Made by a program: the position numbers and the translations under genes
Notes under the pieces: generated by a model
Told to the model about the DNA's origin: nothing
The model's input: the letters and a program-made list of their open reading frames with translations, nothing else
Database searches by the model: none
Source of the DNA: Marinobacter salicampi
GTDB taxonomy: Bacteria; Pseudomonadota; Gammaproteobacteria; Pseudomonadales; Oleiphilaceae
Length of the DNA: 64,000 nucleotides
Reading direction: 5' to 3'
NCBI RefSeq assembly: GCF_011074795.1
Contig: NZ_JAAMPF010000026.1
Location: forward strand, 62,001 to 126,000
Part shown: positions 1 to 64,000 of the stretch, in pieces
How the letters are laid out: each line of letters starts with the position of its first letter
How positions within the stretch are numbered: position 1 is the first letter of the stretch

Positions 1-397
1 GATCGCCACGCTGAACGGTCGCTCCAGTGGCTGCGCCTTCTTGATTGGGCACGCCGGACGCATGGAAATCCCCTGGGCCTCGACCCTGAGGGAGTCCAAC
101 GCCACAGGCATCAACATGCTCATGTACTGGAAAATTCTTGAGTACAGCATCGGGCAGGGCTACCAGACGTTTGATTTTGGCCGCTGCAGCAAGGACGCCG
201 GGACCTATAAGTTCAAGCAGCAGTGGGGCGCAACGCCGGTGCCCCTCAACTGGAATTACTGCCTGCCCGCTGGTGAGAAACTGCCGGAGCTTAACCCCAA
301 CAACCCCAAGTTCCGGCTGATGATTGCGGTATGGCAGCGTCTGCCCGTGTGGCTTACGCGGCTGATCGGCCCGCCCATCGTCAAGAGCCTGCCCTGA
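1..397 (+). CDS. FemAB-like XrtA/PEP-CTERM-associated protein (C-terminal part)
   Basis: The 5' end lies outside the window; the reading frame is open from base 2 to the TGA at 395-397. The visible 131 residues carry the end of a GNAT/FemAB fold, with blocks such as FDFGRCSKDAGTYKFKQQWG, and finish in IGPPIVKSLP, a C-terminus I associate with the FemAB-related family found in exosortase A loci. FemAB-type enzymes transfer acyl or aminoacyl groups; the substrate here is unknown and is probably a polysaccharide precursor. The stop overlaps the start of the next gene (ATGA), so the two are translationally coupled. The family call rests on the C-terminus and on the XrtA context. Confidence 0.75.
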   Translation, partial: IATLNGRSSGCAFLIGHAGRMEIPWASTLRESNATGINMLMYWKILEYSIGQGYQTFDFGRCSKDAGTYKFKQQWGATPVPLNWNYCLPAGEKLPELNPNNPKFRLMIAVWQRLPVWLTRLIGPPIVKSLP

Positions 398-1389
398 TGA
401 GCCTGTTTCAGACCCACGCATGGCAAAGCGCCTGGTGGGAGGTCTGGGGCAGGGAGAACAACTTTGACCTGGTCAGGGAGTGGGGCGATGGCCGTTCCGG
501 CCTCTACCTTTCCCGCTACCGTATCAAGGGCCTCATACCGGCCACATCCCTCGAGTTTGTGGGGTGCAGCTACCGCAACCTGCGCTCTACGCGCACCGAG
601 TACAATTCGTTCCGCAAAGACAGCGAGTCCGTCGGGCTTTCAGCCGCCGCTCTGAAATCGCTGCTGACCACCCGATGGTCAGAAGCCGTGTTCAACGACT
701 TGATTGAAGACTCCGAAGACACGGTGGCACTTAGGACCCTGGCCCGACAGGAAGGCTGGCTGGTGCGGGAAACCGCTGCGGATGCCGCCTGGCATGTGAA
801 CACCGATGGCTTGTTCAGGACTTATCTGAAGTCTCTGGGCTCCAATACCCGGCTTCGGCTCTACAACCGTCGTTCGGTTCTGGAAACCACCGGCGCGATC
901 TCAACAGAAAACTGCTTTGCCGGTTGCACTGACCCCGGCGCTTTCTTCCGGCGCCTCAATGAATTCCATCGTCGACGCTGGGGCAAACCGGTCTACGGCG
1001 ACAAAGCCCTGGCCTTCAATACCCTGTTCCTGCAGCGGGTCCAGCAGGAAGGAGGCGAGCCCCAGTTGTCCTTGCTGAAATGCAATGATGGGGTCATCTC
1101 CGTGCTTTATAACGTCAAATACCAGGGTTGTGTCTATAACCTGCAGAGCGGGTTTGAAGAAACCTTCCACCCCAAGCTGGCGCTTGGCACCTTGCACCTG
1201 GGCTACGCCATTGAAGAGGCATTCAACGACCCTGAGGTAAGCAGGTTCGACATGCTTGCCGGCTCCGGGAAAAAGGAAAACTACAAGGCCAGGATTGCGA
1301 CCGGGTCCTGTCAGTTGGTGTCCCTGATGGTGGTGCGCAATCCGCTGCTTAAAGTGCTCTACCGGCTGAAGGATTCGAAAGCAAATTAA
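397..1389 (+). CDS. GNAT/FemAB-like acyltransferase
   Basis: This 330-residue protein starts at the ATG of an ATGA overlap with the upstream FemAB gene; an upstream in-frame start at 331 would lie deep inside that gene and is rejected. The central and C-terminal parts resemble the Acetyltransf_6 type of GNAT domain: a basic stretch around YLKSLGSNTRLRLYNRR, then FHRRRWGKP, and a terminal block with DMLAGSGKKENYKARIA. Such proteins often sit in exosortase/exopolysaccharide clusters and probably acylate a sugar or amino sugar, but no substrate can be read from the sequence. It converges on the next gene with a gap of only 14 bp and no clear terminator. Confidence 0.75.
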   Translation: MSLFQTHAWQSAWWEVWGRENNFDLVREWGDGRSGLYLSRYRIKGLIPATSLEFVGCSYRNLRSTRTEYNSFRKDSESVGLSAAALKSLLTTRWSEAVFNDLIEDSEDTVALRTLARQEGWLVRETAADAAWHVNTDGLFRTYLKSLGSNTRLRLYNRRSVLETTGAISTENCFAGCTDPGAFFRRLNEFHRRRWGKPVYGDKALAFNTLFLQRVQQEGGEPQLSLLKCNDGVISVLYNVKYQGCVYNLQSGFEETFHPKLALGTLHLGYAIEEAFNDPEVSRFDMLAGSGKKENYKARIATGSCQLVSLMVVRNPLLKVLYRLKDSKAN

Positions 1390-1403
1390 CCGTAAAGCAG
1401 GCG

Positions 1404-2426
1404 TCAGGCCCGGGTGAGGATTTCCTTGGCATACTCCAGCCAGCTGCAGTACTGCTTGAAGGGGGGCATGGTGTTGGGAAAACTGAAGCGCTTGATGGCG
1501 TAGATGTCGTTTTTTGTCCGTGGCAGCAGGTAGGCGTAGCCGGGGTCCGCGGACAGCGCACCCAACAGTCCGGCCTCCGCCACGATCCGCTTTTCCCGAT
1601 CGCCAAAATCAATACTTTCCCGGCCACTGGGGTAACAGAAGACGGGTACCGGGTTGGCCACATTCCGTTTCAGTATCTCCCAACTGCCAAGAATCTCGCT
1701 CCTGGCTTCGTCATCGCTTACCTGGGCCAGGATTGGGTGGCGCTTGGTATGGGGGCCAAACTCAATGTAGGGTGATTCGATACGCCGGACCTGATCCCAG
1801 GTAATGGACTGGTATTCAGGAGGAGCCGTCACCGGGACCTCTACCTCGAGCATCTGGCCGAGCTCTTTGACGACCTGCTCGGCATTCCTGTTCGACTCGC
1901 ACTTGTAGACCTGCCTTAACTGTCGTACCAGCGTGCGCCTTTCTTCCGGGTTGGAAAACTGGACATGGACAGGTCCCAGGCCAAGGTCAAGCTCCATGCT
2001 GGTCAGGGTCGTATGCTTGAACAGGTACTCCAGCTTGTAGTCCCAGGACCAGTATTGCTGCTCCTGCATGTCGGTCGCCAGGAACAGGGTGACCGGGGCC
2101 TTGTGCTTTTCAAACAGGGGCAGGGCACTGTCAGCCTGGTCATAGAAGCCATCATCCAGGGTAAATGCGACGGCTCGCTCCGGAAGCGGGCGGTGATCGA
2201 GCATGGCATGCACCAGTTCCCTTACCGAAATCACCGTATAACCGTTCGCTCGAAGATAAATCAGCACCGCTTCCAGGTGATCCGGACAGTGGCCGTGAAT
2301 ATTGAGGGCGTTGTCCGCAAAGCGATGCAGCAGAAAAACCGGCACAACCCGGCGACGCAAAGGCTGCATGACCCGGCATACAGGACTGCTGGTCAGGAAA
2401 TTTATCGCTGTTTCCGAGAAACTCAC
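1404..2426 (-). CDS. polysaccharide deacetylase family protein (NodB-like)
   Basis: This 340-residue protein has the two NodB homology motifs: TLDDGF with the metal/catalytic aspartates at about residues 91-92, and HTKRH with the metal-binding histidines at about 226 and 230, followed by FCYPSGRE near 265. The family removes N-acetyl groups from amino-sugar polymers in a metal-dependent way. No signal peptide is evident, so action on lipid-linked precursors or non-classical placement is possible. The start is GTG, with GGAG 9 bases upstream. It lies 19 bp downstream of an ATP-grasp gene and is probably co-transcribed with it. A second, diverged deacetylase is at 25738-26745. Confidence 0.85.
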   Translation of the reverse strand: MSFSETAINFLTSSPVCRVMQPLRRRVVPVFLLHRFADNALNIHGHCPDHLEAVLIYLRANGYTVISVRELVHAMLDHRPLPERAVAFTLDDGFYDQADSALPLFEKHKAPVTLFLATDMQEQQYWSWDYKLEYLFKHTTLTSMELDLGLGPVHVQFSNPEERRTLVRQLRQVYKCESNRNAEQVVKELGQMLEVEVPVTAPPEYQSITWDQVRRIESPYIEFGPHTKRHPILAQVSDDEARSEILGSWEILKRNVANPVPVFCYPSGRESIDFGDREKRIVAEAGLLGALSADPGYAYLLPRTKNDIYAIKRFSFPNTMPPFKQYCSWLEYAKEILTRA

Positions 2427-2445
2427 CCTGAAATACTCCAGTTTA

Positions 2446-3624
2446 TCATTTTTTCAGCGCTCTGATGTATTGCCTGAGTTCATGCCATGCCGGCATCACA
2501 TCATCCAGACGGTTAACTTCGTGCTTTTGATGACGGAGTCTAATGGAAAGAAAGCTAACCAGTCTCATAATCTTTTTCATCCAGGGCTGCCGCCCTTTCA
2601 GGTACAAGTAGAGACTGTCAAGGTCACCCAGCAGCCAGCGAAGCCGTTGATCGGTGCGATAGGTTTCGGTAGGAACGACCCGCTGGCCAAGCTGGGCCTT
2701 TGCCAGCATCAGGGGGAAGTCCACCCCGGAATCGATCGCCAATTGCAGGGATCCCCAGAACCGGGTGTTGATCTCCATGAGATAGGCCTTGCCTTCCGGC
2801 GTGATCCTGAACTCGACCATGGCGACCCCGTGCCAGTTCACTGCATCCAGCAGTTTCTGTGCGGTTGCCTTGAGCTCTTCGTCGGCAGCTACGCTCCGAC
2901 ACAGAACGCTGACGCCCCCTTCAGGCGGCTTCTCCCGCAGGCGCTCATGGGCAAAAAACTGCAGCGGCTGGCCTTTATTGTAAAGACAGAAAACACCGCC
3001 GCCATGGCCCGGAATAAACGACTGCAGCATGAACGGCGTCGTCTCAAGATAAGGGGAAAGCTCTAGCGCCTTCTGTAACCCGGCCGCATCATGAATAACC
3101 CTCACCTGGGTGTGTACCCAATCATCCCCCGTATAGATACGGGACAAGGCCGGCTTCAATACACACGGATAGTGGAGGGAAACACCTTCCAGTTCACTGG
3201 CATTTTTGAACATCCGGCTCTCTGGCACAGGAATGCCCAGGCTTTTAGCAAGCTCTACCAGTGAAATCTTGTCAGAAAGGGCCATAACGGTTTGATAGGG
3301 CGCAAACGGAAGCTCAATCCCTGGCAATTCATCCCGGCAAAACAGTAACAGCTGGCTGGTCACCTCAGTGGTGGGCATGACCAGATCGAAATGCTGGCGA
3401 GCGGTGAGGTCCTTCATCCAGGCGATAAAGTCGCGGGGGTGTTCGCCCGGGTCAGGGTGCTGGAGGTAGGCCTGACTGTAGCGGGACTGACCAGCAAGGG
3501 CCTGTACCGTGGCGTCCGCCGTGGTGATCTGGAATTGGCCGGATTTGCCAAGGGAGCGGGTAACCGCAAGAGCACTACGCTGATTGGCATCCAGAACCAG
3601 CACGCTGGGCAGATTAGAATCCAT
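2446..3624 (-). CDS. ATP-grasp domain protein (carboxylate-amine ligase-like)
   Basis: This 392-residue protein has an ATP-grasp layout: an N-terminal Rossmann-like preATP segment (SVLVLDANQRSALAVTRSLG), an ATP-binding lysine in YPCVLKPALSRIY, and the metal-binding E/N motif AYLMEINTRFWGSLQLA near residue 290. ATP-grasp enzymes join a carboxylate to an amine or thiol through an acyl phosphate. In a polysaccharide locus this suggests amide-linked decoration or synthesis of a precursor, but the substrate is not known. ATG with AGAGG upstream. It is divergent from the glycosyltransferase at 3741, so both promoters should lie in 3625-3740. It is probably the first gene of an operon with the downstream deacetylase. 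Confidence 0.8.
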   Translation of the reverse strand: MDSNLPSVLVLDANQRSALAVTRSLGKSGQFQITTADATVQALAGQSRYSQAYLQHPDPGEHPRDFIAWMKDLTARQHFDLVMPTTEVTSQLLLFCRDELPGIELPFAPYQTVMALSDKISLVELAKSLGIPVPESRMFKNASELEGVSLHYPCVLKPALSRIYTGDDWVHTQVRVIHDAAGLQKALELSPYLETTPFMLQSFIPGHGGGVFCLYNKGQPLQFFAHERLREKPPEGGVSVLCRSVAADEELKATAQKLLDAVNWHGVAMVEFRITPEGKAYLMEINTRFWGSLQLAIDSGVDFPLMLAKAQLGQRVVPTETYRTDQRLRWLLGDLDSLYLYLKGRQPWMKKIMRLVSFLSIRLRHQKHEVNRLDDVMPAWHELRQYIRALKK

Positions 3625-3740
3625 TCACAACCTCTTGGAAATACAGATAATCAAGCCTAACAAATCCGTGTAGAAACAGCACTGGCTCCACCTAATCACG
3701 TAGGTTAACATAGAACGAATATAGAGAGCGGATCAATGGA

Positions 3741-4856
3741 ATGGCCAAACGTGGAATGACTCCCACCGTATTGCATGTAATCGACACCACGGGCCCGGGA
3801 GGGGCTGAAACAGTTTTCCTGGCACTGGCCGAGGGCTGTATCAAACAGGGCTACCGCAGCGTCGCGCTGATACGGGGGCCGGGCTGGGTGGAGGAGCAGC
3901 TCAAACAACGCTCGATTCCGTACTATATCCGGGATTGTAAAGGCTCACTTAACCTCAAGTTTCTGTTCGAGGTCCTTTCCATTGTGCGAAGGGAGAAAGT
4001 GACTCATATTCAATCCCATCTGCTTGGCTCCAACGTTTACACTTCAATCGTGGGTCTTATCACCAGGCTTCCCGTCACCGCCACGTTTCATGGTCACGTG
4101 GACATATCGCCGGACGAGCGCTTTCGCAATGCCAAGCTGGCCCTTATCAAGATGGGCTCCCGGCACGTGGTGTCGGTTACTGAAGATCTTAAGAACACCA
4201 TTAACCACACCACCGGGTCCTATTGCAGACTGCATCCGACGGTTATTCCCAACGGTATCGATTTAAGCGAGCTGGAAAAGCTACCGGTTAACACGCTGGG
4301 AGAGCCCGGAAGGCCCCTGGTGTTTGGCTGCCTAGGCAACGTCAGGCCCGCGAAGAACTACCCCCTTGCGGTGGAGTTTATCCGGCTTCTGAAAAGCAAC
4401 GGTATAAACGCCAGGCTTCGGATCGCCGGCGACGATACCAAAAGTGGTGCCATCGAGCTGAAAAAGGAAGTGGCCCGGTTAGAACTTGAAGACAACGTTG
4501 AATTCCTGGGCTTTATCGACGACGTGCCCGGGTTTTTCGGCTCCGTTGATGTTTTCCTCATGACCTCGTCATCAGAAGGGCACCCGCTGGCCCTGACCCA
4601 GGCCCTTGCTGCGGCCAAGCCAATTCTGTCGACCCGTAACGGGGTCGAGCGTGTGGTACCGGAGCACCTGCTCTTTCTGGCCGAGGAACATACAGCGGCG
4701 TCCCTGTTTGCAGCCCTTGAAAAGCTCCAGGCCGTTACCGAGGGAACTGAAAGCTCGGAGCGCCTTGTAGAAGGTCGGAAGTACGTCAAGGACAATTACA
4801 GCGAGGAAGTGATGCGACAGCGGTACACCAATCTCTATGGAATAGAGGCCGTATGA
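3741..4856 (+). CDS. glycosyltransferase family 4
   Basis: A 371-residue GT-B fold protein. The N-terminal glycine-rich loop DTTGPGGAETVF (residues 15-26), VIPNGID at about 168 and the second Rossmann half starting FGCLGNVRPAKNYPLA are typical of GT4 retaining transferases, which add a sugar from a nucleotide donor to a lipid-linked acceptor at the cytoplasmic face. The usual E-x7-E motif is changed: E279 is present (SEGHPLALTQALA), but position 287 is Gln instead of Glu. It is the first gene of a four-gene run (GT4, phosphatase, ligase/polymerase, GT2) with overlaps or gaps of a few bases. Donor and acceptor are not known. Confidence 0.88.
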   Translation: MAKRGMTPTVLHVIDTTGPGGAETVFLALAEGCIKQGYRSVALIRGPGWVEEQLKQRSIPYYIRDCKGSLNLKFLFEVLSIVRREKVTHIQSHLLGSNVYTSIVGLITRLPVTATFHGHVDISPDERFRNAKLALIKMGSRHVVSVTEDLKNTINHTTGSYCRLHPTVIPNGIDLSELEKLPVNTLGEPGRPLVFGCLGNVRPAKNYPLAVEFIRLLKSNGINARLRIAGDDTKSGAIELKKEVARLELEDNVEFLGFIDDVPGFFGSVDVFLMTSSSEGHPLALTQALAAAKPILSTRNGVERVVPEHLLFLAEEHTAASLFAALEKLQAVTEGTESSERLVEGRKYVKDNYSEEVMRQRYTNLYGIEAV

Positions 4857-5407
4857 TGCTCCGTCAGTACATCATGGACAAATTCGGCAGTAAAAAGGGC
4901 CTGTTGCGCTATTGCCTCGACGAGCTGTATTGCCGGGTGGGCGCCTTTCGCGACTACACCCGCTGCGATACGCCACCGGACAGGCTGGTGTTCGTCTGCC
5001 AGGGGAATATATGCCGAAGTGCCCTTGCCGAATGGGTGTTCAAAGGCCATTCCGATATCGAGGCCATTTCTTTGGGCCTGAACACAAACACAGGGAAGGG
5101 CGCGAACCCCCGCCTGCTTAAAATCGCATACGAAACCAAAAATATAGACCTGTCGTCTCATAAGACCACGAGCGTAGAAGACTACGTCCCCAGAACCGGC
5201 GACGTTTTCGTTTGCATGGAGGCGAGCCATATTCGGGAAATTAAGAGCCTTGGTTATAACGGGCCTTTTCTGCTCTTGGGTTCGTTCGGAAAAAAGAAGA
5301 CGTTCCGCATCAACGACCCGTATTCCGCCAACGATACCTTCATGACAAAAACCATTGATGACATCGTCTACCACACCGTTGAATTGGCGAAGAGCCTAAA
5401 GAGGTAA
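4853..5407 (+). CDS. low-molecular-weight protein tyrosine phosphatase
   Basis: A 184-residue protein. The C-x5-R-S phosphate-binding loop is CQGNICRS (about residues 48-55), and a DPY motif in INDPYSAND matches the general-acid aspartate of the family. In capsule and exopolysaccharide loci these enzymes (Wzb/Etp type) dephosphorylate the tyrosine kinase that controls chain length. No such kinase is visible in this window, so the partner is probably outside it. The start overlaps the upstream stop by 4 bases (ATGA), implying coupling. The protein is about 35 residues longer at the N-terminus than minimal LMW-PTPs. Confidence 0.88.
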   Translation: MMLRQYIMDKFGSKKGLLRYCLDELYCRVGAFRDYTRCDTPPDRLVFVCQGNICRSALAEWVFKGHSDIEAISLGLNTNTGKGANPRLLKIAYETKNIDLSSHKTTSVEDYVPRTGDVFVCMEASHIREIKSLGYNGPFLLLGSFGKKKTFRINDPYSANDTFMTKTIDDIVYHTVELAKSLKR

Positions 5408-5410
5408 CTG

Positions 5411-6709
5411 GTGTTTGCTGTATTAAAAAGTGATTTCAAAGAATTCCGGCAGGCCCTGAAAGGCCAGGATTTGATTTTCTATCTTGGCCTCGCCTTTATC
5501 GTTCTCTACTATTTGCGCCCCCAGGTGATCATTCCAGGCCTTGATATCATCCCCTGGATGCAGATCGTTATTCTGGTCGGCTTTCTGACCATGATCGGAA
5601 ATAACAGGCTCAAGTTCACAGGCACTCATTTCCTGGTGTTCCTGTTTGCGACCCTTGCCTGGCTGTCGGCGATGAATTCCCTCTACCCCCACATTTCCTC
5701 CAAGGACATAACCACGCCATTCATATTTGCCCTGGAGGTTCTGTTTCTTTCCAACTGCGTGAAAAACGTCAAGCAGTTACAGCTGCTGATGATCATCTTC
5801 TTTCTGTGCATTTTTAAAATGTCGTTTTTTGGCGCACGCGTCTGGGCAACCCGGGGTTTCGGCTTCACCGATTGGGGCATACAGGGCCCCCCAGGTTTCT
5901 TTCAGAACAGTGGTGAGTACAGCCTGTTGATGGCCTTATGCACGGTGATGTCGATCCCGCTTATCCTATATATGAAGCCGAAGACGAAGCTTTACTGGAT
6001 ACTGCCCGTCACCGCGGCTATGGCGGTGATGGGCGCCAGCTCGCGCGGCGGGCAACTGGCTCTGTTGGTGGGCCTCATTTACCTGCTGCTCGCGTACAGG
6101 AAAATAAGCTTCAAAAACCTTGCCTATGTTGCGGTGTTCGTAACTATTGCATGGGCGCTCTTTCCTGAAGAACAGAAAGCCCGCTTCCAGACCGCAGGCT
6201 CGGACCAGACGTCCACCACCCGCATAGATTATTGGGAGGCTGGGATAGAGATGGCCAAGGACTACCCGATACTTGGTGTTGGCTTCAGGTCTTTTCCGGA
6301 ACACTACCACAGGTACTTTAAGGTCAGCGACGGGAGCTATCTCTCGACCAGGAGGGAGGTGGCCCACAACTCTCTAATTGAGGTTGCGTCGACCTTAGGG
6401 ATACCAGCTCTGATTTTGTATGTCTGGTTCCACTTTTCTGTGTTTTCCAGCAGGTCGTTGGTAAAGAAGCACAAAGACCCGGGGCCGGAGCTTGAGTTCC
6501 TGGAAAGCTTCAGGGTTGCATTGAATGCCTCGGTCCTGACCTACTTTGTAGGGGCGATCTTCATGTCGATCACATTCTATCCCTACATCTATTTCCTCTT
6601 GGCTCTTGCGATTATCAAAATGCGGCTTTCAAGAGACAGGGAACGTGAAATTAAAGTGCAAAAGGGAGCATTCAGTGGCAGCGCCAAAGCCAAGGCCAAG
6701 GCCGTATGA
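5411..6709 (+). CDS. O-antigen ligase/polymerase-like membrane protein
   Basis: A 432-residue polytopic protein with about ten hydrophobic segments and a long periplasmic loop. The late motif HNSLIEVASTLGIPALILYV is the Wzy_C-type signature of O-antigen ligases and polymerases, and RGGQLALLVGLIYLLLAYR sits before the large loop. It probably polymerises or transfers the lipid-linked glycan on the periplasmic side; ligase and polymerase cannot be told apart from sequence. Exosortase A loci commonly carry a member of this family. The start is GTG, 3 bases after the phosphatase stop. The C-terminus is rich in Lys/Ala. Confidence 0.82.
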   Translation: MFAVLKSDFKEFRQALKGQDLIFYLGLAFIVLYYLRPQVIIPGLDIIPWMQIVILVGFLTMIGNNRLKFTGTHFLVFLFATLAWLSAMNSLYPHISSKDITTPFIFALEVLFLSNCVKNVKQLQLLMIIFFLCIFKMSFFGARVWATRGFGFTDWGIQGPPGFFQNSGEYSLLMALCTVMSIPLILYMKPKTKLYWILPVTAAMAVMGASSRGGQLALLVGLIYLLLAYRKISFKNLAYVAVFVTIAWALFPEEQKARFQTAGSDQTSTTRIDYWEAGIEMAKDYPILGVGFRSFPEHYHRYFKVSDGSYLSTRREVAHNSLIEVASTLGIPALILYVWFHFSVFSSRSLVKKHKDPGPELEFLESFRVALNASVLTYFVGAIFMSITFYPYIYFLLALAIIKMRLSRDREREIKVQKGAFSGSAKAKAKAV

Positions 6710-7628
6710 AATTGTCATACCGGTGTTTGATGACGAGGAAAACCTCGTCAATCTGCTGGATAGTCTGGCTGATGTGGGAGTCAGCCCATGCGATGTGATT
6801 GTCAGCATGTCCGGCCCTAAGGGCAATATCGATAAGCTTAAAGCTAGTTATGGCTTCCGTTTGTTATATTCTGAAAATAGACAAGGCCCCTCAGCCACCA
6901 GGAACAAAGGCGCAGGCGAAACAACAGCCGACTACATCATGTTCCTTGACTCCGATGTGCTGGTTTCCAAGCAGTGGAAAGTCGCACTTGACGAAATCAC
7001 TGAAGAGAAGTCAGTGCTCCTAGCAGGTGATACTGTTCATGTTTCGGCAACGCCGAACTGGCTTGAGCGTTTTTGGTTTTCCCAAATGGAGAGGGGTGAA
7101 CGAAAGTACATTAACAGCGCTAATGTTCTCGTTAGGCAAGATCTTTTTCAAGACTTAGGTGGGTTCAATGAAAAGCTGGACAGCGGCGAGGATTATGACT
7201 TCTCTATAAGATCTGCAGCCTACGGTGCACCTCCCGTTTTTGATAAGCGGCTGAAAGTGTTCCATGAAGGTTACCCAAAGTCAGTAATGGAATTCCTTAA
7301 GCGAGAGCGCTGGCATGCGTCAGGAGATCTAGGAAGTATTAAAGCCTTTATGGCAAGCCGCGTTATGCTTGCGGCGACGCTTTATGTGCTTATTAGTTTA
7401 ACCGTGTTGGCCACATTGATTACTGCCAATTGGTCAGTCTTCCTGCCCGCCGCATTGGCCTTTTTGTTTTTCCCATTGGGCTTAACGCTCTACAAACTGG
7501 GCTGGGACGGAAAGTCTACCGTTCTAAGTTATCTTATTATGAATTTTTACCTCGCCGGGAGAGGCTCGGCCTTGATCGGGCTGTTATCAAGGCCGCTAGC
7601 CCGGGCTTTCAATCTTAGCCGCATTTAA
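6675..7628 (+). CDS. glycosyltransferase family 2, membrane-anchored
   Basis: The chosen start is GTG at 6675, with GGGAG seven bases upstream; a longer TTG frame from 6606 would overlap the ligase gene by about 100 bp. The 317-residue product has a GT-A domain: EIVIPVFDDEENL at the N-terminus, the donor-site segment QGPSATRNKGAGE and the DxD motif FLDSDVLV. The two hydrophobic helices near the C-terminus should anchor it to the inner membrane. It is the last gene of the operon that starts at 3741. Its TAA stop shares the palindrome TTAA with the stop of the convergent gene. Confidence 0.85.
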   Translation: MAAPKPRPRPYEIVIPVFDDEENLVNLLDSLADVGVSPCDVIVSMSGPKGNIDKLKASYGFRLLYSENRQGPSATRNKGAGETTADYIMFLDSDVLVSKQWKVALDEITEEKSVLLAGDTVHVSATPNWLERFWFSQMERGERKYINSANVLVRQDLFQDLGGFNEKLDSGEDYDFSIRSAAYGAPPVFDKRLKVFHEGYPKSVMEFLKRERWHASGDLGSIKAFMASRVMLAATLYVLISLTVLATLITANWSVFLPAALAFLFFPLGLTLYKLGWDGKSTVLSYLIMNFYLAGRGSALIGLLSRPLARAFNLSRI

Positions 7629-8443
7629 TCCTGGTGAAGCTGTGGTACGGCGCTTTTGATCATGGGATTACCCTGAGCATCAGTCCAGTCAGGACGCTCA
7701 TTAGTTATCGTTATTTCATCAACGTACATTGACTGGGTTTTAGGAGCGCCGCCGTTCCAATAGGTAAATAGAAGTGCTCGATGTGAGAAATCGGAATCTT
7801 CTTTAAACGTAGGACGGTCAGTGATGTGCCCGAGTAGCTCACCATTTTTCCATACACGCACTTCGGCTTGACCCCCGAGATCCAGGGGCTTGGAGTCAAA
7901 CGTAATCTGTAGTTGATAGCTTTCCCATTTTTCTTTCACAATCATATCTTCTGGTTTACCAACGTTCCGCCAGACGTTCTCTCCCTCATAGATCCATTTA
8001 AACGCGTTATCTGTGGACTTCTTGTCGAGCAAAAAATCCACACATCCATGGTTCTTGTCCTCTGCGGACCTGGTGCAGACTCTTAAGAATTTCAGACGGT
8101 TGCCTTCTCCGTACGAATAATGGTCAAAGTCTTCAGGGAAGTATGTATGCACTTGATACCAGATTGTATCACCACGATAGAGTTTCTCCGGAAACATGAA
8201 TTCACCCCCCCACATGCCGTAGCCGGTTTTACCCTTTTTGATATGTAGCTTCGCAGAGTTGCCCTTGATCGATTTCTCATCTGAGTACAGCCCTCCACCA
8301 CCGGCACCACTAAAACCGTCAGACCCTTTATCTACCTTTGCGCCAATTGGACCGGAGTCAAAGTCTGCGTGAATAGTCCAGGCCGAAGCATATAGGCTAC
8401 ATGACCCAAAGGCTGCAATTATTAAGTACCTTAGAATATCCAT
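7625..8443 (-). CDS. secreted polysaccharide-lyase-like (jelly-roll) protein
   Basis: A 272-residue protein with an N-terminal signal peptide (hydrophobic core LIIAAFGSCSLYASA, probable cleavage after ASA). The body looks like a concanavalin-type beta jelly roll of the heparin-lyase-I-like sort: FDSGPIG opening, GMWGGEFMFPEKLYRGD, WYQVHTYFPEDF, and a late VRVWKNGELL strand. Such proteins bind or cleave acidic polysaccharides in the periplasm or outside the cell. A housekeeping lyase for the polymer made here is plausible, but no catalytic residue can be assigned with certainty. ATG with AAGGA upstream. It marks the start of the AT-rich accessory block. Confidence 0.65.
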   Translation of the reverse strand: MDILRYLIIAAFGSCSLYASAWTIHADFDSGPIGAKVDKGSDGFSGAGGGGLYSDEKSIKGNSAKLHIKKGKTGYGMWGGEFMFPEKLYRGDTIWYQVHTYFPEDFDHYSYGEGNRLKFLRVCTRSAEDKNHGCVDFLLDKKSTDNAFKWIYEGENVWRNVGKPEDMIVKEKWESYQLQITFDSKPLDLGGQAEVRVWKNGELLGHITDRPTFKEDSDFSHRALLFTYWNGGAPKTQSMYVDEITITNERPDWTDAQGNPMIKSAVPQLHQD

Positions 8444-8988
8444 ATAAGAATCCTTGCAAAACTGATTGTAATTAAGTGAAACCTCTTAAATTAGTGTATC
8501 ACTGCGCTTGTGACAAAGTCCGGATGACAGAAATGCCAACGATCTCGCGCCTGCGTAAGCGGCGAAGTAAACAACTGTCAGAAAGGCAGAATCAGATCAT
8601 GGACTCCCGGACACTATAACATAATGTCCTTCTAGTTGGATCAAGAGGCTATGTCTCCATCTCTAACTATAAGAAATAAGGCTGATCTAGATCGTGCCTA
8701 TATAAATAACGGGGTGTAACTAAATATGGGTGTGCGCAGAAAGACGGCTATATCCAAAAAAGCAAGATAACTGTAGTTCGTCGCCGAAGTCCCTAGCCTA
8801 CAAAAGGGGGTGTGAACGAAGAGTAGTTACTGTATTACACTGAAAGCGCATGCTTATCATACAAAATGACAAAGTCCTCAGGCGCGCATAGAGCTATATC
8901 GCCGACGCTCTGCGGCGTGAAAACCACATTGAGCGCGACTAAATCGTGCGAGCTAAAAAGGGACTATAAAGATCGCCAATATTTCTTT
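8444..8988. other. gene-free gap, 545 bp
   Basis: This AT-rich spacer lies between two minus-strand genes. I find no convincing coding frame on either strand (the longest candidate, 8866-9093 plus, has no ribosome-binding site or recognisable sequence), no tRNA and no strong hairpin. It should contain the promoter of the jelly-roll gene that starts at 8443. Confidence 0.5.
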
Positions 8989-10311
8989 TTAAAAATTGCG
9001 CTTAACCAACCTCATCTTGCCCGATTTTTCACGTGGCAGAGTATCCACTTGCGTTACGCTAAAATGAACAGAGCGATCGATGTGTTTCTTTAATTCTGAG
9101 ATTAGTCGATTTGAAACGGCTTCAGACCAGTTTACGTTTGCAATTATTTTAGCCTCGATCGTGTTAACGCTATGCTGAATCACCTGGAATTGTTTAAAAG
9201 CATTTGTTTCCTGCTGAATCTGTTCAAAAACATAAATGACCGACTCAGGATGCATCTTCTTTCCAGACGGCATTTCCAGTAAATCATAGGCCCGACCATG
9301 AATCGCGTCTATGATTGGGAAACCCCGACCACAAGGGCAAATAGCAGACGAGAGAGTTGCAAAATCTCCAAGACGATAGCGAATTAGAGGCGTAGCTCTA
9401 TTAAAAAAGTCAGTAACAATGATTTCGCCAGAGTCGGTTCCGTCAACTTCAACGTACAAATTATCCGCCATGATATGCATGTTACCGACTTCACATTGGT
9501 GCGCTATTGAGCCAACCTCTCCGCAGCCGTACTCGTTATATACATTCACCTGAAAAGCGGATTCTATAACAGAGCGCGCATTGCTATTTAACACTTCGGC
9601 AGTTGTAATGACGGCTTTGACAGAGGGCAAAGGATCGAGATTATTGTCAACTATAAACCTAGCAAACCGTTCGATAACACTGACATACCCATATACATAC
9701 TTCGGCTTATAAACTTTAGACTCGTCATAATAACTTGCCAAAGAATCATCAGTAAGATTAAACGCTGAGACTCTTTTTCTGTTTGCTATTATATCCGTCA
9801 AATGAGCCATCCTTCGGGCGTTCTTCGAATGAGGAACACCCCAAAAACGAAGTTGAGAGTCTCCTAACCCAATACCAGCCCATTCATAAGCTCGCGAAGT
9901 GGCGCAGCGCTCACGTGCAAGTGCCAGAGCGTCCTTGAAGAGCTTAACCGGCTGACCGGTAGACCCCCCGGTAGTCTTTGTAGAAGCAAAAAAGTTTTTG
10001 TTTTTTGTGGAAATGATGTCCAAGCTTTGAATTAAGTCGTCTTTGGATACAATTGGGAGACTCTTAATATCATCTAGGGTTTGTATATCGTTAACCGATA
10101 CGCCATGTTTCCTATAAAGTTCACGGTAAAATACACTGTTAGCGATACTATGCTGCATTATTTCTTTAAACAACTTAAGCTGGAGCTCTTGAATCTTTTG
10201 CAGAGGAAGCCATTGATTACGCCTGTAATCTCCTATCAGAAAAGCGATTGGTTCTCCTTTCGATAAAGTGACCGGGTAAAAAAAGAGAAACTTTGACAAA
10301 GCGCTGTTCAT
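8989..10311 (-). CDS. CapK/PaaK-like adenylate-forming enzyme
   Basis: A 440-residue member of the phenylacetate-CoA ligase/CapK branch of the ANL superfamily. The AMP-binding loop is KTTGGSTGQPVKLF, NEYGCGEVGSIAHQC is the adenine-site motif, PLIRYRLGDFA is the usual YRLGD block, and CPCGRGFP is a Cys-rich turn. The C-terminus ends in the lysine loop region LPREKSGKMRLV. The enzyme should activate a carboxylate as an acyl-adenylate. In capsule loci the CapK family is linked to surface polysaccharide synthesis, but the acid is unknown. The start is ATG 10311, because GGAG lies 6 bases upstream; the longer frame to 10368 has no such site. Confidence 0.8.
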   Translation of the reverse strand: MNSALSKFLFFYPVTLSKGEPIAFLIGDYRRNQWLPLQKIQELQLKLFKEIMQHSIANSVFYRELYRKHGVSVNDIQTLDDIKSLPIVSKDDLIQSLDIISTKNKNFFASTKTTGGSTGQPVKLFKDALALARERCATSRAYEWAGIGLGDSQLRFWGVPHSKNARRMAHLTDIIANRKRVSAFNLTDDSLASYYDESKVYKPKYVYGYVSVIERFARFIVDNNLDPLPSVKAVITTAEVLNSNARSVIESAFQVNVYNEYGCGEVGSIAHQCEVGNMHIMADNLYVEVDGTDSGEIIVTDFFNRATPLIRYRLGDFATLSSAICPCGRGFPIIDAIHGRAYDLLEMPSGKKMHPESVIYVFEQIQQETNAFKQFQVIQHSVNTIEAKIIANVNWSEAVSNRLISELKKHIDRSVHFSVTQVDTLPREKSGKMRLVKRNF

Positions 10312-10781
10312 TTTTTGCTCCAAAATTCTACTCGGCATGCCGCTAGGCGTTGCCGTTGAAACGGGCATCTAATAGCTTGTTATTATGCAACAAAGTAATG
10401 CTCAAATCTACGAACACTTGTGCTTTGGAAAGCTCGGTGTTTAGCATTAAGGTGCTGTCCGATCTATTAGGAAACCCTAGCTAATCATAGCTTCGGAGGT
10501 TGCTACTGCCGACACACGGTAGTATCATTTTCCATATTTTTAATGCTGAAAATTTGGGTAGGCTGCACCGGTTTTTGAAAGGTAGATTTAGAAAGAGTGG
10601 TCGTATTTTTCTGATTGAGCTCGTTATCTTCGTTCTTCGTTCGCCCCAAATTAGTAGGCGTCCTGATTGCAACGACTAGCGCATGTGGACTTTTTGAAGT
10701 TCTTTCACAGCTGAGTTTAATGCAAGACCTTCAATATCGTTAGCTGTCTAGATATATTATATTTATAATAGGAGTAGTGTT
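10312..10781. other. gene-free gap, 470 bp, with a possible gene remnant
   Basis: This divergent intergenic region holds the promoters of the CapK-like gene (minus) and the glycosyltransferase at 10782 (plus). A plus-strand frame of about 64 codons, roughly 10488-10679, is open but lacks a start and a ribosome-binding site. Its translation has protein-like stretches (for example HIFNAENLGRLHRFLKGRF), so it may be the tail of a decayed gene. The stretch just before 10782 is very AT-rich (10752-10770), as expected for a promoter or leader. Confidence 0.35.
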
Positions 10782-12017
10782 TTGTCGAGGAAGAAGCGTG
10801 TATTGTGGCTATCCCATATGGTTCCTTACCCTCCCAAAGGAGGTCTTCTTCAGCGTAGTTACAATCTGTTAAAGGAGATTTCTAAATCTCATGAAGTGGT
10901 TTTGTTGGCTTTTAATCAAAATCGGTTGTTGGAGTCTTCTTTTGTAGGCGAAACTGATCCCCTTGGCATTTCTGTTCGTAAGCTAGGCAGCCTGTGCGAA
11001 GAGGTTCACATAGTAGATATCCCTTCCGAGACCAGCGAATTCCAAAGCATAATATGTAAGCTGTATTCTCTCGTTTCTAAAGATTCATATACTGTAAATT
11101 GGCTAAAATCACGTGAGTATTCAAAGTTAGTATTAGCCACTTTGAGTAGACTCAATTTCGATGTAATTTTTGTAGATACGGTTTCTTTACTCCAGTTTGT
11201 GCCAGCTAAAATCTCTGATCCTTGCATATTGAATCACCATAATATCGAAGGTGTAATGATGCGGGAGAGGGCAAAAGAAGAAAATAACTTGGTCAAGAAA
11301 GCTTATTTTTGGGTAGAGGCCCAAAAGCTTATGTCCTATGAGAATAAATATGTGAAGCGGGTTGCCTATAATACGGTATGTTCTGAAGAAGATGCTGAAC
11401 TTTTAGAACGCGAGTACGGGGCTACTAATGTAAAGAGTATTCCTAACGGTGTTGACGTTGACTATTTCAGCCGCAAAGCATTGAACGAGCGTGAACCAGA
11501 TACGGTTATTTTTGCAGGGGGCCTGTCATGGTATCCGAACCTGGATGCGATGCGTTACTTCACGGGAAGCGTTTGGCCAAAGTTAAAGGAGAGAAATAAA
11601 AAGGTAAAAATGCTTCTAGTTGGCAGGAACCCACCACAAGAATTTAAAAAGCTGAGTAGCGGTGATTTTAATGTTACCGGCTTTGTTGATGATGTAAGGC
11701 CCTATATGGAAGCGGCCAGCTGTTATGTTTGTCCGATAAGAACCGGAGGTGGCACGAAGTTAAAGGTGCTTGACGCTATGGCAATGGGCGTTCCTTTGGT
11801 TGCTCACCCGTTCTCTTGTGTTGGTATTCCGGTCAAAGATGAGAAACATGTTCTGTTTGCAGAAACACCGGAAGAGTTCGTAGCGCAAATACAAAGGGTA
11901 CTTACCGATTCAGACCTGGCCAGTCGGCTTGCAGCTAATGGGCGTCAATTAGTAGTTGAAGAATTTTCGTTCAAAACTATCGGAAAACGACTCTCGGATT
12001 TATTTTTTAGTCTTTGA
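10782..12017 (+). CDS. glycosyltransferase family 4 (XrtA/stp1-like)
   Basis: A 411-residue GT-B protein. The opening KKRVLWLSHMVPYPPKGG, the middle SIPNGVDVDYF, and the C-terminal RTGGGTKLKVLDAMAMGVPL followed by HPFSCVGIPV resemble the sugar transferases of PEP-CTERM/exosortase loci (the family often called stp1). The start is TTG at 10782, supported by AGGAG seven bases upstream. The motif often written GGGT-K-KVLEA carries Asp instead of Glu here. Probable role: addition of one sugar to the lipid-linked repeat unit in the cytoplasm. It is a single-gene unit, flanked by gaps of 470 and 329 bp. Confidence 0.85.
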   Translation: MSRKKRVLWLSHMVPYPPKGGLLQRSYNLLKEISKSHEVVLLAFNQNRLLESSFVGETDPLGISVRKLGSLCEEVHIVDIPSETSEFQSIICKLYSLVSKDSYTVNWLKSREYSKLVLATLSRLNFDVIFVDTVSLLQFVPAKISDPCILNHHNIEGVMMRERAKEENNLVKKAYFWVEAQKLMSYENKYVKRVAYNTVCSEEDAELLEREYGATNVKSIPNGVDVDYFSRKALNEREPDTVIFAGGLSWYPNLDAMRYFTGSVWPKLKERNKKVKMLLVGRNPPQEFKKLSSGDFNVTGFVDDVRPYMEAASCYVCPIRTGGGTKLKVLDAMAMGVPLVAHPFSCVGIPVKDEKHVLFAETPEEFVAQIQRVLTDSDLASRLAANGRQLVVEEFSFKTIGKRLSDLFFSL

Positions 12018-12346
12018 TAGCTTTAGAATGGCATTTTTTCTAAAGCTGATCGGTGAGACTAAGTGCCAGCTTGCCCAGCCGCAAGTTGGAGTGGCCCTGC
12101 CATCTGACTACGTCAAGAAACCTGCTGTTTTTGGGCGAAAGTGGCAACAACCGGAGCCGAATATTTCAAACTTAGGAAGGGCCCGGGGCAGGTCAAGAAA
12201 TTAGTGGTTGTGGATAGGTTAGGTGAGCGAAACAGTGGCTAAGTATCGACTAAATCGAGCTACGCATATCTCCTAACTCTGACCGAGCTTTGCGTCGGCC
12301 AGAGTTATTGCAATGAGTACACCACTCCTCGCGTAGTCGACGCTAG
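12018..12346. other. convergent gap, 329 bp, with a stem-loop
   Basis: This gap lies between a plus-strand gene ending at 12017 and a minus-strand gene ending at 12347. The only structure I see is the stem-loop described at 12275-12306. No coding frame is convincing. Confidence 0.5.
12275..12306. terminator. possible bidirectional terminator stem-loop
   Basis: The arms aactctgaccga (12275-12286) and tcggccagagtt (12295-12306) pair with one A/C mismatch around an 8-base loop. It sits between converging genes, where a shared terminator is expected. Neither side has a T-tract, so intrinsic termination is uncertain. Confidence 0.4.
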
Positions 12347-13237
12347 CTATCTTACAACCAGCTTTGAGGGTGCATTTGGTGCATTTGAATTTGAGAATAA
12401 TGGCTCAGTAGAGAGTTCGAAATCATCAAGCAGAAATTCAGTATCTACTGGGTAGGCGGCGTTTGCCCAGCCCATTAAGTAGCCGCGAGAAAAGCCTTTA
12501 ACGCTTGAGCTTAAGCTGATTGGTTGGTTTTTTAGATCCTGTGTCTTCTCGTATTCAGAATCGCCTTCCCACTTTCTCCATACCTCAAGCAGGCCATCAC
12601 TGGCGCCAGCCGACTTTTCACTAGCGACATGAATTACCAAGTGCATCCACCGCCCACGATCGTCTGGTACCTGTATGAAAGGAGCTCTGCCACGATCTCC
12701 ACCGGTACCTTTATAGCCACCTGGCGCTATTTTTCCATAAAAATAAGAGCTTCCCCCACCACTGCCCCTAAATTCCATATTCACAGTTGAGCCTTCACCT
12801 TTAGTCGAATAGCCATCCATCCAAAGAGAAATAAGTTTCTGGTTATCGCTGGCACCTTCAACCGTAGGGTGCGAGTAGTTGTTCGGCACACGCAACCAGA
12901 AGCTCATCCAGATTTCTGGATGAGCTTCGCCTATCTGAAATCTTTGTTCTACCCAGTTTTTTCCGGCGTTATAACGAAAATTTAGTGCGTGATCGCCAGT
13001 TTTTGCTTCCCAGTTACTATCTGATGGGGCCGGTTCGTTGAGTAGTGATGTCTTGTATACCTCGGTTGTGGCAGTAACAATGGAAGTTGAGGATGTGTTT
13101 GACCAGTTGAATCCAGCTGAGTTTGTTGTGGACATATCGCCCGTCTCAAAAGAATCGGATACTAGTGGTTCGCTGCTGGCATAAGCGCCAAAGGTCATGA
13201 GTCCCGCTGCAGTGAAGGCAACCGCAAGTTTGTGCAT
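12347..13237 (-). CDS. secreted jelly-roll/lectin-like protein
   Basis: A 296-residue protein. ATG 13237 is preferred because GGGGA lies 5 bases upstream; the GTG at 13264 has no ribosome-binding site. A clear signal peptide (LAVAFTAAGLMTFGAYASS) is followed by a beta-rich domain with SDSFETGDMS, WVEQRFQIGEAHPEIWMSFW, RGRWMHLVIHVAS and LLDDFELS, a layout of carbohydrate-binding or lyase-type jelly rolls. It shares a general plan, not obvious sequence identity, with the protein at 7625-8443. It has no C-terminal PEP motif. Probable role: an extracellular protein that binds or trims the polysaccharide. Confidence 0.6.
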   Translation of the reverse strand: MHKLAVAFTAAGLMTFGAYASSEPLVSDSFETGDMSTTNSAGFNWSNTSSTSIVTATTEVYKTSLLNEPAPSDSNWEAKTGDHALNFRYNAGKNWVEQRFQIGEAHPEIWMSFWLRVPNNYSHPTVEGASDNQKLISLWMDGYSTKGEGSTVNMEFRGSGGGSSYFYGKIAPGGYKGTGGDRGRAPFIQVPDDRGRWMHLVIHVASEKSAGASDGLLEVWRKWEGDSEYEKTQDLKNQPISLSSSVKGFSRGYLMGWANAAYPVDTEFLLDDFELSTEPLFSNSNAPNAPSKLVVR

Positions 13238-13639
13238 GAAATTCCCCAAAAAATTAGTTTTCACATTCGAAGCGTAACTTGAAGGCGGATTATTGTATCC
13301 AGAATATGGGTGTATTTTGGTTACCGCCCGTTAATGGCTGAATGATGTTTCACGGCCATCTAGATAACGCTTTTTTTAGCCTAACCAGATAATTACCACC
13401 GACCTCGCTCACGCTACGTATTGCCGCAATGTAACATAGCTGTTTGGCTGTAGGCACTGCTCAGCTCACAAGATTGACCGCAGAGCAATTGTTTACAAGA
13501 GTGTCAGAATTGCTTACACACCAGGATTTTATTCATCGACTTTTTGAGTTTTCACGTTGTTTAGCAGCGCTTTACTGAAAAACGGCCCAATTCATGCTGT
13601 ACGCAGCTGTTCATAGGTTGTTTACCAGGACTAACGCTC
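13238..13639. promoter_or_regulatory. divergent control region of the PEP-CTERM gene
   Basis: This 402-bp divergent region serves the secreted jelly-roll gene (minus) and the PEP-CTERM gene (plus). The 8-base box TTG[T/C]TTA[C/G] occurs four times on the plus strand, at 13489, 13510, 13557 and 13618. The first two are exactly 21 bp apart, two helical turns, and share the longer core AATTGyTTACA. This spacing suits a DNA-binding regulator, possibly acting with PrsR. A sigma-54 -24/-12 element was looked for and not found with correct spacing. Confidence 0.45.
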
Positions 13640-14344
13640 ATGGAATCACGCGCGCTCAGCACGAACGGCAATCAACGATCAATGGCGGGGGCGATCTGCC
13701 TTCTGGTAACAGTGCTCGCAGCATCGTCGACGGCCAACGCATACTCTATCGTTATTGAGCCGGATCACTTCCAGGAGGGAAGCGATCTGTCCAGTGTCGC
13801 CCCTTACGTGACTCTGCAGCACTTGGGCGGCAATTTAGGTACTGACTCAGTTTATGCTACCAGGCCTAAGTTTGATTTTGCCGCGCCTACAGGCGAGTTA
13901 GTCTTTGGTAATTTCGCTGCGGGCTGGATTCAATGCGAGGACCGTATTGAATGTATTTCCGGGTTTGGCATGACATTTCATCATCCCTTGGACTGGGTTT
14001 CTTTAAAAGGCCAGAACGGCGTTGTTGGCTACACGGGCGAGGACCAGGAGTTTGGCGCGAATGCAGTATGGTTTGCCTTCGACGAAAATGGAGATTATCT
14101 GGCGTTCGGGTCAGAGGGAGACGGACACAAGGACAACCGTGGTGTTCCCTTTGACATGAGCTGGTCCATACCGGGCATGACCACGCTGGTTGTGGGGGGT
14201 GATACCATAAATGCTCTTGAGTTTGATGATCTGCGGTTCAAACTGAAACTGGCGACTGTCCCGGAACCTGGCACCCTGGGGCTTTTGGGAATGGGCTTGG
14301 CTGGTTTGCTGGCTTTTCGCTACCGTAGCAATATGGCAATTTGA
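13640..14344 (+). CDS. PEP-CTERM sorting-domain protein
   Basis: A 234-residue secreted protein and the one clear exosortase substrate in the window. The signal peptide has the core AICLLVTVLAASSTANA (about residues 18-34). The C-terminal tripartite signal is VPEPGT at about 207-212, a hydrophobic helix GLLGMGLAGLLAF, then the basic RYR. XrtA is expected to cleave near the PEP motif. The middle region (residues 40-200) is beta-rich and unremarkable, with paired Cys around residues 99 and 105. ATG with AGGA 9 bases upstream. It is isolated, about 15 kb from xrtA, with its own upstream control region. Confidence 0.92.
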   Translation: MESRALSTNGNQRSMAGAICLLVTVLAASSTANAYSIVIEPDHFQEGSDLSSVAPYVTLQHLGGNLGTDSVYATRPKFDFAAPTGELVFGNFAAGWIQCEDRIECISGFGMTFHHPLDWVSLKGQNGVVGYTGEDQEFGANAVWFAFDENGDYLAFGSEGDGHKDNRGVPFDMSWSIPGMTTLVVGGDTINALEFDDLRFKLKLATVPEPGTLGLLGMGLAGLLAFRYRSNMAI

Positions 14345-14943
14345 AAAACCGACTCAGGATCGGGTTGGGCGCACGGCACTGCGATGCTTTGGCAAAGAAG
14401 TTGTTTAGGGTGGCCACCAGACGGAATTGCTTTGATCGTGAAATAATGCCCTGAAGAGTGCCCGTCGGTGGGACCTCGGGCGCAATGTCCAGTAAAATGT
14501 CTTGAGATCGCTCGGCCAGTCGGAGCGGGTTCGGAGCCCGCTGGAATGGCTGACGGGTAGCGGACGCTGCTATATTGCCAGCGAAAAAGGGTGCTACAAG
14601 CCATTTCTGCTATTTGGGGTGCGTTCCAGGTGAGAGCCCCTCGGTGTGACGTACTCTCTAAAGTGGTCGTGAGGCCCGCCAAACAGGACTACGCTTAGCT
14701 CAACGATCTTCCTAGCGCGGTGGTAATCAAGCAAGTAGGTAGGAATCGTCCAGGGGCTATAATCGCAGTTACCCGCGCAGAGGACTGGAAACGAGCTCTC
14801 CTTAAAAGTACCGGTCGGCACTAGCTTAAGTAAAATAGGTGGTGTCTGCTTTAGGGGGCCAACGATAGGTGCTTTGTTTCCGTCTCAGTGTGACGCCGTT
14901 TCATTTAAGCTAGCCACCCGCTTAAAATTTTTAGAGATCTTTT
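14345..14943. other. gene-free gap, 599 bp
   Basis: This is the longest gap in the window, lying between the PEP-CTERM gene and the PP-loop gene, both on the plus strand. A small hairpin (agcggg at 14524-14529 with cccgct at 14537-14542) lies within it, without a T-tract. A minus-strand frame of 75 codons (14594-14821) is open but has no supporting ribosome-binding site or recognisable motif. It may be decayed accessory DNA. Confidence 0.4.
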
Positions 14944-16146
14944 ATGCCCAAACTTAGCCAAAAAAACCTAACAATTCATACCCCAGTTATTGAAATAGAG
15001 GGCCGCGAAGCTCTCGTTAAGTTTAAAATTGAAAGTGATTGCTTTTCCGATACACTTTACTTTCGGTTGGATAGAGCGTTTGCTTCATATGTGGATATGA
15101 GCCTCAACTGTGCCCTAGTCGCCTTACTTATACCAGCGATGCGAGGAGGGCTGTCGATTAAACTAAGCGGTCCCGTCTCATATAACCTTCTGACTTCTTG
15201 TACATTGCGAGTCATACCGATTATCGTTGAGATCCTTGGTCTAGAGCCAGTTGCTATAATTCATGACGGACAGGTACTGAAAGAAGGGTCGGTCTCAGGC
15301 CTTTCTGCCACTGGGTTTTCCGGTGGCGTCGATTCATACTCGATTCTAGACGACTATTACTTTAATGAGTCCCAAGATCGGCGTGGGATTGACTTGCTCA
15401 TATTTAATAATGTCGGTGCGAATGGAACTATAGAAGAAAAAGAGCTATTCCATAGCAGGAAAAATCAGGCGTTGGATTCGGCCTCTGTTATTGGCTTACC
15501 TTTAATTGTGGTGGACTCAAACCTGGATGAGTTTTATTCCAGGTTTGAGGATCTTAACTTCTTTAAAACACATAGTTTCCGAAACGCGGCTGTCGCACAC
15601 TTGTTGAGCAAGGGCGTATCCACGTACCGGTACGCTGCAGCTCGCTCATACAAAGACGTAAAGGTCGAACCCTTCAGCACTATTGGCGGCGTCGACCCGA
15701 TTACGTTACCTCTTCTCAATTCTGAAGGACTGGACATCCAATCAGAAGGAGCTCAATACACCCGGTCGCAAAAGATCCGACGTCTTATCGAAAATCCTGT
15801 GTTCCAAGAAAATCTGTATGTCTGCGTTGACCATAATACGAAAGGCAATTGTTCAAAATGTCAGAAATGTGTCCGGACACTGCTTGTGATCGATCTCATG
15901 GGTCATCTTTCAAAATTCAATCGTAGCTTTTCCATAGTTGAATATAAAAAGGTTAAAGATAAGTACCTGTTCAAATATCTGACCAGTAACGACTCATTTA
16001 GTACGGATATAGCATCGTTAGCTAAGGCTTCTGATGTCCAAATTAGCAAGTCTCTTCGCGTGAAGATAGCTATTTTTAAAGTGGTTAATGGGCTCAAGCA
16101 GCAGGCCAAAATTTTGTTGGGAAGGGGCGGACGTCGTCATTTGTAA
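14944..16146 (+). CDS. PP-loop (SGGVDS) ATPase-like protein, function unknown
   Basis: A 400-residue protein whose middle holds a PP-loop pyrophosphatase motif, TGFSGGVDSYSILDD (about residues 121-135), the signature of adenylating enzymes such as QueC, GuaA and the N-acetyl-sugar amidotransferases. Further on is a Cys cluster CVDHNTKGNCSKCQKCVR that could bind zinc. The N-terminal 100 residues match nothing I know. In a polysaccharide locus, an enzyme that adenylates and aminates a sugar carboxylate would be plausible, but this is inference. ATG with AGAGA about 8 bases upstream. Codon usage is AT-rich like its neighbours. Confidence 0.6.
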   Translation: MPKLSQKNLTIHTPVIEIEGREALVKFKIESDCFSDTLYFRLDRAFASYVDMSLNCALVALLIPAMRGGLSIKLSGPVSYNLLTSCTLRVIPIIVEILGLEPVAIIHDGQVLKEGSVSGLSATGFSGGVDSYSILDDYYFNESQDRRGIDLLIFNNVGANGTIEEKELFHSRKNQALDSASVIGLPLIVVDSNLDEFYSRFEDLNFFKTHSFRNAAVAHLLSKGVSTYRYAAARSYKDVKVEPFSTIGGVDPITLPLLNSEGLDIQSEGAQYTRSQKIRRLIENPVFQENLYVCVDHNTKGNCSKCQKCVRTLLVIDLMGHLSKFNRSFSIVEYKKVKDKYLFKYLTSNDSFSTDIASLAKASDVQISKSLRVKIAIFKVVNGLKQQAKILLGRGGRRHL

Positions 16147-16517
16147 AAACACGTTAAATTATTGACAGAATATTTCTGTAAGCTTCGTATGGGTGATGCT
16201 TAAGCATAGGCTTGTATAGGTTGGTTCGGAAGAAATCGGTACAGCTATTACTCCACGTTAGGTCAGCGCTTGATACGCGCTCTCCGGCGTTGGTATTTCT
16301 GTACGAAACGCCAAACTCAGGAGCCCTTTAAGTTATAGTAATCCTAGTTGCGGCTTTTTGGTCTTCCGATTAAATCCAATATGGGATAGGCTTGTTGGCT
16401 AATTCTGACGCGTGCGTGTTCCATCCGGGACAGACTTTCTGTTGGTTATATGGTAACCAGGAAATAGACGCTCCGGGCTGACGCAGCGAATGTAGGCAAT
16501 CATAAAACGGATTTAAT
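16147..16517. other. gene-free gap, 371 bp
   Basis: This spacer lies between two plus-strand genes of the accessory block. Short open frames are present but none has a start with a ribosome-binding site. No terminator or strong promoter stands out. It presumably carries the promoter for the run of genes that begins at 16518. Confidence 0.45.
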
Positions 16518-17450
16518 ATGCCTTTTTTTTCAGTAGTAATACCATCCTATAACCGCTCCGGAATGACCAAAGAAGCTATAGAATCAGTTTTGGATCAGAC
16601 ATTTCAGGATTTTGAGATTATAGTGGTCGACGATGGTTCGACCGATGATACGGACGAAGTGTTGCGCTCTTTTGATGAAAAAATAATCTACCACAAGCAG
16701 ACCAACGCGGGTGTAGCGTCAGCTCGTAATAAGGGCGTGGCTCTTTCTAACGGCCAATATATCTGTTACCTCGACAGTGACGACCTCTGGCATCCTGAAA
16801 AGTTGGCTATATATAAGGATTCTCTTAGCAAGATTCCTGACGCCAGCTTTCTGTTTTCCGATTTTCACAAACACGACATAAAACTGCCTGAGCCTTACTC
16901 CTTGTCCAATTCGGACATGTTTCCATACATCTACGATCTCGCAGCTCAGTTTGAGCGAGAGCTATATACCATTGAAGGCGAAGATCTGCTGAGGCTGCTT
17001 TTTAAAGGCTATCCGTTATATCCTTCCACCTTCGCTGTTAGGCGCGATGTTCACGATCATTATAGATGGGATCCGGGTATCTTGAAGTCTGAAGACTTTA
17101 ACTTTGTTTTAAAGGTATCGAGGCAATACCGATTTGCATACGTGAGCCAGAGCTTAACAACGGTACGTGTTCATGACTCTAATAAATCTTCAGACTTCCT
17201 GGCTAAAGATAATGTAAACCTTATCAGTATGAAGCTGTATAGAGATTTGTATGTGAAAAAAAATGTTAGATCCCTCTGTAACTTTTATATATCCCAGAAA
17301 CAGTTTGCTATCGGCAAGAGCTATTTAAAGCTGGGACTTGTAAGGCGTGGTTTGTCCCATATCGTTAATTCACTTCTCTACAAAGAAAATTGGAAGAGGT
17401 TATTAAAGCGTCTTATTGCCAAACCAGTGGAGGGCCAGCGTGTTGCGTAA
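16518..17450 (+). CDS. glycosyltransferase family 2
   Basis: A 310-residue GT-A protein. SVVIPSYNRSGMTKEAIESV opens the nucleotide-binding half, EIIVVDDGSTDDTDE holds the first acidic pair, and YLDSDDLWHPEKL is the DxD metal/donor site near residue 90. No membrane helix is evident, so it probably works as a soluble or peripheral inverting transferase on a lipid-linked acceptor. It is the first of five genes in the same direction (16518-21411) that together look like a repeat-unit assembly set. Its 3' end overlaps the start of the next gene by about 11 bases. Confidence 0.87.
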   Translation: MPFFSVVIPSYNRSGMTKEAIESVLDQTFQDFEIIVVDDGSTDDTDEVLRSFDEKIIYHKQTNAGVASARNKGVALSNGQYICYLDSDDLWHPEKLAIYKDSLSKIPDASFLFSDFHKHDIKLPEPYSLSNSDMFPYIYDLAAQFERELYTIEGEDLLRLLFKGYPLYPSTFAVRRDVHDHYRWDPGILKSEDFNFVLKVSRQYRFAYVSQSLTTVRVHDSNKSSDFLAKDNVNLISMKLYRDLYVKKNVRSLCNFYISQKQFAIGKSYLKLGLVRRGLSHIVNSLLYKENWKRLLKRLIAKPVEGQRVA

Positions 17451-18555
17451 AGCAGGTGTTTTGGCTGTTGGCAATTTCGATTCCAATACTGGATATGCGT
17501 GGAAGTTAATGGAGCGACTTTGGTGCGAGTTGTCGGTTTTTTTCCAAGCTAAAGCTTATCAGACCTATGTCGTTTTCCCCACGGTGTCCGAGATTCCTGA
17601 ATGTTTAACCGAGCATAATTGCATTGTCGAGCAAGAAGACTTTACCGCCCGCTCCTTAGGTCCGGTGATTCGCCAGGCACGCTACCTTCGAAAACGTTCG
17701 ATTAAGGTGCTCTACCTGACCGACCAGGAAACTAGCTCGTTTCGGTATCTCGTTTTCAGGTTATGTGGTGTTCGCAAGATCATCGTTCACGACCACACGC
17801 CCGGTGTTCGGACGCCCCCTGGTTCCGTAAAAAGATTACTAAAGCTCATTATCAACAGGCTTCCGTTGATCTCGTGCTCTGCATGTTTTGCGGTGAGCCC
17901 CTACGTCAAGCGGCGCCTTATTGAAATCAATTGTGTACCCCCTTCCAAAGTCTATTGTGTTACCAATGGCATCGACGTAACGGATGCTAAGCCGGAAGCG
18001 CGGAAGGAAGACGGGACTGTCAGAATCGTGACTGTGGGGCGGGCGTCTTATTACAAGGGTATCGACTTTTCCCTTAAGGTAATCCGGGCTCTGGTCTTTG
18101 AGCATGGGCGGCGGGATGTTCAGTACGCGTTATTTGGTGGCGGCCCAGACCTCGAAGCCTTTAAATTGCTTGCAAAGGATTTGGAGATTGAGCCTTTTGT
18201 AATTTTTCATGGGCCAGTTGATAACGTGGCTGAGAAACTGGGAACATCTGATATCGCTTTCCATCCCTCAAAGGGGGAGGCTATGTCTTTGGCTATCCTT
18301 GAATACATGCGGGCGGGCTTGCCGGTAGTGGCGTCGGATAACCCCTCTGTTAGTTCGGCGTTGACTGACGGTGAGGATGGGTTAATTTACAGGGAAGGAT
18401 CCGAAAGCAGTGCCACTGAGGTGCTGGTTCGTTTAATTCAATCCGAGTCGTTGCGTGATAGAATCGGGCAGTCTGCCAGAGCGAAGGTGGAGGGTGAGTT
18501 CTCAAGCAGTGCGATGGTCAAGCGTTTTATCGGAGCGCTAGATGACGTTATTTGA
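17440..18555 (+). CDS. glycosyltransferase family 4
   Basis: A 371-residue GT-B protein. The start is taken as GTG 17440 (or TTG 17443), because GGAGGG lies 5-8 bases upstream; the longer frame from 17416 is less likely. The N-terminus AGVLAVGNFDSNTGYAWKLM is unusual for GT4, but the C-terminal half is canonical: VTNGIDV, TVGRASYYKGIDF, and FHPSKGEAMSLAILEYMRAG with both glutamates of the E-x7-E motif. Probable role: a retaining transfer step in repeat-unit assembly. It overlaps the upstream GT2 gene. Confidence 0.85.
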   Translation: MLRKAGVLAVGNFDSNTGYAWKLMERLWCELSVFFQAKAYQTYVVFPTVSEIPECLTEHNCIVEQEDFTARSLGPVIRQARYLRKRSIKVLYLTDQETSSFRYLVFRLCGVRKIIVHDHTPGVRTPPGSVKRLLKLIINRLPLISCSACFAVSPYVKRRLIEINCVPPSKVYCVTNGIDVTDAKPEARKEDGTVRIVTVGRASYYKGIDFSLKVIRALVFEHGRRDVQYALFGGGPDLEAFKLLAKDLEIEPFVIFHGPVDNVAEKLGTSDIAFHPSKGEAMSLAILEYMRAGLPVVASDNPSVSSALTDGEDGLIYREGSESSATEVLVRLIQSESLRDRIGQSARAKVEGEFSSSAMVKRFIGALDDVI

Positions 18556-18585
18556 TTTCAAAATACAGGGTAGAGAGGCTAAGTA

Positions 18586-19413
18586 ATGGAAAAAGCTCAG
18601 AGACACGTAAAAGCCCTGGTCACGCTGGCAGTAGGCGATTTCTATACCCAAATGGGCGATATAACCCATTCGCTAATGCAGGACTACGCTGAACGTTGTG
18701 GAGTTGACTTCATTGTAATCCAGGATCGCAAGGTCAACGAGAATTACGGTTTAGATGAGCGTTACGAAAAATTCCAACTATACGATCTCATAGATAAATA
18801 TGATCAGATCGTATTTGTCGATACGGATATTCTGGTTTCTCCTAAAACTCCTTCATTGTTCGACCTTGTTCCGGTAGACAGATTCGCTGCTGTCTCTGAG
18901 GCTGCGTTTTCTAAAGCTGGCCGGGATATACGCCTTACGCAGGAAATATTGGGTGAGGTAAACTGGAGAAATTATTACTTTAATTCTGGTGTGATGGTTT
19001 TTAGTAAAGCTCACAAGTCTGTGTTTGACCCTAAAAGAGACGAATTGAGGCTCTGGTCTACGGGAGATTTCAGGAAAAAGGAAGTTAACCTGCTTAATGA
19101 CCAGCCTTATCTAAATCATCGAATAAATGAACTTGGTATAGATCTGTTTGAACTAGGGCACGAGTACAACCATACTCGCGTGATCACCGAGACCCATACC
19201 CGTTTCAAAAGTTATATGATCCATTATGCCGGCCCAAGCGGGCATAGATACGGTTCTAGGCTCGAACAACTGCACAAAGATTTCAAAGTATTTACTAACC
19301 CCATGTCCCTGAATCTGTCAGCAGCTCTGCCACCTTACCGCTGGGTTGTCGACCGTTTTGATCCTGCGTTTGTCCGCTATCTTTTTAAAGAAAAATTTGC
19401 CAGAAAGTCTTGA
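18586..19413 (+). CDS. putative GT-A glycosyltransferase (GT8-like)
   Basis: A 275-residue protein. The segment KYDQIVFVDTDILVSPKTPSL, with a DTD (DxD) metal site near residue 84, and the YFNSGVMVFSKAHKSVF block are hallmarks of GT8-like retaining transferases, where the N-x-G-x-M element binds the donor. The late stretch MIHYAGPSGH resembles the H-x-x-G motif near the C-terminus of that group. Family assignment is by motif only; the sugar is unknown. ATG with AGAGAGG upstream, 30 bases after the previous gene. Confidence 0.72.
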   Translation: MEKAQRHVKALVTLAVGDFYTQMGDITHSLMQDYAERCGVDFIVIQDRKVNENYGLDERYEKFQLYDLIDKYDQIVFVDTDILVSPKTPSLFDLVPVDRFAAVSEAAFSKAGRDIRLTQEILGEVNWRNYYFNSGVMVFSKAHKSVFDPKRDELRLWSTGDFRKKEVNLLNDQPYLNHRINELGIDLFELGHEYNHTRVITETHTRFKSYMIHYAGPSGHRYGSRLEQLHKDFKVFTNPMSLNLSAALPPYRWVVDRFDPAFVRYLFKEKFARKS

Positions 19414-19476
19414 GGTGGTATCGATTATTAAAGGCGTTTAACGTCTTTCACTTTATTATTTAACAGATATCTTAAT

Positions 19477-20526
19477 ATGATACTTATGAAGTTCAATGGT
19501 CGGCATGATAATCTTGGTGATAGATTGATATTTTCATGTTTGTACAACGAATTAAAGCGTTACGATAAGGTTGAGTTTTTTGGTTCGGATAAGAGCGACT
19601 TTATTCAGTCGCCGCTCAGATTTAGAGAAGCCTTCCTTAAAGCACTAAAGTGTTATCTTAAGGGGCAGAAAGTTCTGGTTTTCCACCCGCCTGGTGCTCG
19701 TTTTCTTCCAAGAGAAGCACAAAAGAAAAGCAAAGCTGAAAAATTTAGAGACAAAACAACACTGTTAGCCTGGTCACTCTTGCGTGCTGAGCTCCATATT
19801 GCGGGAATTTCGTTAGGTAAAGAATTTGATTCGCAGCATTATAAAAGGTTTAAATCCATAGGCGTTAGGGATAAAGAAAGCCAAATATCTTTATTGGACG
19901 TGGGCATAAACGCTAACTTGTGTCCGGATATGGCTTTTTTACGACCACCTAAACTGCCTGCGACTGCTCGACAGAATATTATGGTCAGCCTGAGGAAGGA
20001 AACACCTGACGACTATTATGATTCTGCTTACAGTCAGTTGCTCAAGCCAGCCATCAGTTTGGCACTGGAAGCCTGTTCAATGCTAGAGAGCGAAATTTGC
20101 TTCTTTTCAAATGTGGAGGAAGATCGTGAGTTTAATGTTGAGCTTGTCGCTGAATTGAAAACCTCAGGCTTGCCTGCGAACTACATTGAGGAAAGTCCTA
20201 CTGATTTAGATTATTCCTGGTTCTTTAGAGATAATGGAGTTGTTATTAGTAATCGCCTCCATGTTTTATTGCCGGCTATGTCTGAAGGTGTTCTGCCTAT
20301 CGCTCTTGTTTCCAAAGATCATTACAAAGTTGTTAATCTTTTTAAGACGTTTGGGTTCGAAGAGTTCTTAGTATATGTGGAGGAAGGTGCTGAGATTAAA
20401 GATAAGGTTGCCCATTTGCTAAAGTATCGAGGTCGACTACAAAAAGAAAACTATGATAAGCTCTGTAAATTAAAGAGACAGGTTGAAGCCTATCTTTCTT
20501 CAGTTGTCAAAGACTGCGGTCACTAA
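19477..20526 (+). CDS. polysaccharide pyruvyl transferase family protein
   Basis: A 349-residue protein with the layout of the PS_pyruv_trans family: an N-terminal NLGDRLIF motif, SIGVRDKESQISLL in the middle, NLCPDMAFL, and ISNRLHVLLPAMSEGVLPIA toward the C-terminus. Members add a pyruvate ketal from phosphoenolpyruvate to a hexose, giving an acidic polymer. An acidic polymer would fit the lyase-like secreted proteins nearby. ATG; 63-base gap from the previous gene. Some members of the family have other activities, so the reaction is a family-level inference. Confidence 0.75.
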   Translation: MILMKFNGRHDNLGDRLIFSCLYNELKRYDKVEFFGSDKSDFIQSPLRFREAFLKALKCYLKGQKVLVFHPPGARFLPREAQKKSKAEKFRDKTTLLAWSLLRAELHIAGISLGKEFDSQHYKRFKSIGVRDKESQISLLDVGINANLCPDMAFLRPPKLPATARQNIMVSLRKETPDDYYDSAYSQLLKPAISLALEACSMLESEICFFSNVEEDREFNVELVAELKTSGLPANYIEESPTDLDYSWFFRDNGVVISNRLHVLLPAMSEGVLPIALVSKDHYKVVNLFKTFGFEEFLVYVEEGAEIKDKVAHLLKYRGRLQKENYDKLCKLKRQVEAYLSSVVKDCGH

Positions 20527-20580
20527 AGGGAAAACGTGGCTCTGCTGTGTCGGTTCATTCGCTCGTAAAAGGATTTTGAG

Positions 20581-21411
20581 ATGAATAAACTACTTACCTT
20601 TGTTGTACCCTTGAGATCTCCTCAAGCCTCGAAAGACTGGGAAAACGTTCTTTCTCGTCTTGATGAGACCGCCAGTTCAATTCAGGCTGCTTGTGGCTTC
20701 TCTACGGACGTAAGGGCCGTCGTAGTTGCAAACAGGGACGCCAAACTTAGGCCTCTCCCAGAGTGCTTTCAGGTTATTCGAGTTGATCTAAAGCCGCCCA
20801 CAGTTTCGGTGTTTCGCGGGGAAAGTCCCGAGGAGGAGCGAACTAAAGCTGTCCGTTGGGACAAAGGGTACAAAATTGCAACTGGTATGATTCACGCAAA
20901 AAATACGGGGTCCAGGTTTGTTATGGGGGTAGATGCTGATGACCTCATTGCGTCGGACATTGCGCAAGTTGCAAGAGCGGAATCTGACGGTTTCGGTTGG
21001 TACATTGATAAGGGGTGGCTACTGCCGATGCGCTCCAAGTGGGGCTTGATACTACCGGACTTCCAGAACTGGTGCGGTACCTATGCTATGGTCAGGACTG
21101 ACTTATTGGGTTTACCAGCAAATGTAGATGAGATGGAGCCTGATATAGTTAGTAGTATATATGGGCACCATCGTTGCTTGCTTCCAGAAATGAAAAAAAG
21201 GGGCACCCCTTTGCAGCCATTCGGTTACCCCGCAGCGGTTTATAGGGTTAATCATTCCGATGGTAACTTTGCCAGAGGAGGGCTGACCGAGGGTCTACTT
21301 GCACCCCGTAAGCTTCTTTCTCGTCCTTTCAACTATCTTAAGTGGGCGTCTAGGCTACGTTTATTCGACGAACGGCAAAAAAAATGCTTTTTAGGCAGCA
21401 GAGCCTTTTGA
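20581..21411 (+). CDS. putative GT-A type glycosyltransferase, unclassified
   Basis: A 276-residue protein. An N-terminal strand LLTFVVPLRSPQ and the acidic motif RFVMGVDADDLIASDIA near residue 120 suggest a GT-A fold with a DxD-like donor site. A conserved-looking block NWCGTYAMVRTDLLGLP follows, similar to the NxG region of GT2/GT8 proteins. I do not recognise the family with certainty. It is the last gene of the plus-strand accessory run. The downstream gap to 21574 has no clear terminator, and the next gene converges. Confidence 0.55.
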   Translation: MNKLLTFVVPLRSPQASKDWENVLSRLDETASSIQAACGFSTDVRAVVVANRDAKLRPLPECFQVIRVDLKPPTVSVFRGESPEEERTKAVRWDKGYKIATGMIHAKNTGSRFVMGVDADDLIASDIAQVARAESDGFGWYIDKGWLLPMRSKWGLILPDFQNWCGTYAMVRTDLLGLPANVDEMEPDIVSSIYGHHRCLLPEMKKRGTPLQPFGYPAAVYRVNHSDGNFARGGLTEGLLAPRKLLSRPFNYLKWASRLRLFDERQKKCFLGSRAF

Positions 21412-21573
21412 TAGAGAATGTGCTTTAGATGGCGTCTGACAAGATTCGCGCTTTCGGCTAGATAAAAGATAAACTCGCTGGCCAAGGTGGTCATCTTCGT
21501 TCCTAAATCACTGTATCTTGTCCGTCATGAAAATTCTCTTTGATAGACTGCTTTCTCTTCCGCGTTCCGATCT

Positions 21574-22611
21574 TCATGGAATGTCTAATGCCTTATGAGA
21601 TGTCTGGCACAGTTGATCGATAAATTCTTTCCTCTTTTTTGAAATCATACCAAAATTGTATAGCTGATTTCTTACTCTGTTAGATACCAGAAGGGGGGAA
21701 TGAACCTGAATTAAATTTGGGTTCGGCAGGTCCCCGTTACCTTCTATTATCTTTGGGCCATTGGGGGATACGTAGATATCCCATCCAGCATAATTCAGGT
21801 CGCCATAATAACGAGCCAGGTCTAGCGCTAAATTTTTAACATCCTCCCAAAATGGTATTTGTACGCCAGCGAGGTCTACTTTAGTCACTGGGTGCTGCTG
21901 ATGTAATATCGTGGCATGCGCCCCTGGGTTAGAGGTACCCGATTTTAGAATGCCCGTGGCCATATCGATACCACAAGATATCCCCCCCTTACTAAAGTTA
22001 TCAATAGGGCTGTCTGCCTGCCCACCAAAGCGGTGGGCTGCGCCTACGATAAAGGGTTCATTATGCTCATCCTTTAATGTAAAGACTCTTATGGTATTGA
22101 TGGAATATGGGAATATTGTCAATGCATAAGGGTGAGGTTCAGCACAGTTTTCAATAACGTAAGTTCCCTTGTCGGGGATATCATTGGGGCTCGTTGCGAG
22201 GAAGCACCTTTCCCCGCCCCAGCCGGAGGCAGGTTTAAGGAATACGCGGTCCTTAGAGTCGAATATGTTATTGACAGTAGAAAACTCGGAATAAGACCGA
22301 TACTGGCCATTTGAAACTGACCCTATGAGGCCTGGACTGCTATCGGCGAGAGGCGTGTGACGCAGCATCAACTGAAAGAAAATCTTGTTTTTTAAATTTT
22401 CCTTTGCTGTATTGGGATTTAAAGTCCGAAAGTGGAACTCGATTTCCCAGTCAGTAATAAATAACGCTTTATGATATTTATCGAAAGGATAAAAATACCG
22501 TCTTTTTGAAAAAAAACCATCACGTAACATTAAGAAATCGGGTTTCACCCCATATCTTCTGTCCGTTTTTAGAAAATGTCTAACTCTCCTGGCCTTGCCA
22601 ATAATACCCAT
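21574..22611 (-). CDS. sugar-transfer-associated ATP-grasp protein
   Basis: A 345-residue protein of the ATP-grasp type that accompanies sugar-transfer loci. The glycine-rich ATP lid is VFLKPASGWGGERCFLA (about residues 130-146), GISCGIDMATGIL follows, and GWDIYVSPNGPKIIEGNGD holds the metal-binding Glu/Asn near residue 300. Such proteins are thought to attach an amino acid or other amine to a sugar acid; this is family-level inference. ATG with AGGA 9 bases upstream. It is the second ATP-grasp protein of the locus, unrelated in detail to the one at 2446-3624. It is probably the last AT-rich accessory gene before the ABC exporter. Confidence 0.78.
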   Translation of the reverse strand: MGIIGKARRVRHFLKTDRRYGVKPDFLMLRDGFFSKRRYFYPFDKYHKALFITDWEIEFHFRTLNPNTAKENLKNKIFFQLMLRHTPLADSSPGLIGSVSNGQYRSYSEFSTVNNIFDSKDRVFLKPASGWGGERCFLATSPNDIPDKGTYVIENCAEPHPYALTIFPYSINTIRVFTLKDEHNEPFIVGAAHRFGGQADSPIDNFSKGGISCGIDMATGILKSGTSNPGAHATILHQQHPVTKVDLAGVQIPFWEDVKNLALDLARYYGDLNYAGWDIYVSPNGPKIIEGNGDLPNPNLIQVHSPLLVSNRVRNQLYNFGMISKKRKEFIDQLCQTSHKALDIP

Positions 22612-22706
22612 AAATTTTGATCCTGCTATACGGAAGTTAGAAGCTCGACAAGTTTATATGAGTAGGGAACATCGCTCTATAGGTCGTCACTGTGCTACAC
22701 GATTCG

Positions 22707-24506
22707 CTATTCGGTGGAATGGTGCATCATATCTCTGAAGCTATCGTTTCTCGAGGTGAGTTCACTATAGGTACCGATATCCTGTATTCCTCCAGAGGCC
22801 ATTAAAATAATTTTATCGGACATCTTTATAGAGGCAGGTCTATGAGAAATGACCAAAATAACTAAATCTTTTTTAAGAGAATTCAGTGTGGTCATAAGTT
22901 TGAATTCGGATTCCATGTCCAGGGCACTGGTAGGCTCATCCAGCACTAGCAAATCCGTCTGCTTGTATAGGGCCCTGGCGATACCAATCCGTTGCCGTTG
23001 ACCGCCGCTTAACAGTTTCCCGTCTTGTCCCAGGTTTGAGTAAATGCCTTGCGGAAGGTCGTCGACAAACTCATCTGCGTTGGCCAACGTAAGGGCATGC
23101 TTTACGCGATCCATGTCGATTTCATTTTCCGTGACGCCAAAGGCGACGTTGTTTACGACGTTATCGTCCAGAATGAATATGGTCTGGGCCACATACCCCA
23201 CCTTTTTTCTGAATGAGGGCAGATCCTCGGTGGTAAGAACCTGATCGTTAACAATGAGCTTGCCCGACTGGAGTTTAAGCAGCCCCAGTATGATATCCGC
23301 AAGGGTAGATTTGCCGGATCCCGAATGGCCCACCAGTGAGTAGATCTCGCCCTTGTTGAGGGTCAGGGAGACGTTATGGACCGCAGGCTCACTGTCTTTG
23401 TTATAGCTGAATTCGGCGTCCGAGAGCTGAACCTGATCAATGCTCATCGGTTTTATTGGCTTGGGAACCTCTGTTTCTTCTTCGGAAGTTGACCCCAGTC
23501 GCTTCTTGATAACTTTGGCAACCGAGCCGTGACCACTTAGGCTGGAAAGAGATTTGTAGATCTGTTGCATGGTGGGTAGCAGCTTATAGCCCGCCAGTGC
23601 ATAAATACTCAGGATGGGTACAACTGAACGGATGTCGTCTTGAGTTGTGAGCAGCACCAGGGCCAGGATCAGTATCGCTCCGAAGGAAATGGACTCAATG
23701 ACGAATTTGGGTAACTCACCAGACAGGGCAATGAACGCCTGGGATTTCAGGCCCCGGACATTGATTGAACTAAACCGATCGATATACCGGCTCTCAAGAG
23801 AGTCCAGTTTTACGTCTTTAATGCCTATGAAGGATTCTGAAAGAATTGCCTGTACCCTGTTGTTTTTATCAGAGATGACTTCGCCGTGGTGGGCAAGCTT
23901 GCGTCGCAGGACGACGTATGTGGCCAGGTATGAGCCACCAATAATTCCGCCTGCAATAAGGGCCAATAGCGGATCCAGAATCAGTAAGCCAACAAGGATT
24001 AGCAGCACAACAAAGAGCTGACTCGTTAGCAGCAGGAAAGGCTGGAAAAGCATGTAGACAAAACGGGGTACCTGGGCTGCCACTACCGCTATCTTTTTCG
24101 TGTAGTTCTCGGTCTTGTGGGACAGGTAATCCTTGTAGAGAGCGTTGCGGTAAACCTTTTGCTGAAGGCTGCTGCCAAGGGAGACTGAGAACCGGTAGGT
24201 CAGCCAGATGGTCATGCCAGCGACCGCATTGGATAACAGAATCAGAACCAGGGAACCCAGCGCTGCGGCGATAATGAACTGCAGGTCGGTCTGGAACCCG
24301 AATTGCTCGTATCCCCATGAAAGGATGCTATTGGTGTGGATGACGTCAGGATTGGAAAGGATGGAGATAAAAGGACCAATACTGGCGATCCCGACAACCT
24401 GGAAAAATGCTGACAGAAAAAAGACAATCTGAAGAGCGATGTACTGCCGTTTGGTTTTCTTATCAAGAACACTCAGGATGGTTTTGATCACCGATAAAAT
24501 GTACAT
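22707..24506 (-). CDS. ABC exporter, fused permease/ATPase (lipid-linked glycan flippase-like)
   Basis: A 599-residue half-transporter. Residues 1-320 contain about six transmembrane helices. The C-terminal nucleotide-binding domain has Walker A GHSGSGKST (393-401), signature LSGGQ (499-503), Walker B LLVLDEP (519-525) and a switch His in ISHRPAS. The layout resembles PglK/MsbA-type exporters that flip lipid-linked oligosaccharides. In this locus it is the best candidate for moving the repeat unit to the periplasm, where the ligase/polymerase-like protein acts. It is probably co-transcribed with the GT4 and deacetylase genes upstream (24530-26745). Confidence 0.88.
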   Translation of the reverse strand: MYILSVIKTILSVLDKKTKRQYIALQIVFFLSAFFQVVGIASIGPFISILSNPDVIHTNSILSWGYEQFGFQTDLQFIIAAALGSLVLILLSNAVAGMTIWLTYRFSVSLGSSLQQKVYRNALYKDYLSHKTENYTKKIAVVAAQVPRFVYMLFQPFLLLTSQLFVVLLILVGLLILDPLLALIAGGIIGGSYLATYVVLRRKLAHHGEVISDKNNRVQAILSESFIGIKDVKLDSLESRYIDRFSSINVRGLKSQAFIALSGELPKFVIESISFGAILILALVLLTTQDDIRSVVPILSIYALAGYKLLPTMQQIYKSLSSLSGHGSVAKVIKKRLGSTSEEETEVPKPIKPMSIDQVQLSDAEFSYNKDSEPAVHNVSLTLNKGEIYSLVGHSGSGKSTLADIILGLLKLQSGKLIVNDQVLTTEDLPSFRKKVGYVAQTIFILDDNVVNNVAFGVTENEIDMDRVKHALTLANADEFVDDLPQGIYSNLGQDGKLLSGGQRQRIGIARALYKQTDLLVLDEPTSALDMESEFKLMTTLNSLKKDLVILVISHRPASIKMSDKIILMASGGIQDIGTYSELTSRNDSFRDMMHHSTE

Positions 24507-24529
24507 ACTGCATCTCTGGTTATGAGAAT

Positions 24530-25741
24530 TTAGGGTTGTGATCGCGTACTGCGAAAAATCGTAGTCAGGGGCCGGCCGGGCTCGAAGTAGATGGCGTTAT
24601 AGAGTGCTTCGTACTTCCGGGCATTTTTATCTTTATTGAACTCCTGCAACAGATGAGCACGTCCGGCGCGCCTGAACTGTTCCATTAACTCGGGATTACT
24701 AAGCAGCTCTGCAGCTTTGGCGGCGTAGCCCGTCGGGCTGTGTTCGTCCACCAGGTAGCCGCACTGGCCGTCATCCAGTATCTCCGGGATGCCGCCGACG
24801 TTGTGGGCCACAATGGGCAGGCTCGCCAGCAGTGACTCCAGCAGAACCATGGGAATGCCTTCGTGATCCGATGGCATCATTAACAGGTCCAGTTGTTCCA
24901 GCTCCTGGGCGGGGTTGGCCACAAAGCCCCTGAACTCGATGGAGTCAGCAAGGCCTTTTTCCCTGGTGTAGGCTTCCAGGGCCTCCCTAAGGGGACCGTC
25001 GCCGATGATGATGCCTTTTACCGGGGCCGAGAGCTGACTCTTTAAGAGACCGACGGTATCAATGAAAATATCCGCCCGCTTGACCGGGACCAGCCTGCCC
25101 ACCAGCCCAATCCTTATTGCCGTTGGGGCTTCGTTTTGTGCTGGTTCGGGCCCTGTCGATTCTATCGATTTTGCCAATGGGGCCTGCTGTGACAATTCCG
25201 GGATTTCAATAAAGTTTCGGATTTTGACCGTCTTGTCGGGGTAGGCCCGGCTCAGGTCACTCTCCAGCTGGCCTGATACGGCAACAACAGCGTCCTGACC
25301 ATAGCGTGCGGTTGCCTGGTCCAAGAGGGTGGTGATCTTGCGTTTGGGGTTACGCCAGCTTGTTTCTGCCTCCGGGTTGCCGTGGGCAGTGCGTACCGAC
25401 CTGGGGACCCGGCTCAGTTTCTGGGCCAGGGTGCCCAGAACGTTTTCCTTGAAGCCGTGGGTATGGACGATCGCTGTACCATGGTGCCTGAAGTGCCGAC
25501 AAAGACCGCGTATCAGCCCAAGGGGTGACTCAACCCTCTCATCAGCCAGGGTTACAGGAACACCTGCCGCCTTGAGCCTCTGCATTAAGTCCCCATCGTT
25601 AAAGACCACTGCCGTGGGTGTAACGGTCTGGTTGGCCTGCAGGGCGCGGACCAGCTGGTAGACCTGGGCCTCGGCACCGGCCCATATATCTCCGGAGACA
25701 ACATGGGTTACAACGGGCACTTTCTGTTGTTTCCGGGTCAC
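24530..25741 (-). CDS. glycosyltransferase family 4
   Basis: A 403-residue GT-B protein. HVVSGDIWAGAEAQVYQLV is the N-terminal glycine-rich region, GLVGRLVPVKRADIFIDTV begins the donor half, and MPSDHEGIPMVLLESLLA carries an intact E-x7-E motif. The start is GTG, overlapping the stop of the upstream deacetylase gene (GTGA), so the pair is translationally coupled. It sits in a minus-strand operon of deacetylase, GT4 and ABC exporter. Sugar donor unknown. Confidence 0.87.
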   Translation of the reverse strand: MTRKQQKVPVVTHVVSGDIWAGAEAQVYQLVRALQANQTVTPTAVVFNDGDLMQRLKAAGVPVTLADERVESPLGLIRGLCRHFRHHGTAIVHTHGFKENVLGTLAQKLSRVPRSVRTAHGNPEAETSWRNPKRKITTLLDQATARYGQDAVVAVSGQLESDLSRAYPDKTVKIRNFIEIPELSQQAPLAKSIESTGPEPAQNEAPTAIRIGLVGRLVPVKRADIFIDTVGLLKSQLSAPVKGIIIGDGPLREALEAYTREKGLADSIEFRGFVANPAQELEQLDLLMMPSDHEGIPMVLLESLLASLPIVAHNVGGIPEILDDGQCGYLVDEHSPTGYAAKAAELLSNPELMEQFRRAGRAHLLQEFNKDKNARKYEALYNAIYFEPGRPLTTIFRSTRSQP

Positions 25742-26745
25742 TGGCCGGGCCTTACCAGCGTGGCCAGGAAACCGGCATTGGTGCCACCGTTGCCATCATG
25801 AAAGCTGAACCGGGAAAGCAGGTGAGGCTGAACCCCGGCTGTATTCCAGCCCCGCTGGGTGGTGCAGGCGGCCTGGAAGTTATCAGAGACCAGTTGTTCA
25901 CCGGCGGCAGTGATGTTGCCATTGGGGTAGCAGAAAATGTTGACCGGCGAGAGGCCGTCCGCCTTCAGGTCTTTAAGGCTGCCGCAAATCTCGCTTTCCA
26001 GGGAGCCTGCTTCCTTCAGGTGATTCAGGCGGTAGTGGTGCCGCGTGTGGGCGCCAAAATCAATCAGGCCAGAATCCCTCATCTGTTCCATTTCATCTTT
26101 GTTAAGCAGAAAACGCTGATCGCTTATTCTGAGCGTTGGAATGGCAGACTCGGCCTCCTCAAGGCGGGCCTCGATGGTTTCATCGTCTAGCTGCTTGAGG
26201 TTTTCTATAACGCCATTGGCCTGGTCACTCGTCAGGTTTCGGGTGCCGCCGAATTCCCTGAGCCAGGCCAGGGCAGGGTGGTCCAGTTCCTGGTCGTGGT
26301 TGAGCAGAATATTCAGTATCCGCTCCGGCCAGAACTGCCAGGGCGTATTCACCCGGCGGGAAACCAGAAAGATGGTCGCCGGCACTTGGTGCTGCCGGAG
26401 AACGGGGAAGGCGTGCTGGTAGTTATCCTGCCAGCCATCATCGAAGGTGACCGCAACCGCAAGCCGGGGCAGAGCTTCAGCCTTGTGCCTTGATTGAAGC
26501 CAGCCATCCAGGGAAACGAATTCAGCCCCCAGCTTGCGAAGAAGCCGGAGATGGGCGTCCAGGGATTCAGGTGTCAGTGCCATGCCAGGCTGTTCCGTCG
26601 CTCTTTCCGGAGCCGAGGCGGGCAAAATCCGGTGGTAGGTCAGGATAAGCAACGTTGGTGTACGTTGGAGCCGGAGTTTGATCAAGGCAAAAGTGGCAAG
26701 CGTATAATTGAAGCATTGCTTCGCGGTTTGTTTGAGAACGTTCAC
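25738..26745 (-). CDS. polysaccharide deacetylase family protein (NodB-like)
   Basis: A 335-residue protein with the NodB motifs VTFDDGWQDN (Asp at about 102-103) and HTRHH (His at about 233 and 237), and the late FCYPNG block. An N-terminal hydrophobic stretch (TLATFALIKL) may be a membrane anchor. It is a diverged paralogue of the protein at 1404-2426, sharing the order of motifs, the insert between them and the FCYP block. Predicted reaction: removal of acetyl from an N-acetylated sugar in the polymer or precursor. GTG start with GGAGAG 8 bases upstream; first gene of its operon. Confidence 0.85.
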   Translation of the reverse strand: MNVLKQTAKQCFNYTLATFALIKLRLQRTPTLLILTYHRILPASAPERATEQPGMALTPESLDAHLRLLRKLGAEFVSLDGWLQSRHKAEALPRLAVAVTFDDGWQDNYQHAFPVLRQHQVPATIFLVSRRVNTPWQFWPERILNILLNHDQELDHPALAWLREFGGTRNLTSDQANGVIENLKQLDDETIEARLEEAESAIPTLRISDQRFLLNKDEMEQMRDSGLIDFGAHTRHHYRLNHLKEAGSLESEICGSLKDLKADGLSPVNIFCYPNGNITAAGEQLVSDNFQAACTTQRGWNTAGVQPHLLSRFSFHDGNGGTNAGFLATLVRPGQ

Positions 26746-26951
26746 TTCAGTTGCTCTCCGTGAGCTTCATTCCGTCTTGGCGGAGCCGTCGTCCGTATCG
26801 TTATCGTGGTCGAGAATCCGGTAGATAGTGCCAGTTTGCGCTGCGTCTGTCACTGACTCTAGGGTCTTAATTAAATTGAAGCTTCGGTGCCGGTCACTTA
26901 CGGTGTCGTGTTAGAATTTCAATCCTTTTTGATCTGGCAAGGATGTTGGAA

Positions 26952-28103
26952 ATGCTGAAGTTGATTTTCTGGGTCGCGGCTATCGGCTCTGTGTACAGCT
27001 ACTTTATCTATCCCCTCATATTAAGTTTCTTGCCCCGCAAACGGACGTTGCCAGCCGCTATTGGTGATAACAGGGAGGTGCCTGCCAATGACACCAGACC
27101 AAAGCTTTCGTTGATTATTACCGCTCACAATGAAGCCAAGCGTATCCGCGATAAACTCGAGAATACCCTGAAGGTGGAATACGAGCCCCTTGAGATTATT
27201 GTCGCCTCGGATGCCTCCGCGGATGAAACAGACGAGATTGTCAGGGAATACGCAGGCCGTGGCGTTATCCTGTCGCGAACCGAGGACCGGCTGGGCAAAG
27301 AGAACGCCCAGAAAGACGCTATCGCCAAAGCCAGCGGCGACATCGTCGTGTTTTCTGATGTGGCCACCAGTATCCCGCCGGATGCCCTCAATGCACTTGT
27401 TCGCTATTTCGACAACCCGACCGTTGGCGCTGTTTCCAGTGAGGATGTGTTTGTCAGCCGCGACGGCGGCGTGGTGGGCGAGGGCGCCTACGTCAAATAC
27501 GAGATGTGGCTGAGAAAGCTCGAGTCGCTGCGGGGCGGGCTTGTGGGCCTGAGCGGCTCCTTTTTCGCGGTTCGCCGGGAGCTCTGCCAGCGCTGGGACA
27601 TTCATTCCCCGAGCGACTTCAATTCAGCCCTTAATTGCGCAAGGGAGGGCTACGTCGCGGTTTCGGCGCCGGATGTGCTCGGCCACTACCAGGATGTGGC
27701 AGACTCGTCCAAGGAGTACCAGCGGAAGCTTCGGACGGTTATCAGGGGTCTGACGGCCCTGGCGCGGCACCCCGAGGTGCTGAACCCGACGAAGTTTGGC
27801 CTGTTCTCTTTCCAGGTATTCAGTCATAAACTGATGCGCTGGGCGGTGCCCTGGTTCCTGATCGTGCTGCTGGTCACCACGGTAGCTCTGGCCGATGAAG
27901 GGGCCCTGTACCGGCTGGCGTTGGTTCTGCAGTTCCTGTTCTATGGCACTGTGCTTGTGGCCCATCTTTCACCGTCAGTGCAAAAAAGAGCCTTCGCGCG
28001 GATTCCCTATTTCTTCGTACAGGTGAACTACGCCATTGCCCATGCAACCATTCAGTTCCTGCGCGGTCGCAGGATGACTGTCTGGTCGCCCTCTCAGCGA
28101 TAG
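26952..28103 (+). CDS. membrane glycosyltransferase family 2
   Basis: A 383-residue protein. ATG 26952 is preferred to 26943 because AAGGA (26939-26943) then has an 8-base spacing. One N-terminal helix, a GT-A domain with LSLIITAHNEAKRIRDKLEN, VASDASADETDEI and VFSDVATSIPPDAL, the acceptor-side VGLSGSFFAVRRELC block, and C-terminal helices. It ends in WSPSQR. The architecture is that of processive or cellulose-synthase-like GT2 enzymes, but the Q-x-x-R-W element is replaced by FSHKLMRWAVPW. It is a clear paralogue of 42903-44024. It is followed after 9 bases by the DegT-like gene. Confidence 0.85.
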   Translation: MLKLIFWVAAIGSVYSYFIYPLILSFLPRKRTLPAAIGDNREVPANDTRPKLSLIITAHNEAKRIRDKLENTLKVEYEPLEIIVASDASADETDEIVREYAGRGVILSRTEDRLGKENAQKDAIAKASGDIVVFSDVATSIPPDALNALVRYFDNPTVGAVSSEDVFVSRDGGVVGEGAYVKYEMWLRKLESLRGGLVGLSGSFFAVRRELCQRWDIHSPSDFNSALNCAREGYVAVSAPDVLGHYQDVADSSKEYQRKLRTVIRGLTALARHPEVLNPTKFGLFSFQVFSHKLMRWAVPWFLIVLLVTTVALADEGALYRLALVLQFLFYGTVLVAHLSPSVQKRAFARIPYFFVQVNYAIAHATIQFLRGRRMTVWSPSQR

Positions 28104-28112
28104 GAGACGCCC

Positions 28113-29336
28113 TTGAGTTTCCGCAAGCTCCGGCCGGTTGGCAGTCGCATTCCCCTACCGCTCGGGCAGGCCCAGAGGCCGGCATTTTCCTGGGAGGGTG
28201 ATTACCACACCGAGTTCGTGGATAGCGGCACGTCTGCCCTGTCCCTGGCTATTGCCCTGGCCATTGGCAATCATCCGGAGCCTGTCAAAGCGGAGGTTAT
28301 ATTGCCCGCCTACGGTTGCCCTGATCTGGTCGCTGCTGTGCTGGCCCAGGGTGCGAAACCCGTTCTGGTGGATATCGCAAGGGAAGAGCCGCGCCTTGAT
28401 CTGGCTGCCGTTGAGTCAGCCATGGGCAACAACACGGTAGCGATTGTGGCGGTCAATTTTGTGGGTATCGGGGAGCGCCTTCCCGCACTTCGCGAGCTGG
28501 CTGATGCGGGCGGCGCCTGGCTGATCGAAGACTCTGCCCAGTCGTTTCCACCGGATTCCGGCACCTCGGCGCTGGCAGACTGCGTGGTGCTGAGTTTTGG
28601 CCGGGGCAAACCGGTCAATCTCATGGGGGGAGGCGCTCTGCTGATTCGGAAGGATCATGCTGAAGCGGCGGCCCGCACTTTGGGGCGCTACTCCCAGGTT
28701 CGGGTGTCTTCAGGCATGCCCTGGACCATCAAACGCTGGCTGTTCAACCTGCTTCTGACCCGGCCCATGTATGGTCTGGCTGAGCGGCTGCCGTTTCTCG
28801 GTATCGGCCAGACGGTGTTCCACCCGCTGCATACCATTACCCGCCAGGTACCGATTGAGGGTCTGGTAGACGCCGGCGTCCAGTACCATCGCAACCGTCC
28901 CTGCCTTGCCGCCTCCTATGACTATGCCCTGGGGCTTTTGACCAGGCGCAACTGGTCTTTGCCCGCAGCGGCCAGAAGTCAGGATAAGCCATCATCACAG
29001 CCCGGATCGCAACAAGCCCTTCAGCCCAGGCTTCTGCGCTACCCGGTGCTGGCGCCTTCAAGGCCAATCAGAGACCGCGCGCTGGCACTGCTAAACAGGG
29101 CCGGCATAGGGGCCAACGCGTTTTACGGCACGACGCTGCCCCAGATTGCCGGGCTGGAACACCTGCCCGGGTTCAGCTCGGATGCATTTCCCAATGCCCG
29201 GGACTTTGCCGACCGGCTGCTGACCCTGCCTGTGCATGAAGATGTGACCTCTGCTGACATTGAACGAACGGCAGATATCCTGTCTCATCTGTCTGAGCCG
29301 GAAGATTCCGCTGGGTTGGGGAGGCAGCCAGGTTAG
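28113..29336 (+). CDS. DegT/DnrJ/EryC1-family aminotransferase-like protein
   Basis: A 407-residue PLP-fold protein. The cofactor region DSGTSALSLAIALA, the ILPAYGCPDLVAAV strand, WLIEDSAQSFPPDSG (the D-x-A-Q/H cofactor motif) and FGRGKPVNLMGGGALLI, where Lys is the likely Schiff-base residue, place it in the DegT group, which transaminates keto-sugars. The start is TTG, with AGGAG 6 bases upstream, directly overlapping the end region of the GT2 gene. The final part (residues 280-300, Ser/Gln-rich) is a variable insert. Amino-sugar formation would supply substrates for the deacetylase and acyltransferase steps of the locus; this is inference. Confidence 0.8.
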   Translation: MSFRKLRPVGSRIPLPLGQAQRPAFSWEGDYHTEFVDSGTSALSLAIALAIGNHPEPVKAEVILPAYGCPDLVAAVLAQGAKPVLVDIAREEPRLDLAAVESAMGNNTVAIVAVNFVGIGERLPALRELADAGGAWLIEDSAQSFPPDSGTSALADCVVLSFGRGKPVNLMGGGALLIRKDHAEAAARTLGRYSQVRVSSGMPWTIKRWLFNLLLTRPMYGLAERLPFLGIGQTVFHPLHTITRQVPIEGLVDAGVQYHRNRPCLAASYDYALGLLTRRNWSLPAAARSQDKPSSQPGSQQALQPRLLRYPVLAPSRPIRDRALALLNRAGIGANAFYGTTLPQIAGLEHLPGFSSDAFPNARDFADRLLTLPVHEDVTSADIERTADILSHLSEPEDSAGLGRQPG

Positions 29337-29439
29337 CGGTACCGGGTCACGGGTGAACAGCGAAGGGTGATGCGTGACGGATGATGCAAGTTTTCGCTAC
29401 AACCTATAGACTGCGGCTACGTGTTTTTCAGGAAATAGC

Positions 29440-31029
29440 ATGCATTATCAGGGAGAGCAGTATCACATGGCAGTTGGAAACCGCGAACAGACGTCCCAGT
29501 GGGTAGCCCCCGTTTTCTTTGCGTTTGCTTTTCTGATCGCCACCTTGCCCACCCTGATAGTGCTGAGCAGGGTCTGGCTGAGTTTTGATGGCTCCTTTTC
29601 CCATGGCTTCCTCCTTCTTGCGGTAACCGTTGGGCTCTCCGTTATCACCTGGCGTCGCACCAGGCCTGAGGTGGGTTTTTATTGGCCCTGGCTGATACCC
29701 TTCGTGCTGTCGCTGCTGGTTTATCTGAGCGGCCGCATCCTGATGATTGAAACCTTCCAGTACCTGGCTCTCATGCCGATTCTGGGGTCAGGGCTGTTGT
29801 TGATGTGGGGCTGGCGACAGACGGTGCCCTTTATTATTCCCGTGGGCTTGCTGATTTTCGCCATGCCCTTCTGGGATTACCTGTCCTGGCCCCTGCAGGT
29901 GGTCACGGTCAGCATAAATCAGTTGATGCTCACGCCCCTGAATATCGAGTTCGTGGTGGAGGGCGTCTTTGTCTATTTCCCCGGTATTGGTGCCTTTGAA
30001 ATTGCCCACGGCTGTTCCGGGCTTAGGTACCTGCTGGTAGGTGTGACCCTATCGACGCTGTACGGGGAACTGAACTACAGGTTCTGGCGCAGCCGTTTTG
30101 TGCTTATAGCCATGGGTATCCTGCTGTCGCTGATCGCCAACTGGATCCGGGTGTTCGTGATCATCTACCAGGGCTACGAAACGGAGATGACGTCATCCCT
30201 TATTGCGGATCACGACATGTTCGGCTGGTGGGTGTTCGCCGCCACGCTTGTGCCTCTGTTCTTCTTCGGCCGCCACCTCGAGAAACGGGAAGACGCCCAG
30301 GTGGCCCGGGAGTCCAGCGCCACGCCGGTACAAGGCAATGCCCCGGCAGCACGCAAAAGCCGCCCGCTCGTTGGCGGCGTTGGCGCAGTCCTTCCCCTGG
30401 TGCTGGTCGGCCTGCTGGCCTGGTCAGTCTCGCCTTCGCCCCAGGCGGGGGCCACCAGTTCTACCCGGCCCCACGAGGTCCAACTGGTTGATGGCGATCA
30501 GTGGATGCCGCTGTTCCAGAAGCGGTTGCATGGCTGGCAGCCCGAAATCGTCAAGCCGGACCGCATCCTTGAACGCACCTATAAGCAAAGGGAGCTGGCC
30601 GGAGAGGAACTGGGCACCGGAGACGGTCTGTTCATTGGCCTCTACAGTTACGATTACCAGCGGCCGGGACGGGAAGCTGTCCAGTACGAGAATCGGGTCA
30701 CCGGCTCGCGCGATATGCGCCCCGAGCAGACGTTTACCGTTAATGCAGGGGATGGGGTACAGCTCGGAGGCCTGTCGCTGAGGGATCGCAAGTCCGGCGA
30801 GTTTATTCATCTGGCGTACGGCTATTACGTTGAAGGGCGCTGGGAGAACACTGAACTGCAAGCCAAACTGGCTCAACTGCCCGGCATTCTGAACAGCCGG
30901 TCGGACGCCTCCTTGTTGGTGTTTGCCGTGGCTTGCAGCGAGTGCGACGAAATGGAGGAGCTAAGCTCAATGGCCTCCTCTATTCGTCCCACGGCTCAGT
31001 CTTATCTTGATGAGCTGTATAACCAATAG
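29440..31029 (+). CDS. xrtA: exosortase A fused to EpsI-like domain
   Basis: A 529-residue protein. Residues 20-280 form an eight-helix exosortase with the three catalytic residues of the family: Cys192 in IAHGCSGLRYLLVG, Arg237 in ANWIRVFVI and His258 in IADHDMFGWW. This transpeptidase-like membrane enzyme cleaves PEP-CTERM proteins and is proposed to attach them to the outer surface. Residues 305-529, after one extra helix (VLPLVLVGLLAWSV), are an EpsI-type periplasmic domain, which in many genomes is a separate gene; fusion in one chain is typical of the XrtA subgroup. Its substrate in this window is the protein at 13640. Confidence 0.93.
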   Translation: MHYQGEQYHMAVGNREQTSQWVAPVFFAFAFLIATLPTLIVLSRVWLSFDGSFSHGFLLLAVTVGLSVITWRRTRPEVGFYWPWLIPFVLSLLVYLSGRILMIETFQYLALMPILGSGLLLMWGWRQTVPFIIPVGLLIFAMPFWDYLSWPLQVVTVSINQLMLTPLNIEFVVEGVFVYFPGIGAFEIAHGCSGLRYLLVGVTLSTLYGELNYRFWRSRFVLIAMGILLSLIANWIRVFVIIYQGYETEMTSSLIADHDMFGWWVFAATLVPLFFFGRHLEKREDAQVARESSATPVQGNAPAARKSRPLVGGVGAVLPLVLVGLLAWSVSPSPQAGATSSTRPHEVQLVDGDQWMPLFQKRLHGWQPEIVKPDRILERTYKQRELAGEELGTGDGLFIGLYSYDYQRPGREAVQYENRVTGSRDMRPEQTFTVNAGDGVQLGGLSLRDRKSGEFIHLAYGYYVEGRWENTELQAKLAQLPGILNSRSDASLLVFAVACSECDEMEELSSMASSIRPTAQSYLDELYNQ

Positions 31030-31052
31030 CTAAAGCAGCTAATCTGACATCA

Positions 31053-31077
31053 AGTACTTCTACCGGTTGGAAGTACT
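31053..31077. terminator. stem-loop between convergent xrtA and PA14 gene
   Basis: The arms agtacttc (31053-31060) and gaagtact (31070-31077) pair perfectly and may extend by two more pairs. It lies 23 bp after xrtA and touches the stop of the opposite gene, as expected for a shared terminator. There is no clear T-tract on either side. Confidence 0.45.
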
Positions 31078-33046
31078 ATCGCACCTCATAGGACACGACT
31101 TCCGAAGGATCGCTGACATGCCCATCGGTATCGACCACGCGCACCTGGAAATACCATGTGCCAGGGCTAAGCCCGGTGAGGGTGTAGGATTCGGCGTCCC
31201 CTGAAACGGTATAGCTCTCAGTGAGACTATCCTCGCTGGATCCATAATTAATGATGTAGGAGTCGATCTCGCTGAGGGCTATGGAGCTTCCGTCCACCCG
31301 GGTGGAGGGAGCGGTCCACGACAGGGTCGCGGTGCCGGCGGGCCGGGCAGCTGGCTCGATTGTCTCCGGTTCCGCTGTTCTGGGGGCTTTCTCGGGCGTG
31401 GGGACGGGCTCCAGGGTCCAGGGGTCAAGGCCGTTTTCATAGGCCTGCAGATTGGTGACCCCGCTTGCGTTTGAAATACCTGAACCGTCGTCCTGCCAGG
31501 GATCGAGCCCGTGCCTCAGTTCCCATGTGTCCGGGATGCCATCGCCGTCTGTGTCCTGGGCGTGGGCAATGTCCGGGTCTGGAGCGTTAACGGCGTCCAT
31601 GGTGAGTGTCTGGCCATTGGACAGGTCAGTAATGGTCAGCTCCGCCACGGCGCCGCCGGCGCTTTCGTAGTACTCCATGGTCAGGGGCAGTGTTTCTCCG
31701 ACTGATATCGCCGCCACATGCCGGTAGACTGTGGGAGCCTGGCCCCGCCATTGGTCAATCAGGCGCTCATTGTTCAGATACAGCCGGCCACCGTCGTCAA
31801 TGCGGATCATGAACTCGTATTCCCGCACACCTTCAGTATGGGGTGCGGTAAACAGACCACTCCAGCGAACACTGAAGCGGTCCACCGGCAATTCCGGCAT
31901 GGGCGCGTTCGAACCCCAGACAAAGTCTATGGGGCCGTCATGGCGGGCCTGTACGAATTCATTGAAGCCAGTGCCCCGGAAGTACTGACCCACGAAGCCC
32001 GCCACGAACGCGGGTGCCGTGTAGGGGGTATCCTCAGGGTCATCGATAGCGGTATTGCTGCGGTATTCCTCCAGGTTGGTGTAGCCGTCATTATCCGCAT
32101 CCTCGGAGGCATCCGACGGGTCCCGCGGGTCCAGCCCGTAAGCGAATTCGACCCCGTCGGGAATGCCGTCATCATCAGTGTCCCGGTCGTTTTCAGCGGT
32201 GCCCAGCAGGAATTCGTCGGCCGCCGAGAGCAGGTCGCCGTCCGGGTCGGAAAACGGATCGCCCGGGTCGGCTGGAGAAAGCCCGTGTATAACCTCCCAG
32301 TTGTCGTAAAGGCCATCCTGGTCTTTGTCGAGGGGAGGATAGGAGGGGTTGAAGTCAAGCCCTTCAGAGCCGTCCAGGAAGCCCACCCGATAACCAATGG
32401 AGTAGGCGGTCCGGGCGCCTTCTTCGTCCGGGTAGACGGACTGCCCCAGGGAAGCCAGATTATCGCTGCCCACCACCTGCCTGCCAAAGCCTGGACCCTC
32501 CCAGGCGACGGTGAAATGATCCGCCCCGCCGCCTTCCTTGAACCGGACTTCAAAGTAGTACCGCTCGCCAGCGTTCAGGTCCTGGGTGGGTGAGCGCTGG
32601 CTGGCGTACTTGGCGTAGTCTCCAACCGGCGTCCAGCCCGGGACCGAAGCGATCATCTGGGCGTCGGAGATCAGCTCGCTTGGGCTGAGCCAGAACTGGG
32701 TTTCATCATCGCCGCTTACATAGAACCGGTACGAGCCATCGGCCGGAGGGATAATATAGCCTCGTACCAGGGCCCCGTAACTGTCCCCCCGGTTGGTCTC
32801 ACCCCGTAATTCAGTCAGGGTGATGATCTCATCGGGCTGGTCGAGATAGGCCGGTAGGCTGAGCAGGTCAAGCACTTTGCTGCCGCTTACATTATTCCAG
32901 TAACGGGCCTGGACAATGCCTGGTTCACTGGTCTGGGGGAGGGAGGCCGTGGGGGGCAGGCTGTCAACATCCTGGTATTGCCAGCTCTGACACCCGCTCA
33001 TCAGCACCAGCATACTTCCAACGCCAAGAATTTTGCTGTTCGACAT
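31076..33046 (-). CDS. PA14 / calcium-repeat / FN3 surface lipoprotein
   Basis: A 656-residue modular lipoprotein. The lipobox LMSGC gives Cys19 as the lipidation site. Order of domains: PA14 (about 41-200), a thrombospondin-3-type block rich in D-x-D-x-D-G (DKDQDGLYD, DPDGDLLS, DTDDDGIPDG, DADNDGYTN; about 235-345), a second PA14 (about 350-490), another calcium repeat (DTDGDGIPDTWE), and a fibronectin-III-like domain (about 573-656). PA14 domains often bind sugars, and the Asp repeats should bind calcium. Convergent with xrtA, so probably a surface partner of the exopolysaccharide. Predicted to sit in the outer membrane. Confidence 0.82.
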   Translation of the reverse strand: MSNSKILGVGSMLVLMSGCQSWQYQDVDSLPPTASLPQTSEPGIVQARYWNNVSGSKVLDLLSLPAYLDQPDEIITLTELRGETNRGDSYGALVRGYIIPPADGSYRFYVSGDDETQFWLSPSELISDAQMIASVPGWTPVGDYAKYASQRSPTQDLNAGERYYFEVRFKEGGGADHFTVAWEGPGFGRQVVGSDNLASLGQSVYPDEEGARTAYSIGYRVGFLDGSEGLDFNPSYPPLDKDQDGLYDNWEVIHGLSPADPGDPFSDPDGDLLSAADEFLLGTAENDRDTDDDGIPDGVEFAYGLDPRDPSDASEDADNDGYTNLEEYRSNTAIDDPEDTPYTAPAFVAGFVGQYFRGTGFNEFVQARHDGPIDFVWGSNAPMPELPVDRFSVRWSGLFTAPHTEGVREYEFMIRIDDGGRLYLNNERLIDQWRGQAPTVYRHVAAISVGETLPLTMEYYESAGGAVAELTITDLSNGQTLTMDAVNAPDPDIAHAQDTDGDGIPDTWELRHGLDPWQDDGSGISNASGVTNLQAYENGLDPWTLEPVPTPEKAPRTAEPETIEPAARPAGTATLSWTAPSTRVDGSSIALSEIDSYIINYGSSEDSLTESYTVSGDAESYTLTGLSPGTWYFQVRVVDTDGHVSDPSEVVSYEVR

Positions 33047-33215
33047 AAGCCCTCCGTGGTTCTTGCCATGAATACATATAGTTAAGTATTGGCGCCGGGG
33101 ACGGGCGCTGCCACCCGATCGTTGTATCGTTTTGATATTTCAGCGGAGTTCTTAGATTGAACTACTGTGGAGCATTAAGTAACGGTTTATAAGACGACAT
33201 ACGGGCTGACCATAC

Positions 33216-33247
33216 AAAGAAAAAGCCGAGGGGGCTGCCCTCGGCTT
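33216..33247 (-). terminator. intrinsic terminator of prsT
   Basis: The arms agccgaggg (33224-33232) and ccctcggct (33238-33246) with a 5-base loop, followed on the minus strand by a T-run (the A-rich 33216-33224 on the plus strand). It is 32 bases past the prsT stop, in the correct orientation. Confidence 0.82.
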
Positions 33248-33277
33248 GTGTGTCACCTCATCCTTGTCCGATCAGTA

Positions 33278-35983
33278 TCAGATCTTCTGCAGGACGGCTT
33301 TTGCCTTCGCCTCTTCACCCGCCGCTTTGTAGGCGTCTACCAGGTGCATGGCAATTTCTTCAGACTGAGGCTCAAGTTCATGGGCTTTTTCCAGCACGGT
33401 GATGCTCTCGGCCTGCTGACCCATCTTGAACAGAATCCAGCCGTAGGTATCCGCAATGGCGGCCGACTCAGGGCTGAGCTCATAGGCGCGTTTGGCCAGT
33501 TCAAGGGCGCGGTCATCATCGCCTTCGTGGTAGATCCACGCCAGGTTGTTCAGGGCCACTACATTATTGGCTTCGGTCCTCAGTAGCGCCTCGTAGGCTT
33601 CGGCCGCCTCGTCATCATTACCAGCGCTCTGGTGAGCAAGGGCAAGGGCGAGGCTTATCTGGGGCTGGTTGGGGGACGCCTCATGAGCCTCTTCCAGTAC
33701 CTCTACTGCCTTGTTTGGCTGCTCTGCCCGTTGCAGTGCCTGGGCATAGCGCAGGAGGGTGCTGGGGCTGCGCTGTTTTTCCAGGGCCAGCTGATAGTTC
33801 TCCACCGCTTCCTTGTGGCGGCCTTGCTCGGTCAGGTAGGCCGCTTCCAGCAGGAAGGGGCGGGGAGAATCCGGCTGGGCCTTCTTGGCTTCCTGGAGGC
33901 GATCCCGGCCGTCCGATTCGCGATCCGACCGGAACGCCAGCGAGGCTGACTGCAGCATCACGTCTTCGTTATTCGGAAAGAGGGCACGGGCCCGTTTGAG
34001 AATGGCCTGGGCCTGGTCGAACTCCTCGGCTCTCATTTTCTGTCCGGCCACGTTGTTGTAGACACTGGCCACAGCAGGCGCGAGCTCGGAAGGCTCATCT
34101 GGATCGGAGGTTTCCAGCAGCTTCGCGGTCTGGTTATCAGCGCTGCCGGTGTCGCCATTGGTCAGGGCATATTCCAGCAGAATGAGGCGGGGGCCGGTCA
34201 CCGCTTCATTGTTCTCGACAATGTCGCCAAGGAAACCGGCGGTTTCGTCCCGTCCCAGGGTGTTGGCCAGGCCCTGCAGTGCCTGGCGATTGTCGGGCGC
34301 GAGTTTTACAGCTGCCTTGTAATGGCTGGCGGCTTCATCAGTATTGTCCTGGCTGCGGGCGAGGTTGGCCAGGGCAATACGGGGCCTGGGGTCATCCTGG
34401 TCGGCAGCCGCCGCTTCTTCAAAATAGCGTTTGGCGTCGGCGGGGTCTTCCATGCGCATGGCCAGTTCACCCCTGGCCAGCTTCGGCTGTGCTTCGTCGG
34501 GCTTTTCCTTGACCCATGCGTTCGCCGATTCCACAGCGGCATTGGTGTCACCGCTGGCAATATGGGCCTGGATCATGAGAACCCGGGCATCGGTCGAATC
34601 CGGGTCCCGCTCCATCACCTGCTGGGCCTGTTCGATGGCCTGGTCAGTCTCACCTTCCTGCACCAGATAGCGGGCAAAGCGGATACGCAGGGAATTGTTG
34701 TCCGGCGCCATTTCCAGGGATCTTCTGATCAGTTCTTCACCGGCCTGCTTGTCGCCGCCGGCCAGGGTGGCGATACCCACCAGTGCAAGCACGCCCGGGT
34801 CGCTGTCCTTGTCTTCCAGGTTGTCGAGTATACGGCGGGCTTCATCCGGATCCCGAAGCTGTATACGGGCCGCCGCCAACAGCTTGGAGGCAGCCTCGGA
34901 GTCTTCGGCTTCAGCCAGGGGTCCGAGCAGTCGGGCGGCCTCTTCGGTACGACCCTGGCGGAACCGGATCATGCCGAGCATAAGTGCGCTTTGCTCGTGG
35001 CTCGGTGACTGGGCCAGCACCTCGTTCAGGTAGCGGGCTGCCAGGTTCAGGTCGCCATCGTTGTAGGCAGACTGGGCAGCCACCAGATTGCTCTTGATGG
35101 TTCCAGGCGCGGACTTGGCCAGTATTTCTTCATACACAAACGCTTCAGACGCCTTGCCCTGTTCCCTGAGAACCCTTACCAGTGCCGAGATGGTCTCGTA
35201 CTTGCGGTAGGTCATGACATCGAACTGGCCAATATCTTCCAGAGCCTGGATATACGCCTCTTCGGCTTGCCCCCATTGTTCGTTGGAATGGGCGAGCTGA
35301 GCCCGCCACAGCCAGAGCTCTGCTTCGGACTCGTCGATCTCCTTGGCTTCTTCGATCAGCGCCTGGGCCTGCTCCATGTCGCCGCGGGTATAGGCTACGC
35401 GGGACAGACCTATGAGCGGGTCAACCGATCCGCCATCCAGCTCGCGGGCGCGGTTATAGGCCAGTTCCGCCTCATCCAGGCGTCTGGCCGTAAGCAGGGC
35501 ATCACCCCGGACAAGCGCTGCCTCGATCTCCTGGGAGCGGTCCGGATCCTTGATCTTGTCGAGGTGGGCAAGGGCTTCGTCAGTATTGCCCCGCAGACGG
35601 TTGGCCTTGGCCCGGATCAGGTTCATCCGGTTGTTGATGGTGTCTGTTCTGACCTCATCGGTCATGATTTCCTCGAGCATATCGACCTGACGCTCGGCGT
35701 TCACCGCATCACCCGCTGTGAGCAGGTTATTGATTATGACAAAGTACGGGTCGGCATTGGCGGGTTGCAGGTCTATGGCGCTGCGTGCCTCCAGGGTGCT
35801 CGCCCTGAGCTCGCCCTGACGCTGGAAGAACCGGGACTGGTCCAGGTGACTCATATACTGGATTTCGTCCTGGCTCATGTTGTCTTCGTCACCACAACCA
35901 ACGAGCGCAACACTGATCGCAACAGAGAGTAAAGCTGCGCGGGCGAATGGCAGTGACTTCATGACGCTGTTACTTGGTTTCAC
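33278..35983 (-). CDS. prsT: XrtA/PEP-CTERM system TPR lipoprotein PrsT
   Basis: A 901-residue protein. GTG 35983 is preferred because AAGGAAGG lies 8 bases upstream; the longer frame to 36013 lacks this. A lipobox VALVGC follows a basic N-terminus and hydrophobic core (SLPFARAALLSVAISVALVGC). The rest is a long array of tetratricopeptide-like helical pairs, strongly acidic and alanine-rich, of the kind known as PrsT in exosortase A loci. It is likely an outer-membrane lipoprotein scaffold for polysaccharide assembly or export. It ends at a strong terminator. It follows prsR at a 43-bp gap, same strand. Confidence 0.9.
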   Translation of the reverse strand: MKPSNSVMKSLPFARAALLSVAISVALVGCGDEDNMSQDEIQYMSHLDQSRFFQRQGELRASTLEARSAIDLQPANADPYFVIINNLLTAGDAVNAERQVDMLEEIMTDEVRTDTINNRMNLIRAKANRLRGNTDEALAHLDKIKDPDRSQEIEAALVRGDALLTARRLDEAELAYNRARELDGGSVDPLIGLSRVAYTRGDMEQAQALIEEAKEIDESEAELWLWRAQLAHSNEQWGQAEEAYIQALEDIGQFDVMTYRKYETISALVRVLREQGKASEAFVYEEILAKSAPGTIKSNLVAAQSAYNDGDLNLAARYLNEVLAQSPSHEQSALMLGMIRFRQGRTEEAARLLGPLAEAEDSEAASKLLAAARIQLRDPDEARRILDNLEDKDSDPGVLALVGIATLAGGDKQAGEELIRRSLEMAPDNNSLRIRFARYLVQEGETDQAIEQAQQVMERDPDSTDARVLMIQAHIASGDTNAAVESANAWVKEKPDEAQPKLARGELAMRMEDPADAKRYFEEAAAADQDDPRPRIALANLARSQDNTDEAASHYKAAVKLAPDNRQALQGLANTLGRDETAGFLGDIVENNEAVTGPRLILLEYALTNGDTGSADNQTAKLLETSDPDEPSELAPAVASVYNNVAGQKMRAEEFDQAQAILKRARALFPNNEDVMLQSASLAFRSDRESDGRDRLQEAKKAQPDSPRPFLLEAAYLTEQGRHKEAVENYQLALEKQRSPSTLLRYAQALQRAEQPNKAVEVLEEAHEASPNQPQISLALALAHQSAGNDDEAAEAYEALLRTEANNVVALNNLAWIYHEGDDDRALELAKRAYELSPESAAIADTYGWILFKMGQQAESITVLEKAHELEPQSEEIAMHLVDAYKAAGEEAKAKAVLQKI

Positions 35984-36026
35984 GTTGTTAACCTTCCTTA
36001 AATCCGGTTGCACTGAAATGCCTCGC

Positions 36027-37403
36027 TCACACGCTGGAGGGTTCAGACGAGGTCTCTATGTTGTATTTGTCCGTGAGGTTATACAGAGTCGGCCTTGTAA
36101 TGCCCAGCAGACGGGCAGCCTGGGCCATGTTGAAGCCGCTGGTCTGCAGGGCCTGGGTAATGGCCTGGCTCTCGGCGGTTTCCCGCACCTGGCGCAGGTT
36201 GAGCTGGGTGTTGGAGAGCGTGGTCTTGTCGCACTCAAGCTCCAGGTCATCGGCGCCAATGCGCTTGCCATCCACCATGATAATGGCGCGCTTGACCTTG
36301 TTGATCATCTCACGCACGTTGCCGGGCCAGGGGTATTGGCTGATGGCTGCCACCGCGTCCTCGGCAAAGCTCAGATTCGGGCGGTCCATCTGCTTGCCCA
36401 AACTCTTCAGCAGGGAGTTGGCAATCACCAGGGCGTCGCCGTCGCGATCCCGCAGGGCGGGTACGTCAAGGGTGATTTCGCTGATCCGGTAATAAAGGTC
36501 TTCCCGGAAGTCGCCTTTTTCGATCAATTGCTTCACTTCCCGGTGGGTTGCGCAGACCACCCGCACGTCAACCGCAACCGGCTGGACGCTGCCAACACGA
36601 TCGACCACTCGCTCCTGCAGGAAACGAAGCAGCTTGGACTGCAGCGCCATGGGCATGTCACCGATTTCATCGAGGAAAAGCGTGCCCCCGTTGGCGGTTT
36701 CAATCTTGCCCTTCTTGCTCTGGGTGGCGCCCGTGAAGGCGCCTTTTTCATAGCCAAACAGCTCGCTTTCCAGCAGATTCTCGGGAATCGCGGCGCAGTT
36801 AATGGCGGCGAACGGCTTGCTGGCGCGATGGCTCAGGTCGTGCAATGCCCGGGCCAGCAGTTCCTTGCCGGTGCCGGTTTCCCCGGTGATCAGTGTGGTG
36901 ACATCCGCAGGCGCGACTTTCTCGAGAGTCCGGCACACGGTCATCATCTGGGGGCTGGCCGCCACAATACCCTTGATGGAGGTGCCGTTGGGCTGATTGG
37001 TGAGTTCGCGGTTCTCGCGCTCAAGCTCGGACAGGCGCAAGGCGCGGTTGACTACGAAGGTAAGAATGTCCGCATCCAGCGGCTTCTGGTAAAAGTCGCT
37101 GGCGCCCATGCCAATGGCCTTGACCGCGTTTTCCTTGTCTTCCCGGCCAGTCACCACGATGACTTTCGTCTGGGGTGCCAGGCGCAGAATATCTTCCAGC
37201 AGGGCAAAGCCCTGGCTGGCGCCGCCCGGGTCCGGGGGCAGGCCAAGGTCAAGTGTCACGACATCAGGTTCCATCCGCCGCAATGCGGCCAGGGCTGAAT
37301 CCCGGTCGTTGGCCAGGCCAATTTCCAGTTCATCACTGAAACACCAACGCATCTGGCTTTGCAGTCCTGGGTCGTCCTCAACGATTAAAAGTCGTTTACT
37401 CAC
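36027..37403 (-). CDS. prsR: XrtA/PEP-CTERM system sigma-54 response regulator PrsR
   Basis: A 458-residue NtrC-type regulator from GTG 37403 (MSKRLLIVEDD); the longer frame to 37457 adds an unlike N-terminus. The receiver domain has acidic residues at 9-11 and the phospho-acceptor Asp52 (VTLDLGLPP). The AAA+ domain has Walker A GETGTGKE, and GAFTGA, the loop that contacts sigma-54. A Fis-type helix-turn-helix closes the protein (MAQAARLLGITRPTLYNL). It should activate sigma-54 promoters of the locus when phosphorylated by PrsK. Probable operon prsK-prsR-prsT. Confidence 0.92.
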   Translation of the reverse strand: MSKRLLIVEDDPGLQSQMRWCFSDELEIGLANDRDSALAALRRMEPDVVTLDLGLPPDPGGASQGFALLEDILRLAPQTKVIVVTGREDKENAVKAIGMGASDFYQKPLDADILTFVVNRALRLSELERENRELTNQPNGTSIKGIVAASPQMMTVCRTLEKVAPADVTTLITGETGTGKELLARALHDLSHRASKPFAAINCAAIPENLLESELFGYEKGAFTGATQSKKGKIETANGGTLFLDEIGDMPMALQSKLLRFLQERVVDRVGSVQPVAVDVRVVCATHREVKQLIEKGDFREDLYYRISEITLDVPALRDRDGDALVIANSLLKSLGKQMDRPNLSFAEDAVAAISQYPWPGNVREMINKVKRAIIMVDGKRIGADDLELECDKTTLSNTQLNLRQVRETAESQAITQALQTSGFNMAQAARLLGITRPTLYNLTDKYNIETSSEPSSV

Positions 37404-37545
37404 AGCAGGGCCAAATCCTTTTTTAATTGTCGGCCGGCAGTTGTGCCGGAAGTCCATCTTATGTCGTATTTAAGTATGGTCTAGATTTTTCACTGATCAT
37501 TGACGCATTGCAATGCCAGCACATCGGTAATTTGAAAAACGCCAA

Positions 37546-39708
37546 TCATTTGTCATCGCCGGTCTGTATTGCGCCTGGCACCGGCTCAGTAACCGTAAGC
37601 TCCGCAGCCTTTTCGCTTCTGGATTGCCGGGCTTCAATCCGCTCCGGGTCGGGTTGGAATATAGGGACGCGAACCGAAAAACAGGAACCCACGCCTGGTT
37701 CGCTGGTCACATCAATATTGCCGCCGATCTTGCGCAGGTATTCGCGGGCCTGGTAAGCACCGATCCCCATGCCTGTCAGACCCTTGGTGCTTTCGAACGG
37801 CTTGAAGAGCCGGGTCTTGATGAAATCCTCGTTCATGCCTGAGCCGTTATCCTGGATAAACAGAACGACGTTGCCACTGGCAGTTTTCATCGTCAAGGTC
37901 ACATCGCCTTCCGGCGAGGTGGCATCCTGGGCATTCTGGATCAGGTGTCCCAGCACGCTCCGTAACTGCTCGGGATCGGCGGCCACCAGGACCGGGTCCG
38001 TGGGACCTTCTACCACAGGGGCAGGACGATGACGCCCATAATGGGCTGCCAGTTCCGAAATCAGTCCATAAAGATCAATCGGCTTGACCTCGAAGGTGTC
38101 TTCCACCGGCTTGCGAATGTGGTCCACGAGGTTGGCCATTTTCTGTACCGCATGGTCTGTAGTGCGGATCATGTCGTCGATGAAGGCCGGGTTATCCCTG
38201 TGCTTGGGCGCGTTGCGGACGAGCAGCGAGAGCTGGGCGATCAGGGTCTTCAGGTCGTGCACCATAAACGCTGACGCCTTGCTCACGGCTTCGAACTGCA
38301 TGGCCCGGGAAAGACGGTTCTGGGCATCGGCCTGGGCCAGCAGGTTGGAGGTCTGCCTTGCCACCACCCGCACCAGGTCAAAGTTTTCCCAGTTCAGCTC
38401 TACCTTGGCGTAGGGGTTGCCCACCAGGGCGATGCCGTACAGGCTGTCGCCAAGGTACATGGGAATCACCAGCCATCCATCAGCGAACTTGAGCACCGCG
38501 TCGGGTATTTCCACTAAATTGTAACTGATGGGGTCGACCCGGTACTCGTGCAGGTCAATAATCCATTCCCGCTCACCGAAAAAACGCACCAGTTCGCACT
38601 TGCCATCGATGGAAGTGTATTTGGGCGGCGCCATGTTAACGGCCGTGTTAAGGGCGTAATTGCCGTCCTCATCGCGAATCCAGATCACCCCCGAGTTGCT
38701 TTCCACCAGGCCCGCCAGTATCCGCACAACCCGTTCCGGCAGGGGCGGGTCGTCGCTCAGGTTGGCGAACACCTGGGTCATCTTCAGCCATTCATCGCGG
38801 TAATCGTATTTGTAATCGAAAAAGTTCTGGCTGATGAACATCATCAGCTTGACCCGGAACCGGGTTGAGGTCAGCAGCATCGCCAGAAATGCCAGCAGCA
38901 CGGTGAAGAATAGCACTTGGAGCGCATCCCCCCATTCGCCCCCCAGCACGCGGACGTAATAGCCACCGGCGGCGGCAAACAGCATGTAGGCGCCGGCAAA
39001 AACGAAGGTGCCAACGTGGAATACCGCATTCCGGGACAGCTGGAAGTCTACCGGCTGGCGCCGGGTATTGATCATGTTGACCGCAAACAGCGGCACCACC
39101 AGGGCGTTCACCGCTCCGCGGGCATTCCAGAACGAGCTGGATATCTGCCCGAACAGAAGCGCATCGGCGTACATCAGAAAGTCAAAGATGAAGATGGTGG
39201 CGATGCCGATACAGGTGTACTTGACGCTGGAGCGCCCGAACGACATCGAGTTACGCCATATCTGTTCAACCAGGCAGATGCCAAGCAGCGTCAGGGCAAT
39301 CTGGCCTATCACCTTGGTTTTGCCGCTGAGTATCTGCCAGCCCAGCAGATACTCGAGTACGCCACTCAGCAGCAAGCCGGTAACAAGCACGATGGCGGTA
39401 GTGCCCAATATACCCTGGGTGCGGCCGGCAAGTTCGGAGTTGCGGGCACCGTCGCGAATCAATGCGAATACAACGGTGATCCAGGCCGCGTCCCGGAGCA
39501 GTTCAATAACATAACGAAGGAAGAAGGGAGGCTGGCTCCACAGGTTCTGGGTAACCAGGGAAGTCGCCCACAGAACTGACACCAGAGACGCCAGGAACAG
39601 GGCCCGATCAGCCTCCCGCCGCAGGTACTTCCTTGCGATCAACAGTGCCAGCAGAAGAAACGTCAGGGCTGCTGCCGAGTGACTGATCAGGCTGAAATCT
39701 GTAACCAT
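37546..39708 (-). CDS. prsK: XrtA/PEP-CTERM system sensor histidine kinase PrsK
   Basis: A 720-residue kinase. About eight N-terminal membrane helices (residues 1-290) are followed by a GAF-like domain (about 310-450), then the dimerisation/phospho-acceptor block FMVHDLKTLIAQLS with His484, and a HATPase domain with N box LIQNAQDAT, G1 DNGSGM and G2 GMGIGAY. It is the membrane sensor partner of PrsR. The signal is unknown. ATG start. The stop is 142 bp before prsR, the only sizeable gap in the prsKRT run. Confidence 0.92.
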   Translation of the reverse strand: MVTDFSLISHSAAALTFLLLALLIARKYLRREADRALFLASLVSVLWATSLVTQNLWSQPPFFLRYVIELLRDAAWITVVFALIRDGARNSELAGRTQGILGTTAIVLVTGLLLSGVLEYLLGWQILSGKTKVIGQIALTLLGICLVEQIWRNSMSFGRSSVKYTCIGIATIFIFDFLMYADALLFGQISSSFWNARGAVNALVVPLFAVNMINTRRQPVDFQLSRNAVFHVGTFVFAGAYMLFAAAGGYYVRVLGGEWGDALQVLFFTVLLAFLAMLLTSTRFRVKLMMFISQNFFDYKYDYRDEWLKMTQVFANLSDDPPLPERVVRILAGLVESNSGVIWIRDEDGNYALNTAVNMAPPKYTSIDGKCELVRFFGEREWIIDLHEYRVDPISYNLVEIPDAVLKFADGWLVIPMYLGDSLYGIALVGNPYAKVELNWENFDLVRVVARQTSNLLAQADAQNRLSRAMQFEAVSKASAFMVHDLKTLIAQLSLLVRNAPKHRDNPAFIDDMIRTTDHAVQKMANLVDHIRKPVEDTFEVKPIDLYGLISELAAHYGRHRPAPVVEGPTDPVLVAADPEQLRSVLGHLIQNAQDATSPEGDVTLTMKTASGNVVLFIQDNGSGMNEDFIKTRLFKPFESTKGLTGMGIGAYQAREYLRKIGGNIDVTSEPGVGSCFSVRVPIFQPDPERIEARQSRSEKAAELTVTEPVPGAIQTGDDK

Positions 39709-39791
39709 GGCTCTTCACATCCTGTGGTACTTCGAAGAATACATCATCGGTACAGGGTCGGATAAACCGGGGGCTGAACGGGTCAGGGCGG

Positions 39792-40739
39792 TTATATCGG
39801 TTTTTTGTTTTCCCGATAGAATCGGAAGATAGCCTTAAGCGGCCGTTTTGGCTTGAAGTCGAACGCCCTGGCAAAGGCACGGCCATCAATCACTACCGGG
39901 TATTTGAAGAAGCTTAGCAAATACGGCGGGAAGCTTCGCAGCCCCAGCGTCTTCAGGATCAGCTTCGGCACCAACGGCGGAACGGACGGGATGGGCAGTC
40001 GTTTGCAGCCACAGAGCTTGAGGGCATGCTGATAGGCAACCCAGTCCTCCGGGGCAACATTGTAGATGCCCTTGTGGTCTTTCTGATAGGCCAGCACGAT
40101 GGCATCCGCCATGTCGTCAATATGGATGAACTGCATCATCGGCGAAAATCCGGCCAGCACCGGAGCCCGCTCGCTGGACAGGAGCGTACTGATGGAATTG
40201 CGTACACCGGGGCCGACGATGTTGCATGGCCGCAGGATGGTGATGTTCAGGTCCGGGTAGCGCCATAGGTAGATGTTGGCCAGGTTCTCCAGTTCCACGG
40301 AATCGATGAGGTCCATGCTCAGCCCCACGGCCTTGAGAGGCGCATCTTCCTCGATCAGCGCGGGATTGTAGGCGACCGCGCCATAAACGTGATAGGTGGA
40401 AAGAATGACCACTCGCGTAATGCCGTATTTATGGCTCAGGTCCAGCATCCGCTGGGTGCCGAGTACGTTGGCATTGTAGCGGCGCATGCGGGTTTCCTGG
40501 CTGGACATGATGCGGCCCATGTGAATCACGCCATCGAATTCATAACGCCGGAACAGGTCTTCGAAACCCCGCTTGTTGAAATCGATGCAGTAGCTGGGAA
40601 TCTCGTCACCCAGGTAGACCTGCTCGCGGAAATCCACCGCCACCAGGTCGCAGTCCTTTCGAAGACGGGAAATGACTTGTTGGGCCAGCGCACCGGCGGC
40701 CCCTGTGACTAGGATACGAGGTCTGCGTGCCTGGTCCAT
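39792..40739 (-). CDS. NAD-dependent epimerase/dehydratase (SDR family)
   Basis: A 315-residue extended SDR protein. The cofactor loop is VTGAAGALAQQVISRL (G-x-x-G-x-x-A variant), and the catalytic pair reads STYHVYG, where the usual Y-x-x-x-K is not obvious, so catalysis may be altered or the substrate may be non-sugar. Many of these proteins are nucleotide-sugar epimerases. ATG overlaps the acyltransferase stop by one base (TAATG), so the two are coupled. It lies between prsK and the acyltransferase, outside the core polysaccharide assembly run. Confidence 0.78.
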   Translation of the reverse strand: MDQARRPRILVTGAAGALAQQVISRLRKDCDLVAVDFREQVYLGDEIPSYCIDFNKRGFEDLFRRYEFDGVIHMGRIMSSQETRMRRYNANVLGTQRMLDLSHKYGITRVVILSTYHVYGAVAYNPALIEEDAPLKAVGLSMDLIDSVELENLANIYLWRYPDLNITILRPCNIVGPGVRNSISTLLSSERAPVLAGFSPMMQFIHIDDMADAIVLAYQKDHKGIYNVAPEDWVAYQHALKLCGCKRLPIPSVPPLVPKLILKTLGLRSFPPYLLSFFKYPVVIDGRAFARAFDFKPKRPLKAIFRFYRENKKPI

Positions 40740-41554
40740 TAGAACAACCTTTTCCTGTCGTTGAGGCCCTTGTCGATAAGCGCACTGATGCTTGCCTTCA
40801 CCTGTTCTACCCGCTCTGCAATCTGGTCTTCGGTAATATCGGTGTCATCAAACATCATTGGGTCGCCGAAGTTGAGATGGACCTTGGCCGGGAAAACCAC
40901 CGGTAGCGCAATGGGAACGTAGGGCAGACCCAGGGCATGGGCGAGAGGCTTGAAATTGGCGATGGCGGGGATGGTTTCTTCGCAGCCCACCACGCCCACC
41001 GGCACAATCGGGGCCTTGTATTTCATCGCCAGATGCATGAAGCCGTTGCCGAACCGCTTGAGCTGGTAGCGGTCTTTGTAGAGCTTGCCGGAGCCCCGTA
41101 TCCCTTCAGGGAAGACCACCACCGCCTCATTATTGGCCAGCATCTTGGCGCAGTTGATCGGGTCTCCAAGCACGGCCCCCATTTCATTGAGCAGGTTGCC
41201 CAGGTAGGGCACCGTGGGGAAAAACCGCTCAATCATGGCCCGGGGCATGCGTGGTTTGTTTTCACGGGAAGCCAGGGCGTAGCCGATCAGCAGCCCGTCC
41301 AGGGGGAGCTGGCCGCTGTGGTTGGCAACGATCAGCACCGGGCCTTCCGCGGGCACCTTGTCAACGCCTTCAGCCTCTACACGGAAGTACTTTTCGTAGA
41401 GCTGCTGGGTCAGGGAGTAGCCGACTTTTATGGCTTCGTTGTTGTAGCCCCAGGGATCATAGCCGAGGCTGCCAATGGGCTTGCGGATGCGGTTGACCTT
41501 TTCATCCAGCGAGGCCGGCACCAGCTTGGATTTGAGGAAAGAACTGAGGCTCAT
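40739..41554 (-). CDS. lysophospholipid acyltransferase family protein (PlsC-like)
   Basis: A 271-residue membrane-associated protein with the acyltransferase block NHSGQLPLDG (an H-x6-D version of the H-x4-D motif) near residue 92 and the FPEGIRGSGK block near 150, as in PlsC-like enzymes that acylate lysophosphatidic acid or related lipids. Some members acylate other substrates. The variant first motif is typical of a subgroup found in many gammaproteobacteria. ATG start. Forms a two-gene unit with the SDR gene downstream. Confidence 0.82.
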   Translation of the reverse strand: MSLSSFLKSKLVPASLDEKVNRIRKPIGSLGYDPWGYNNEAIKVGYSLTQQLYEKYFRVEAEGVDKVPAEGPVLIVANHSGQLPLDGLLIGYALASRENKPRMPRAMIERFFPTVPYLGNLLNEMGAVLGDPINCAKMLANNEAVVVFPEGIRGSGKLYKDRYQLKRFGNGFMHLAMKYKAPIVPVGVVGCEETIPAIANFKPLAHALGLPYVPIALPVVFPAKVHLNFGDPMMFDDTDITEDQIAERVEQVKASISALIDKGLNDRKRLF

Positions 41555-41675
41555 TGCGACTCCTTGTCTGCCGGCAAAGGCTATGCCGGGAGCGTTGCCG
41601 CTCCATCGGTAATTGTTTTGTCGCCATTATAGGCGTGGGTAGCGCCTCGAAGATAGCGCAGCCGGGCAACGGCCT

Positions 41676-42569
41676 TCAGCCCCGGCGGAGCATCAATGCC
41701 AGGGTATGGCTTTGGCCGCTATTTAATACCTGATAGTCATTGCCTGCATTGGCAGTCTCGACACACAGCATGGTCCGCCAGGCCTGATCGGGAAAGTCCG
41801 TCAAACGTCGCGCCTTGGCAGGACCCGGGTTCCATACCACGGTTGAGTCGCTGCCGGCGGAACCCAGCAGGCGCAGCCTGGCCGGTGTGGCAATGCGCAG
41901 GTCGCCGCCGGATTCGTAGATCCGGTCGGTTTCGCCTTCGAACCGGACCGGACCTTTCTGCACTTTCGACTGCCAGCCATCCAGGGTGTCGATGTAGGTG
42001 GCGCCATCCAGCCCGCGAATTCGAGTATCGCTGATATCGGGGGTCGGGAAATAGCTGTGCAGCGCCTCGGTGAAGGCGAGAGCCTCCCGGTCGGCGTTTG
42101 AGGTGGTCAGCGCCAGTTGGCAGCCCTCTGCCGAGAAGCTGAAGGTCAGTAGCGCACGGGCGCGGCCCTGCCAGAGGTCTTCGAAATCGGTGTCCGCATC
42201 CAGGGACAGGCTGATTTCAATCTCATGAGCAGTTTCACGGACATCCTCCAGTTTCCACACAGCGGTGCGGGCGAACCCATGGGCGCTGTCCGTCAGAATC
42301 CGCCGCCGCACTTCCGGCGGGTTGCGGGCCGGGTCCCCAAACCAGGGCCAGCAAACCGGAATGCCACCGCGAATAGCCCGCCCGGTTTCGTAGCGCGCGG
42401 TTTCGCTCACCCAAAGCCAGCCCGGCTCCCCGACAGGGCCAAACTGGGTCAGATGAGCCCCCTGCAGAAACAGCCGGGCGCCAAACAAAGGGTGGTGGAC
42501 TTCAAGGGCTTCAAGCTGACCAATGGTGACCCATCGGGTAAACGACCACTGGCCTGGGGTGATGGGCAA
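41676..42569 (-). CDS. D-hexose-6-phosphate mutarotase (YeaD-like)
   Basis: A 297-residue aldose-1-epimerase-fold protein. Conserved elements are the substrate block RGGIPVCWPWFGDP (about 67-80), HGFARTAVWKLED (about 92-104), the catalytic-His region EALHSYFPTPD and VWNPGPAKARRLTDFPD. It interconverts alpha and beta anomers of glucose-6-phosphate or related sugars in the cytoplasm. The start is TTG 42569 with AGAGGTG 4-5 bases upstream; no closer ATG exists. The 49-bp repeat copy 1 lies 42 bp upstream and may overlap its promoter. Confidence 0.82.
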   Translation of the reverse strand: MPITPGQWSFTRWVTIGQLEALEVHHPLFGARLFLQGAHLTQFGPVGEPGWLWVSETARYETGRAIRGGIPVCWPWFGDPARNPPEVRRRILTDSAHGFARTAVWKLEDVRETAHEIEISLSLDADTDFEDLWQGRARALLTFSFSAEGCQLALTTSNADREALAFTEALHSYFPTPDISDTRIRGLDGATYIDTLDGWQSKVQKGPVRFEGETDRIYESGGDLRIATPARLRLLGSAGSDSTVVWNPGPAKARRLTDFPDQAWRTMLCVETANAGNDYQVLNSGQSHTLALMLRRG

Positions 42570-42902
42570 GATGCACCTCTGAATTATGCGTAGCGTTAGT
42601 GGATAGAGCTTACGGGTATATCGGTATCTTTAGCGCAAAATGAACGCGTGCGTCCAGTGAGACGAAATGCTGTATTTCCTTTATAAGCCTCTTCTACCAC
42701 ACCGACTACCGGTTTTCGCTAATAGTGAAATAAAAATATACATGTCACTCGAAAAACCGCAATGACAAGCTACACTGCCCTTATTGTGTTGGCTCGCTCG
42801 TAAGTCTTTCGTTCGCAAAAATAGTGCAAAATGCATCTAAAAGCTACGAACACGTGACCGAAGATGTTGGCAACCAGGTTTAAAAGAATTTAGAGGCACG
42901 AA
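42570..42902. other. AT-rich gap, 333 bp, before the two-gene cassette
   Basis: It holds repeat copy 1 (42611-42659) and then an AT-rich stretch up to the GT2 start. No coding frame is convincing. The promoters of the mutarotase (minus) and of the GT2 (plus) should be in it. Confidence 0.45.
42611..42659 (+). repeat. 49-bp direct repeat, copy 1
   Basis: It begins tacgggtatatcggtatc and ends gcgtgcgtccagtg. It is identical to the copy at 44838-44886 except for three bases (positions 13, 31 and 39 of the repeat). The sequences on either side are unrelated. The pair brackets the GT2 and dioxygenase genes. Confidence 0.93.
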
Positions 42903-44024
42903 ATGGAAGTCTACAGTAAGTCTGCTGCCATGTTGGCCATATATACCATTTTCGTATATCCATTCTTATTATGGATCATCGGCTCCGTTTATAGTTATAG
43001 AGAAAAAAGAAGTTACCTCACGAATAACGCCGAGCCTACCGTCACTGTTATTGTCGCTGTTCATAATGCTGAGTCTGCCATCGAAGCCAAGATAGAAAAC
43101 CTAACGAACAATAACTATGATCCGGCAAAAATAGATTACCTATTTGTTGATGATGGGTGTACAGACGGTACTGTCGCTATCATTCAATCGAATCCATTAG
43201 TAAATTTAATATCTCTTCCAATTCGTCAGGGGAAGGAGAGAGCACTGGCTCAGGGAATTGCTGAAGCTAAAGGCGAGATTTTGATTTTCACCGACGTCGA
43301 CACATTATCTGACTCATGCGCTGTGAGTAAGCTTGTTCGCCACTTTGAAGATCCCTACATTGGGGCTGTCAGTTCTTATGATATTGTCGATTACCCGCAA
43401 TATTCTCTGAAATACTGGTACATCATTTACGAAATGTATTTGCGAAGTCTTGAGTCGAAACTAGGATGTTCAGTGGGCGTGAGCGGTTCACTTTTTGCCA
43501 CAAGAAAGATACTTTGTGAAGAGTTTAATGCCGGTTCCTGCTCTGATCTGGAAATAACAATAATTTGCGCTCGGGAAAAGCTCGGTGTGATCACTGATAG
43601 AGCCGTTAAAGCGGTATACAAGAAATCCAATACAGCATCAGGCGAGCTTAGCAGAACAAGGCGGACGATGGCGCATGGGATATTTACCGTGATAAACAAC
43701 TATAATATATTAAATCCTTATTATGGTGGCTTGTACTCATGGCAGATATTCAGTCACAAGATTCTTCGTTGGCTTTTGCCTTACCTCATTTTGGCAGCTA
43801 TAGTTTCTGGCGCGATCACAACTGTCGCGGCTATGAGTTATTATGTCGTGCCGGTAACGATAGTTTCGGCTATCTTGGCATATACGTTCGTAGGTTTAAA
43901 TGTGCGAAGAGCAATAAATGAAAACATTTGCTGTTTTCTTATGGCCATTTTTTCTGTTTCCCTAGCGATCGTCACCGTGGTCAGAAATAAAGAGATCGGT
44001 GCCTGGTCGCCAACAAAAAGATAA
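42903..44024 (+). CDS. membrane glycosyltransferase family 2 (cassette gene)
   Basis: A 373-residue paralogue of the protein at 26952-28103. It has the same plan: N-terminal helix (IYTIFVYPFLLWIIGSVYS), GT-A domain with TVIVAVHNAESAIEAKIEN and FVDDGCTDGT, IFTDVDTLSD as DxD, SVGVSGSLFATRKILC, FSHKILRWLLPYL, and the same WSPTKR ending. Codon use is much more AT-rich than that of the paralogue, which points to a different origin. ATG with AGAGG upstream. It is the first of two genes between the 49-bp repeats. Substrate unknown. Confidence 0.85.
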   Translation: MEVYSKSAAMLAIYTIFVYPFLLWIIGSVYSYREKRSYLTNNAEPTVTVIVAVHNAESAIEAKIENLTNNNYDPAKIDYLFVDDGCTDGTVAIIQSNPLVNLISLPIRQGKERALAQGIAEAKGEILIFTDVDTLSDSCAVSKLVRHFEDPYIGAVSSYDIVDYPQYSLKYWYIIYEMYLRSLESKLGCSVGVSGSLFATRKILCEEFNAGSCSDLEITIICAREKLGVITDRAVKAVYKKSNTASGELSRTRRTMAHGIFTVINNYNILNPYYGGLYSWQIFSHKILRWLLPYLILAAIVSGAITTVAAMSYYVVPVTIVSAILAYTFVGLNVRRAINENICCFLMAIFSVSLAIVTVVRNKEIGAWSPTKR

Positions 44025-44040
44025 CTAAGGGTGAGATTAA

Positions 44041-44814
44041 ATGCACGCTAGAGCAGACGATCTATCGATAAAAGAAACGCTCTTCCAGAACGGTGTACTA
44101 CACCTCTCTGAAGCCCTTCCATCTCATCATCTTTTAAATGCAAGAGCGTCAATTGATGAACTGTTCAAGTTGCCTGAGAAGGAGGCTCTTCCGGTTGAAC
44201 CATGCGCACAGCCAGAAGAGGTTAGAGGCTCGCTCGTCATTGAGAGGAACCATTTGCTAAAAGAATACCCTGGTTTAGCTAAGAGCGAAATTGTTCAGGC
44301 CTGTCAGAAAATTGCTACCCGTCTGCTGGGACGCAGTGCGTTTGTTTCTTTTGACCACGCTATCTATAAGTGGCCAGGCGGAGGAATGGTGGAATGGCAC
44401 CAGGATCAAGCCTATAAAAGTTCGGTGAAATCGATGAAGAGCGTTCATTTTTGGATACCGCTCCATGATTTTGATGAGTGCAACGGGTGTATGCAGTATG
44501 TTTCCGGTTCTAATAGTGTTGGTTTGTTAAAACATGCTGTTCGCGCGAATTCAGGAGCGTTATTTCTTGACCATGACAAAGAGTGGAAGCGCAACGTCAC
44601 GGTAGTGGAGGGGAAACTAGGCGATATAATTGTTCATCTTCCCGGTACTATTCACAGCAGTTTGCCCAACAACTCTGATTCTATAAGAAAGGCATGGATC
44701 ATTCACTTCAGTCCGTTTGGCTATTATGAACCCTTGCTGCCGATTAATATTGTCTTCAACTTCATGTCAAGAATAAAAAAATATTTAGGGTTGGAAAGAA
44801 ATAAGTCAGATTGA
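44041..44814 (+). CDS. phytanoyl-CoA dioxygenase (PhyH) family protein (cassette gene)
   Basis: A 257-residue Fe(II)/2-oxoglutarate oxygenase of the PhyH type. The metal triad is visible as VEWHQDQAY (H-x-D, about residues 119-121) and LPGTIHSSLPNNS (His near 204), and the 2OG-binding Arg is probably in SIRKAWIIHFSPFG. GCMQYVSGSN is the family loop. It should hydroxylate a small molecule or a lipid-linked sugar. The gene begins 16 bp after the GT2 gene with AAGGGTGAG upstream, so the pair is an operon. A role on the same glycan as the GT2 is inferred from context. Confidence 0.82.
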   Translation: MHARADDLSIKETLFQNGVLHLSEALPSHHLLNARASIDELFKLPEKEALPVEPCAQPEEVRGSLVIERNHLLKEYPGLAKSEIVQACQKIATRLLGRSAFVSFDHAIYKWPGGGMVEWHQDQAYKSSVKSMKSVHFWIPLHDFDECNGCMQYVSGSNSVGLLKHAVRANSGALFLDHDKEWKRNVTVVEGKLGDIIVHLPGTIHSSLPNNSDSIRKAWIIHFSPFGYYEPLLPINIVFNFMSRIKKYLGLERNKSD

Positions 44815-44837
44815 GGTTCTTGTGCGTGGCGACGTTT

Positions 44838-44886
44838 TACGGGTATATCCGTATCTTTAGCGCAAAACGAACGCGCGCGTCCAGTG
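44838..44886 (+). repeat. 49-bp direct repeat, copy 2
   Basis: It begins tacgggtatatccgtatc and ends gcgcgcgtccagtg. It matches copy 1 at 42611-42659 in 46 of 49 positions, same orientation, 2,227 bp apart start to start. It lies 23 bp after the cassette's dioxygenase gene and about 175 bp before the next oxygenase. Confidence 0.93.
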
Positions 44887-45061
44887 CGGAATACAGCTAG
44901 ACTCCCAAGAATAAGTGCCATCCATCCGCTACGGGAGCAAGGTATTGGACGCAACCGTACTTTTTTCATTTGGCCTGCCTCCTGGCTATCGCGCCACTGC
45001 CTGTCGTCCACCGAATTCAGAGCTTTCAAGGCAAAAACTCTTCGAATCGTTACTAGACACC

Positions 45062-45691
45062 ATGACGGTGGAGCTGGCCGAGTGTGGTTGGTCTTCGCTG
45101 GATGCCAGGGCGTGGCTGACGCCACAATTGCTGGCTGAGCTACAGGCTGAAGTATCGGCACTGCATGAGGCAGACGCCATGGCGATTGCCGGCGTTGGCC
45201 GCGGACTGGGCCATACCCATGACAAATCTGTGAGACGGGATCGGATTGCCTGGCTCAAGGGTGACAGCGCGCCGCAGAAGGCGTTGTTTGAATGTCTTGA
45301 GGGCGTCAGGCGAGGGTTGAACGAGCGCGCCTTTCTCGGTCTGAGGCGATTTGAGGCTCACTACGCCACCTATGAGGCCGGGGATTTCTACAAGCGTCAC
45401 CTTGACAGTTTCCGGGGCCGGGCATCCCGGGTGGTCAGCCTGGTGCTGTACCTTAACGAAGGCTGGCAGGCACAGGACGGCGGCGTTTTGCAGGTATATA
45501 ACCGCGAATCCTCCAATGAGCTATGCGGAACGGTGTTGCCCGAAGCCGGCCGGATGGTGGTTTTCATGAGCGAGGAGGTCCCCCACGAGGTGATTACAGC
45601 CCAGCGTACCCGCTACAGTCTCGCCTGCTGGTTCCGGTGCGATGAAGTTCCTTTTCCGATTGGGATTGATGCCACCGGTCCTGCCTGCTAA
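45062..45691 (+). CDS. 2OG-Fe(II) oxygenase family protein
   Basis: A 209-residue protein from ATG 45062. The frame is open back to 44915, and a TTG at 44945 has GGGAG upstream, but those extra residues look unlike the family. The metal triad is FYKRHLDSF (H-x-D) and EVPHEVITAQ (His), with the 2OG arginine probably in RYSLACWFR. The fold is that of SM-20/prolyl-hydroxylase-like oxygenases. Its substrate is unknown. No ribosome-binding site is obvious for the chosen start. Its TAA stop lies inside the -10 box of the ffs promoter. Confidence 0.78.
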   Translation: MTVELAECGWSSLDARAWLTPQLLAELQAEVSALHEADAMAIAGVGRGLGHTHDKSVRRDRIAWLKGDSAPQKALFECLEGVRRGLNERAFLGLRRFEAHYATYEAGDFYKRHLDSFRGRASRVVSLVLYLNEGWQAQDGGVLQVYNRESSNELCGTVLPEAGRMVVFMSEEVPHEVITAQRTRYSLACWFRCDEVPFPIGIDATGPAC

Positions 45692-45694
45692 TAT
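45666..45694 (+). promoter_or_regulatory. probable sigma-70 promoter of ffs
   Basis: TTGATG (45666-45671), a 17-base spacer, then TAATAT (45689-45694). The first three bases of the -10 are the stop codon of the preceding gene. A small hairpin (atccgga/tccggat, 45704-45724) lies between the predicted start and the mature RNA, as a processed leader would. Confidence 0.6.
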
Positions 45695-45730
45695 GCGCGC
45701 CGCATCCGGATGAGCTGTCCGGATCGTTAT

Positions 45731-45840
45731 GGTGGCCCTGTCGGTGCCTCCGCAACGATAAACCGTGAACCCGGTCAGGCCCGGAAGGGAGCAGCCGAAG
45801 CGGTGGACTTGTGTGCCGGAGTGTTGCTGGCGGGGTCACC
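45731..45840 (+). ncRNA. ffs: 4.5S signal recognition particle RNA
   Basis: The small bacterial SRP RNA of about 110 bases. The conserved apical domain is present: ggtcaggcccggaagg, gagcagcc, and the gtgtgccgg strand that closes the helix, with ends ggtggccct/cggggtcacc pairing. It binds Ffh and targets membrane proteins to SecYEG. Location next to dnaX is common in this group of bacteria. Confidence 0.95.
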
Positions 45841-46018
45841 CCCAGATTTTCTGAATTCGTTTTCCTCCTCTCGATAAGTCTTCGCCTGTTCCGGCTAAAG
45901 CAGCGTTTTCACGGCTTTGAGCCTGGCTTCCGGGCCTCTGGGCAGCGGTTGTTTGGCTTCTTCTCCTCCACCGTCCGTGCTAAGGTTAGCCGCATTTACA
46001 GCAGCAGTTGACGCATTC

Positions 46019-48088
46019 ATGAGCTACCAGGTACTTGCCCGAAAATGGCGCCCGAAAACCTTCGAGGATATGGTCGGTCAGGAGCATGTGCTTCAGGCAT
46101 TGATTCACGCTCTCGAGCACCAGCGCCTGCACCATGCCTACCTTTTTACCGGCACCCGTGGCGTCGGCAAGACCACCATAGGGCGTCTGCTGGCCCGCTG
46201 CCTGAACTGTGAAACCGGTATTACCCCACGTCCCTGCGGCGAGTGCTCCAGTTGCCGTGAGCTCCAGGAAGGCCGGTTTGTCGACCTGATTGAAATTGAC
46301 GCGGCTTCCCGTACCGGCGTTGACGACATGCGCGAACTGACCGACAACGTTCAGTACACGCCCAGCCGTGGCCGCTTCAAGGTGTACCTGATCGACGAGG
46401 TGCACATGCTGACCAACCAGTCCTTCAACGCCTTCCTTAAAACCCTGGAAGAGCCGCCGGAACACGTCAAGTTTCTGCTTGCCACCACAGACCCGCAGAA
46501 GCTGCCGGTCACTGTTCTGTCCCGCTGTCTTCAGTTCAATCTCAAACGGATGACGCCGGAGCATATCGCCGGCCATCTGCGCTTTGTTCTGGGCGAGGAA
46601 CAGATCCCCTTTGAAGAGCCCGCCCTTTGGCAGCTGGCCCGGGCCGCCGACGGCAGCATGCGGGATGCGCTCAGTCTTACCGACCAGGCCATCGCCTTCG
46701 GCAACCAGCAGCTTGGCGCCCGGGATGTCAGCAGCATGCTGGGCACCATTGACCAGCGGGACATTGAACAACTGGTTAATGCGCTTGCCCGCAATGACGG
46801 GCCGGCGCTGTTAGCGGAAATCAGCCGGATCTCGGATTTTGCCCCGGACTACGGTGCCATTCTGTCTGACCTGCTGTCGCTTTTTCATCGGGTTACCATG
46901 GAACAGGTGGTTCCGGGCACTGCGGATAACGCCCTGGGTGATGCGGATCAGGTCCAGTCCCTGGCGCGGCAATTGAGCGCTGAAGATGCCCAGCTCTTCT
47001 ACCAGGCCGCCCTGATGGGTCGTAAGGACCTGGCCATTACGCCGGACGCGCGCATGGGCTTTGAGATGGCCATGCTCCGGATGCTCGCCTTCCGTCCGGG
47101 CTCAGACCGGCGCGAACCACCGACAGCGCCTGCTCCCAAAGAATCGCAGACCAAGGACGAACCTGACCCTGGGCAGGCACCGGCCAGGATTACACCTGCG
47201 GCCCCGATAGCGGGCCCGGAGCTGGGGGCGGAGGTTCAGCCTCCGGTCCAGCAGTCGTCCAACGTTGGGCCAGGAGAACACTCAGGTGTGGCGGAACAGC
47301 CACAATCTGACCCCGAGCCTGAGATAACCGCAACCAGCCCGCTATCGGGTGAGCCCGGGCCAGAAGCCGAGTCTGAGCTGGCCGAGGCATCGCCTTTTAG
47401 CGACCAGGACGCCTACCTGGACAGCCTGACGGATTACGACGAAGCCGCACAGGCCATGTCAGTGCTCGATGAAGTGCCATCTGATACGGCGGTTTCCAAT
47501 GCAAGCATTGCGCAAGAGGATGCCAGGCCAGCGACTGAGCCATCGCAACAGGAACACACGGCCACCGGTCCTGCCAGTGCGAACGCTGTCAAACCAGAGC
47601 CAGAACCAGAACCTGAAAGAGCACCAGAGCGAGAGAAACCCCCAGCCGCCAATCTGATGGGCGCTGAAGGCCATGGGCCCGAACCAGCGCAGGCTGCCAG
47701 TGCGCCTGAGGGAGAATTCAGCTGGGCCCGAGATTTTCGCAGTCTTGGCGTGGTGGGCATGCCCGGCAACCTGGCCAGTAATGCGGCGTTCCAGCGCCAG
47801 GGCGACCTGGTCACGCTTACTCTGGACCAGGGCCATGCCCGCCTGCTGACCGACCGCCATCGGGAAAAGATCCAGCAGGCCCTGGCCAGCTATTTTGCAA
47901 CAGGCATTCGCCTGCAGGTTGAAGAGGGTGCGCCCGGTGACCAGACCCCGGCCATCTACGAAGAGAGTGCAAGGCGGGCGCGGCAGTTGGCGGCGGAAGC
48001 GTCAATTCGCACCGATCCGCTGGTACAATCCATAGTTGAACGATTTGAAGGGCGGGTAGTCGAAGACAGTATACGGCCGCTTGAGTAG
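46019..48088 (+). CDS. dnaX: DNA polymerase III subunits gamma and tau
   Basis: A 689-residue clamp-loader ATPase. ATG 46019 gives the usual start MSYQVLARKWRPKTF; upstream codons in frame are not conserved. Walker A is GTRGVGKT (45-52), a zinc-binding set at Cys64, 73, 76 and 79, Walker B DEVH (126-129), and the sensor region around TTDPQKLPVTVLSRC. Residues about 390-610 are a Pro/Glu-rich linker, and the C-terminal domain binds the polymerase alpha subunit. I found no A-rich slippery site for a gamma frameshift, so only full tau is predicted. The start is about 180 bp after ffs. Confidence 0.96.
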   Translation: MSYQVLARKWRPKTFEDMVGQEHVLQALIHALEHQRLHHAYLFTGTRGVGKTTIGRLLARCLNCETGITPRPCGECSSCRELQEGRFVDLIEIDAASRTGVDDMRELTDNVQYTPSRGRFKVYLIDEVHMLTNQSFNAFLKTLEEPPEHVKFLLATTDPQKLPVTVLSRCLQFNLKRMTPEHIAGHLRFVLGEEQIPFEEPALWQLARAADGSMRDALSLTDQAIAFGNQQLGARDVSSMLGTIDQRDIEQLVNALARNDGPALLAEISRISDFAPDYGAILSDLLSLFHRVTMEQVVPGTADNALGDADQVQSLARQLSAEDAQLFYQAALMGRKDLAITPDARMGFEMAMLRMLAFRPGSDRREPPTAPAPKESQTKDEPDPGQAPARITPAAPIAGPELGAEVQPPVQQSSNVGPGEHSGVAEQPQSDPEPEITATSPLSGEPGPEAESELAEASPFSDQDAYLDSLTDYDEAAQAMSVLDEVPSDTAVSNASIAQEDARPATEPSQQEHTATGPASANAVKPEPEPEPERAPEREKPPAANLMGAEGHGPEPAQAASAPEGEFSWARDFRSLGVVGMPGNLASNAAFQRQGDLVTLTLDQGHARLLTDRHREKIQQALASYFATGIRLQVEEGAPGDQTPAIYEESARRARQLAAEASIRTDPLVQSIVERFEGRVVEDSIRPLE

Positions 48089-48196
48089 CTGTAGCCTGTG
48101 GCAGCGCCAGTCAGGCGCGCCCGCAAGCGCAGGTGGTAACGCCGGTTTTTGCGCCACTTGTGACCCCATTGGTTTACGACATGAGAGGAAAGCCAG

Positions 48197-48520
48197 ATGA
48201 TGAACGGCATGGGCGACATGATGAAGAAAGCCCAGAAAATGCAGGAGGAGATGCAGAAAGCTCAGGAAGAGATCGCCAAGGCAGAGGTTGTGGGCGAGTC
48301 CGGCGCGGGCCTGATCAAGGTGACCATGACCGGTCGTCACGACGTTCGCAATGTAGAGATTGACCCCTCACTGCTGTCGGAAGAAAAGGACATCCTGGAA
48401 GACCTGCTGGCGGCAGCGGTGAATGATGCCGTGCGTCGGGTGGAAGAAAACCAGAAGGAAAAGATGTCCGGCATGGCTTCAAGCCTCGGGTTGCCCCCCG
48501 GGTTCAAGATGCCTTTCTGA
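48197..48520 (+). CDS. ybaB: nucleoid-associated protein, YbaB/EbfC family
   Basis: A 107-residue protein with Met-rich N-terminal helix ([20 protein letters not shown]), central [18 protein letters not shown] sheet and a C-terminal [10 protein letters not shown] tail, as in YbaB. It forms tweezer-shaped dimers that bind DNA. Position between dnaX and recR is the classic one. ATG with AGGA upstream. Confidence 0.95.
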
Positions 48521-48569
48521 GAGCGGGTCCGTTTACCATGTCTACCTTCAGCCTGACCTAGGAGTCTGA

Positions 48570-49184
48570 ATGGCGTTTAGCCCATTGGTTGATGAACTCG
48601 TCGAGTCGTTGCGATGTCTGCCCGGGGTTGGCCAGAAAACCGCCCAGCGCATGGCGTTTCACCTGCTTGAGAAAGGAAGGGCCGGCGGTGAGCGCCTGGC
48701 CGGCGCCCTGGCTGATGCCATGGCAGGGGTGAGGCGATGCGATACCTGCCAGAATTTTTCCGACACACCGGTCTGTGGCTTGTGCCAGAATCCTGAGCGC
48801 AACACGGGAATGGTGTGCGTGGTTGAAAGCCCGTCTGATCTGCTGGCCATCGAGCAGGCCGGAGACTACCGCGGCAGCTACTTTGTGCTGATGGGGCATC
48901 TGTCCCCGATCGACGGCGTCGGGCCGGGGGATATCGGTATCGACCGGCTCCTGCGCCGGGTCCGCGACGAAGGCATCACTGAGCTGATCCTTGCCACCAA
49001 CCCGACCGTGGAAGGCGAGGCCACCGCCCATTACATTGCCGACCGGCTGGACAGCCCCAATGCCAGTCACCGGGTGCTGATTACCCGGCTCGCCCATGGC
49101 ATTCCCGTGGGCGGTGAGCTCGGCTACGTTGATGGCTTCACTCTCACCCATGCATTTCGCGGGCGCAAACCGCTGGCCGAATGA
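48570..49184 (+). CDS. recR: recombination mediator protein RecR
   Basis: A 204-residue protein. The helix-hairpin-helix [17 protein letters not shown] is at the N-terminus, a C4 zinc finger CDTCQNFSD...CGLC follows, then a Toprim domain with [12 protein letters not shown] and the [15 protein letters not shown] loop. With RecO and RecF it loads RecA on gapped DNA. ATG with AGGAG upstream. Usual length for the family. Confidence 0.96.
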
Positions 49185-49202
49185 CCACCTTGAGTACTGT
49201 TT

Positions 49203-50372
49203 ATGGTCACCATACCCGAGCCAGCCCCGACTCGCTGGATCCACCAACCCGAAGAGCTTGATGCCTGGCTGAGCGAGGGCGCCGGAGAATTGCTCGCCCT
49301 TGATACCGAGTTTGAGCGGGTGTCGACATTTTATCCGATCCCGGGCCTTGTTCAGCTTGGCCTTGGGGAGTCCTTCTGCCTGGTTGATCCGTCGGTGGCA
49401 GAGCAGTCCCAGGGCTTCCGGCAACTACTGGCGGATCCGGAACGACCCAAGCTGCTTTACGCCATGAGTGAAGACCTGGAGCTTTTTCGCCACTGGCTTG
49501 GCATAGCCCCCGCCGGCGTGCTGGACCTTCAGATTGGCGCAGCCCTGGCGGGTGCCGGTTTTTCCGTGGGCTATGCCCGCCTGGTGGAAACCCTGTTTGA
49601 CCACAGCCTCGATAAATCCGCCACCCGATCAGACTGGCTGGCCCGACCACTGACCACGGCCCAGGAGCGGTATGCCCTGGACGATGTGCGGTTCCTGAAG
49701 CCCCTGTACCATTGGGTCGTTGAGCGTCTGCAGGCTCGGGGCCTGGCGGAAGCCCTGGCGGAGGAATCCACCCGCTTTGCCGATGATTTAAGCCTGCAGG
49801 TGGAGCCAGAGCATTACTACCTGAAAATCCGCGGCGGCTGGCGTCTTAATCCGGCCAGGCAGCGGATACTCAGAGCGCTGGCGGTCTGGCGTGAGGAAGA
49901 ATGTCGACGCCGGGACCGGCCCCGCAATCGGGTACTGTCTGACAACGCCTTGATCAATATTGCAGAACGCTGCCCGTCGTCGGCCGGCGCCCTGTCGGCG
50001 GTTGAAGATGTGCCTCCGGTGGTGGTCAGACGTTATGGTGACCTGTTGCTGAACATCGTTGCCCAGGCCCAGGCCCAGGCGTCAGCCCCGGAAGACATCG
50101 AATCCATAGCTGCGCCGCTGACCCGGGACGAGCAGGGGACCTATAAGCAGGTCAAGCGGCTGTTAACCAGGGCCGCTGAGAAAAATGATGTACCGGTGGA
50201 ATTGCTGGCGCCCAGGCGTCGTCTGGAGGCCCTTGTGCACGCCAGAAGCGATGAGCAGGCTCTGGCCCGGAGTATATTGTTCATGGGCTGGCGGCAGGCC
50301 CTGACCGAGCCGGTTAAGGATCAGGTACGTGCCGTGCTCGACGGCGAAGCCCGGGATAAAAGCCAGGTATGA
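49203..50372 (+). CDS. rnd: ribonuclease D
   Basis: A 389-residue DEDDy exonuclease. Motif I is LALDTEFERVSTF, motif II is YAMSEDLELFRHWLG, motif III is Y-x3-D in ERYALDDVRFL. An HRDC-type helical domain (about 205-290) follows, with a second HRDC-like region. It trims the 3' ends of tRNAs and other stable RNAs. It begins 18 bases after recR without a clear ribosome-binding site. Confidence 0.92.
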   Translation: MVTIPEPAPTRWIHQPEELDAWLSEGAGELLALDTEFERVSTFYPIPGLVQLGLGESFCLVDPSVAEQSQGFRQLLADPERPKLLYAMSEDLELFRHWLGIAPAGVLDLQIGAALAGAGFSVGYARLVETLFDHSLDKSATRSDWLARPLTTAQERYALDDVRFLKPLYHWVVERLQARGLAEALAEESTRFADDLSLQVEPEHYYLKIRGGWRLNPARQRILRALAVWREEECRRRDRPRNRVLSDNALINIAERCPSSAGALSAVEDVPPVVVRRYGDLLLNIVAQAQAQASAPEDIESIAAPLTRDEQGTYKQVKRLLTRAAEKNDVPVELLAPRRRLEALVHARSDEQALARSILFMGWRQALTEPVKDQVRAVLDGEARDKSQV

Positions 50373-50483
50373 CTACCGGCCGCAGAAACCCCGGGCCCGC
50401 CTGCCTCCGTGTAGAGGCCGTGAACCAGGAATCTGCCACCGCCACTTTATTACAGACTATTGTCCAGGAAACCGATTTTGACC

Positions 50484-50780
50484 ATGACAGCCGAACGACA
50501 GTTCATCTCCGTATTCCGGAGTAGCAAGAACAGCGATACCTATGTGTACACCAAGCGGGGCCAGATATGGGGAGACCTGCCTGAGCCCCTGCGCAATGCC
50601 TTTGGCAAGCCGGTCCATACCATGGATCTGTTGCTTACCGGTGAGCGCAAGCTGGCGAAAGTCACCGGTTCCCAGGTTATCGAGGCGATTTCCGATCAAG
50701 GCTTCTTCCTGCAAATGCCTGACAAACTAGATAGTTACCTTGTAGAGTTCAATCAAAAACTGAGGAAGCGTGCCGAGTGA
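50484..50780 (+). CDS. ycgL: YcgL domain-containing protein
   Basis: A 98-residue protein taken from ATG 50484; TTG codons at 50460 and 50478 are alternative starts. It has the compact alpha/beta YcgL fold: [20 protein letters not shown], then [26 protein letters not shown] and QGFFLQMPD. Function is unknown. The stop overlaps the YcgN-family start (GTGA), so the two are translationally coupled, as in many gammaproteobacteria. Confidence 0.85.
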
Positions 50781-51223
50781 TAGCCCAGATTCCCTTCTGG
50801 CAGCGTAAGCGGCTGGATGAGATGACCCCCTCGGAATGGGAGTCCCTGTGCGATGGCTGTGGCAAGTGCTGTCTGGCCAAGCTGGAAGACGAGGACACCG
50901 GAGATGTTTACTATACCGACCTTGTCTGTCGCTACATGGATACCGAAACCTGTGGCTGTACCGTCTATTCCACCAGGCTGGAAAAGGTTCCCGCCTGCAC
51001 GGTACTGACACCCGGCACAGTTAGCGATTACCATTGGCTGCCCTTCACCTGCGCCTATCGCACCCTGGCCGAGGATCGGCCGCTGGCAGACTGGCACCCT
51101 TTACGCTCGGGGGACCCTGCTACGGTCCACCAGGCTGGGGTGTCGGTGCAGAACCGGGTTACTTCGGAGGCCGAGATTCCGGAGCAGGACTGGGAAGACC
51201 ACATAATTCACTGGATACTCTAG
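50777..51223 (+). CDS. ycgN: YcgN family cysteine-cluster protein
   Basis: A 148-residue protein with the Cys-rich block [14 protein letters not shown] (C-x2-C-x2-C-C) near residue 30 and later [17 protein letters not shown], which belongs to the zinc/iron-chelating YkgJ/YcgN group. The remaining part is rich in Trp and Pro (PFTCAYR, DWHPL). No enzyme activity is known. GTG start overlapping the YcgL stop. Confidence 0.88.
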
Positions 51224-51238
51224 TTAGGTACTTGGGCA

Positions 51239-51580
51239 ATGGATTCAGATACACAGATGGCCTATGGCATTTTCTGGACGCTCTACGCGCTTGCGTTCGT
51301 GGTCTTTTTCTACACCTTTTCAAAGCTGTTCCGGATCATACCGGTCTACGGCGTCCGGACCTTGCTTCAGGCAGCGCTGGTGGTCATTTTCCTGACTCCG
51401 GTCCAGTCCTCTGAAGCCCTCAGCTGGTGGATCCCCGCCTGGCTGCACGGCGGCTACGAAGGCATTCTTGGTAATCCCGAAGAAGCCGGGCGCGCCTTTT
51501 TCAACCTGGGTCTTGCGGCCATGGCCATGCTGCTGGTGTGGATGCTCGACCTTGTCCGTTACCGGCTGACCAGGCGCTAG
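51239..51580 (+). CDS. small membrane protein, function unknown
   Basis: A 113-residue protein with three hydrophobic segments (IFWTLYALAFVVFFYTF, TLLQAALVVIFLTPV, FFNLGLAAMAMLLVWML) and a basic end RYRLTRR. I do not recognise the family, but small proteins at this place after ycgN are common in this group. The stop codon TAG (51578-51580) lies inside the first bases of the palindromic element that follows, so the original C-terminus may have been longer. Confidence 0.65.
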   Translation: MDSDTQMAYGIFWTLYALAFVVFFYTFSKLFRIIPVYGVRTLLQAALVVIFLTPVQSSEALSWWIPAWLHGGYEGILGNPEEAGRAFFNLGLAAMAMLLVWMLDLVRYRLTRR

Positions 51581-51742
51581 TGTCCCGTCGGGTTAATTCG
51601 TTGGCCTACTGCGAGCCGCTGGGGCCTTGGTAGCCGCGTTGCGCTGTCTCGATTTGGAGCCACCAAACCTTCGCCATCGCGCCTAGCTCTCAAGGCCCTT
51701 TGGGGCTCAGTAGGTCAGCGAATTAACCCGACGGGACACTAG
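51577..51742. mobile_element. MITE-like palindromic element, about 165 bp
   Basis: Both ends read ctagtgtcccgtcgggttaa inward. The first 24 bases of the two arms are identical in inverted orientation, and similarity continues for about 35 bases (ttggcctactg against its inverted partner ctgacctactg) and in patches to the centre. There is no open reading frame. CTAG at each outer edge could be a target-site duplication or part of the repeat. It resembles a non-autonomous IS derivative, possibly IS5-like from the CTAG preference. Confidence 0.82.
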
Positions 51743-51806
51743 GCAGACCAAAGAAGAACAATAAACCGGCCCAGGCAAGAGCCAGGCCCAGAGATACGGA
51801 GTTGCA

Positions 51807-54215
51807 ATGAAAGGAATGGCCGCCGTATTGCTCGGCATTTCCCTGTTGTTATGTGTCCCGCTTGCCAGTCTGGCCCAATCAACCCCAACCGAGTCTGATG
51901 TTCCGACACTGCCCCCGGATGCCGATGTGCGGGTGATTGTCGATATTTCCGGCAGCATGAAGAAGAACGACCCCGAGAATCTTCGCCAGCCGGCGGTCAG
52001 GCTATTGGCGCGTATTCTGCCGGAGGGCAGCCGCGCAGGTATCTGGACTTTCGGGCAGTACGTCAACATGCTGGTGCCCCACGGCACCGTAGACGATGCA
52101 TGGCGTGAGTTGGCCATTGAGCGGGCCGGCCGGATTAATTCTGTTGCCCTGCGTACCAATCTCGGGGCTGCCCTTGCCACTGCAAGTGACGACTACCTGA
52201 GCGCCGACTTGGCAAACACCCATTTCATACTGCTCACTGATGGCCAGGTAGACATTGCCGCCAATGATGGCTCTGCCAACGAGCGTGAGCGTCAGCGCAT
52301 TCTCGATGACCTGCTGGGACTGTTGAAAAGCCAGGGCGCGACCATCCATACCGTTGCACTGTCCGATGAGGCTGATCTGGACCTCCTGGCCGAATTGGCA
52401 AGGCAGACGGATGGTAGTGGATCGGTTGCTGAAAGTGCCGATGAGCTGAATCGGGTCTTCCTGCGGGCGCTGAATACAGCGGTGCCCCAGGAGCAGGTGC
52501 CGATCGAGAACAATGGTTTTGTGGTGGATGCCGGTGTGGAAGAGTTCACGGCGCTGATTTTCAGAGGCGAGGCTCCGGGCTCAGGTGATGCCTTTGAGCC
52601 CCTTGCTCTGGTAGATCCTGAGGGCAAGCCGGCTTCGGTTGATGATAAGCCCGGCAATGTCCGCTGGGTCAGCGAACCTGGTTACGACCTGATCACTGTC
52701 GATCGCCCGCCTGCCGGGCAATGGCAGCTAGAGGGAGCCCTGGGCGAGGGCAGCCGGGTAACGGTAGTCAGTGATCTGAAGATGGTTGTGGATGATCTGC
52801 CGTCAGGGTTCTACCGGGGCGAATCGGTCAGCGTTAACGCAGCCTTCTATGAAGACCGGGAACTGGTCCGCGATCCGGCTTTTCTAGAGGTGATTGATGT
52901 GAGCCTGACCCTGACCACCTCCGATGGCCGTTCCGGAACCAAAGTGTTATCGGAAGACTCACCGCCGGAAGATGGCGTCTATCGGGATCTCATACAACGG
53001 TTGCAGGAGCCCGGCGAATACCAGCTCAGTCTGGTCGCCGATGGCAAAACCTTCATGAGAAAATTCACCCGCACCATAACCCTCAGGCCACCGGTATCGG
53101 TGGTGGTCAAAGCGTCGGGCTCGGGTGACGGTTCGCGGTATCTTGTTACAGTGACACCTGAGCAGCCGGGGCTGGATCTGAAAGATGCGACGGCCACAAT
53201 GGCCGTGAGCCAAGCGGGTGAGGCACACGAGGTTGGTAGCCTGGATTACGATGCTGAGCGTGGCCAGTGGCAGGGCGTCATTTCTGCCGAAGCCGGAGAT
53301 GGCCAGTACGAGGTCAGGCTTGAGTTCCAGGGCAAGCTGGCGGATGGCGAGCCTGTCAACTATGCTCCGGAAGTGTTCACCGCTGTCTTCCCTCGCAAGG
53401 AAGGGGAGCAGAACGTCCGCATTCCACTTACCCCGGGCTCTCGGCCGACAGCGGAACAAACGGCGCAAGCCGCCCCAAAAGCCGGAGCGGAACAGGAACC
53501 GGAGCCGAAACAGAAGCCCGAAGCCAGGCAGGAGCCGGAGCAGGGACAACAGCCACCCGAGCAGTCCGGGCCTGCGCCTGTCGAAGAGGAAAGTGCCGGT
53601 CCCATTGATCTGGCCCAGCTGGAAGAGAGTGATTCAGCGCCGGCGCCACTAAACGATGAATCCAAGCCCAGGAATTCAACTGTGATGCTGGCAGGCGCTG
53701 CCGGCCTGGCGGCCGTGCTGATTGGAGGGTTCGCCTTCTGGTTTGTCCGCCGTAAGAAGAAGTCTGCCGTACCCTCGGAGGAGCAGGGTGGTGAAGAGGC
53801 GGCTTCAGAATCTGACGACGAAGGCGAAGACGTGCCGGTGGTTGAGACACCCGTAGTGGATCCCGAACCCGAGGCGGAACCAGAGCCCGAGGCTGAGACC
53901 GAAGTCGACGACGAAATTCCGGAACTGCAGCCCGAATATGCCGAACCGATAGATCCAGCGCCGGCGCCTGAGCCGGAGGAAGATCCGGAAGTCCCCATGG
54001 TCACTCCTGAGCCCGGGCCACTGGAAGCGGAGCCTGCGCCTGTCGAGGACGCCGAGCCTGAACCGGAAGCGCAGGAAGACGACGACATTTTTGGTATGGA
54101 AGAATTCGACCTGTCGGATATTGATGAGCTGCCGGATATGGAAACCGATCTGGATGCCGACGACCTGTCCGGCGAATCAGAGGATGACGCCGACCCAAAG
54201 CCCCCGAAAGGCTGA
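51807..54215 (+). CDS. VWA domain membrane protein with acidic tail
   Basis: An 802-residue protein. Signal peptide (LLGISLLLCVPLASLAQS), then a von Willebrand A domain (about 35-220) with MIDAS motif DISGSMKKND, the threonine segment ALRTNLGAALATAS and LLTDGQVD. Residues 230-560 are beta-rich repeats. A Pro/Glu/Lys linker follows, then one membrane helix (about 627-648, MLAGAAGLAAVLIGGFAFWF) and a strongly acidic C-terminal tail in the cytoplasm. VWA proteins of this layout often partner with MoxR ATPases, and one follows at 54322. ATG start, ACGGAG upstream. Confidence 0.82.
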   Translation: MKGMAAVLLGISLLLCVPLASLAQSTPTESDVPTLPPDADVRVIVDISGSMKKNDPENLRQPAVRLLARILPEGSRAGIWTFGQYVNMLVPHGTVDDAWRELAIERAGRINSVALRTNLGAALATASDDYLSADLANTHFILLTDGQVDIAANDGSANERERQRILDDLLGLLKSQGATIHTVALSDEADLDLLAELARQTDGSGSVAESADELNRVFLRALNTAVPQEQVPIENNGFVVDAGVEEFTALIFRGEAPGSGDAFEPLALVDPEGKPASVDDKPGNVRWVSEPGYDLITVDRPPAGQWQLEGALGEGSRVTVVSDLKMVVDDLPSGFYRGESVSVNAAFYEDRELVRDPAFLEVIDVSLTLTTSDGRSGTKVLSEDSPPEDGVYRDLIQRLQEPGEYQLSLVADGKTFMRKFTRTITLRPPVSVVVKASGSGDGSRYLVTVTPEQPGLDLKDATATMAVSQAGEAHEVGSLDYDAERGQWQGVISAEAGDGQYEVRLEFQGKLADGEPVNYAPEVFTAVFPRKEGEQNVRIPLTPGSRPTAEQTAQAAPKAGAEQEPEPKQKPEARQEPEQGQQPPEQSGPAPVEEESAGPIDLAQLEESDSAPAPLNDESKPRNSTVMLAGAAGLAAVLIGGFAFWFVRRKKKSAVPSEEQGGEEAASESDDEGEDVPVVETPVVDPEPEAEPEPEAETEVDDEIPELQPEYAEPIDPAPAPEPEEDPEVPMVTPEPGPLEAEPAPVEDAEPEPEAQEDDDIFGMEEFDLSDIDELPDMETDLDADDLSGESEDDADPKPPKG

Positions 54216-54321
54216 CTAGACCCGCCTGACGCCGTCGGTACCCGCATGGGTGTTACCCCGGCGGCGAAGTCACTATAATCCCAGTCCTTTATTCTTCATT
54301 CTATTCACAGGAAGGGTTGCT

Positions 54322-55164
54322 ATGAGATTTACCGGTACCGAGAACTACGTTGCCACAGACGATCTCCAGATGGCCGTTAACGCCGCGATCACGTTGCAGC
54401 GTCCGCTGCTGATCAAGGGGGAGCCGGGTACCGGCAAGACGCTGCTGGCCGAAGAGATGGCTTCAGCGCTTGGTATGCGACTGATTCCCTGGCACATCAA
54501 GTCCACCACCAAGGCCCAGCAGGGTTTGTACGAGTACGATGCTGTCTCCCGGTTGCGGGATTCCCAGTTGGGGGATGAGAAGGTCAAGGATATCGGCAAC
54601 TATATCGTCAAGGGCAAGCTCTGGGAGGCCTTCGACTCCGATGATCAGGTGGTGCTGCTGATCGACGAAATAGACAAGGCGGACATCGAGTTTCCCAACG
54701 ATCTGCTGCTTGAACTGGATCGCATGGAGTTCTACGTATACGAGACCAAACAGCTGGTAAAGGCCAACAAGCGTCCGATCGTGGTCATCACCAGTAATAA
54801 CGAGAAAGAACTGCCGGACGCCTTTCTGCGTCGCTGCTTCTTCCACTACATCAGCTTTCCAGACAATGACACCATGCAAAGCATTGTCGACGTCCATTTC
54901 CCTGGTCTGCAGCAGGACCTGGTCCGGGACGCCCTGGAAATCTTTTTCGACGTACGCAAGGTACCTGGTTTGAAGAAGAAGCCATCCACATCCGAGCTTA
55001 TCGACTGGCTCAAGCTGTTAATGGCCGACGAGCTTTCTGCCAAGCTGCTCCAGGACAGGGACCCAAGCTCTGCACTGCCGCCTCTATATGGCGCTCTGGT
55101 CAAGAACGAGCAGGACGTCCACCTGCTTCAGAAGCTGGCCTTCATGGCACGTCGCCGCAGCTAA
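54322..55164 (+). CDS. MoxR family AAA+ ATPase
   Basis: A 280-residue protein from ATG 54322, with AGGAAGGG upstream; the longer frame to 54250 is rejected. Walker A GEPGTGKT (about 37-44), Walker B LLIDEIDKADIEF, sensor VVITSNNEKELPDAF and the arginine finger region FLRRCFFHYISFP are all present. MoxR ATPases act as chaperones that help assemble or activate partner proteins, usually through a VWA domain protein. The next gene encodes that partner. Confidence 0.92.
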   Translation: MRFTGTENYVATDDLQMAVNAAITLQRPLLIKGEPGTGKTLLAEEMASALGMRLIPWHIKSTTKAQQGLYEYDAVSRLRDSQLGDEKVKDIGNYIVKGKLWEAFDSDDQVVLLIDEIDKADIEFPNDLLLELDRMEFYVYETKQLVKANKRPIVVITSNNEKELPDAFLRRCFFHYISFPDNDTMQSIVDVHFPGLQQDLVRDALEIFFDVRKVPGLKKKPSTSELIDWLKLLMADELSAKLLQDRDPSSALPPLYGALVKNEQDVHLLQKLAFMARRRS

Positions 55165-55251
55165 TATAATTGAGGGTAGAGGCCTGATCGTCTTCGCATT
55201 TCACCAGCCGGAGGCCTCTCCCTTTCATTCTTGCCACGGCAGGAGACAGCT

Positions 55252-56430
55252 ATGCTGATCGATTTTTTTATGGAAGTCCGCCGGGCGCGGGTTCCGGCCA
55301 GCCTGAGGGAGTTCCTTGACCTTCTGGAAGCCCTGAAGTACCGGCTCGCCTATGCCGACATGGAAGAGTTCTATTACCTGGCGCGTCTGTGTCTGGTGAA
55401 GGACGAGCGCCACTACGACAAGTTCGACCGGGCCTTTGATGCCTATTTCAAGGGCATCGAGAACCTTGATGAGTTAATGAAAGACCTGATTCCTGATGAT
55501 TGGCTCCGTGCCCAGTTCGAGAAACAGCTCACTGACGAGGAAAAGGCCAAGATCGAGTCCCTGGGTGGCCTTGAGGAGCTTATCGAAACCTTCAAAAAGC
55601 GCATGGAGGAGCAGAAGGAGCGTCACGAAGGCGGTAATAAATGGATAGGGACCGGGGGCACCTCGCCTTTCGGCGCCAATGGCTATAACCCGGAGGGCTT
55701 CCGCATTGGCCAGAAAAAGGGCCGCCACGGACGTGCGGTGAAAGTCTGGGAGAAGCGGGATTTTCGCGATCTGGACGACAGCATCACCCTGGGTATCCGT
55801 AACATCAAGGTGGCACTGCGTCGCCTGCGTAAGTTCGCGCGACAGGGCGCCCCTGACCAGCTCGACATGGACGATACCATTCGCTCTACCGCCAGAAATG
55901 CCGGCTATCTCGACCTCAAGATGGTGCCCGAGCGCCACAATGCGGTTAAAGTTCTCATTTTCTTCGACGTTGGCGGTTCCATGGACCCCCACGTTCGGGT
56001 TTGTGAGGAGCTCTTTTCTGCCGCCCGGGTCGAGTTCAAGCATATGGAATACTTTTATTTCCATAATTTCATTTACGAGAGCGTCTGGACCGACAATATC
56101 CGGCGGATGAATGAGACCACCAATACCTGGGATATTCTTCACAAATATACCCCGGACTATAAGGTAATCTTCGTTGGCGATGCGACCATGGCGCCCTATG
56201 AGATTGCCCAGCCAGGTGGCTCCATAGAACACTGGAATGAAGAGGCCGGGGCTACCTGGTTCCAGCGCATACAGGAGCATTTTCAGAAGGTGATATGGCT
56301 GAACCCCCTGCCGGAAACCTACTGGGGCAATGGAGGCTCTCTTGCCATGACCCGGCAACTGGTCAACAACCAGATGTATCCGTTGACCATCGAGGGCCTT
56401 GAGTCGGCCATGCGCCAGCTCAGCAAGTAG
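55252..56430 (+). CDS. VWA domain protein, CoxE-like
   Basis: A 392-residue soluble protein from ATG 55252 with AGGAGA upstream. The N-terminal helical part (FFMEVRRARVPASLREFLDL) and a glycine-rich segment (GTGGTSPFGANGYNPEGF) are followed by a VWA-like domain. The MIDAS reads FFDVGGSMDP, where Gly replaces the first Ser of the DxSxS motif, as is seen in the CoxE group. Paired with the MoxR ATPase upstream; together they probably form a chaperone complex for an unknown client. Confidence 0.87.
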   Translation: MLIDFFMEVRRARVPASLREFLDLLEALKYRLAYADMEEFYYLARLCLVKDERHYDKFDRAFDAYFKGIENLDELMKDLIPDDWLRAQFEKQLTDEEKAKIESLGGLEELIETFKKRMEEQKERHEGGNKWIGTGGTSPFGANGYNPEGFRIGQKKGRHGRAVKVWEKRDFRDLDDSITLGIRNIKVALRRLRKFARQGAPDQLDMDDTIRSTARNAGYLDLKMVPERHNAVKVLIFFDVGGSMDPHVRVCEELFSAARVEFKHMEYFYFHNFIYESVWTDNIRRMNETTNTWDILHKYTPDYKVIFVGDATMAPYEIAQPGGSIEHWNEEAGATWFQRIQEHFQKVIWLNPLPETYWGNGGSLAMTRQLVNNQMYPLTIEGLESAMRQLSK

Positions 56431-56453
56431 GGGGTTTCAGGTTAATTCAGGCC

Positions 56454-56486
56454 AAAAAAAAGCCGATGCAGTTGAGGTGCATCGGC
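56454..56486 (-). terminator. orphan intrinsic terminator, minus strand
   Basis: The arms gccgatgca (56462-56470) and tgcatcggc (56478-56486) with a 7-base loop, and an A-run (56454-56461) that gives eight T on the minus strand. It is in the wrong orientation for the gene ending at 56430, and there is no annotated minus-strand gene upstream of it. It may end a small RNA; see 56454-56589. Confidence 0.75.
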
Positions 56487-56589
56487 AAAGCTCGGCATAT
56501 CAAGCGGTAGTTGCTCATTGCTTTCCCGCTACTGTTTTTCAAGCAGGTAGCGGGCCAACATTTTCAACTGACTGAAATAAATAGCATAT
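56454..56589 (-). ncRNA. candidate small RNA, about 135 nt
   Basis: Support is threefold: the strong minus-strand terminator at 56454-56486, a hairpin (cccgctac/gtagcggg, 56525-56554), and a possible promoter on the minus strand, CTGACA (56620-56625) with 18-base spacing to AATATT (56596-56601). Start would be near 56589. No gene on either strand explains these signals. This is a prediction, not a known RNA family. Confidence 0.4.
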
Positions 56590-56595
56590 GTTATC

Positions 56596-56625
56596 AATAT
56601 TCTCACTTGCCCGGGGGTTTGTCAG
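56596..56625 (-). promoter_or_regulatory. possible sigma-70 promoter of the candidate small RNA
   Basis: On the minus strand CTGACA and AATATT are 18 bases apart. Match to consensus is moderate. It would start transcription around 56589, toward the orphan terminator. Confidence 0.3.
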
Positions 56626-56760
56626 CGATATTGACACCCGTGTGTAAAAGTTTTCGACAATCCCCTTTTCGAATTGCTGATCTGTTAACGTTCTGGGCTG
56701 GAACCCGGTGTTACTCTTTGTGTACATTAGTTGCAGTAGTTTTCGGAACGGAAGCCAGTC

Positions 56761-57294
56761 ATGTCAGATGCCTATATCCTTGAAGCCCGGATTGCAGTTA
56801 GGTCAGCCTTCCTGGCAGTGCTTGTAAGTTTTGTTGCGCCAGCAAACGCAGATGCTCTGGATCAGGAGATCGATCAGCTCAAGGCCGATGTGGCCACTAT
56901 GAACCGGTCACTTTTCGAGCTGGAGGAAAAGATACTCCACCCGGCAGATACCCAGTTTTCGGTGTACCTCTCCCTCGCAGGCAGCGGTGACTTCATCCTC
57001 GATTCCATCGAGCTGTCCCTCAACGACCAGCCAGCGGTTTCCTACCTGTATACCGACCAGGAGCGGCAGGCACTGGAGCAGGGCGGTGTCCAGAGACTCT
57101 ATCTGGGCAACCTCCCTGCCGGTGAACACCAGGTCAGCGCCACCTTCAATGGCCAGGGTTCCAATGCCCGTTACATCCGGAACCAGGCCGATTTCACCAT
57201 TCGCAAAGATCAGGGCGAAACCCAGGTCCAGTTGGTACTCGAGGCCAATCCCCAGGCCGACCGTCCGGAACTGACCCTAAAGGAATGGCAGTAA
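56761..57294 (+). CDS. secreted protein with short coiled coil, function unknown
   Basis: A 177-residue protein with a possible N-terminal signal peptide (VRSAFLAVLVSFVAPANADA). A predicted coiled-coil (LDQEIDQLKADVATMNRSLFELEEKI, given here by position about 33-58) precedes a beta-rich domain with NLPAGEHQVSATFNGQG, resembling an Ig-like or carboxypeptidase-regulatory fold. I do not recognise the family. It opens the plus-strand operon that runs to the ExbB/ExbD pair, and its stop overlaps the next reading frame. Confidence 0.6.
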   Translation: MSDAYILEARIAVRSAFLAVLVSFVAPANADALDQEIDQLKADVATMNRSLFELEEKILHPADTQFSVYLSLAGSGDFILDSIELSLNDQPAVSYLYTDQERQALEQGGVQRLYLGNLPAGEHQVSATFNGQGSNARYIRNQADFTIRKDQGETQVQLVLEANPQADRPELTLKEWQ

Positions 57295-57299
57295 TCCCG

Positions 57300-58982
57300 A
57301 TGAATCGCGAAGCAATGCAGAGGCTGTTCGCTGCCCTGGCCATCATAACCGGTCTAATCATCCTTCCTGCGATGACGGTATTCGCAGAGGTCCCGGAAAA
57401 CCAGCGCAGCAGCCTTGCCCGCTTCGCCCTGGCCTCAGGTGAACCGGCCCGGGCGCTGTATTGGCTTGAGCGGGGCGACGAGCCGACTGATGCTCCATCA
57501 GATAAAACCCTGCTATTTCTGGGTAAGGCCTGGCTGATGACCGGCCAGAGCGAGCGAGCCCGGTCAGCATTTGAACAGGTGTCGGCCGGTGACCGCGCTT
57601 ACCGAGGTGAGGCCAGTCTGCACCTGGCCCGGCTTGCCATGGCCCGGGGCGAACCGGCCGATGCCGTTGACTGGGCCGTACTTGCAGCGTCCAGCGGCAA
57701 CGACCACATCCGGGAACAAGCCCTCTTCCTGCAGGCGGAACTGGCAAGGCAGGCCGGTCGGCATGACCAGGCTGGAAGGATCCTGGGGGACATGGAAGGT
57801 GGTTACTGGTCAGCCCTTGGCTATCTTAACCTGGCCGCCGATTACGCCCGTATTGACCGTGACCCGTCGCGGGCCCTGATCGCCCTCCGAGTGGCCCAGG
57901 CCATGGCCAGTGAGGACCTTGATCGCAACCGCATGAAAGACCTTTCAATGCGCATTCTGGTGAAAGCCGGAGTTTTGTCCTACCGTCGGGGTGACTATGA
58001 CAAGGCCCTGGGTTTTCTCAACAAGGTCTCCCTGGACCACTACCTGGCACCCCAGGCCCTCTACTTCCATGGGCTGGCCCATGCCGCCAACGATAACTAC
58101 CGCGCCGCCATGCAGTCGTGGCATCGGGCCCGCAAGTTCCCACTGGCCTTTCCGGGCACCACCGATGCGTGGCTGGGCATGGGACGGGGTTACGATGAGA
58201 CGGGTTTTCTCGGACAGGCGGGCGAAGCCTACCTTGCTGCGATATCGGCCTTTGAGGGCGAAGGCGTCAGTCTCGATACCCTTGAGCTCAAAATTGAGAG
58301 CAGGGGCGCCTATGACGCGTTGGTCAAGGCGGCCCGAAGGGATGATGTGGAATGGTTTCTAGCGGATAGCCGGACTTTGACCCAGCCGCGTATTGCCTAC
58401 CTTCTGCATTTCATGGAGCAGCCGGAGGCCCAGCAGGCGGTCAAGAGGGTTTCGGATCTCGAGAAAATGGAAATTGCCCTCATTGGCAGGGAGCAGGACC
58501 TCTCGGTGTTCCTGGTTTCCCTGCAGGAACGAGCCCGGCAGGCAGAGGATTATAGCGGCCCGCGTCCTTCCGACCTGATAAAACCGGAAGTGGAGTCGCT
58601 CGCCGAACGGTGGCGCACCCTGTCTGAAGCCGCTACCCCGGGGTCGCCCGAGGCCAGGGAACTGGCAGAGTTGAAACGAATCCTCAACGACGCCAACCGG
58701 CGCAGCGGAAACTTTGACAAACGCCTGGAAGCGGTACCGGCCAGTCTGGCGCAGCTGTCCGATAGGGTAACAACTGCCCAGGAGGAGGTCCGGCAGTTGA
58801 AAGACCGGGTCAGGACATTGCGCAGCCGGGCAGAGCAGTCCCTGGACGAGATGGCCCTGGCCTTCCTGGGGAAAGAAAAACAACGTATTGCCCGGTCCCT
58901 GGACCGAACCCAGCAGCAGATTGCCCATCTATACGAGCATCTGGCTCTGACCGGGCTCAAGCGGGAGGCGGCCGATGAGTAA
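57300..58982 (+). CDS. tetratricopeptide-repeat protein with coiled coil
   Basis: A 560-residue protein. ATG 57300 is preferred to 57285, since AAAGGA directly abuts the latter. Signal peptide (FAALAIITGLIILPAMTVFAE) then several TPR-like helical pairs (about 30-330), with ARALYWLERGDE and SERARSAFEQV as examples, and a C-terminal coiled coil (about 450-555, heptad-rich). Likely periplasmic. The stop overlaps the next start (ATGA). The protein looks like the periplasmic part of a Tol/Exb-linked complex; the specific function is unknown. Confidence 0.72.
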   Translation: MNREAMQRLFAALAIITGLIILPAMTVFAEVPENQRSSLARFALASGEPARALYWLERGDEPTDAPSDKTLLFLGKAWLMTGQSERARSAFEQVSAGDRAYRGEASLHLARLAMARGEPADAVDWAVLAASSGNDHIREQALFLQAELARQAGRHDQAGRILGDMEGGYWSALGYLNLAADYARIDRDPSRALIALRVAQAMASEDLDRNRMKDLSMRILVKAGVLSYRRGDYDKALGFLNKVSLDHYLAPQALYFHGLAHAANDNYRAAMQSWHRARKFPLAFPGTTDAWLGMGRGYDETGFLGQAGEAYLAAISAFEGEGVSLDTLELKIESRGAYDALVKAARRDDVEWFLADSRTLTQPRIAYLLHFMEQPEAQQAVKRVSDLEKMEIALIGREQDLSVFLVSLQERARQAEDYSGPRPSDLIKPEVESLAERWRTLSEAATPGSPEARELAELKRILNDANRRSGNFDKRLEAVPASLAQLSDRVTTAQEEVRQLKDRVRTLRSRAEQSLDEMALAFLGKEKQRIARSLDRTQQQIAHLYEHLALTGLKREAADE

Positions 58983-61815
58983 GTTGCTTTCTCCGGCGCT
59001 TCTGGGTCTCGGTATGGTGCTGTTTGGCCTCAGCCTGCCGTTATCTGCCCAGGAGTCGTTTCAGGTCAATCTTGACGAAGATGGCGAGACCATCGGTGAC
59101 ATGAGACCGGTGTTTCTCAAATTCAGCTCCCGCTCCATGCCCGACATTTCTCCTGCAGAAGTGGCACGGCGTTACCAGAGGCTGTTTGATGAGTCCGAGG
59201 AGCCGGAGGTCCGGATTGATGCCCTCAACCGGCTGGCCAACCTGCAGGACCAGACCGGTGAAGACCTGGCTTTTACCGCCGACCAGGAAGAAGAGGTGTA
59301 TCGCGAGGCTGTCGAGAGCTACGAACGCATCGTGGGCAGTGGTTCCTTCCAGGGTCGCCTTGATGAGCTTTTGTATCAGTCAGCCAAGGCTTACTCCTAT
59401 ATCGGCCAGGAGAGTCGTTCGGTAGAACGGTTGAAGCAAATGGTCGGGCTGTACCCATCCTCCGGCCTGGTTCCCGAGGCCCGCTTTCGGATTGCCGAGG
59501 CCGCTTACGCCAATGGCAACTATGTCGAGGCTGAAACCGGCTACAGGCAGGTGCTTGAAGGTCCGGCTGAGGAGCAATTGAAAAGCAAAGCTCGCTATAT
59601 GCTGGGCTGGAGCCAGTTCAAGCAGGGCGATAGTCAGCGAGCCGGTGAAACCTTTATCGCAGTGCTTGATGAGTATTCGGAAACCTCCGGCGGCTTTACC
59701 TATCTGCCGACAGTTTCAGCCGACATGATACGTGACGCTTTCCGGGTTATTGGCATCATTGCCGTCAACAATGGCGGGCAGCCGACCCTTGAGCAACTGC
59801 TGAGCCGCGTGGGCGGACGTTCCTACGATTTTTTACTCTATGATGGCCTTGCGGATTACTACGCCTCCCGCGGGGACTATGAGCAGAGCGCCCGGGTTGC
59901 CCGTACCTTTGTTGAGGAAGCACCTGATCATTACAGTACTCCGGCGTTCCGGGCCCAGATTGTCGAGGTATGGGATGCCGCCGGAGAAGCAGAAAGGGCC
60001 CGGGACGCCCGGGCGGAATACCTTGAAGCCTACGAGTCAGGGCGAGATGTCGTGCGGCTCACTGAAAGAGAGCACGAACTCTGGCTGCGCTATGCCGAAA
60101 CCCTGGCTGAACATTACTACAGGATCGCAAGAGCAGGGTCCGGTGGCCCTGACAGCGGCTCCGACCCCGATAGCGCCGACACACCCACCGATATCATCCG
60201 GGCGTTTGAGCGGGCGGGGCATTACTATGAAATCCTCGCCAGTGAGCACGACCAGCCCGGCCCGATTCATCTGCTGGCGGGTGATGCCTGGCTTCAGGCC
60301 GGGGACCACGAAAAAGCGCTAGCCATGTATGAATCCGCGGGATATCAGGACCCGGATTTTGCCGGTGCAGAAGATGCTGCCTGGGCGGGCATTACTCTGC
60401 GAACTGATCTCATGGAGAAGGGCGCGCCCGGGTACAGGATGGACCTTAACGACCTGGCCTCTACTGCCGACCGCTTCGCCCTGGTTTTCCCGGGCGACAG
60501 CCGCTTGCCGACGCTCCAGGCGGACCTCGCGAACCGGCTGCTGGACGCAGGCCGGCCAGGAGAAGCCGGAGCCTATGCAATACGCGCTATCGAGCATGAC
60601 GAGATAACGCCGCCGGATGCTTACAGTGCCTGGCTTGTGCTTGGGCAGGCAGAATTTGAAACCCAGGCCTATCCCGCCGCCGAAAAGGCCTGGCGCGAAG
60701 CGCTGGCCTATGCCGTTGGGCCCGAGAAAGTTGGCGCAGATACTACCGATATCGCCAATATCCGCCTTCAGTTGGCAACGGCTATCTACCGCCAGGCCGA
60801 GCTCGCCGAGCAGAACGAGCAGATCGACCAGGCCGTGGCTCATTATCAGCGCATAGCCGCTGTCTATCCCGGGTCTGAGATTGCCATCAAGGGCCAGTAC
60901 GATGCCGCCAATACACTGCTGAAAGCCGAGCGCTGGCAGCCTGCGGTCAATGAGCTCAAGCGCTTTCGTAATGATCACGCCAGTCATGAGCTCACCGAGG
61001 GCGTCAGTGACAAACTCGTGTTTGCCTACCAGTCCTCCGGTCAGCCCGTTCGCGCAGCTGACGAATTGGTATCAGCCAGTGCCGGTGATGCTGCAGGTTG
61101 GCAAAAGCGGCTCAAGGCTGCTGAGCTTTACCATGAGTCCGGTGAGCTGGAGTCCCGCAATAGGCTATACCAGCAGTATCTTGCCCAGGCCGGGCGACCG
61201 GATTCCCAGGGTGAGCACCTGCGCCAGCAACGCCAGCGCCAGCGCCTGATCGAGTCCGGGGTTCAGGCCGAGAGCATGCGCAGCGAGATGGTCAGGCACG
61301 AGCTGGCCAGTGACTGGCATTCCAGTGATTCTCTCGCCTGGGCCACGGGTGCTGCCCTGGTTCTGGCAGAAGCATCCGGCAAGAACTTCCGGGACATCAA
61401 GCTGGTCCAGCCCCTGCCGGAATCCCTGGCGCGCAAGCGCAAATCCCTGGACCAGACCCGGGAGCTCTACCGCCAGGCTGAGACCCTTGGCGGCGACAGT
61501 GCCCAGTCGGAATCCCTGTATCACCGTGCCGAACTCTACCGGATTTTAGCCCGGGATATCATGGAGTCAGCTCCGCCGCAGGGTCTGAGCGAGCTCGAGC
61601 TGTCCCAGTATCAGTTCTTGGTGGAAGAGCAGGCCTATCCGTTTGAAGAAAAAGCCATTGAGCTTCATGCCCGTAACCACGAGCTGATCTCCGAAGGGGT
61701 CTACGACCGGTGGGTAAAGCAGAGTCTGGAGGCCCTTGAGGATCTGTTCCCAGGGCGTTATGCGCGGGACCGCCGCTGGATATCCTGGAATGAGGGGCCT
61801 GGTAATGATGTGTAG
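58975..61815 (+). CDS. large tetratricopeptide-repeat protein
   Basis: A 946-residue protein with a signal peptide (LLGLGMVLFGLSLPLSAQ) and TPR-like repeats through the length (for instance EARFRIAEAAYANGNYVEAE and ALAMYESAGYQ). It is strongly helical and rich in Ala, Glu and Arg. The middle has a short acidic/Gly-rich break (SGGPDSGSDPDSAD) between two repeat arrays. It starts inside the end of the previous gene (ATGA overlap). Size and position suggest a periplasmic scaffold. Similar large TPR proteins occur in the gliding-type and Tol-linked systems of other proteobacteria; that similarity is by layout, not by sequence. Confidence 0.75.
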   Translation: MSKLLSPALLGLGMVLFGLSLPLSAQESFQVNLDEDGETIGDMRPVFLKFSSRSMPDISPAEVARRYQRLFDESEEPEVRIDALNRLANLQDQTGEDLAFTADQEEEVYREAVESYERIVGSGSFQGRLDELLYQSAKAYSYIGQESRSVERLKQMVGLYPSSGLVPEARFRIAEAAYANGNYVEAETGYRQVLEGPAEEQLKSKARYMLGWSQFKQGDSQRAGETFIAVLDEYSETSGGFTYLPTVSADMIRDAFRVIGIIAVNNGGQPTLEQLLSRVGGRSYDFLLYDGLADYYASRGDYEQSARVARTFVEEAPDHYSTPAFRAQIVEVWDAAGEAERARDARAEYLEAYESGRDVVRLTEREHELWLRYAETLAEHYYRIARAGSGGPDSGSDPDSADTPTDIIRAFERAGHYYEILASEHDQPGPIHLLAGDAWLQAGDHEKALAMYESAGYQDPDFAGAEDAAWAGITLRTDLMEKGAPGYRMDLNDLASTADRFALVFPGDSRLPTLQADLANRLLDAGRPGEAGAYAIRAIEHDEITPPDAYSAWLVLGQAEFETQAYPAAEKAWREALAYAVGPEKVGADTTDIANIRLQLATAIYRQAELAEQNEQIDQAVAHYQRIAAVYPGSEIAIKGQYDAANTLLKAERWQPAVNELKRFRNDHASHELTEGVSDKLVFAYQSSGQPVRAADELVSASAGDAAGWQKRLKAAELYHESGELESRNRLYQQYLAQAGRPDSQGEHLRQQRQRQRLIESGVQAESMRSEMVRHELASDWHSSDSLAWATGAALVLAEASGKNFRDIKLVQPLPESLARKRKSLDQTRELYRQAETLGGDSAQSESLYHRAELYRILARDIMESAPPQGLSELELSQYQFLVEEQAYPFEEKAIELHARNHELISEGVYDRWVKQSLEALEDLFPGRYARDRRWISWNEGPGNDV

Positions 61816-62572
61816 ATCCGTCCCGAACCTGGGCTTTGGCAACACGTCGTTTGCCGGCCTGTTAAAGTGCTTACTGCTGGCTCTGACCCTGGCTGGTTGC
61901 GCCCAGTCGCCGATCGGGGACGCCCCGCCGGGCCAGGCTGAGCCACAAAGTGAAGAAAAGGTGTATACCGCGGTAGAGCCGATCTATCACGAGCCCCTGA
62001 CTGCCGAGGAGCAGGGTCGTCTTGACCGGGCCCTGGAGGCGGCCAGTGATGAACAATGGGCTGTGGCAGGAGAGCTGCTCGCAGGCCTTCAGCAGGCTCG
62101 TCCGGACGTTCCGTTTCTCAAGGTCAGACTGGCCTGGGTGCGCCAGCAGCAGGGCGACAACGATGAGGCTCGGCGACTGTATGAACAGGCGCTTGCCCAG
62201 GATGGCAGCGATGTCATGGCTGTTAATAATCTTGCCTTGCTGTTGCAGGAAGAAGGTGAATTCCAGGCTGCCAGAGAACTGCTGAAAAAAGGATTGGCCC
62301 AGCCGGGTCCGGCGCCGGAGCTGCATTACAATCTGGCGGTCTTATCCGAGCTTTACCTTCTGGACCTCGAGGCTGCCCTGACCCATTACCGGGCTTACCA
62401 GCGCGCCGTTGAAGCCCAGGCTGAAAGCGGCGCCACCGAGCCCAACGGTGCCGATGCGCCAACGGATGCCGGCGATGGCAGCGAAACTGACGCAAGAGCT
62501 TCAGGGGCCAGACCCGAGGCTGACGCCCGGGTAGAAGGCTGGATAGCCGACCTGGAACGGAGGCTGAAATGA
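61805..62572 (+). CDS. TPR lipoprotein
   Basis: A 255-residue protein from ATG 61805 or 61808; the longer frame to 61736 is inside the upstream gene. The lipobox LTLAGC directs lipidation near residue 28. TPR motifs follow (NDEARRLYEQALAQDG, AVNNLALLLQEEGEFQAARE), and the tail is Ala/Glu-rich. Overlaps the previous gene's stop. Probably an outer-membrane lipoprotein of the same complex. Confidence 0.75.
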   Translation: MMCRSVPNLGFGNTSFAGLLKCLLLALTLAGCAQSPIGDAPPGQAEPQSEEKVYTAVEPIYHEPLTAEEQGRLDRALEAASDEQWAVAGELLAGLQQARPDVPFLKVRLAWVRQQQGDNDEARRLYEQALAQDGSDVMAVNNLALLLQEEGEFQAARELLKKGLAQPGPAPELHYNLAVLSELYLLDLEAALTHYRAYQRAVEAQAESGATEPNGADAPTDAGDGSETDARASGARPEADARVEGWIADLERRLK

Positions 62573-62907
62573 ACCTGTCGACATACAGTCTGGTCATGGC
62601 TTTAAGCCTGTGGGCGTTTTCTGTCATGGCCCAGGAAAAGGACAGGACGGAAAACGAACCGGGTAGGGCCATGATGGGTGAAGGCATGGTGGTCGAGGGT
62701 ATTGGCCGGCGTTCCGATGATGAGGACCCACGGGTACTCAACATTCTGCCCTGGCAACCTCCGACCTTACCCAAGCGACCGCGTACAGAGCTGAACTCGG
62801 AAGCCCCGGAACTTCTCAGCCCGGTCGACCCGCACACCCTTGAACGCCATCGAAAATTCAGACAAAACCTGGACCCGGATCTGGATCCGGCTCCTTTTTC
62901 CCGTTGA
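62569..62907 (+). CDS. small secreted proline-rich protein, unknown
   Basis: A 112-residue protein. Signal peptide (YSLVMALSLWAFSVMAQ) and a mature part that is mostly disordered, with PWQPPTLPKRPRTE and repeated charged residues. No recognised family. It starts in an ATGA overlap with the TPR lipoprotein gene, so it is part of the same operon. May be a linker or regulator of the ExbB/ExbD motor; not certain. Confidence 0.6.
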   Translation: MNLSTYSLVMALSLWAFSVMAQEKDRTENEPGRAMMGEGMVVEGIGRRSDDEDPRVLNILPWQPPTLPKRPRTELNSEAPELLSPVDPHTLERHRKFRQNLDPDLDPAPFSR

Positions 62908-62925
62908 TTCACGGAGCACCTGTAT

Positions 62926-63588
62926 ATGCTTGAGACTGTTATTCGCTTTTTCCAGGATGGGGGACCCTTTATGTACCCCATAGCGCTTGTACTCTTGCTT
63001 GGCCTGGCCATCACCCTGGAACGGTTTATCTATCTGGGATCGGTCAAGCGGCGAAACCGGCGGGCTTTCGAGCAGGGGATACTGCCCCTGTTGCGGAAGA
63101 AGGACTATCGGAAGGCCATGCATGCCGCCAACAGCTCAGACAGCGCCATTGCATCGGTCATGGGCGCGGGTATCGCACGGCTTCTCAACAATAACCCCCG
63201 GGAAGACATTGAATACGCCATGGAAGAGGGCCTGATGGAGGTTCTGCCAAGGCTTGAGAAAAGGACCCAGTACCTGGCAACGCTGGCCAACGTGGCAACG
63301 CTGCTCGGGCTGCTCGGAACCATTATCGGCTTGATTGCTGCGTTTACTGCGGTTGCGAGCGCAGACCCGTCCCAGAAAGCCAGCCTGCTCTCCGAGAGTA
63401 TTTCGATTGCCATGAATACCACGGCGTTCGGCCTGATGTCTGCCATCCCCCTGTTGCTGTTCCACGCTCTGCTGCAAACCAGGACCAACGAAATCGTCGA
63501 CAGCTTCGAGATGGCCGGCATCAAGTTGCTGAACATGGTATCGGAAGAATCTCCGCAAAACCCGGCCACACGCCCGGCCGTAGCTTAA
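62926..63588 (+). CDS. MotA/TolQ/ExbB proton channel family protein
   Basis: A 220-residue inner-membrane protein with an N-terminal helix (YPIALVLLLGLAITLERFIYL), a cytoplasmic loop, and two C-terminal helices (LANVATLLGLLGTIIGLIAA and MNTTAFGLMSAIPLLLFHAL). The conserved TLLGLLGTIIGLI block lines the proton pathway with a partner ExbD. It converts proton flow into movement across the periplasm. It is followed by the partner gene at 63602. Confidence 0.92.
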   Translation: MLETVIRFFQDGGPFMYPIALVLLLGLAITLERFIYLGSVKRRNRRAFEQGILPLLRKKDYRKAMHAANSSDSAIASVMGAGIARLLNNNPREDIEYAMEEGLMEVLPRLEKRTQYLATLANVATLLGLLGTIIGLIAAFTAVASADPSQKASLLSESISIAMNTTAFGLMSAIPLLLFHALLQTRTNEIVDSFEMAGIKLLNMVSEESPQNPATRPAVA

Positions 63589-63601
63589 CCAGGGAAGGTT
63601 T

Positions 63602-64000
63602 ATGAGACGTAAACACCGTCGTTTGCCGGCAAACACGGATCTGGATATTACTGCCTTCATGAATCTCATGATCGTGCTGGTGCCGGTGCTGTTGCTTGGC
63701 ATGGTGTTCAGCCAGATCCGCATGATCGAGCTTAATTTCCCCGGCGAAAGCGCTGACCAGCCTATTGATTCTGAAAACCTGAAGCTGGTGGTTACCCTGC
63801 TGCCACAGGGACTGGAGGTGAGCGACAGTGAGCGGGGCGTGATTAAGACGTTGCCGGTCATGTCCTCGGAAGACGGAGACAGCGATCAGCAGAATTATGG
63901 GGAGCTGCGGGAGACCCTGCGTTCGATAAAAAGCCAGGTGCCTGACAAGACCGACCTTGTGCTCGAGGTTGCCGGTGATGTGGACTATCAGACCCTGGTC
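63602..64000 (+). CDS. ExbD/TolR family protein (N-terminal part)
   Basis: The gene starts at ATG 63602 and runs out of the window, so only the first 133 residues are visible. After a basic start (MRRKHRRLP) comes the single membrane helix with the proton-binding Asp of the family (TDLDITAFMNLMIVLVPVLL). The periplasmic part begins with LNFPGESAD. It pairs with the ExbB-like protein 13 bases upstream. Confidence 0.9.
   Translation, partial: MRRKHRRLPANTDLDITAFMNLMIVLVPVLLLGMVFSQIRMIELNFPGESADQPIDSENLKLVVTLLPQGLEVSDSERGVIKTLPVMSSEDGDSDQQNYGELRETLRSIKSQVPDKTDLVLEVAGDVDYQTLV

Follow-up and report, generated by a model that had tools for sequence, protein, structure and literature searches.

A glycosyltransferase-dioxygenase gene pair inserted between 50-nt direct repeats in Marinobacter salicampi, a likely case of long target duplication

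Insertion with long target duplication is said to have been described by Nobusato et al. in 2000 for the restriction-modification genes of Helicobacter pylori. That work is cited for long target duplication in the available excerpts of several other papers (PMC1643837, PMC3874152, PMC4978471, PMC3031569, PMC3154945, and PMC2869330); the published lengths of such duplications are called variable in these excerpts, and the one from PMC3874152 puts them on the order of 100 bp. CIMEs and decayed IMEs, as portrayed in the accessible part of PMC5704250, carry their cargo between direct repeats of 8 to 60 bp, which take in a portion of a gene region, and have lost their integration and transfer genes. 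In Arabidopsis, transposed non-transposon genes are framed by direct repeats that are homologous to the orthologous empty site, according to the available text of PMC2869330.

The locus analyzed here consists of a GT2-family glycosyltransferase gene and a PhyH-type dioxygenase gene that lie between two long direct repeats in the genome of Marinobacter salicampi (Table 1; the window is the whole analyzed stretch of 64,000 nucleotides). As in insertion with long target duplication, the genes have been inserted without a recognized transposase, and a long host sequence that is single in the reference is directly repeated around the insert; the anatomy otherwise fits, with flanks shown to be native only in part. 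Unlike in that system, the cargo is a polysaccharide-type GT2-PhyH pair rather than a restriction-modification system (an association that is frequent there but not obligatory), the repeats are 50 and, in Marinobacter guineae, 31 nt long versus the order of 100 bp, and the comparison is between species, not strains. The 50-nt repeats fall in the size range of the attL and attR repeats of CIMEs, but the target here is intergenic DNA of weak conservation that precedes a gene, and no integrase relic was found in 10 of the 15 short open reading frames of the insert's left arm (a CIME may itself be devoid of an integrase gene). The locus is also unlike an insertion sequence (IS) or transposon in that no transposase was found among the two genes and these 10 reading frames and the repeat is 50 nt long instead of a short target duplication, which for ISs is ∼2 to 14 bp. 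The likeness to the transposed Arabidopsis genes is that the flanking direct repeats match the empty target site; that case, in contrast, concerns a plant nuclear genome, for which circles from tandem repeats have been proposed (PMC2869330, available text). Among the papers listed by the literature searches, in which most subscription journals were not covered, none describes this locus in its title or the beginning of its abstract.

Table 1. Features of the cassette and of the junction that contains it (positions in the 64-kb window)
Feature	Coordinates	Strand	Remarks
Aldose-1-epimerase (mutarotase) family gene	41676..42569	-	PF01263; native left neighbor
Left repeat copy	42610..42659	+	50 nt; 40 nt from the native mutarotase gene
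Inserted DNA	42660..44836	+	2177 nt; 42.7% GC
GT2 glycosyltransferase gene	42903..44024	+	373 aa; PF00535, 2.4e-21
PhyH-type dioxygenase gene	44041..44814	+	257 aa; PF05721, 1.3e-20
Right repeat copy	44837..44886	+	Native position, before the 2OG oxygenase
Putative -10 box TAGACT of the oxygenase	44898..44903	+	11 nt after the right copy
2OG-Fe(II) oxygenase gene	44945..45691	+	2OG-FeII_Oxy_3, PF13640; native right neighbor

The first-pass annotation of this DNA had described two 49-base copies with 46 identical bases in the same orientation, bracketing the GT2 and PhyH-type genes. The repeat is real and is one base longer: its copies, spaced by 2227 nt, agree in 47 of 50 positions, differ at repeat positions 14, 32, and 40, and have the two Pfam families between them. 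That the sequences beside each copy differ was likewise borne out, as the identity beyond the two repeat edges falls to 3/10 and 4/10, 9/20 and 8/20, and 12/40 and 12/40. The repeat pattern has two matches in the window, compared to a mean of 0.00 in 100 dinucleotide shuffles, and the 50-nt pair is the only direct repeat found in a scan of the window for repeats of at least 28 nt with copies within 12 kb (seed 13). In a control scan of five stretches of other genomes, one repeat family each was seen in loci L088, L089, and L092, and none in L090 or L091. The L088 family is the 31-nt repeat of M. guineae discussed below, and the L092 family is 33 nt long with 73% identity. Further along the M. 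guineae region, L089 carries a 105-nt direct repeat with 82% identity (positions 3225 to 3329 and 5706 to 5810).

The 49-mer had also been proposed as a query to show whether other cassettes use the same site, and its scattering through the genome had been named as an opposing outcome. Neither a BLAST search with 121 nt nor a pattern search allowing up to 3 mismatches found a third copy in the M. salicampi genome, and a scattered extragenic repeat was therefore rejected. Integron attC sites contain the arm motifs RYYYAAC and GTTRRRY; such arms were not seen by eye in the repeat, and this assignment was rejected. A dif-like Xer site was also rejected by eye. No inverted repeat above the shuffled background was detected in the right copy (P = 0.86), the left copy (P = 0.41), or the M. 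guineae 31-mer (P = 0.14), which is weak evidence; recombination cores can be weak.

The two native neighbors of the cassette form a common junction in the genus. The mutarotase is encoded in 111 of the 124 Marinobacter genomes (E values up to 1e-60), and in 99 of the 124, including M. salicampi, it is a divergent neighbor of the 2OG oxygenase, the junction being counted if the two genes pointed away from each other, at most 20 kb apart, on a single contig. They are separated by 127 to 698 bp (median, 268) in all 98 other genomes and by 2346 bp in M. salicampi; these lengths are accurate to ∼150 bp because the matches begin at different residues. Among the remaining 12 mutarotase-encoding genomes, 7 have no match to the oxygenase, and in 5 the match is confined to a different contig. 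In two genomes (G008, locus L095, and G061, locus L096), the mutarotase gene is followed by what we take to be a dnaX homologue, with no oxygenase match in between and an apparent loss of the oxygenase. In another Marinobacter genome (L107, G147:C94:56800-57800), the mutarotase-oxygenase intergenic region contains a few hundred base pairs of extra DNA, whose ends are, by eye, near inverted repeats, GGAGCCTCTGATTAACTCC ... GGAGTTGATCAGAGGCTCC; by the same inspection, this DNA looks like a MITE. In M. salicampi, the listed oxygenase open reading frame (ORF) starts at 44915, in frame with the TTG at 44945; judged by a by-eye alignment with a TTG in G140, the latter is most likely the start. A bacterial small SRP RNA (RF00169; 45739 to 45835) is found ∼50 nt after the oxygenase gene.

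Single copies of the repeat are found at the same junction in many of the relatives. Matches to the right copy were scored in 29 junctions, one genome per species, with 200 shuffles each; 27 of them were read from 29 mutarotase loci, two of which have no oxygenase match, and the other two come from G140 and G141. One copy was recognized in 14 of the 29 junctions at P values up to 0.01 and in 22 at P values up to 0.05, with the best matches in G070, G140, G025, and G141 (38, 36, 35, and 31 of 50, respectively). None of the 29 contains a second copy, the best nonoverlapping second match being at most 25 of 50. G006, one of the closest relatives as judged by the mutarotase, has no recognizable copy (22 of 50, P = 0.55); the P value also exceeds 0.05 in six further junctions. 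The G006 junction (L094), which lacks a recognizable 50-mer, is also longer, at 448 bp. Inspection of the relatives' junctions for a single copy without the cassette had been suggested in the first-pass annotation, with the presence of both repeats and the cassette in all relatives as the opposing outcome. Relatives without the cassette were found, in agreement with the suggestion that one ancestral copy stood between the two genes and that the cassette was inserted with duplication of the site.

The insertion is thus the derived state, and the repeat is host sequence, part of the region upstream of the oxygenase gene; both statements follow from the short gaps and single copies in the relatives. 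Conserved native genes lie outside the two copies, at a distance of 40 nt on the left and ∼60 nt on the right, and the insert-side flanks of the repeats have no match in any of the four relatives tested. A reading in which both noncoding outer flanks were clearly matched was dropped: the stronger left-flank scores had included 40 nt of mutarotase coding sequence, and after these bases were removed, each flank is significant in only one of five relatives, the left one (40 nt outside the left copy) in G140 (P = 0.004) and the right one (20 nt outside the right copy) in G070 (P = 0.002). The right copy agrees with G070, G025, G140, and G141 at repeat position 14, and positions 32 and 40 are ambiguous. 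A previous claim, by which the right copy would have the ancestral base at each of the three differences, was given up, since it holds only for position 14 once G140 and G141 are included. The hexamer after the right copy is predicted to be a promoter element of the oxygenase gene; in an alignment of six relatives it reads TAGACT in G070 and G025 and TAAAAT in G138, G156, G007, and G109, and in G140, which is outside this alignment, no clear -10 box is visible by eye. The repeat is taken to belong to the upstream control region of the oxygenase.

These observations can be explained if a foreign GT2-PhyH pair entered between the mutarotase and the 2OG oxygenase genes and, as a result, 50 nt from upstream of the oxygenase came to flank it on either side. 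That the cassette was inserted at this place and the site duplicated is very probable, an estimate that was lowered slightly because the matches of the outer flanks are thin. The whole explanation, insertion with long target duplication, is rated as somewhat better than an even bet. According to it, the second copy would have been made from resident DNA during the insertion and not carried in by the element. In the relatives scored, the similarity of this upstream DNA does not exceed 76%, so that a second copy with 94% identity most likely came from the DNA of the same lineage; a copy from another species would be expected at the relatives' level (38 of 50 at best), as opposed to the 3 differences in 50 positions that are seen. 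Possible routes would include the fill-in of widely staggered ends or a template switch as a DNA break captures incoming DNA. The duplication would leave the oxygenase's own upstream region intact, and the insertion might thus cost little.

The insert is much more AT-rich than its surroundings, as the first-pass annotation had noted: its GC content (Table 1) compares with 58.5% at 36.0 to 42.6 kb and 59.0% at 44.9 to 64.0 kb of the window. A foreign, AT-rich origin of the cassette is part of the preferred explanation. The AT-richness is not confined to the insert, however, and is also seen at 8 to 23 kb (44.8% GC), in a region that is not far from the prsT, prsR, and prsK genes and is taken for a polysaccharide cluster. 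These three XrtA/PEP-CTERM genes, recognized as NCBIfam equivalogs, are on the minus strand at 33281 to 39708. In the PhyH-type protein, His120, Asp122, and His205, presumably the Fe(II)-binding triad, are invariant in an alignment of three sequences. To judge from the gene families and the neighboring XrtA/PEP-CTERM genes alone, the pair probably modifies an exopolysaccharide. A second GT2 gene (26943 to 28100), whose product is ∼32% identical to the cassette GT2, has an M. guineae homologue with 63% identity. The insert was searched for relics through the short ORFs of the 243-nt left arm that precedes the GT2 gene (the right arm is 22 nt long); 10 of these 15 ORFs had no Pfam match at E values up to 0.1, no integrase relic was found among them at that threshold, and no transposase was detected, the genes being those of the GT2 and PhyH proteins. 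A promoter scan gave 4 hits compared to 4.6 expected and lends no support to a promoter.

Related GT2-PhyH pairs are encoded, at different loci, in 2 of the 123 other genomes of the genus (G109 and G007). PhyH relatives as such occur in 3 of the 123, the third being a weak match in G026 (26% identity) with no GT2 match in its 3.65-kb locus. In M. guineae M3B (G109, L088, NZ_KZ319339.1), the GT2 and PhyH proteins are 39% and 46 to 48% identical, respectively, to those of the cassette, and the pair sits inside the XrtA/PEP-CTERM region, between a prsT homologue and the next gene. On either side of it stands one copy of a perfect 31-nt direct repeat (L088 positions 14664 to 14694 and 18305 to 18335). 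The copies enclose 3.6 kb, and no other direct repeat of 28 nt or more was found along these 20 kb. The 31-mer is a candidate for a duplicated target, with an empty site that is unreadable in relatives, as the right flank matches only G109 and the matches of the prsT end in other genomes stop short of the repeat. The right arm of this insert contains the relic of an IS66 C-terminal element (Pfam, 5.3e-9), and the first 112 nt of its left arm match DNA near a contig end of G009 (81%). By eye, this left arm (L088 14695 to 15342) looks like an IS1380-type element in decay. The G007 pair (L090) is located between tRNA-Met and an IS relic with an rve_3 domain (8.2e-18), next to frame-shifted, integrase-like pieces in two frames that were recognized by eye; one of these pieces had no Pfam match at E values up to 0.1. 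No direct repeat of at least 20 nt was found around this pair, and the closest counterpart to the 25 nt that end tRNA-Met matches only 15 of 25 positions. The G007 pair looks like an integrase-borne island.

Judged by sequence, the GT2-PhyH pair can be regarded as accessory and mobile in a broad sense, because two of the three cases have long locus-specific repeats and the third looks integrase-borne. Further relatives are few. Profile matches at E values up to 1e-25 were obtained in 2 of 390 genomes of the order (M. salicampi and G109) and in 1 of 369 genomes of the class (M. salicampi), and a scan of genome contigs returned three loci, in M. guineae (48%), a Granulosicoccaceae metagenome-assembled genome (MAG) (34%), and an Actinomycetota MAG (33%), the latter two with no GT2 match in the stretch examined. 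Viral contigs yielded 37 pattern matches, none of them a relative of the cassette; phages gave no match to it, and 15 plasmid records with 26 to 33% identity contributed little or nothing relevant.

The main rival to target duplication, ranked second and considered unlikely, is that the cassette is the stripped, CIME-like remnant of a site-specific integrative element, an IME or a genomic island, whose attL and attR sites would be the 50-mers, whose attachment site would be the oxygenase upstream region, and whose tyrosine recombinase would be lost or act in trans. Repeats of 50 and 31 nt are within the 8- to 60-bp range of att repeats, and integration at gene 5' ends has been documented, if less often (both in the accessible part of PMC5704250). 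For the G007 pair, the nearby tRNA-Met and integrase-like remains favor a recombinase origin at that locus, and an element with a tyrosine recombinase that already circulated in the species could also give ends with 94% identity. Such an element, however, would need an attP that matches 47 of 50 positions of fast-evolving intergenic DNA and hence must have resided before at this very site in this species. The lack of inverted repeats, weak evidence as it is, the lack of Pfam matches in 10 of the 15 left-arm ORFs, and the unmatched integrase-like piece in G007 argue against it as well. The 31-mer and the 50-mer show no similarity beyond that of shuffled sequences (P = 0.94 and 0.97), and a common attachment site is therefore unlikely; the suggestion that the 49-mer is a recurrent landing site is likewise disfavored by the unrelated repeat that frames the M. 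guineae pair. Whether different targets were duplicated can be asked of one other bracketed case only, in which the repeat is unrelated to the 50-mer, no direct repeat of at least 20 nt having been found around the third pair.

The same repeat-insert-repeat anatomy would result from a single crossover (Campbell type) if a circle bearing both the pair and a 50-mer, and derived from the same species, recombined with the chromosome, and a circle model has been put forward for the transposed Arabidopsis genes with flanking repeats (PMC2869330, available text). It would require a donor in which the pair already stood beside the oxygenase upstream region; no third 50-mer was found in the genome and neither of the other pairs in the genus is at this junction, which makes this route quite improbable. 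Repeat-mediated deletion that leaves one copy behind is described in the available text of PMC3119063, but an ancestral cassette lost many times in this way is hardly credible, as it needs losses in the lineages of the 98 other genomes with short junctions, and a second copy is present in 0 of the 29 scored ones. Capture by a composite IS with later loss of the ISs, which the IS relics beside the M. guineae (IS66) and G007 (rve_3) pairs might suggest, can be practically dismissed, given a repeat far longer than usual IS target duplications and the lack of Pfam matches in 10 of the 15 left-arm ORFs.

Under the preferred explanation, insertion with long target duplication, a bolder proposal can be made, which we consider improbable: the pair might be a transposase-free mobile unit that repeatedly enters Marinobacter genomes by copying tens of bases of the target site, and the bases copied here might supply the pair with one half of a promoter of the host. 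What lies upstream of the -10 box is retained in the left copy, and by eye, TGTATT is found at the same 11-nt spacing (42671 to 42676). If this proposal is true, a sugar-modifying pair could be controlled by the regulator of the oxygenase as soon as it arrives.

Gene insertions that lack a transposase and are surrounded by long target duplications are already known; in the available excerpts of the literature, they are cited for restriction-modification genes, mainly in H. pylori. If two Marinobacter species carry related polysaccharide-type pairs, each framed by a long repeat unrelated to the other, this pattern would be extended to other cargo and another group of bacteria. With a small locus and 98 relatives that have short junctions, insertion, excision, and promoter sharing should all be amenable to testing.
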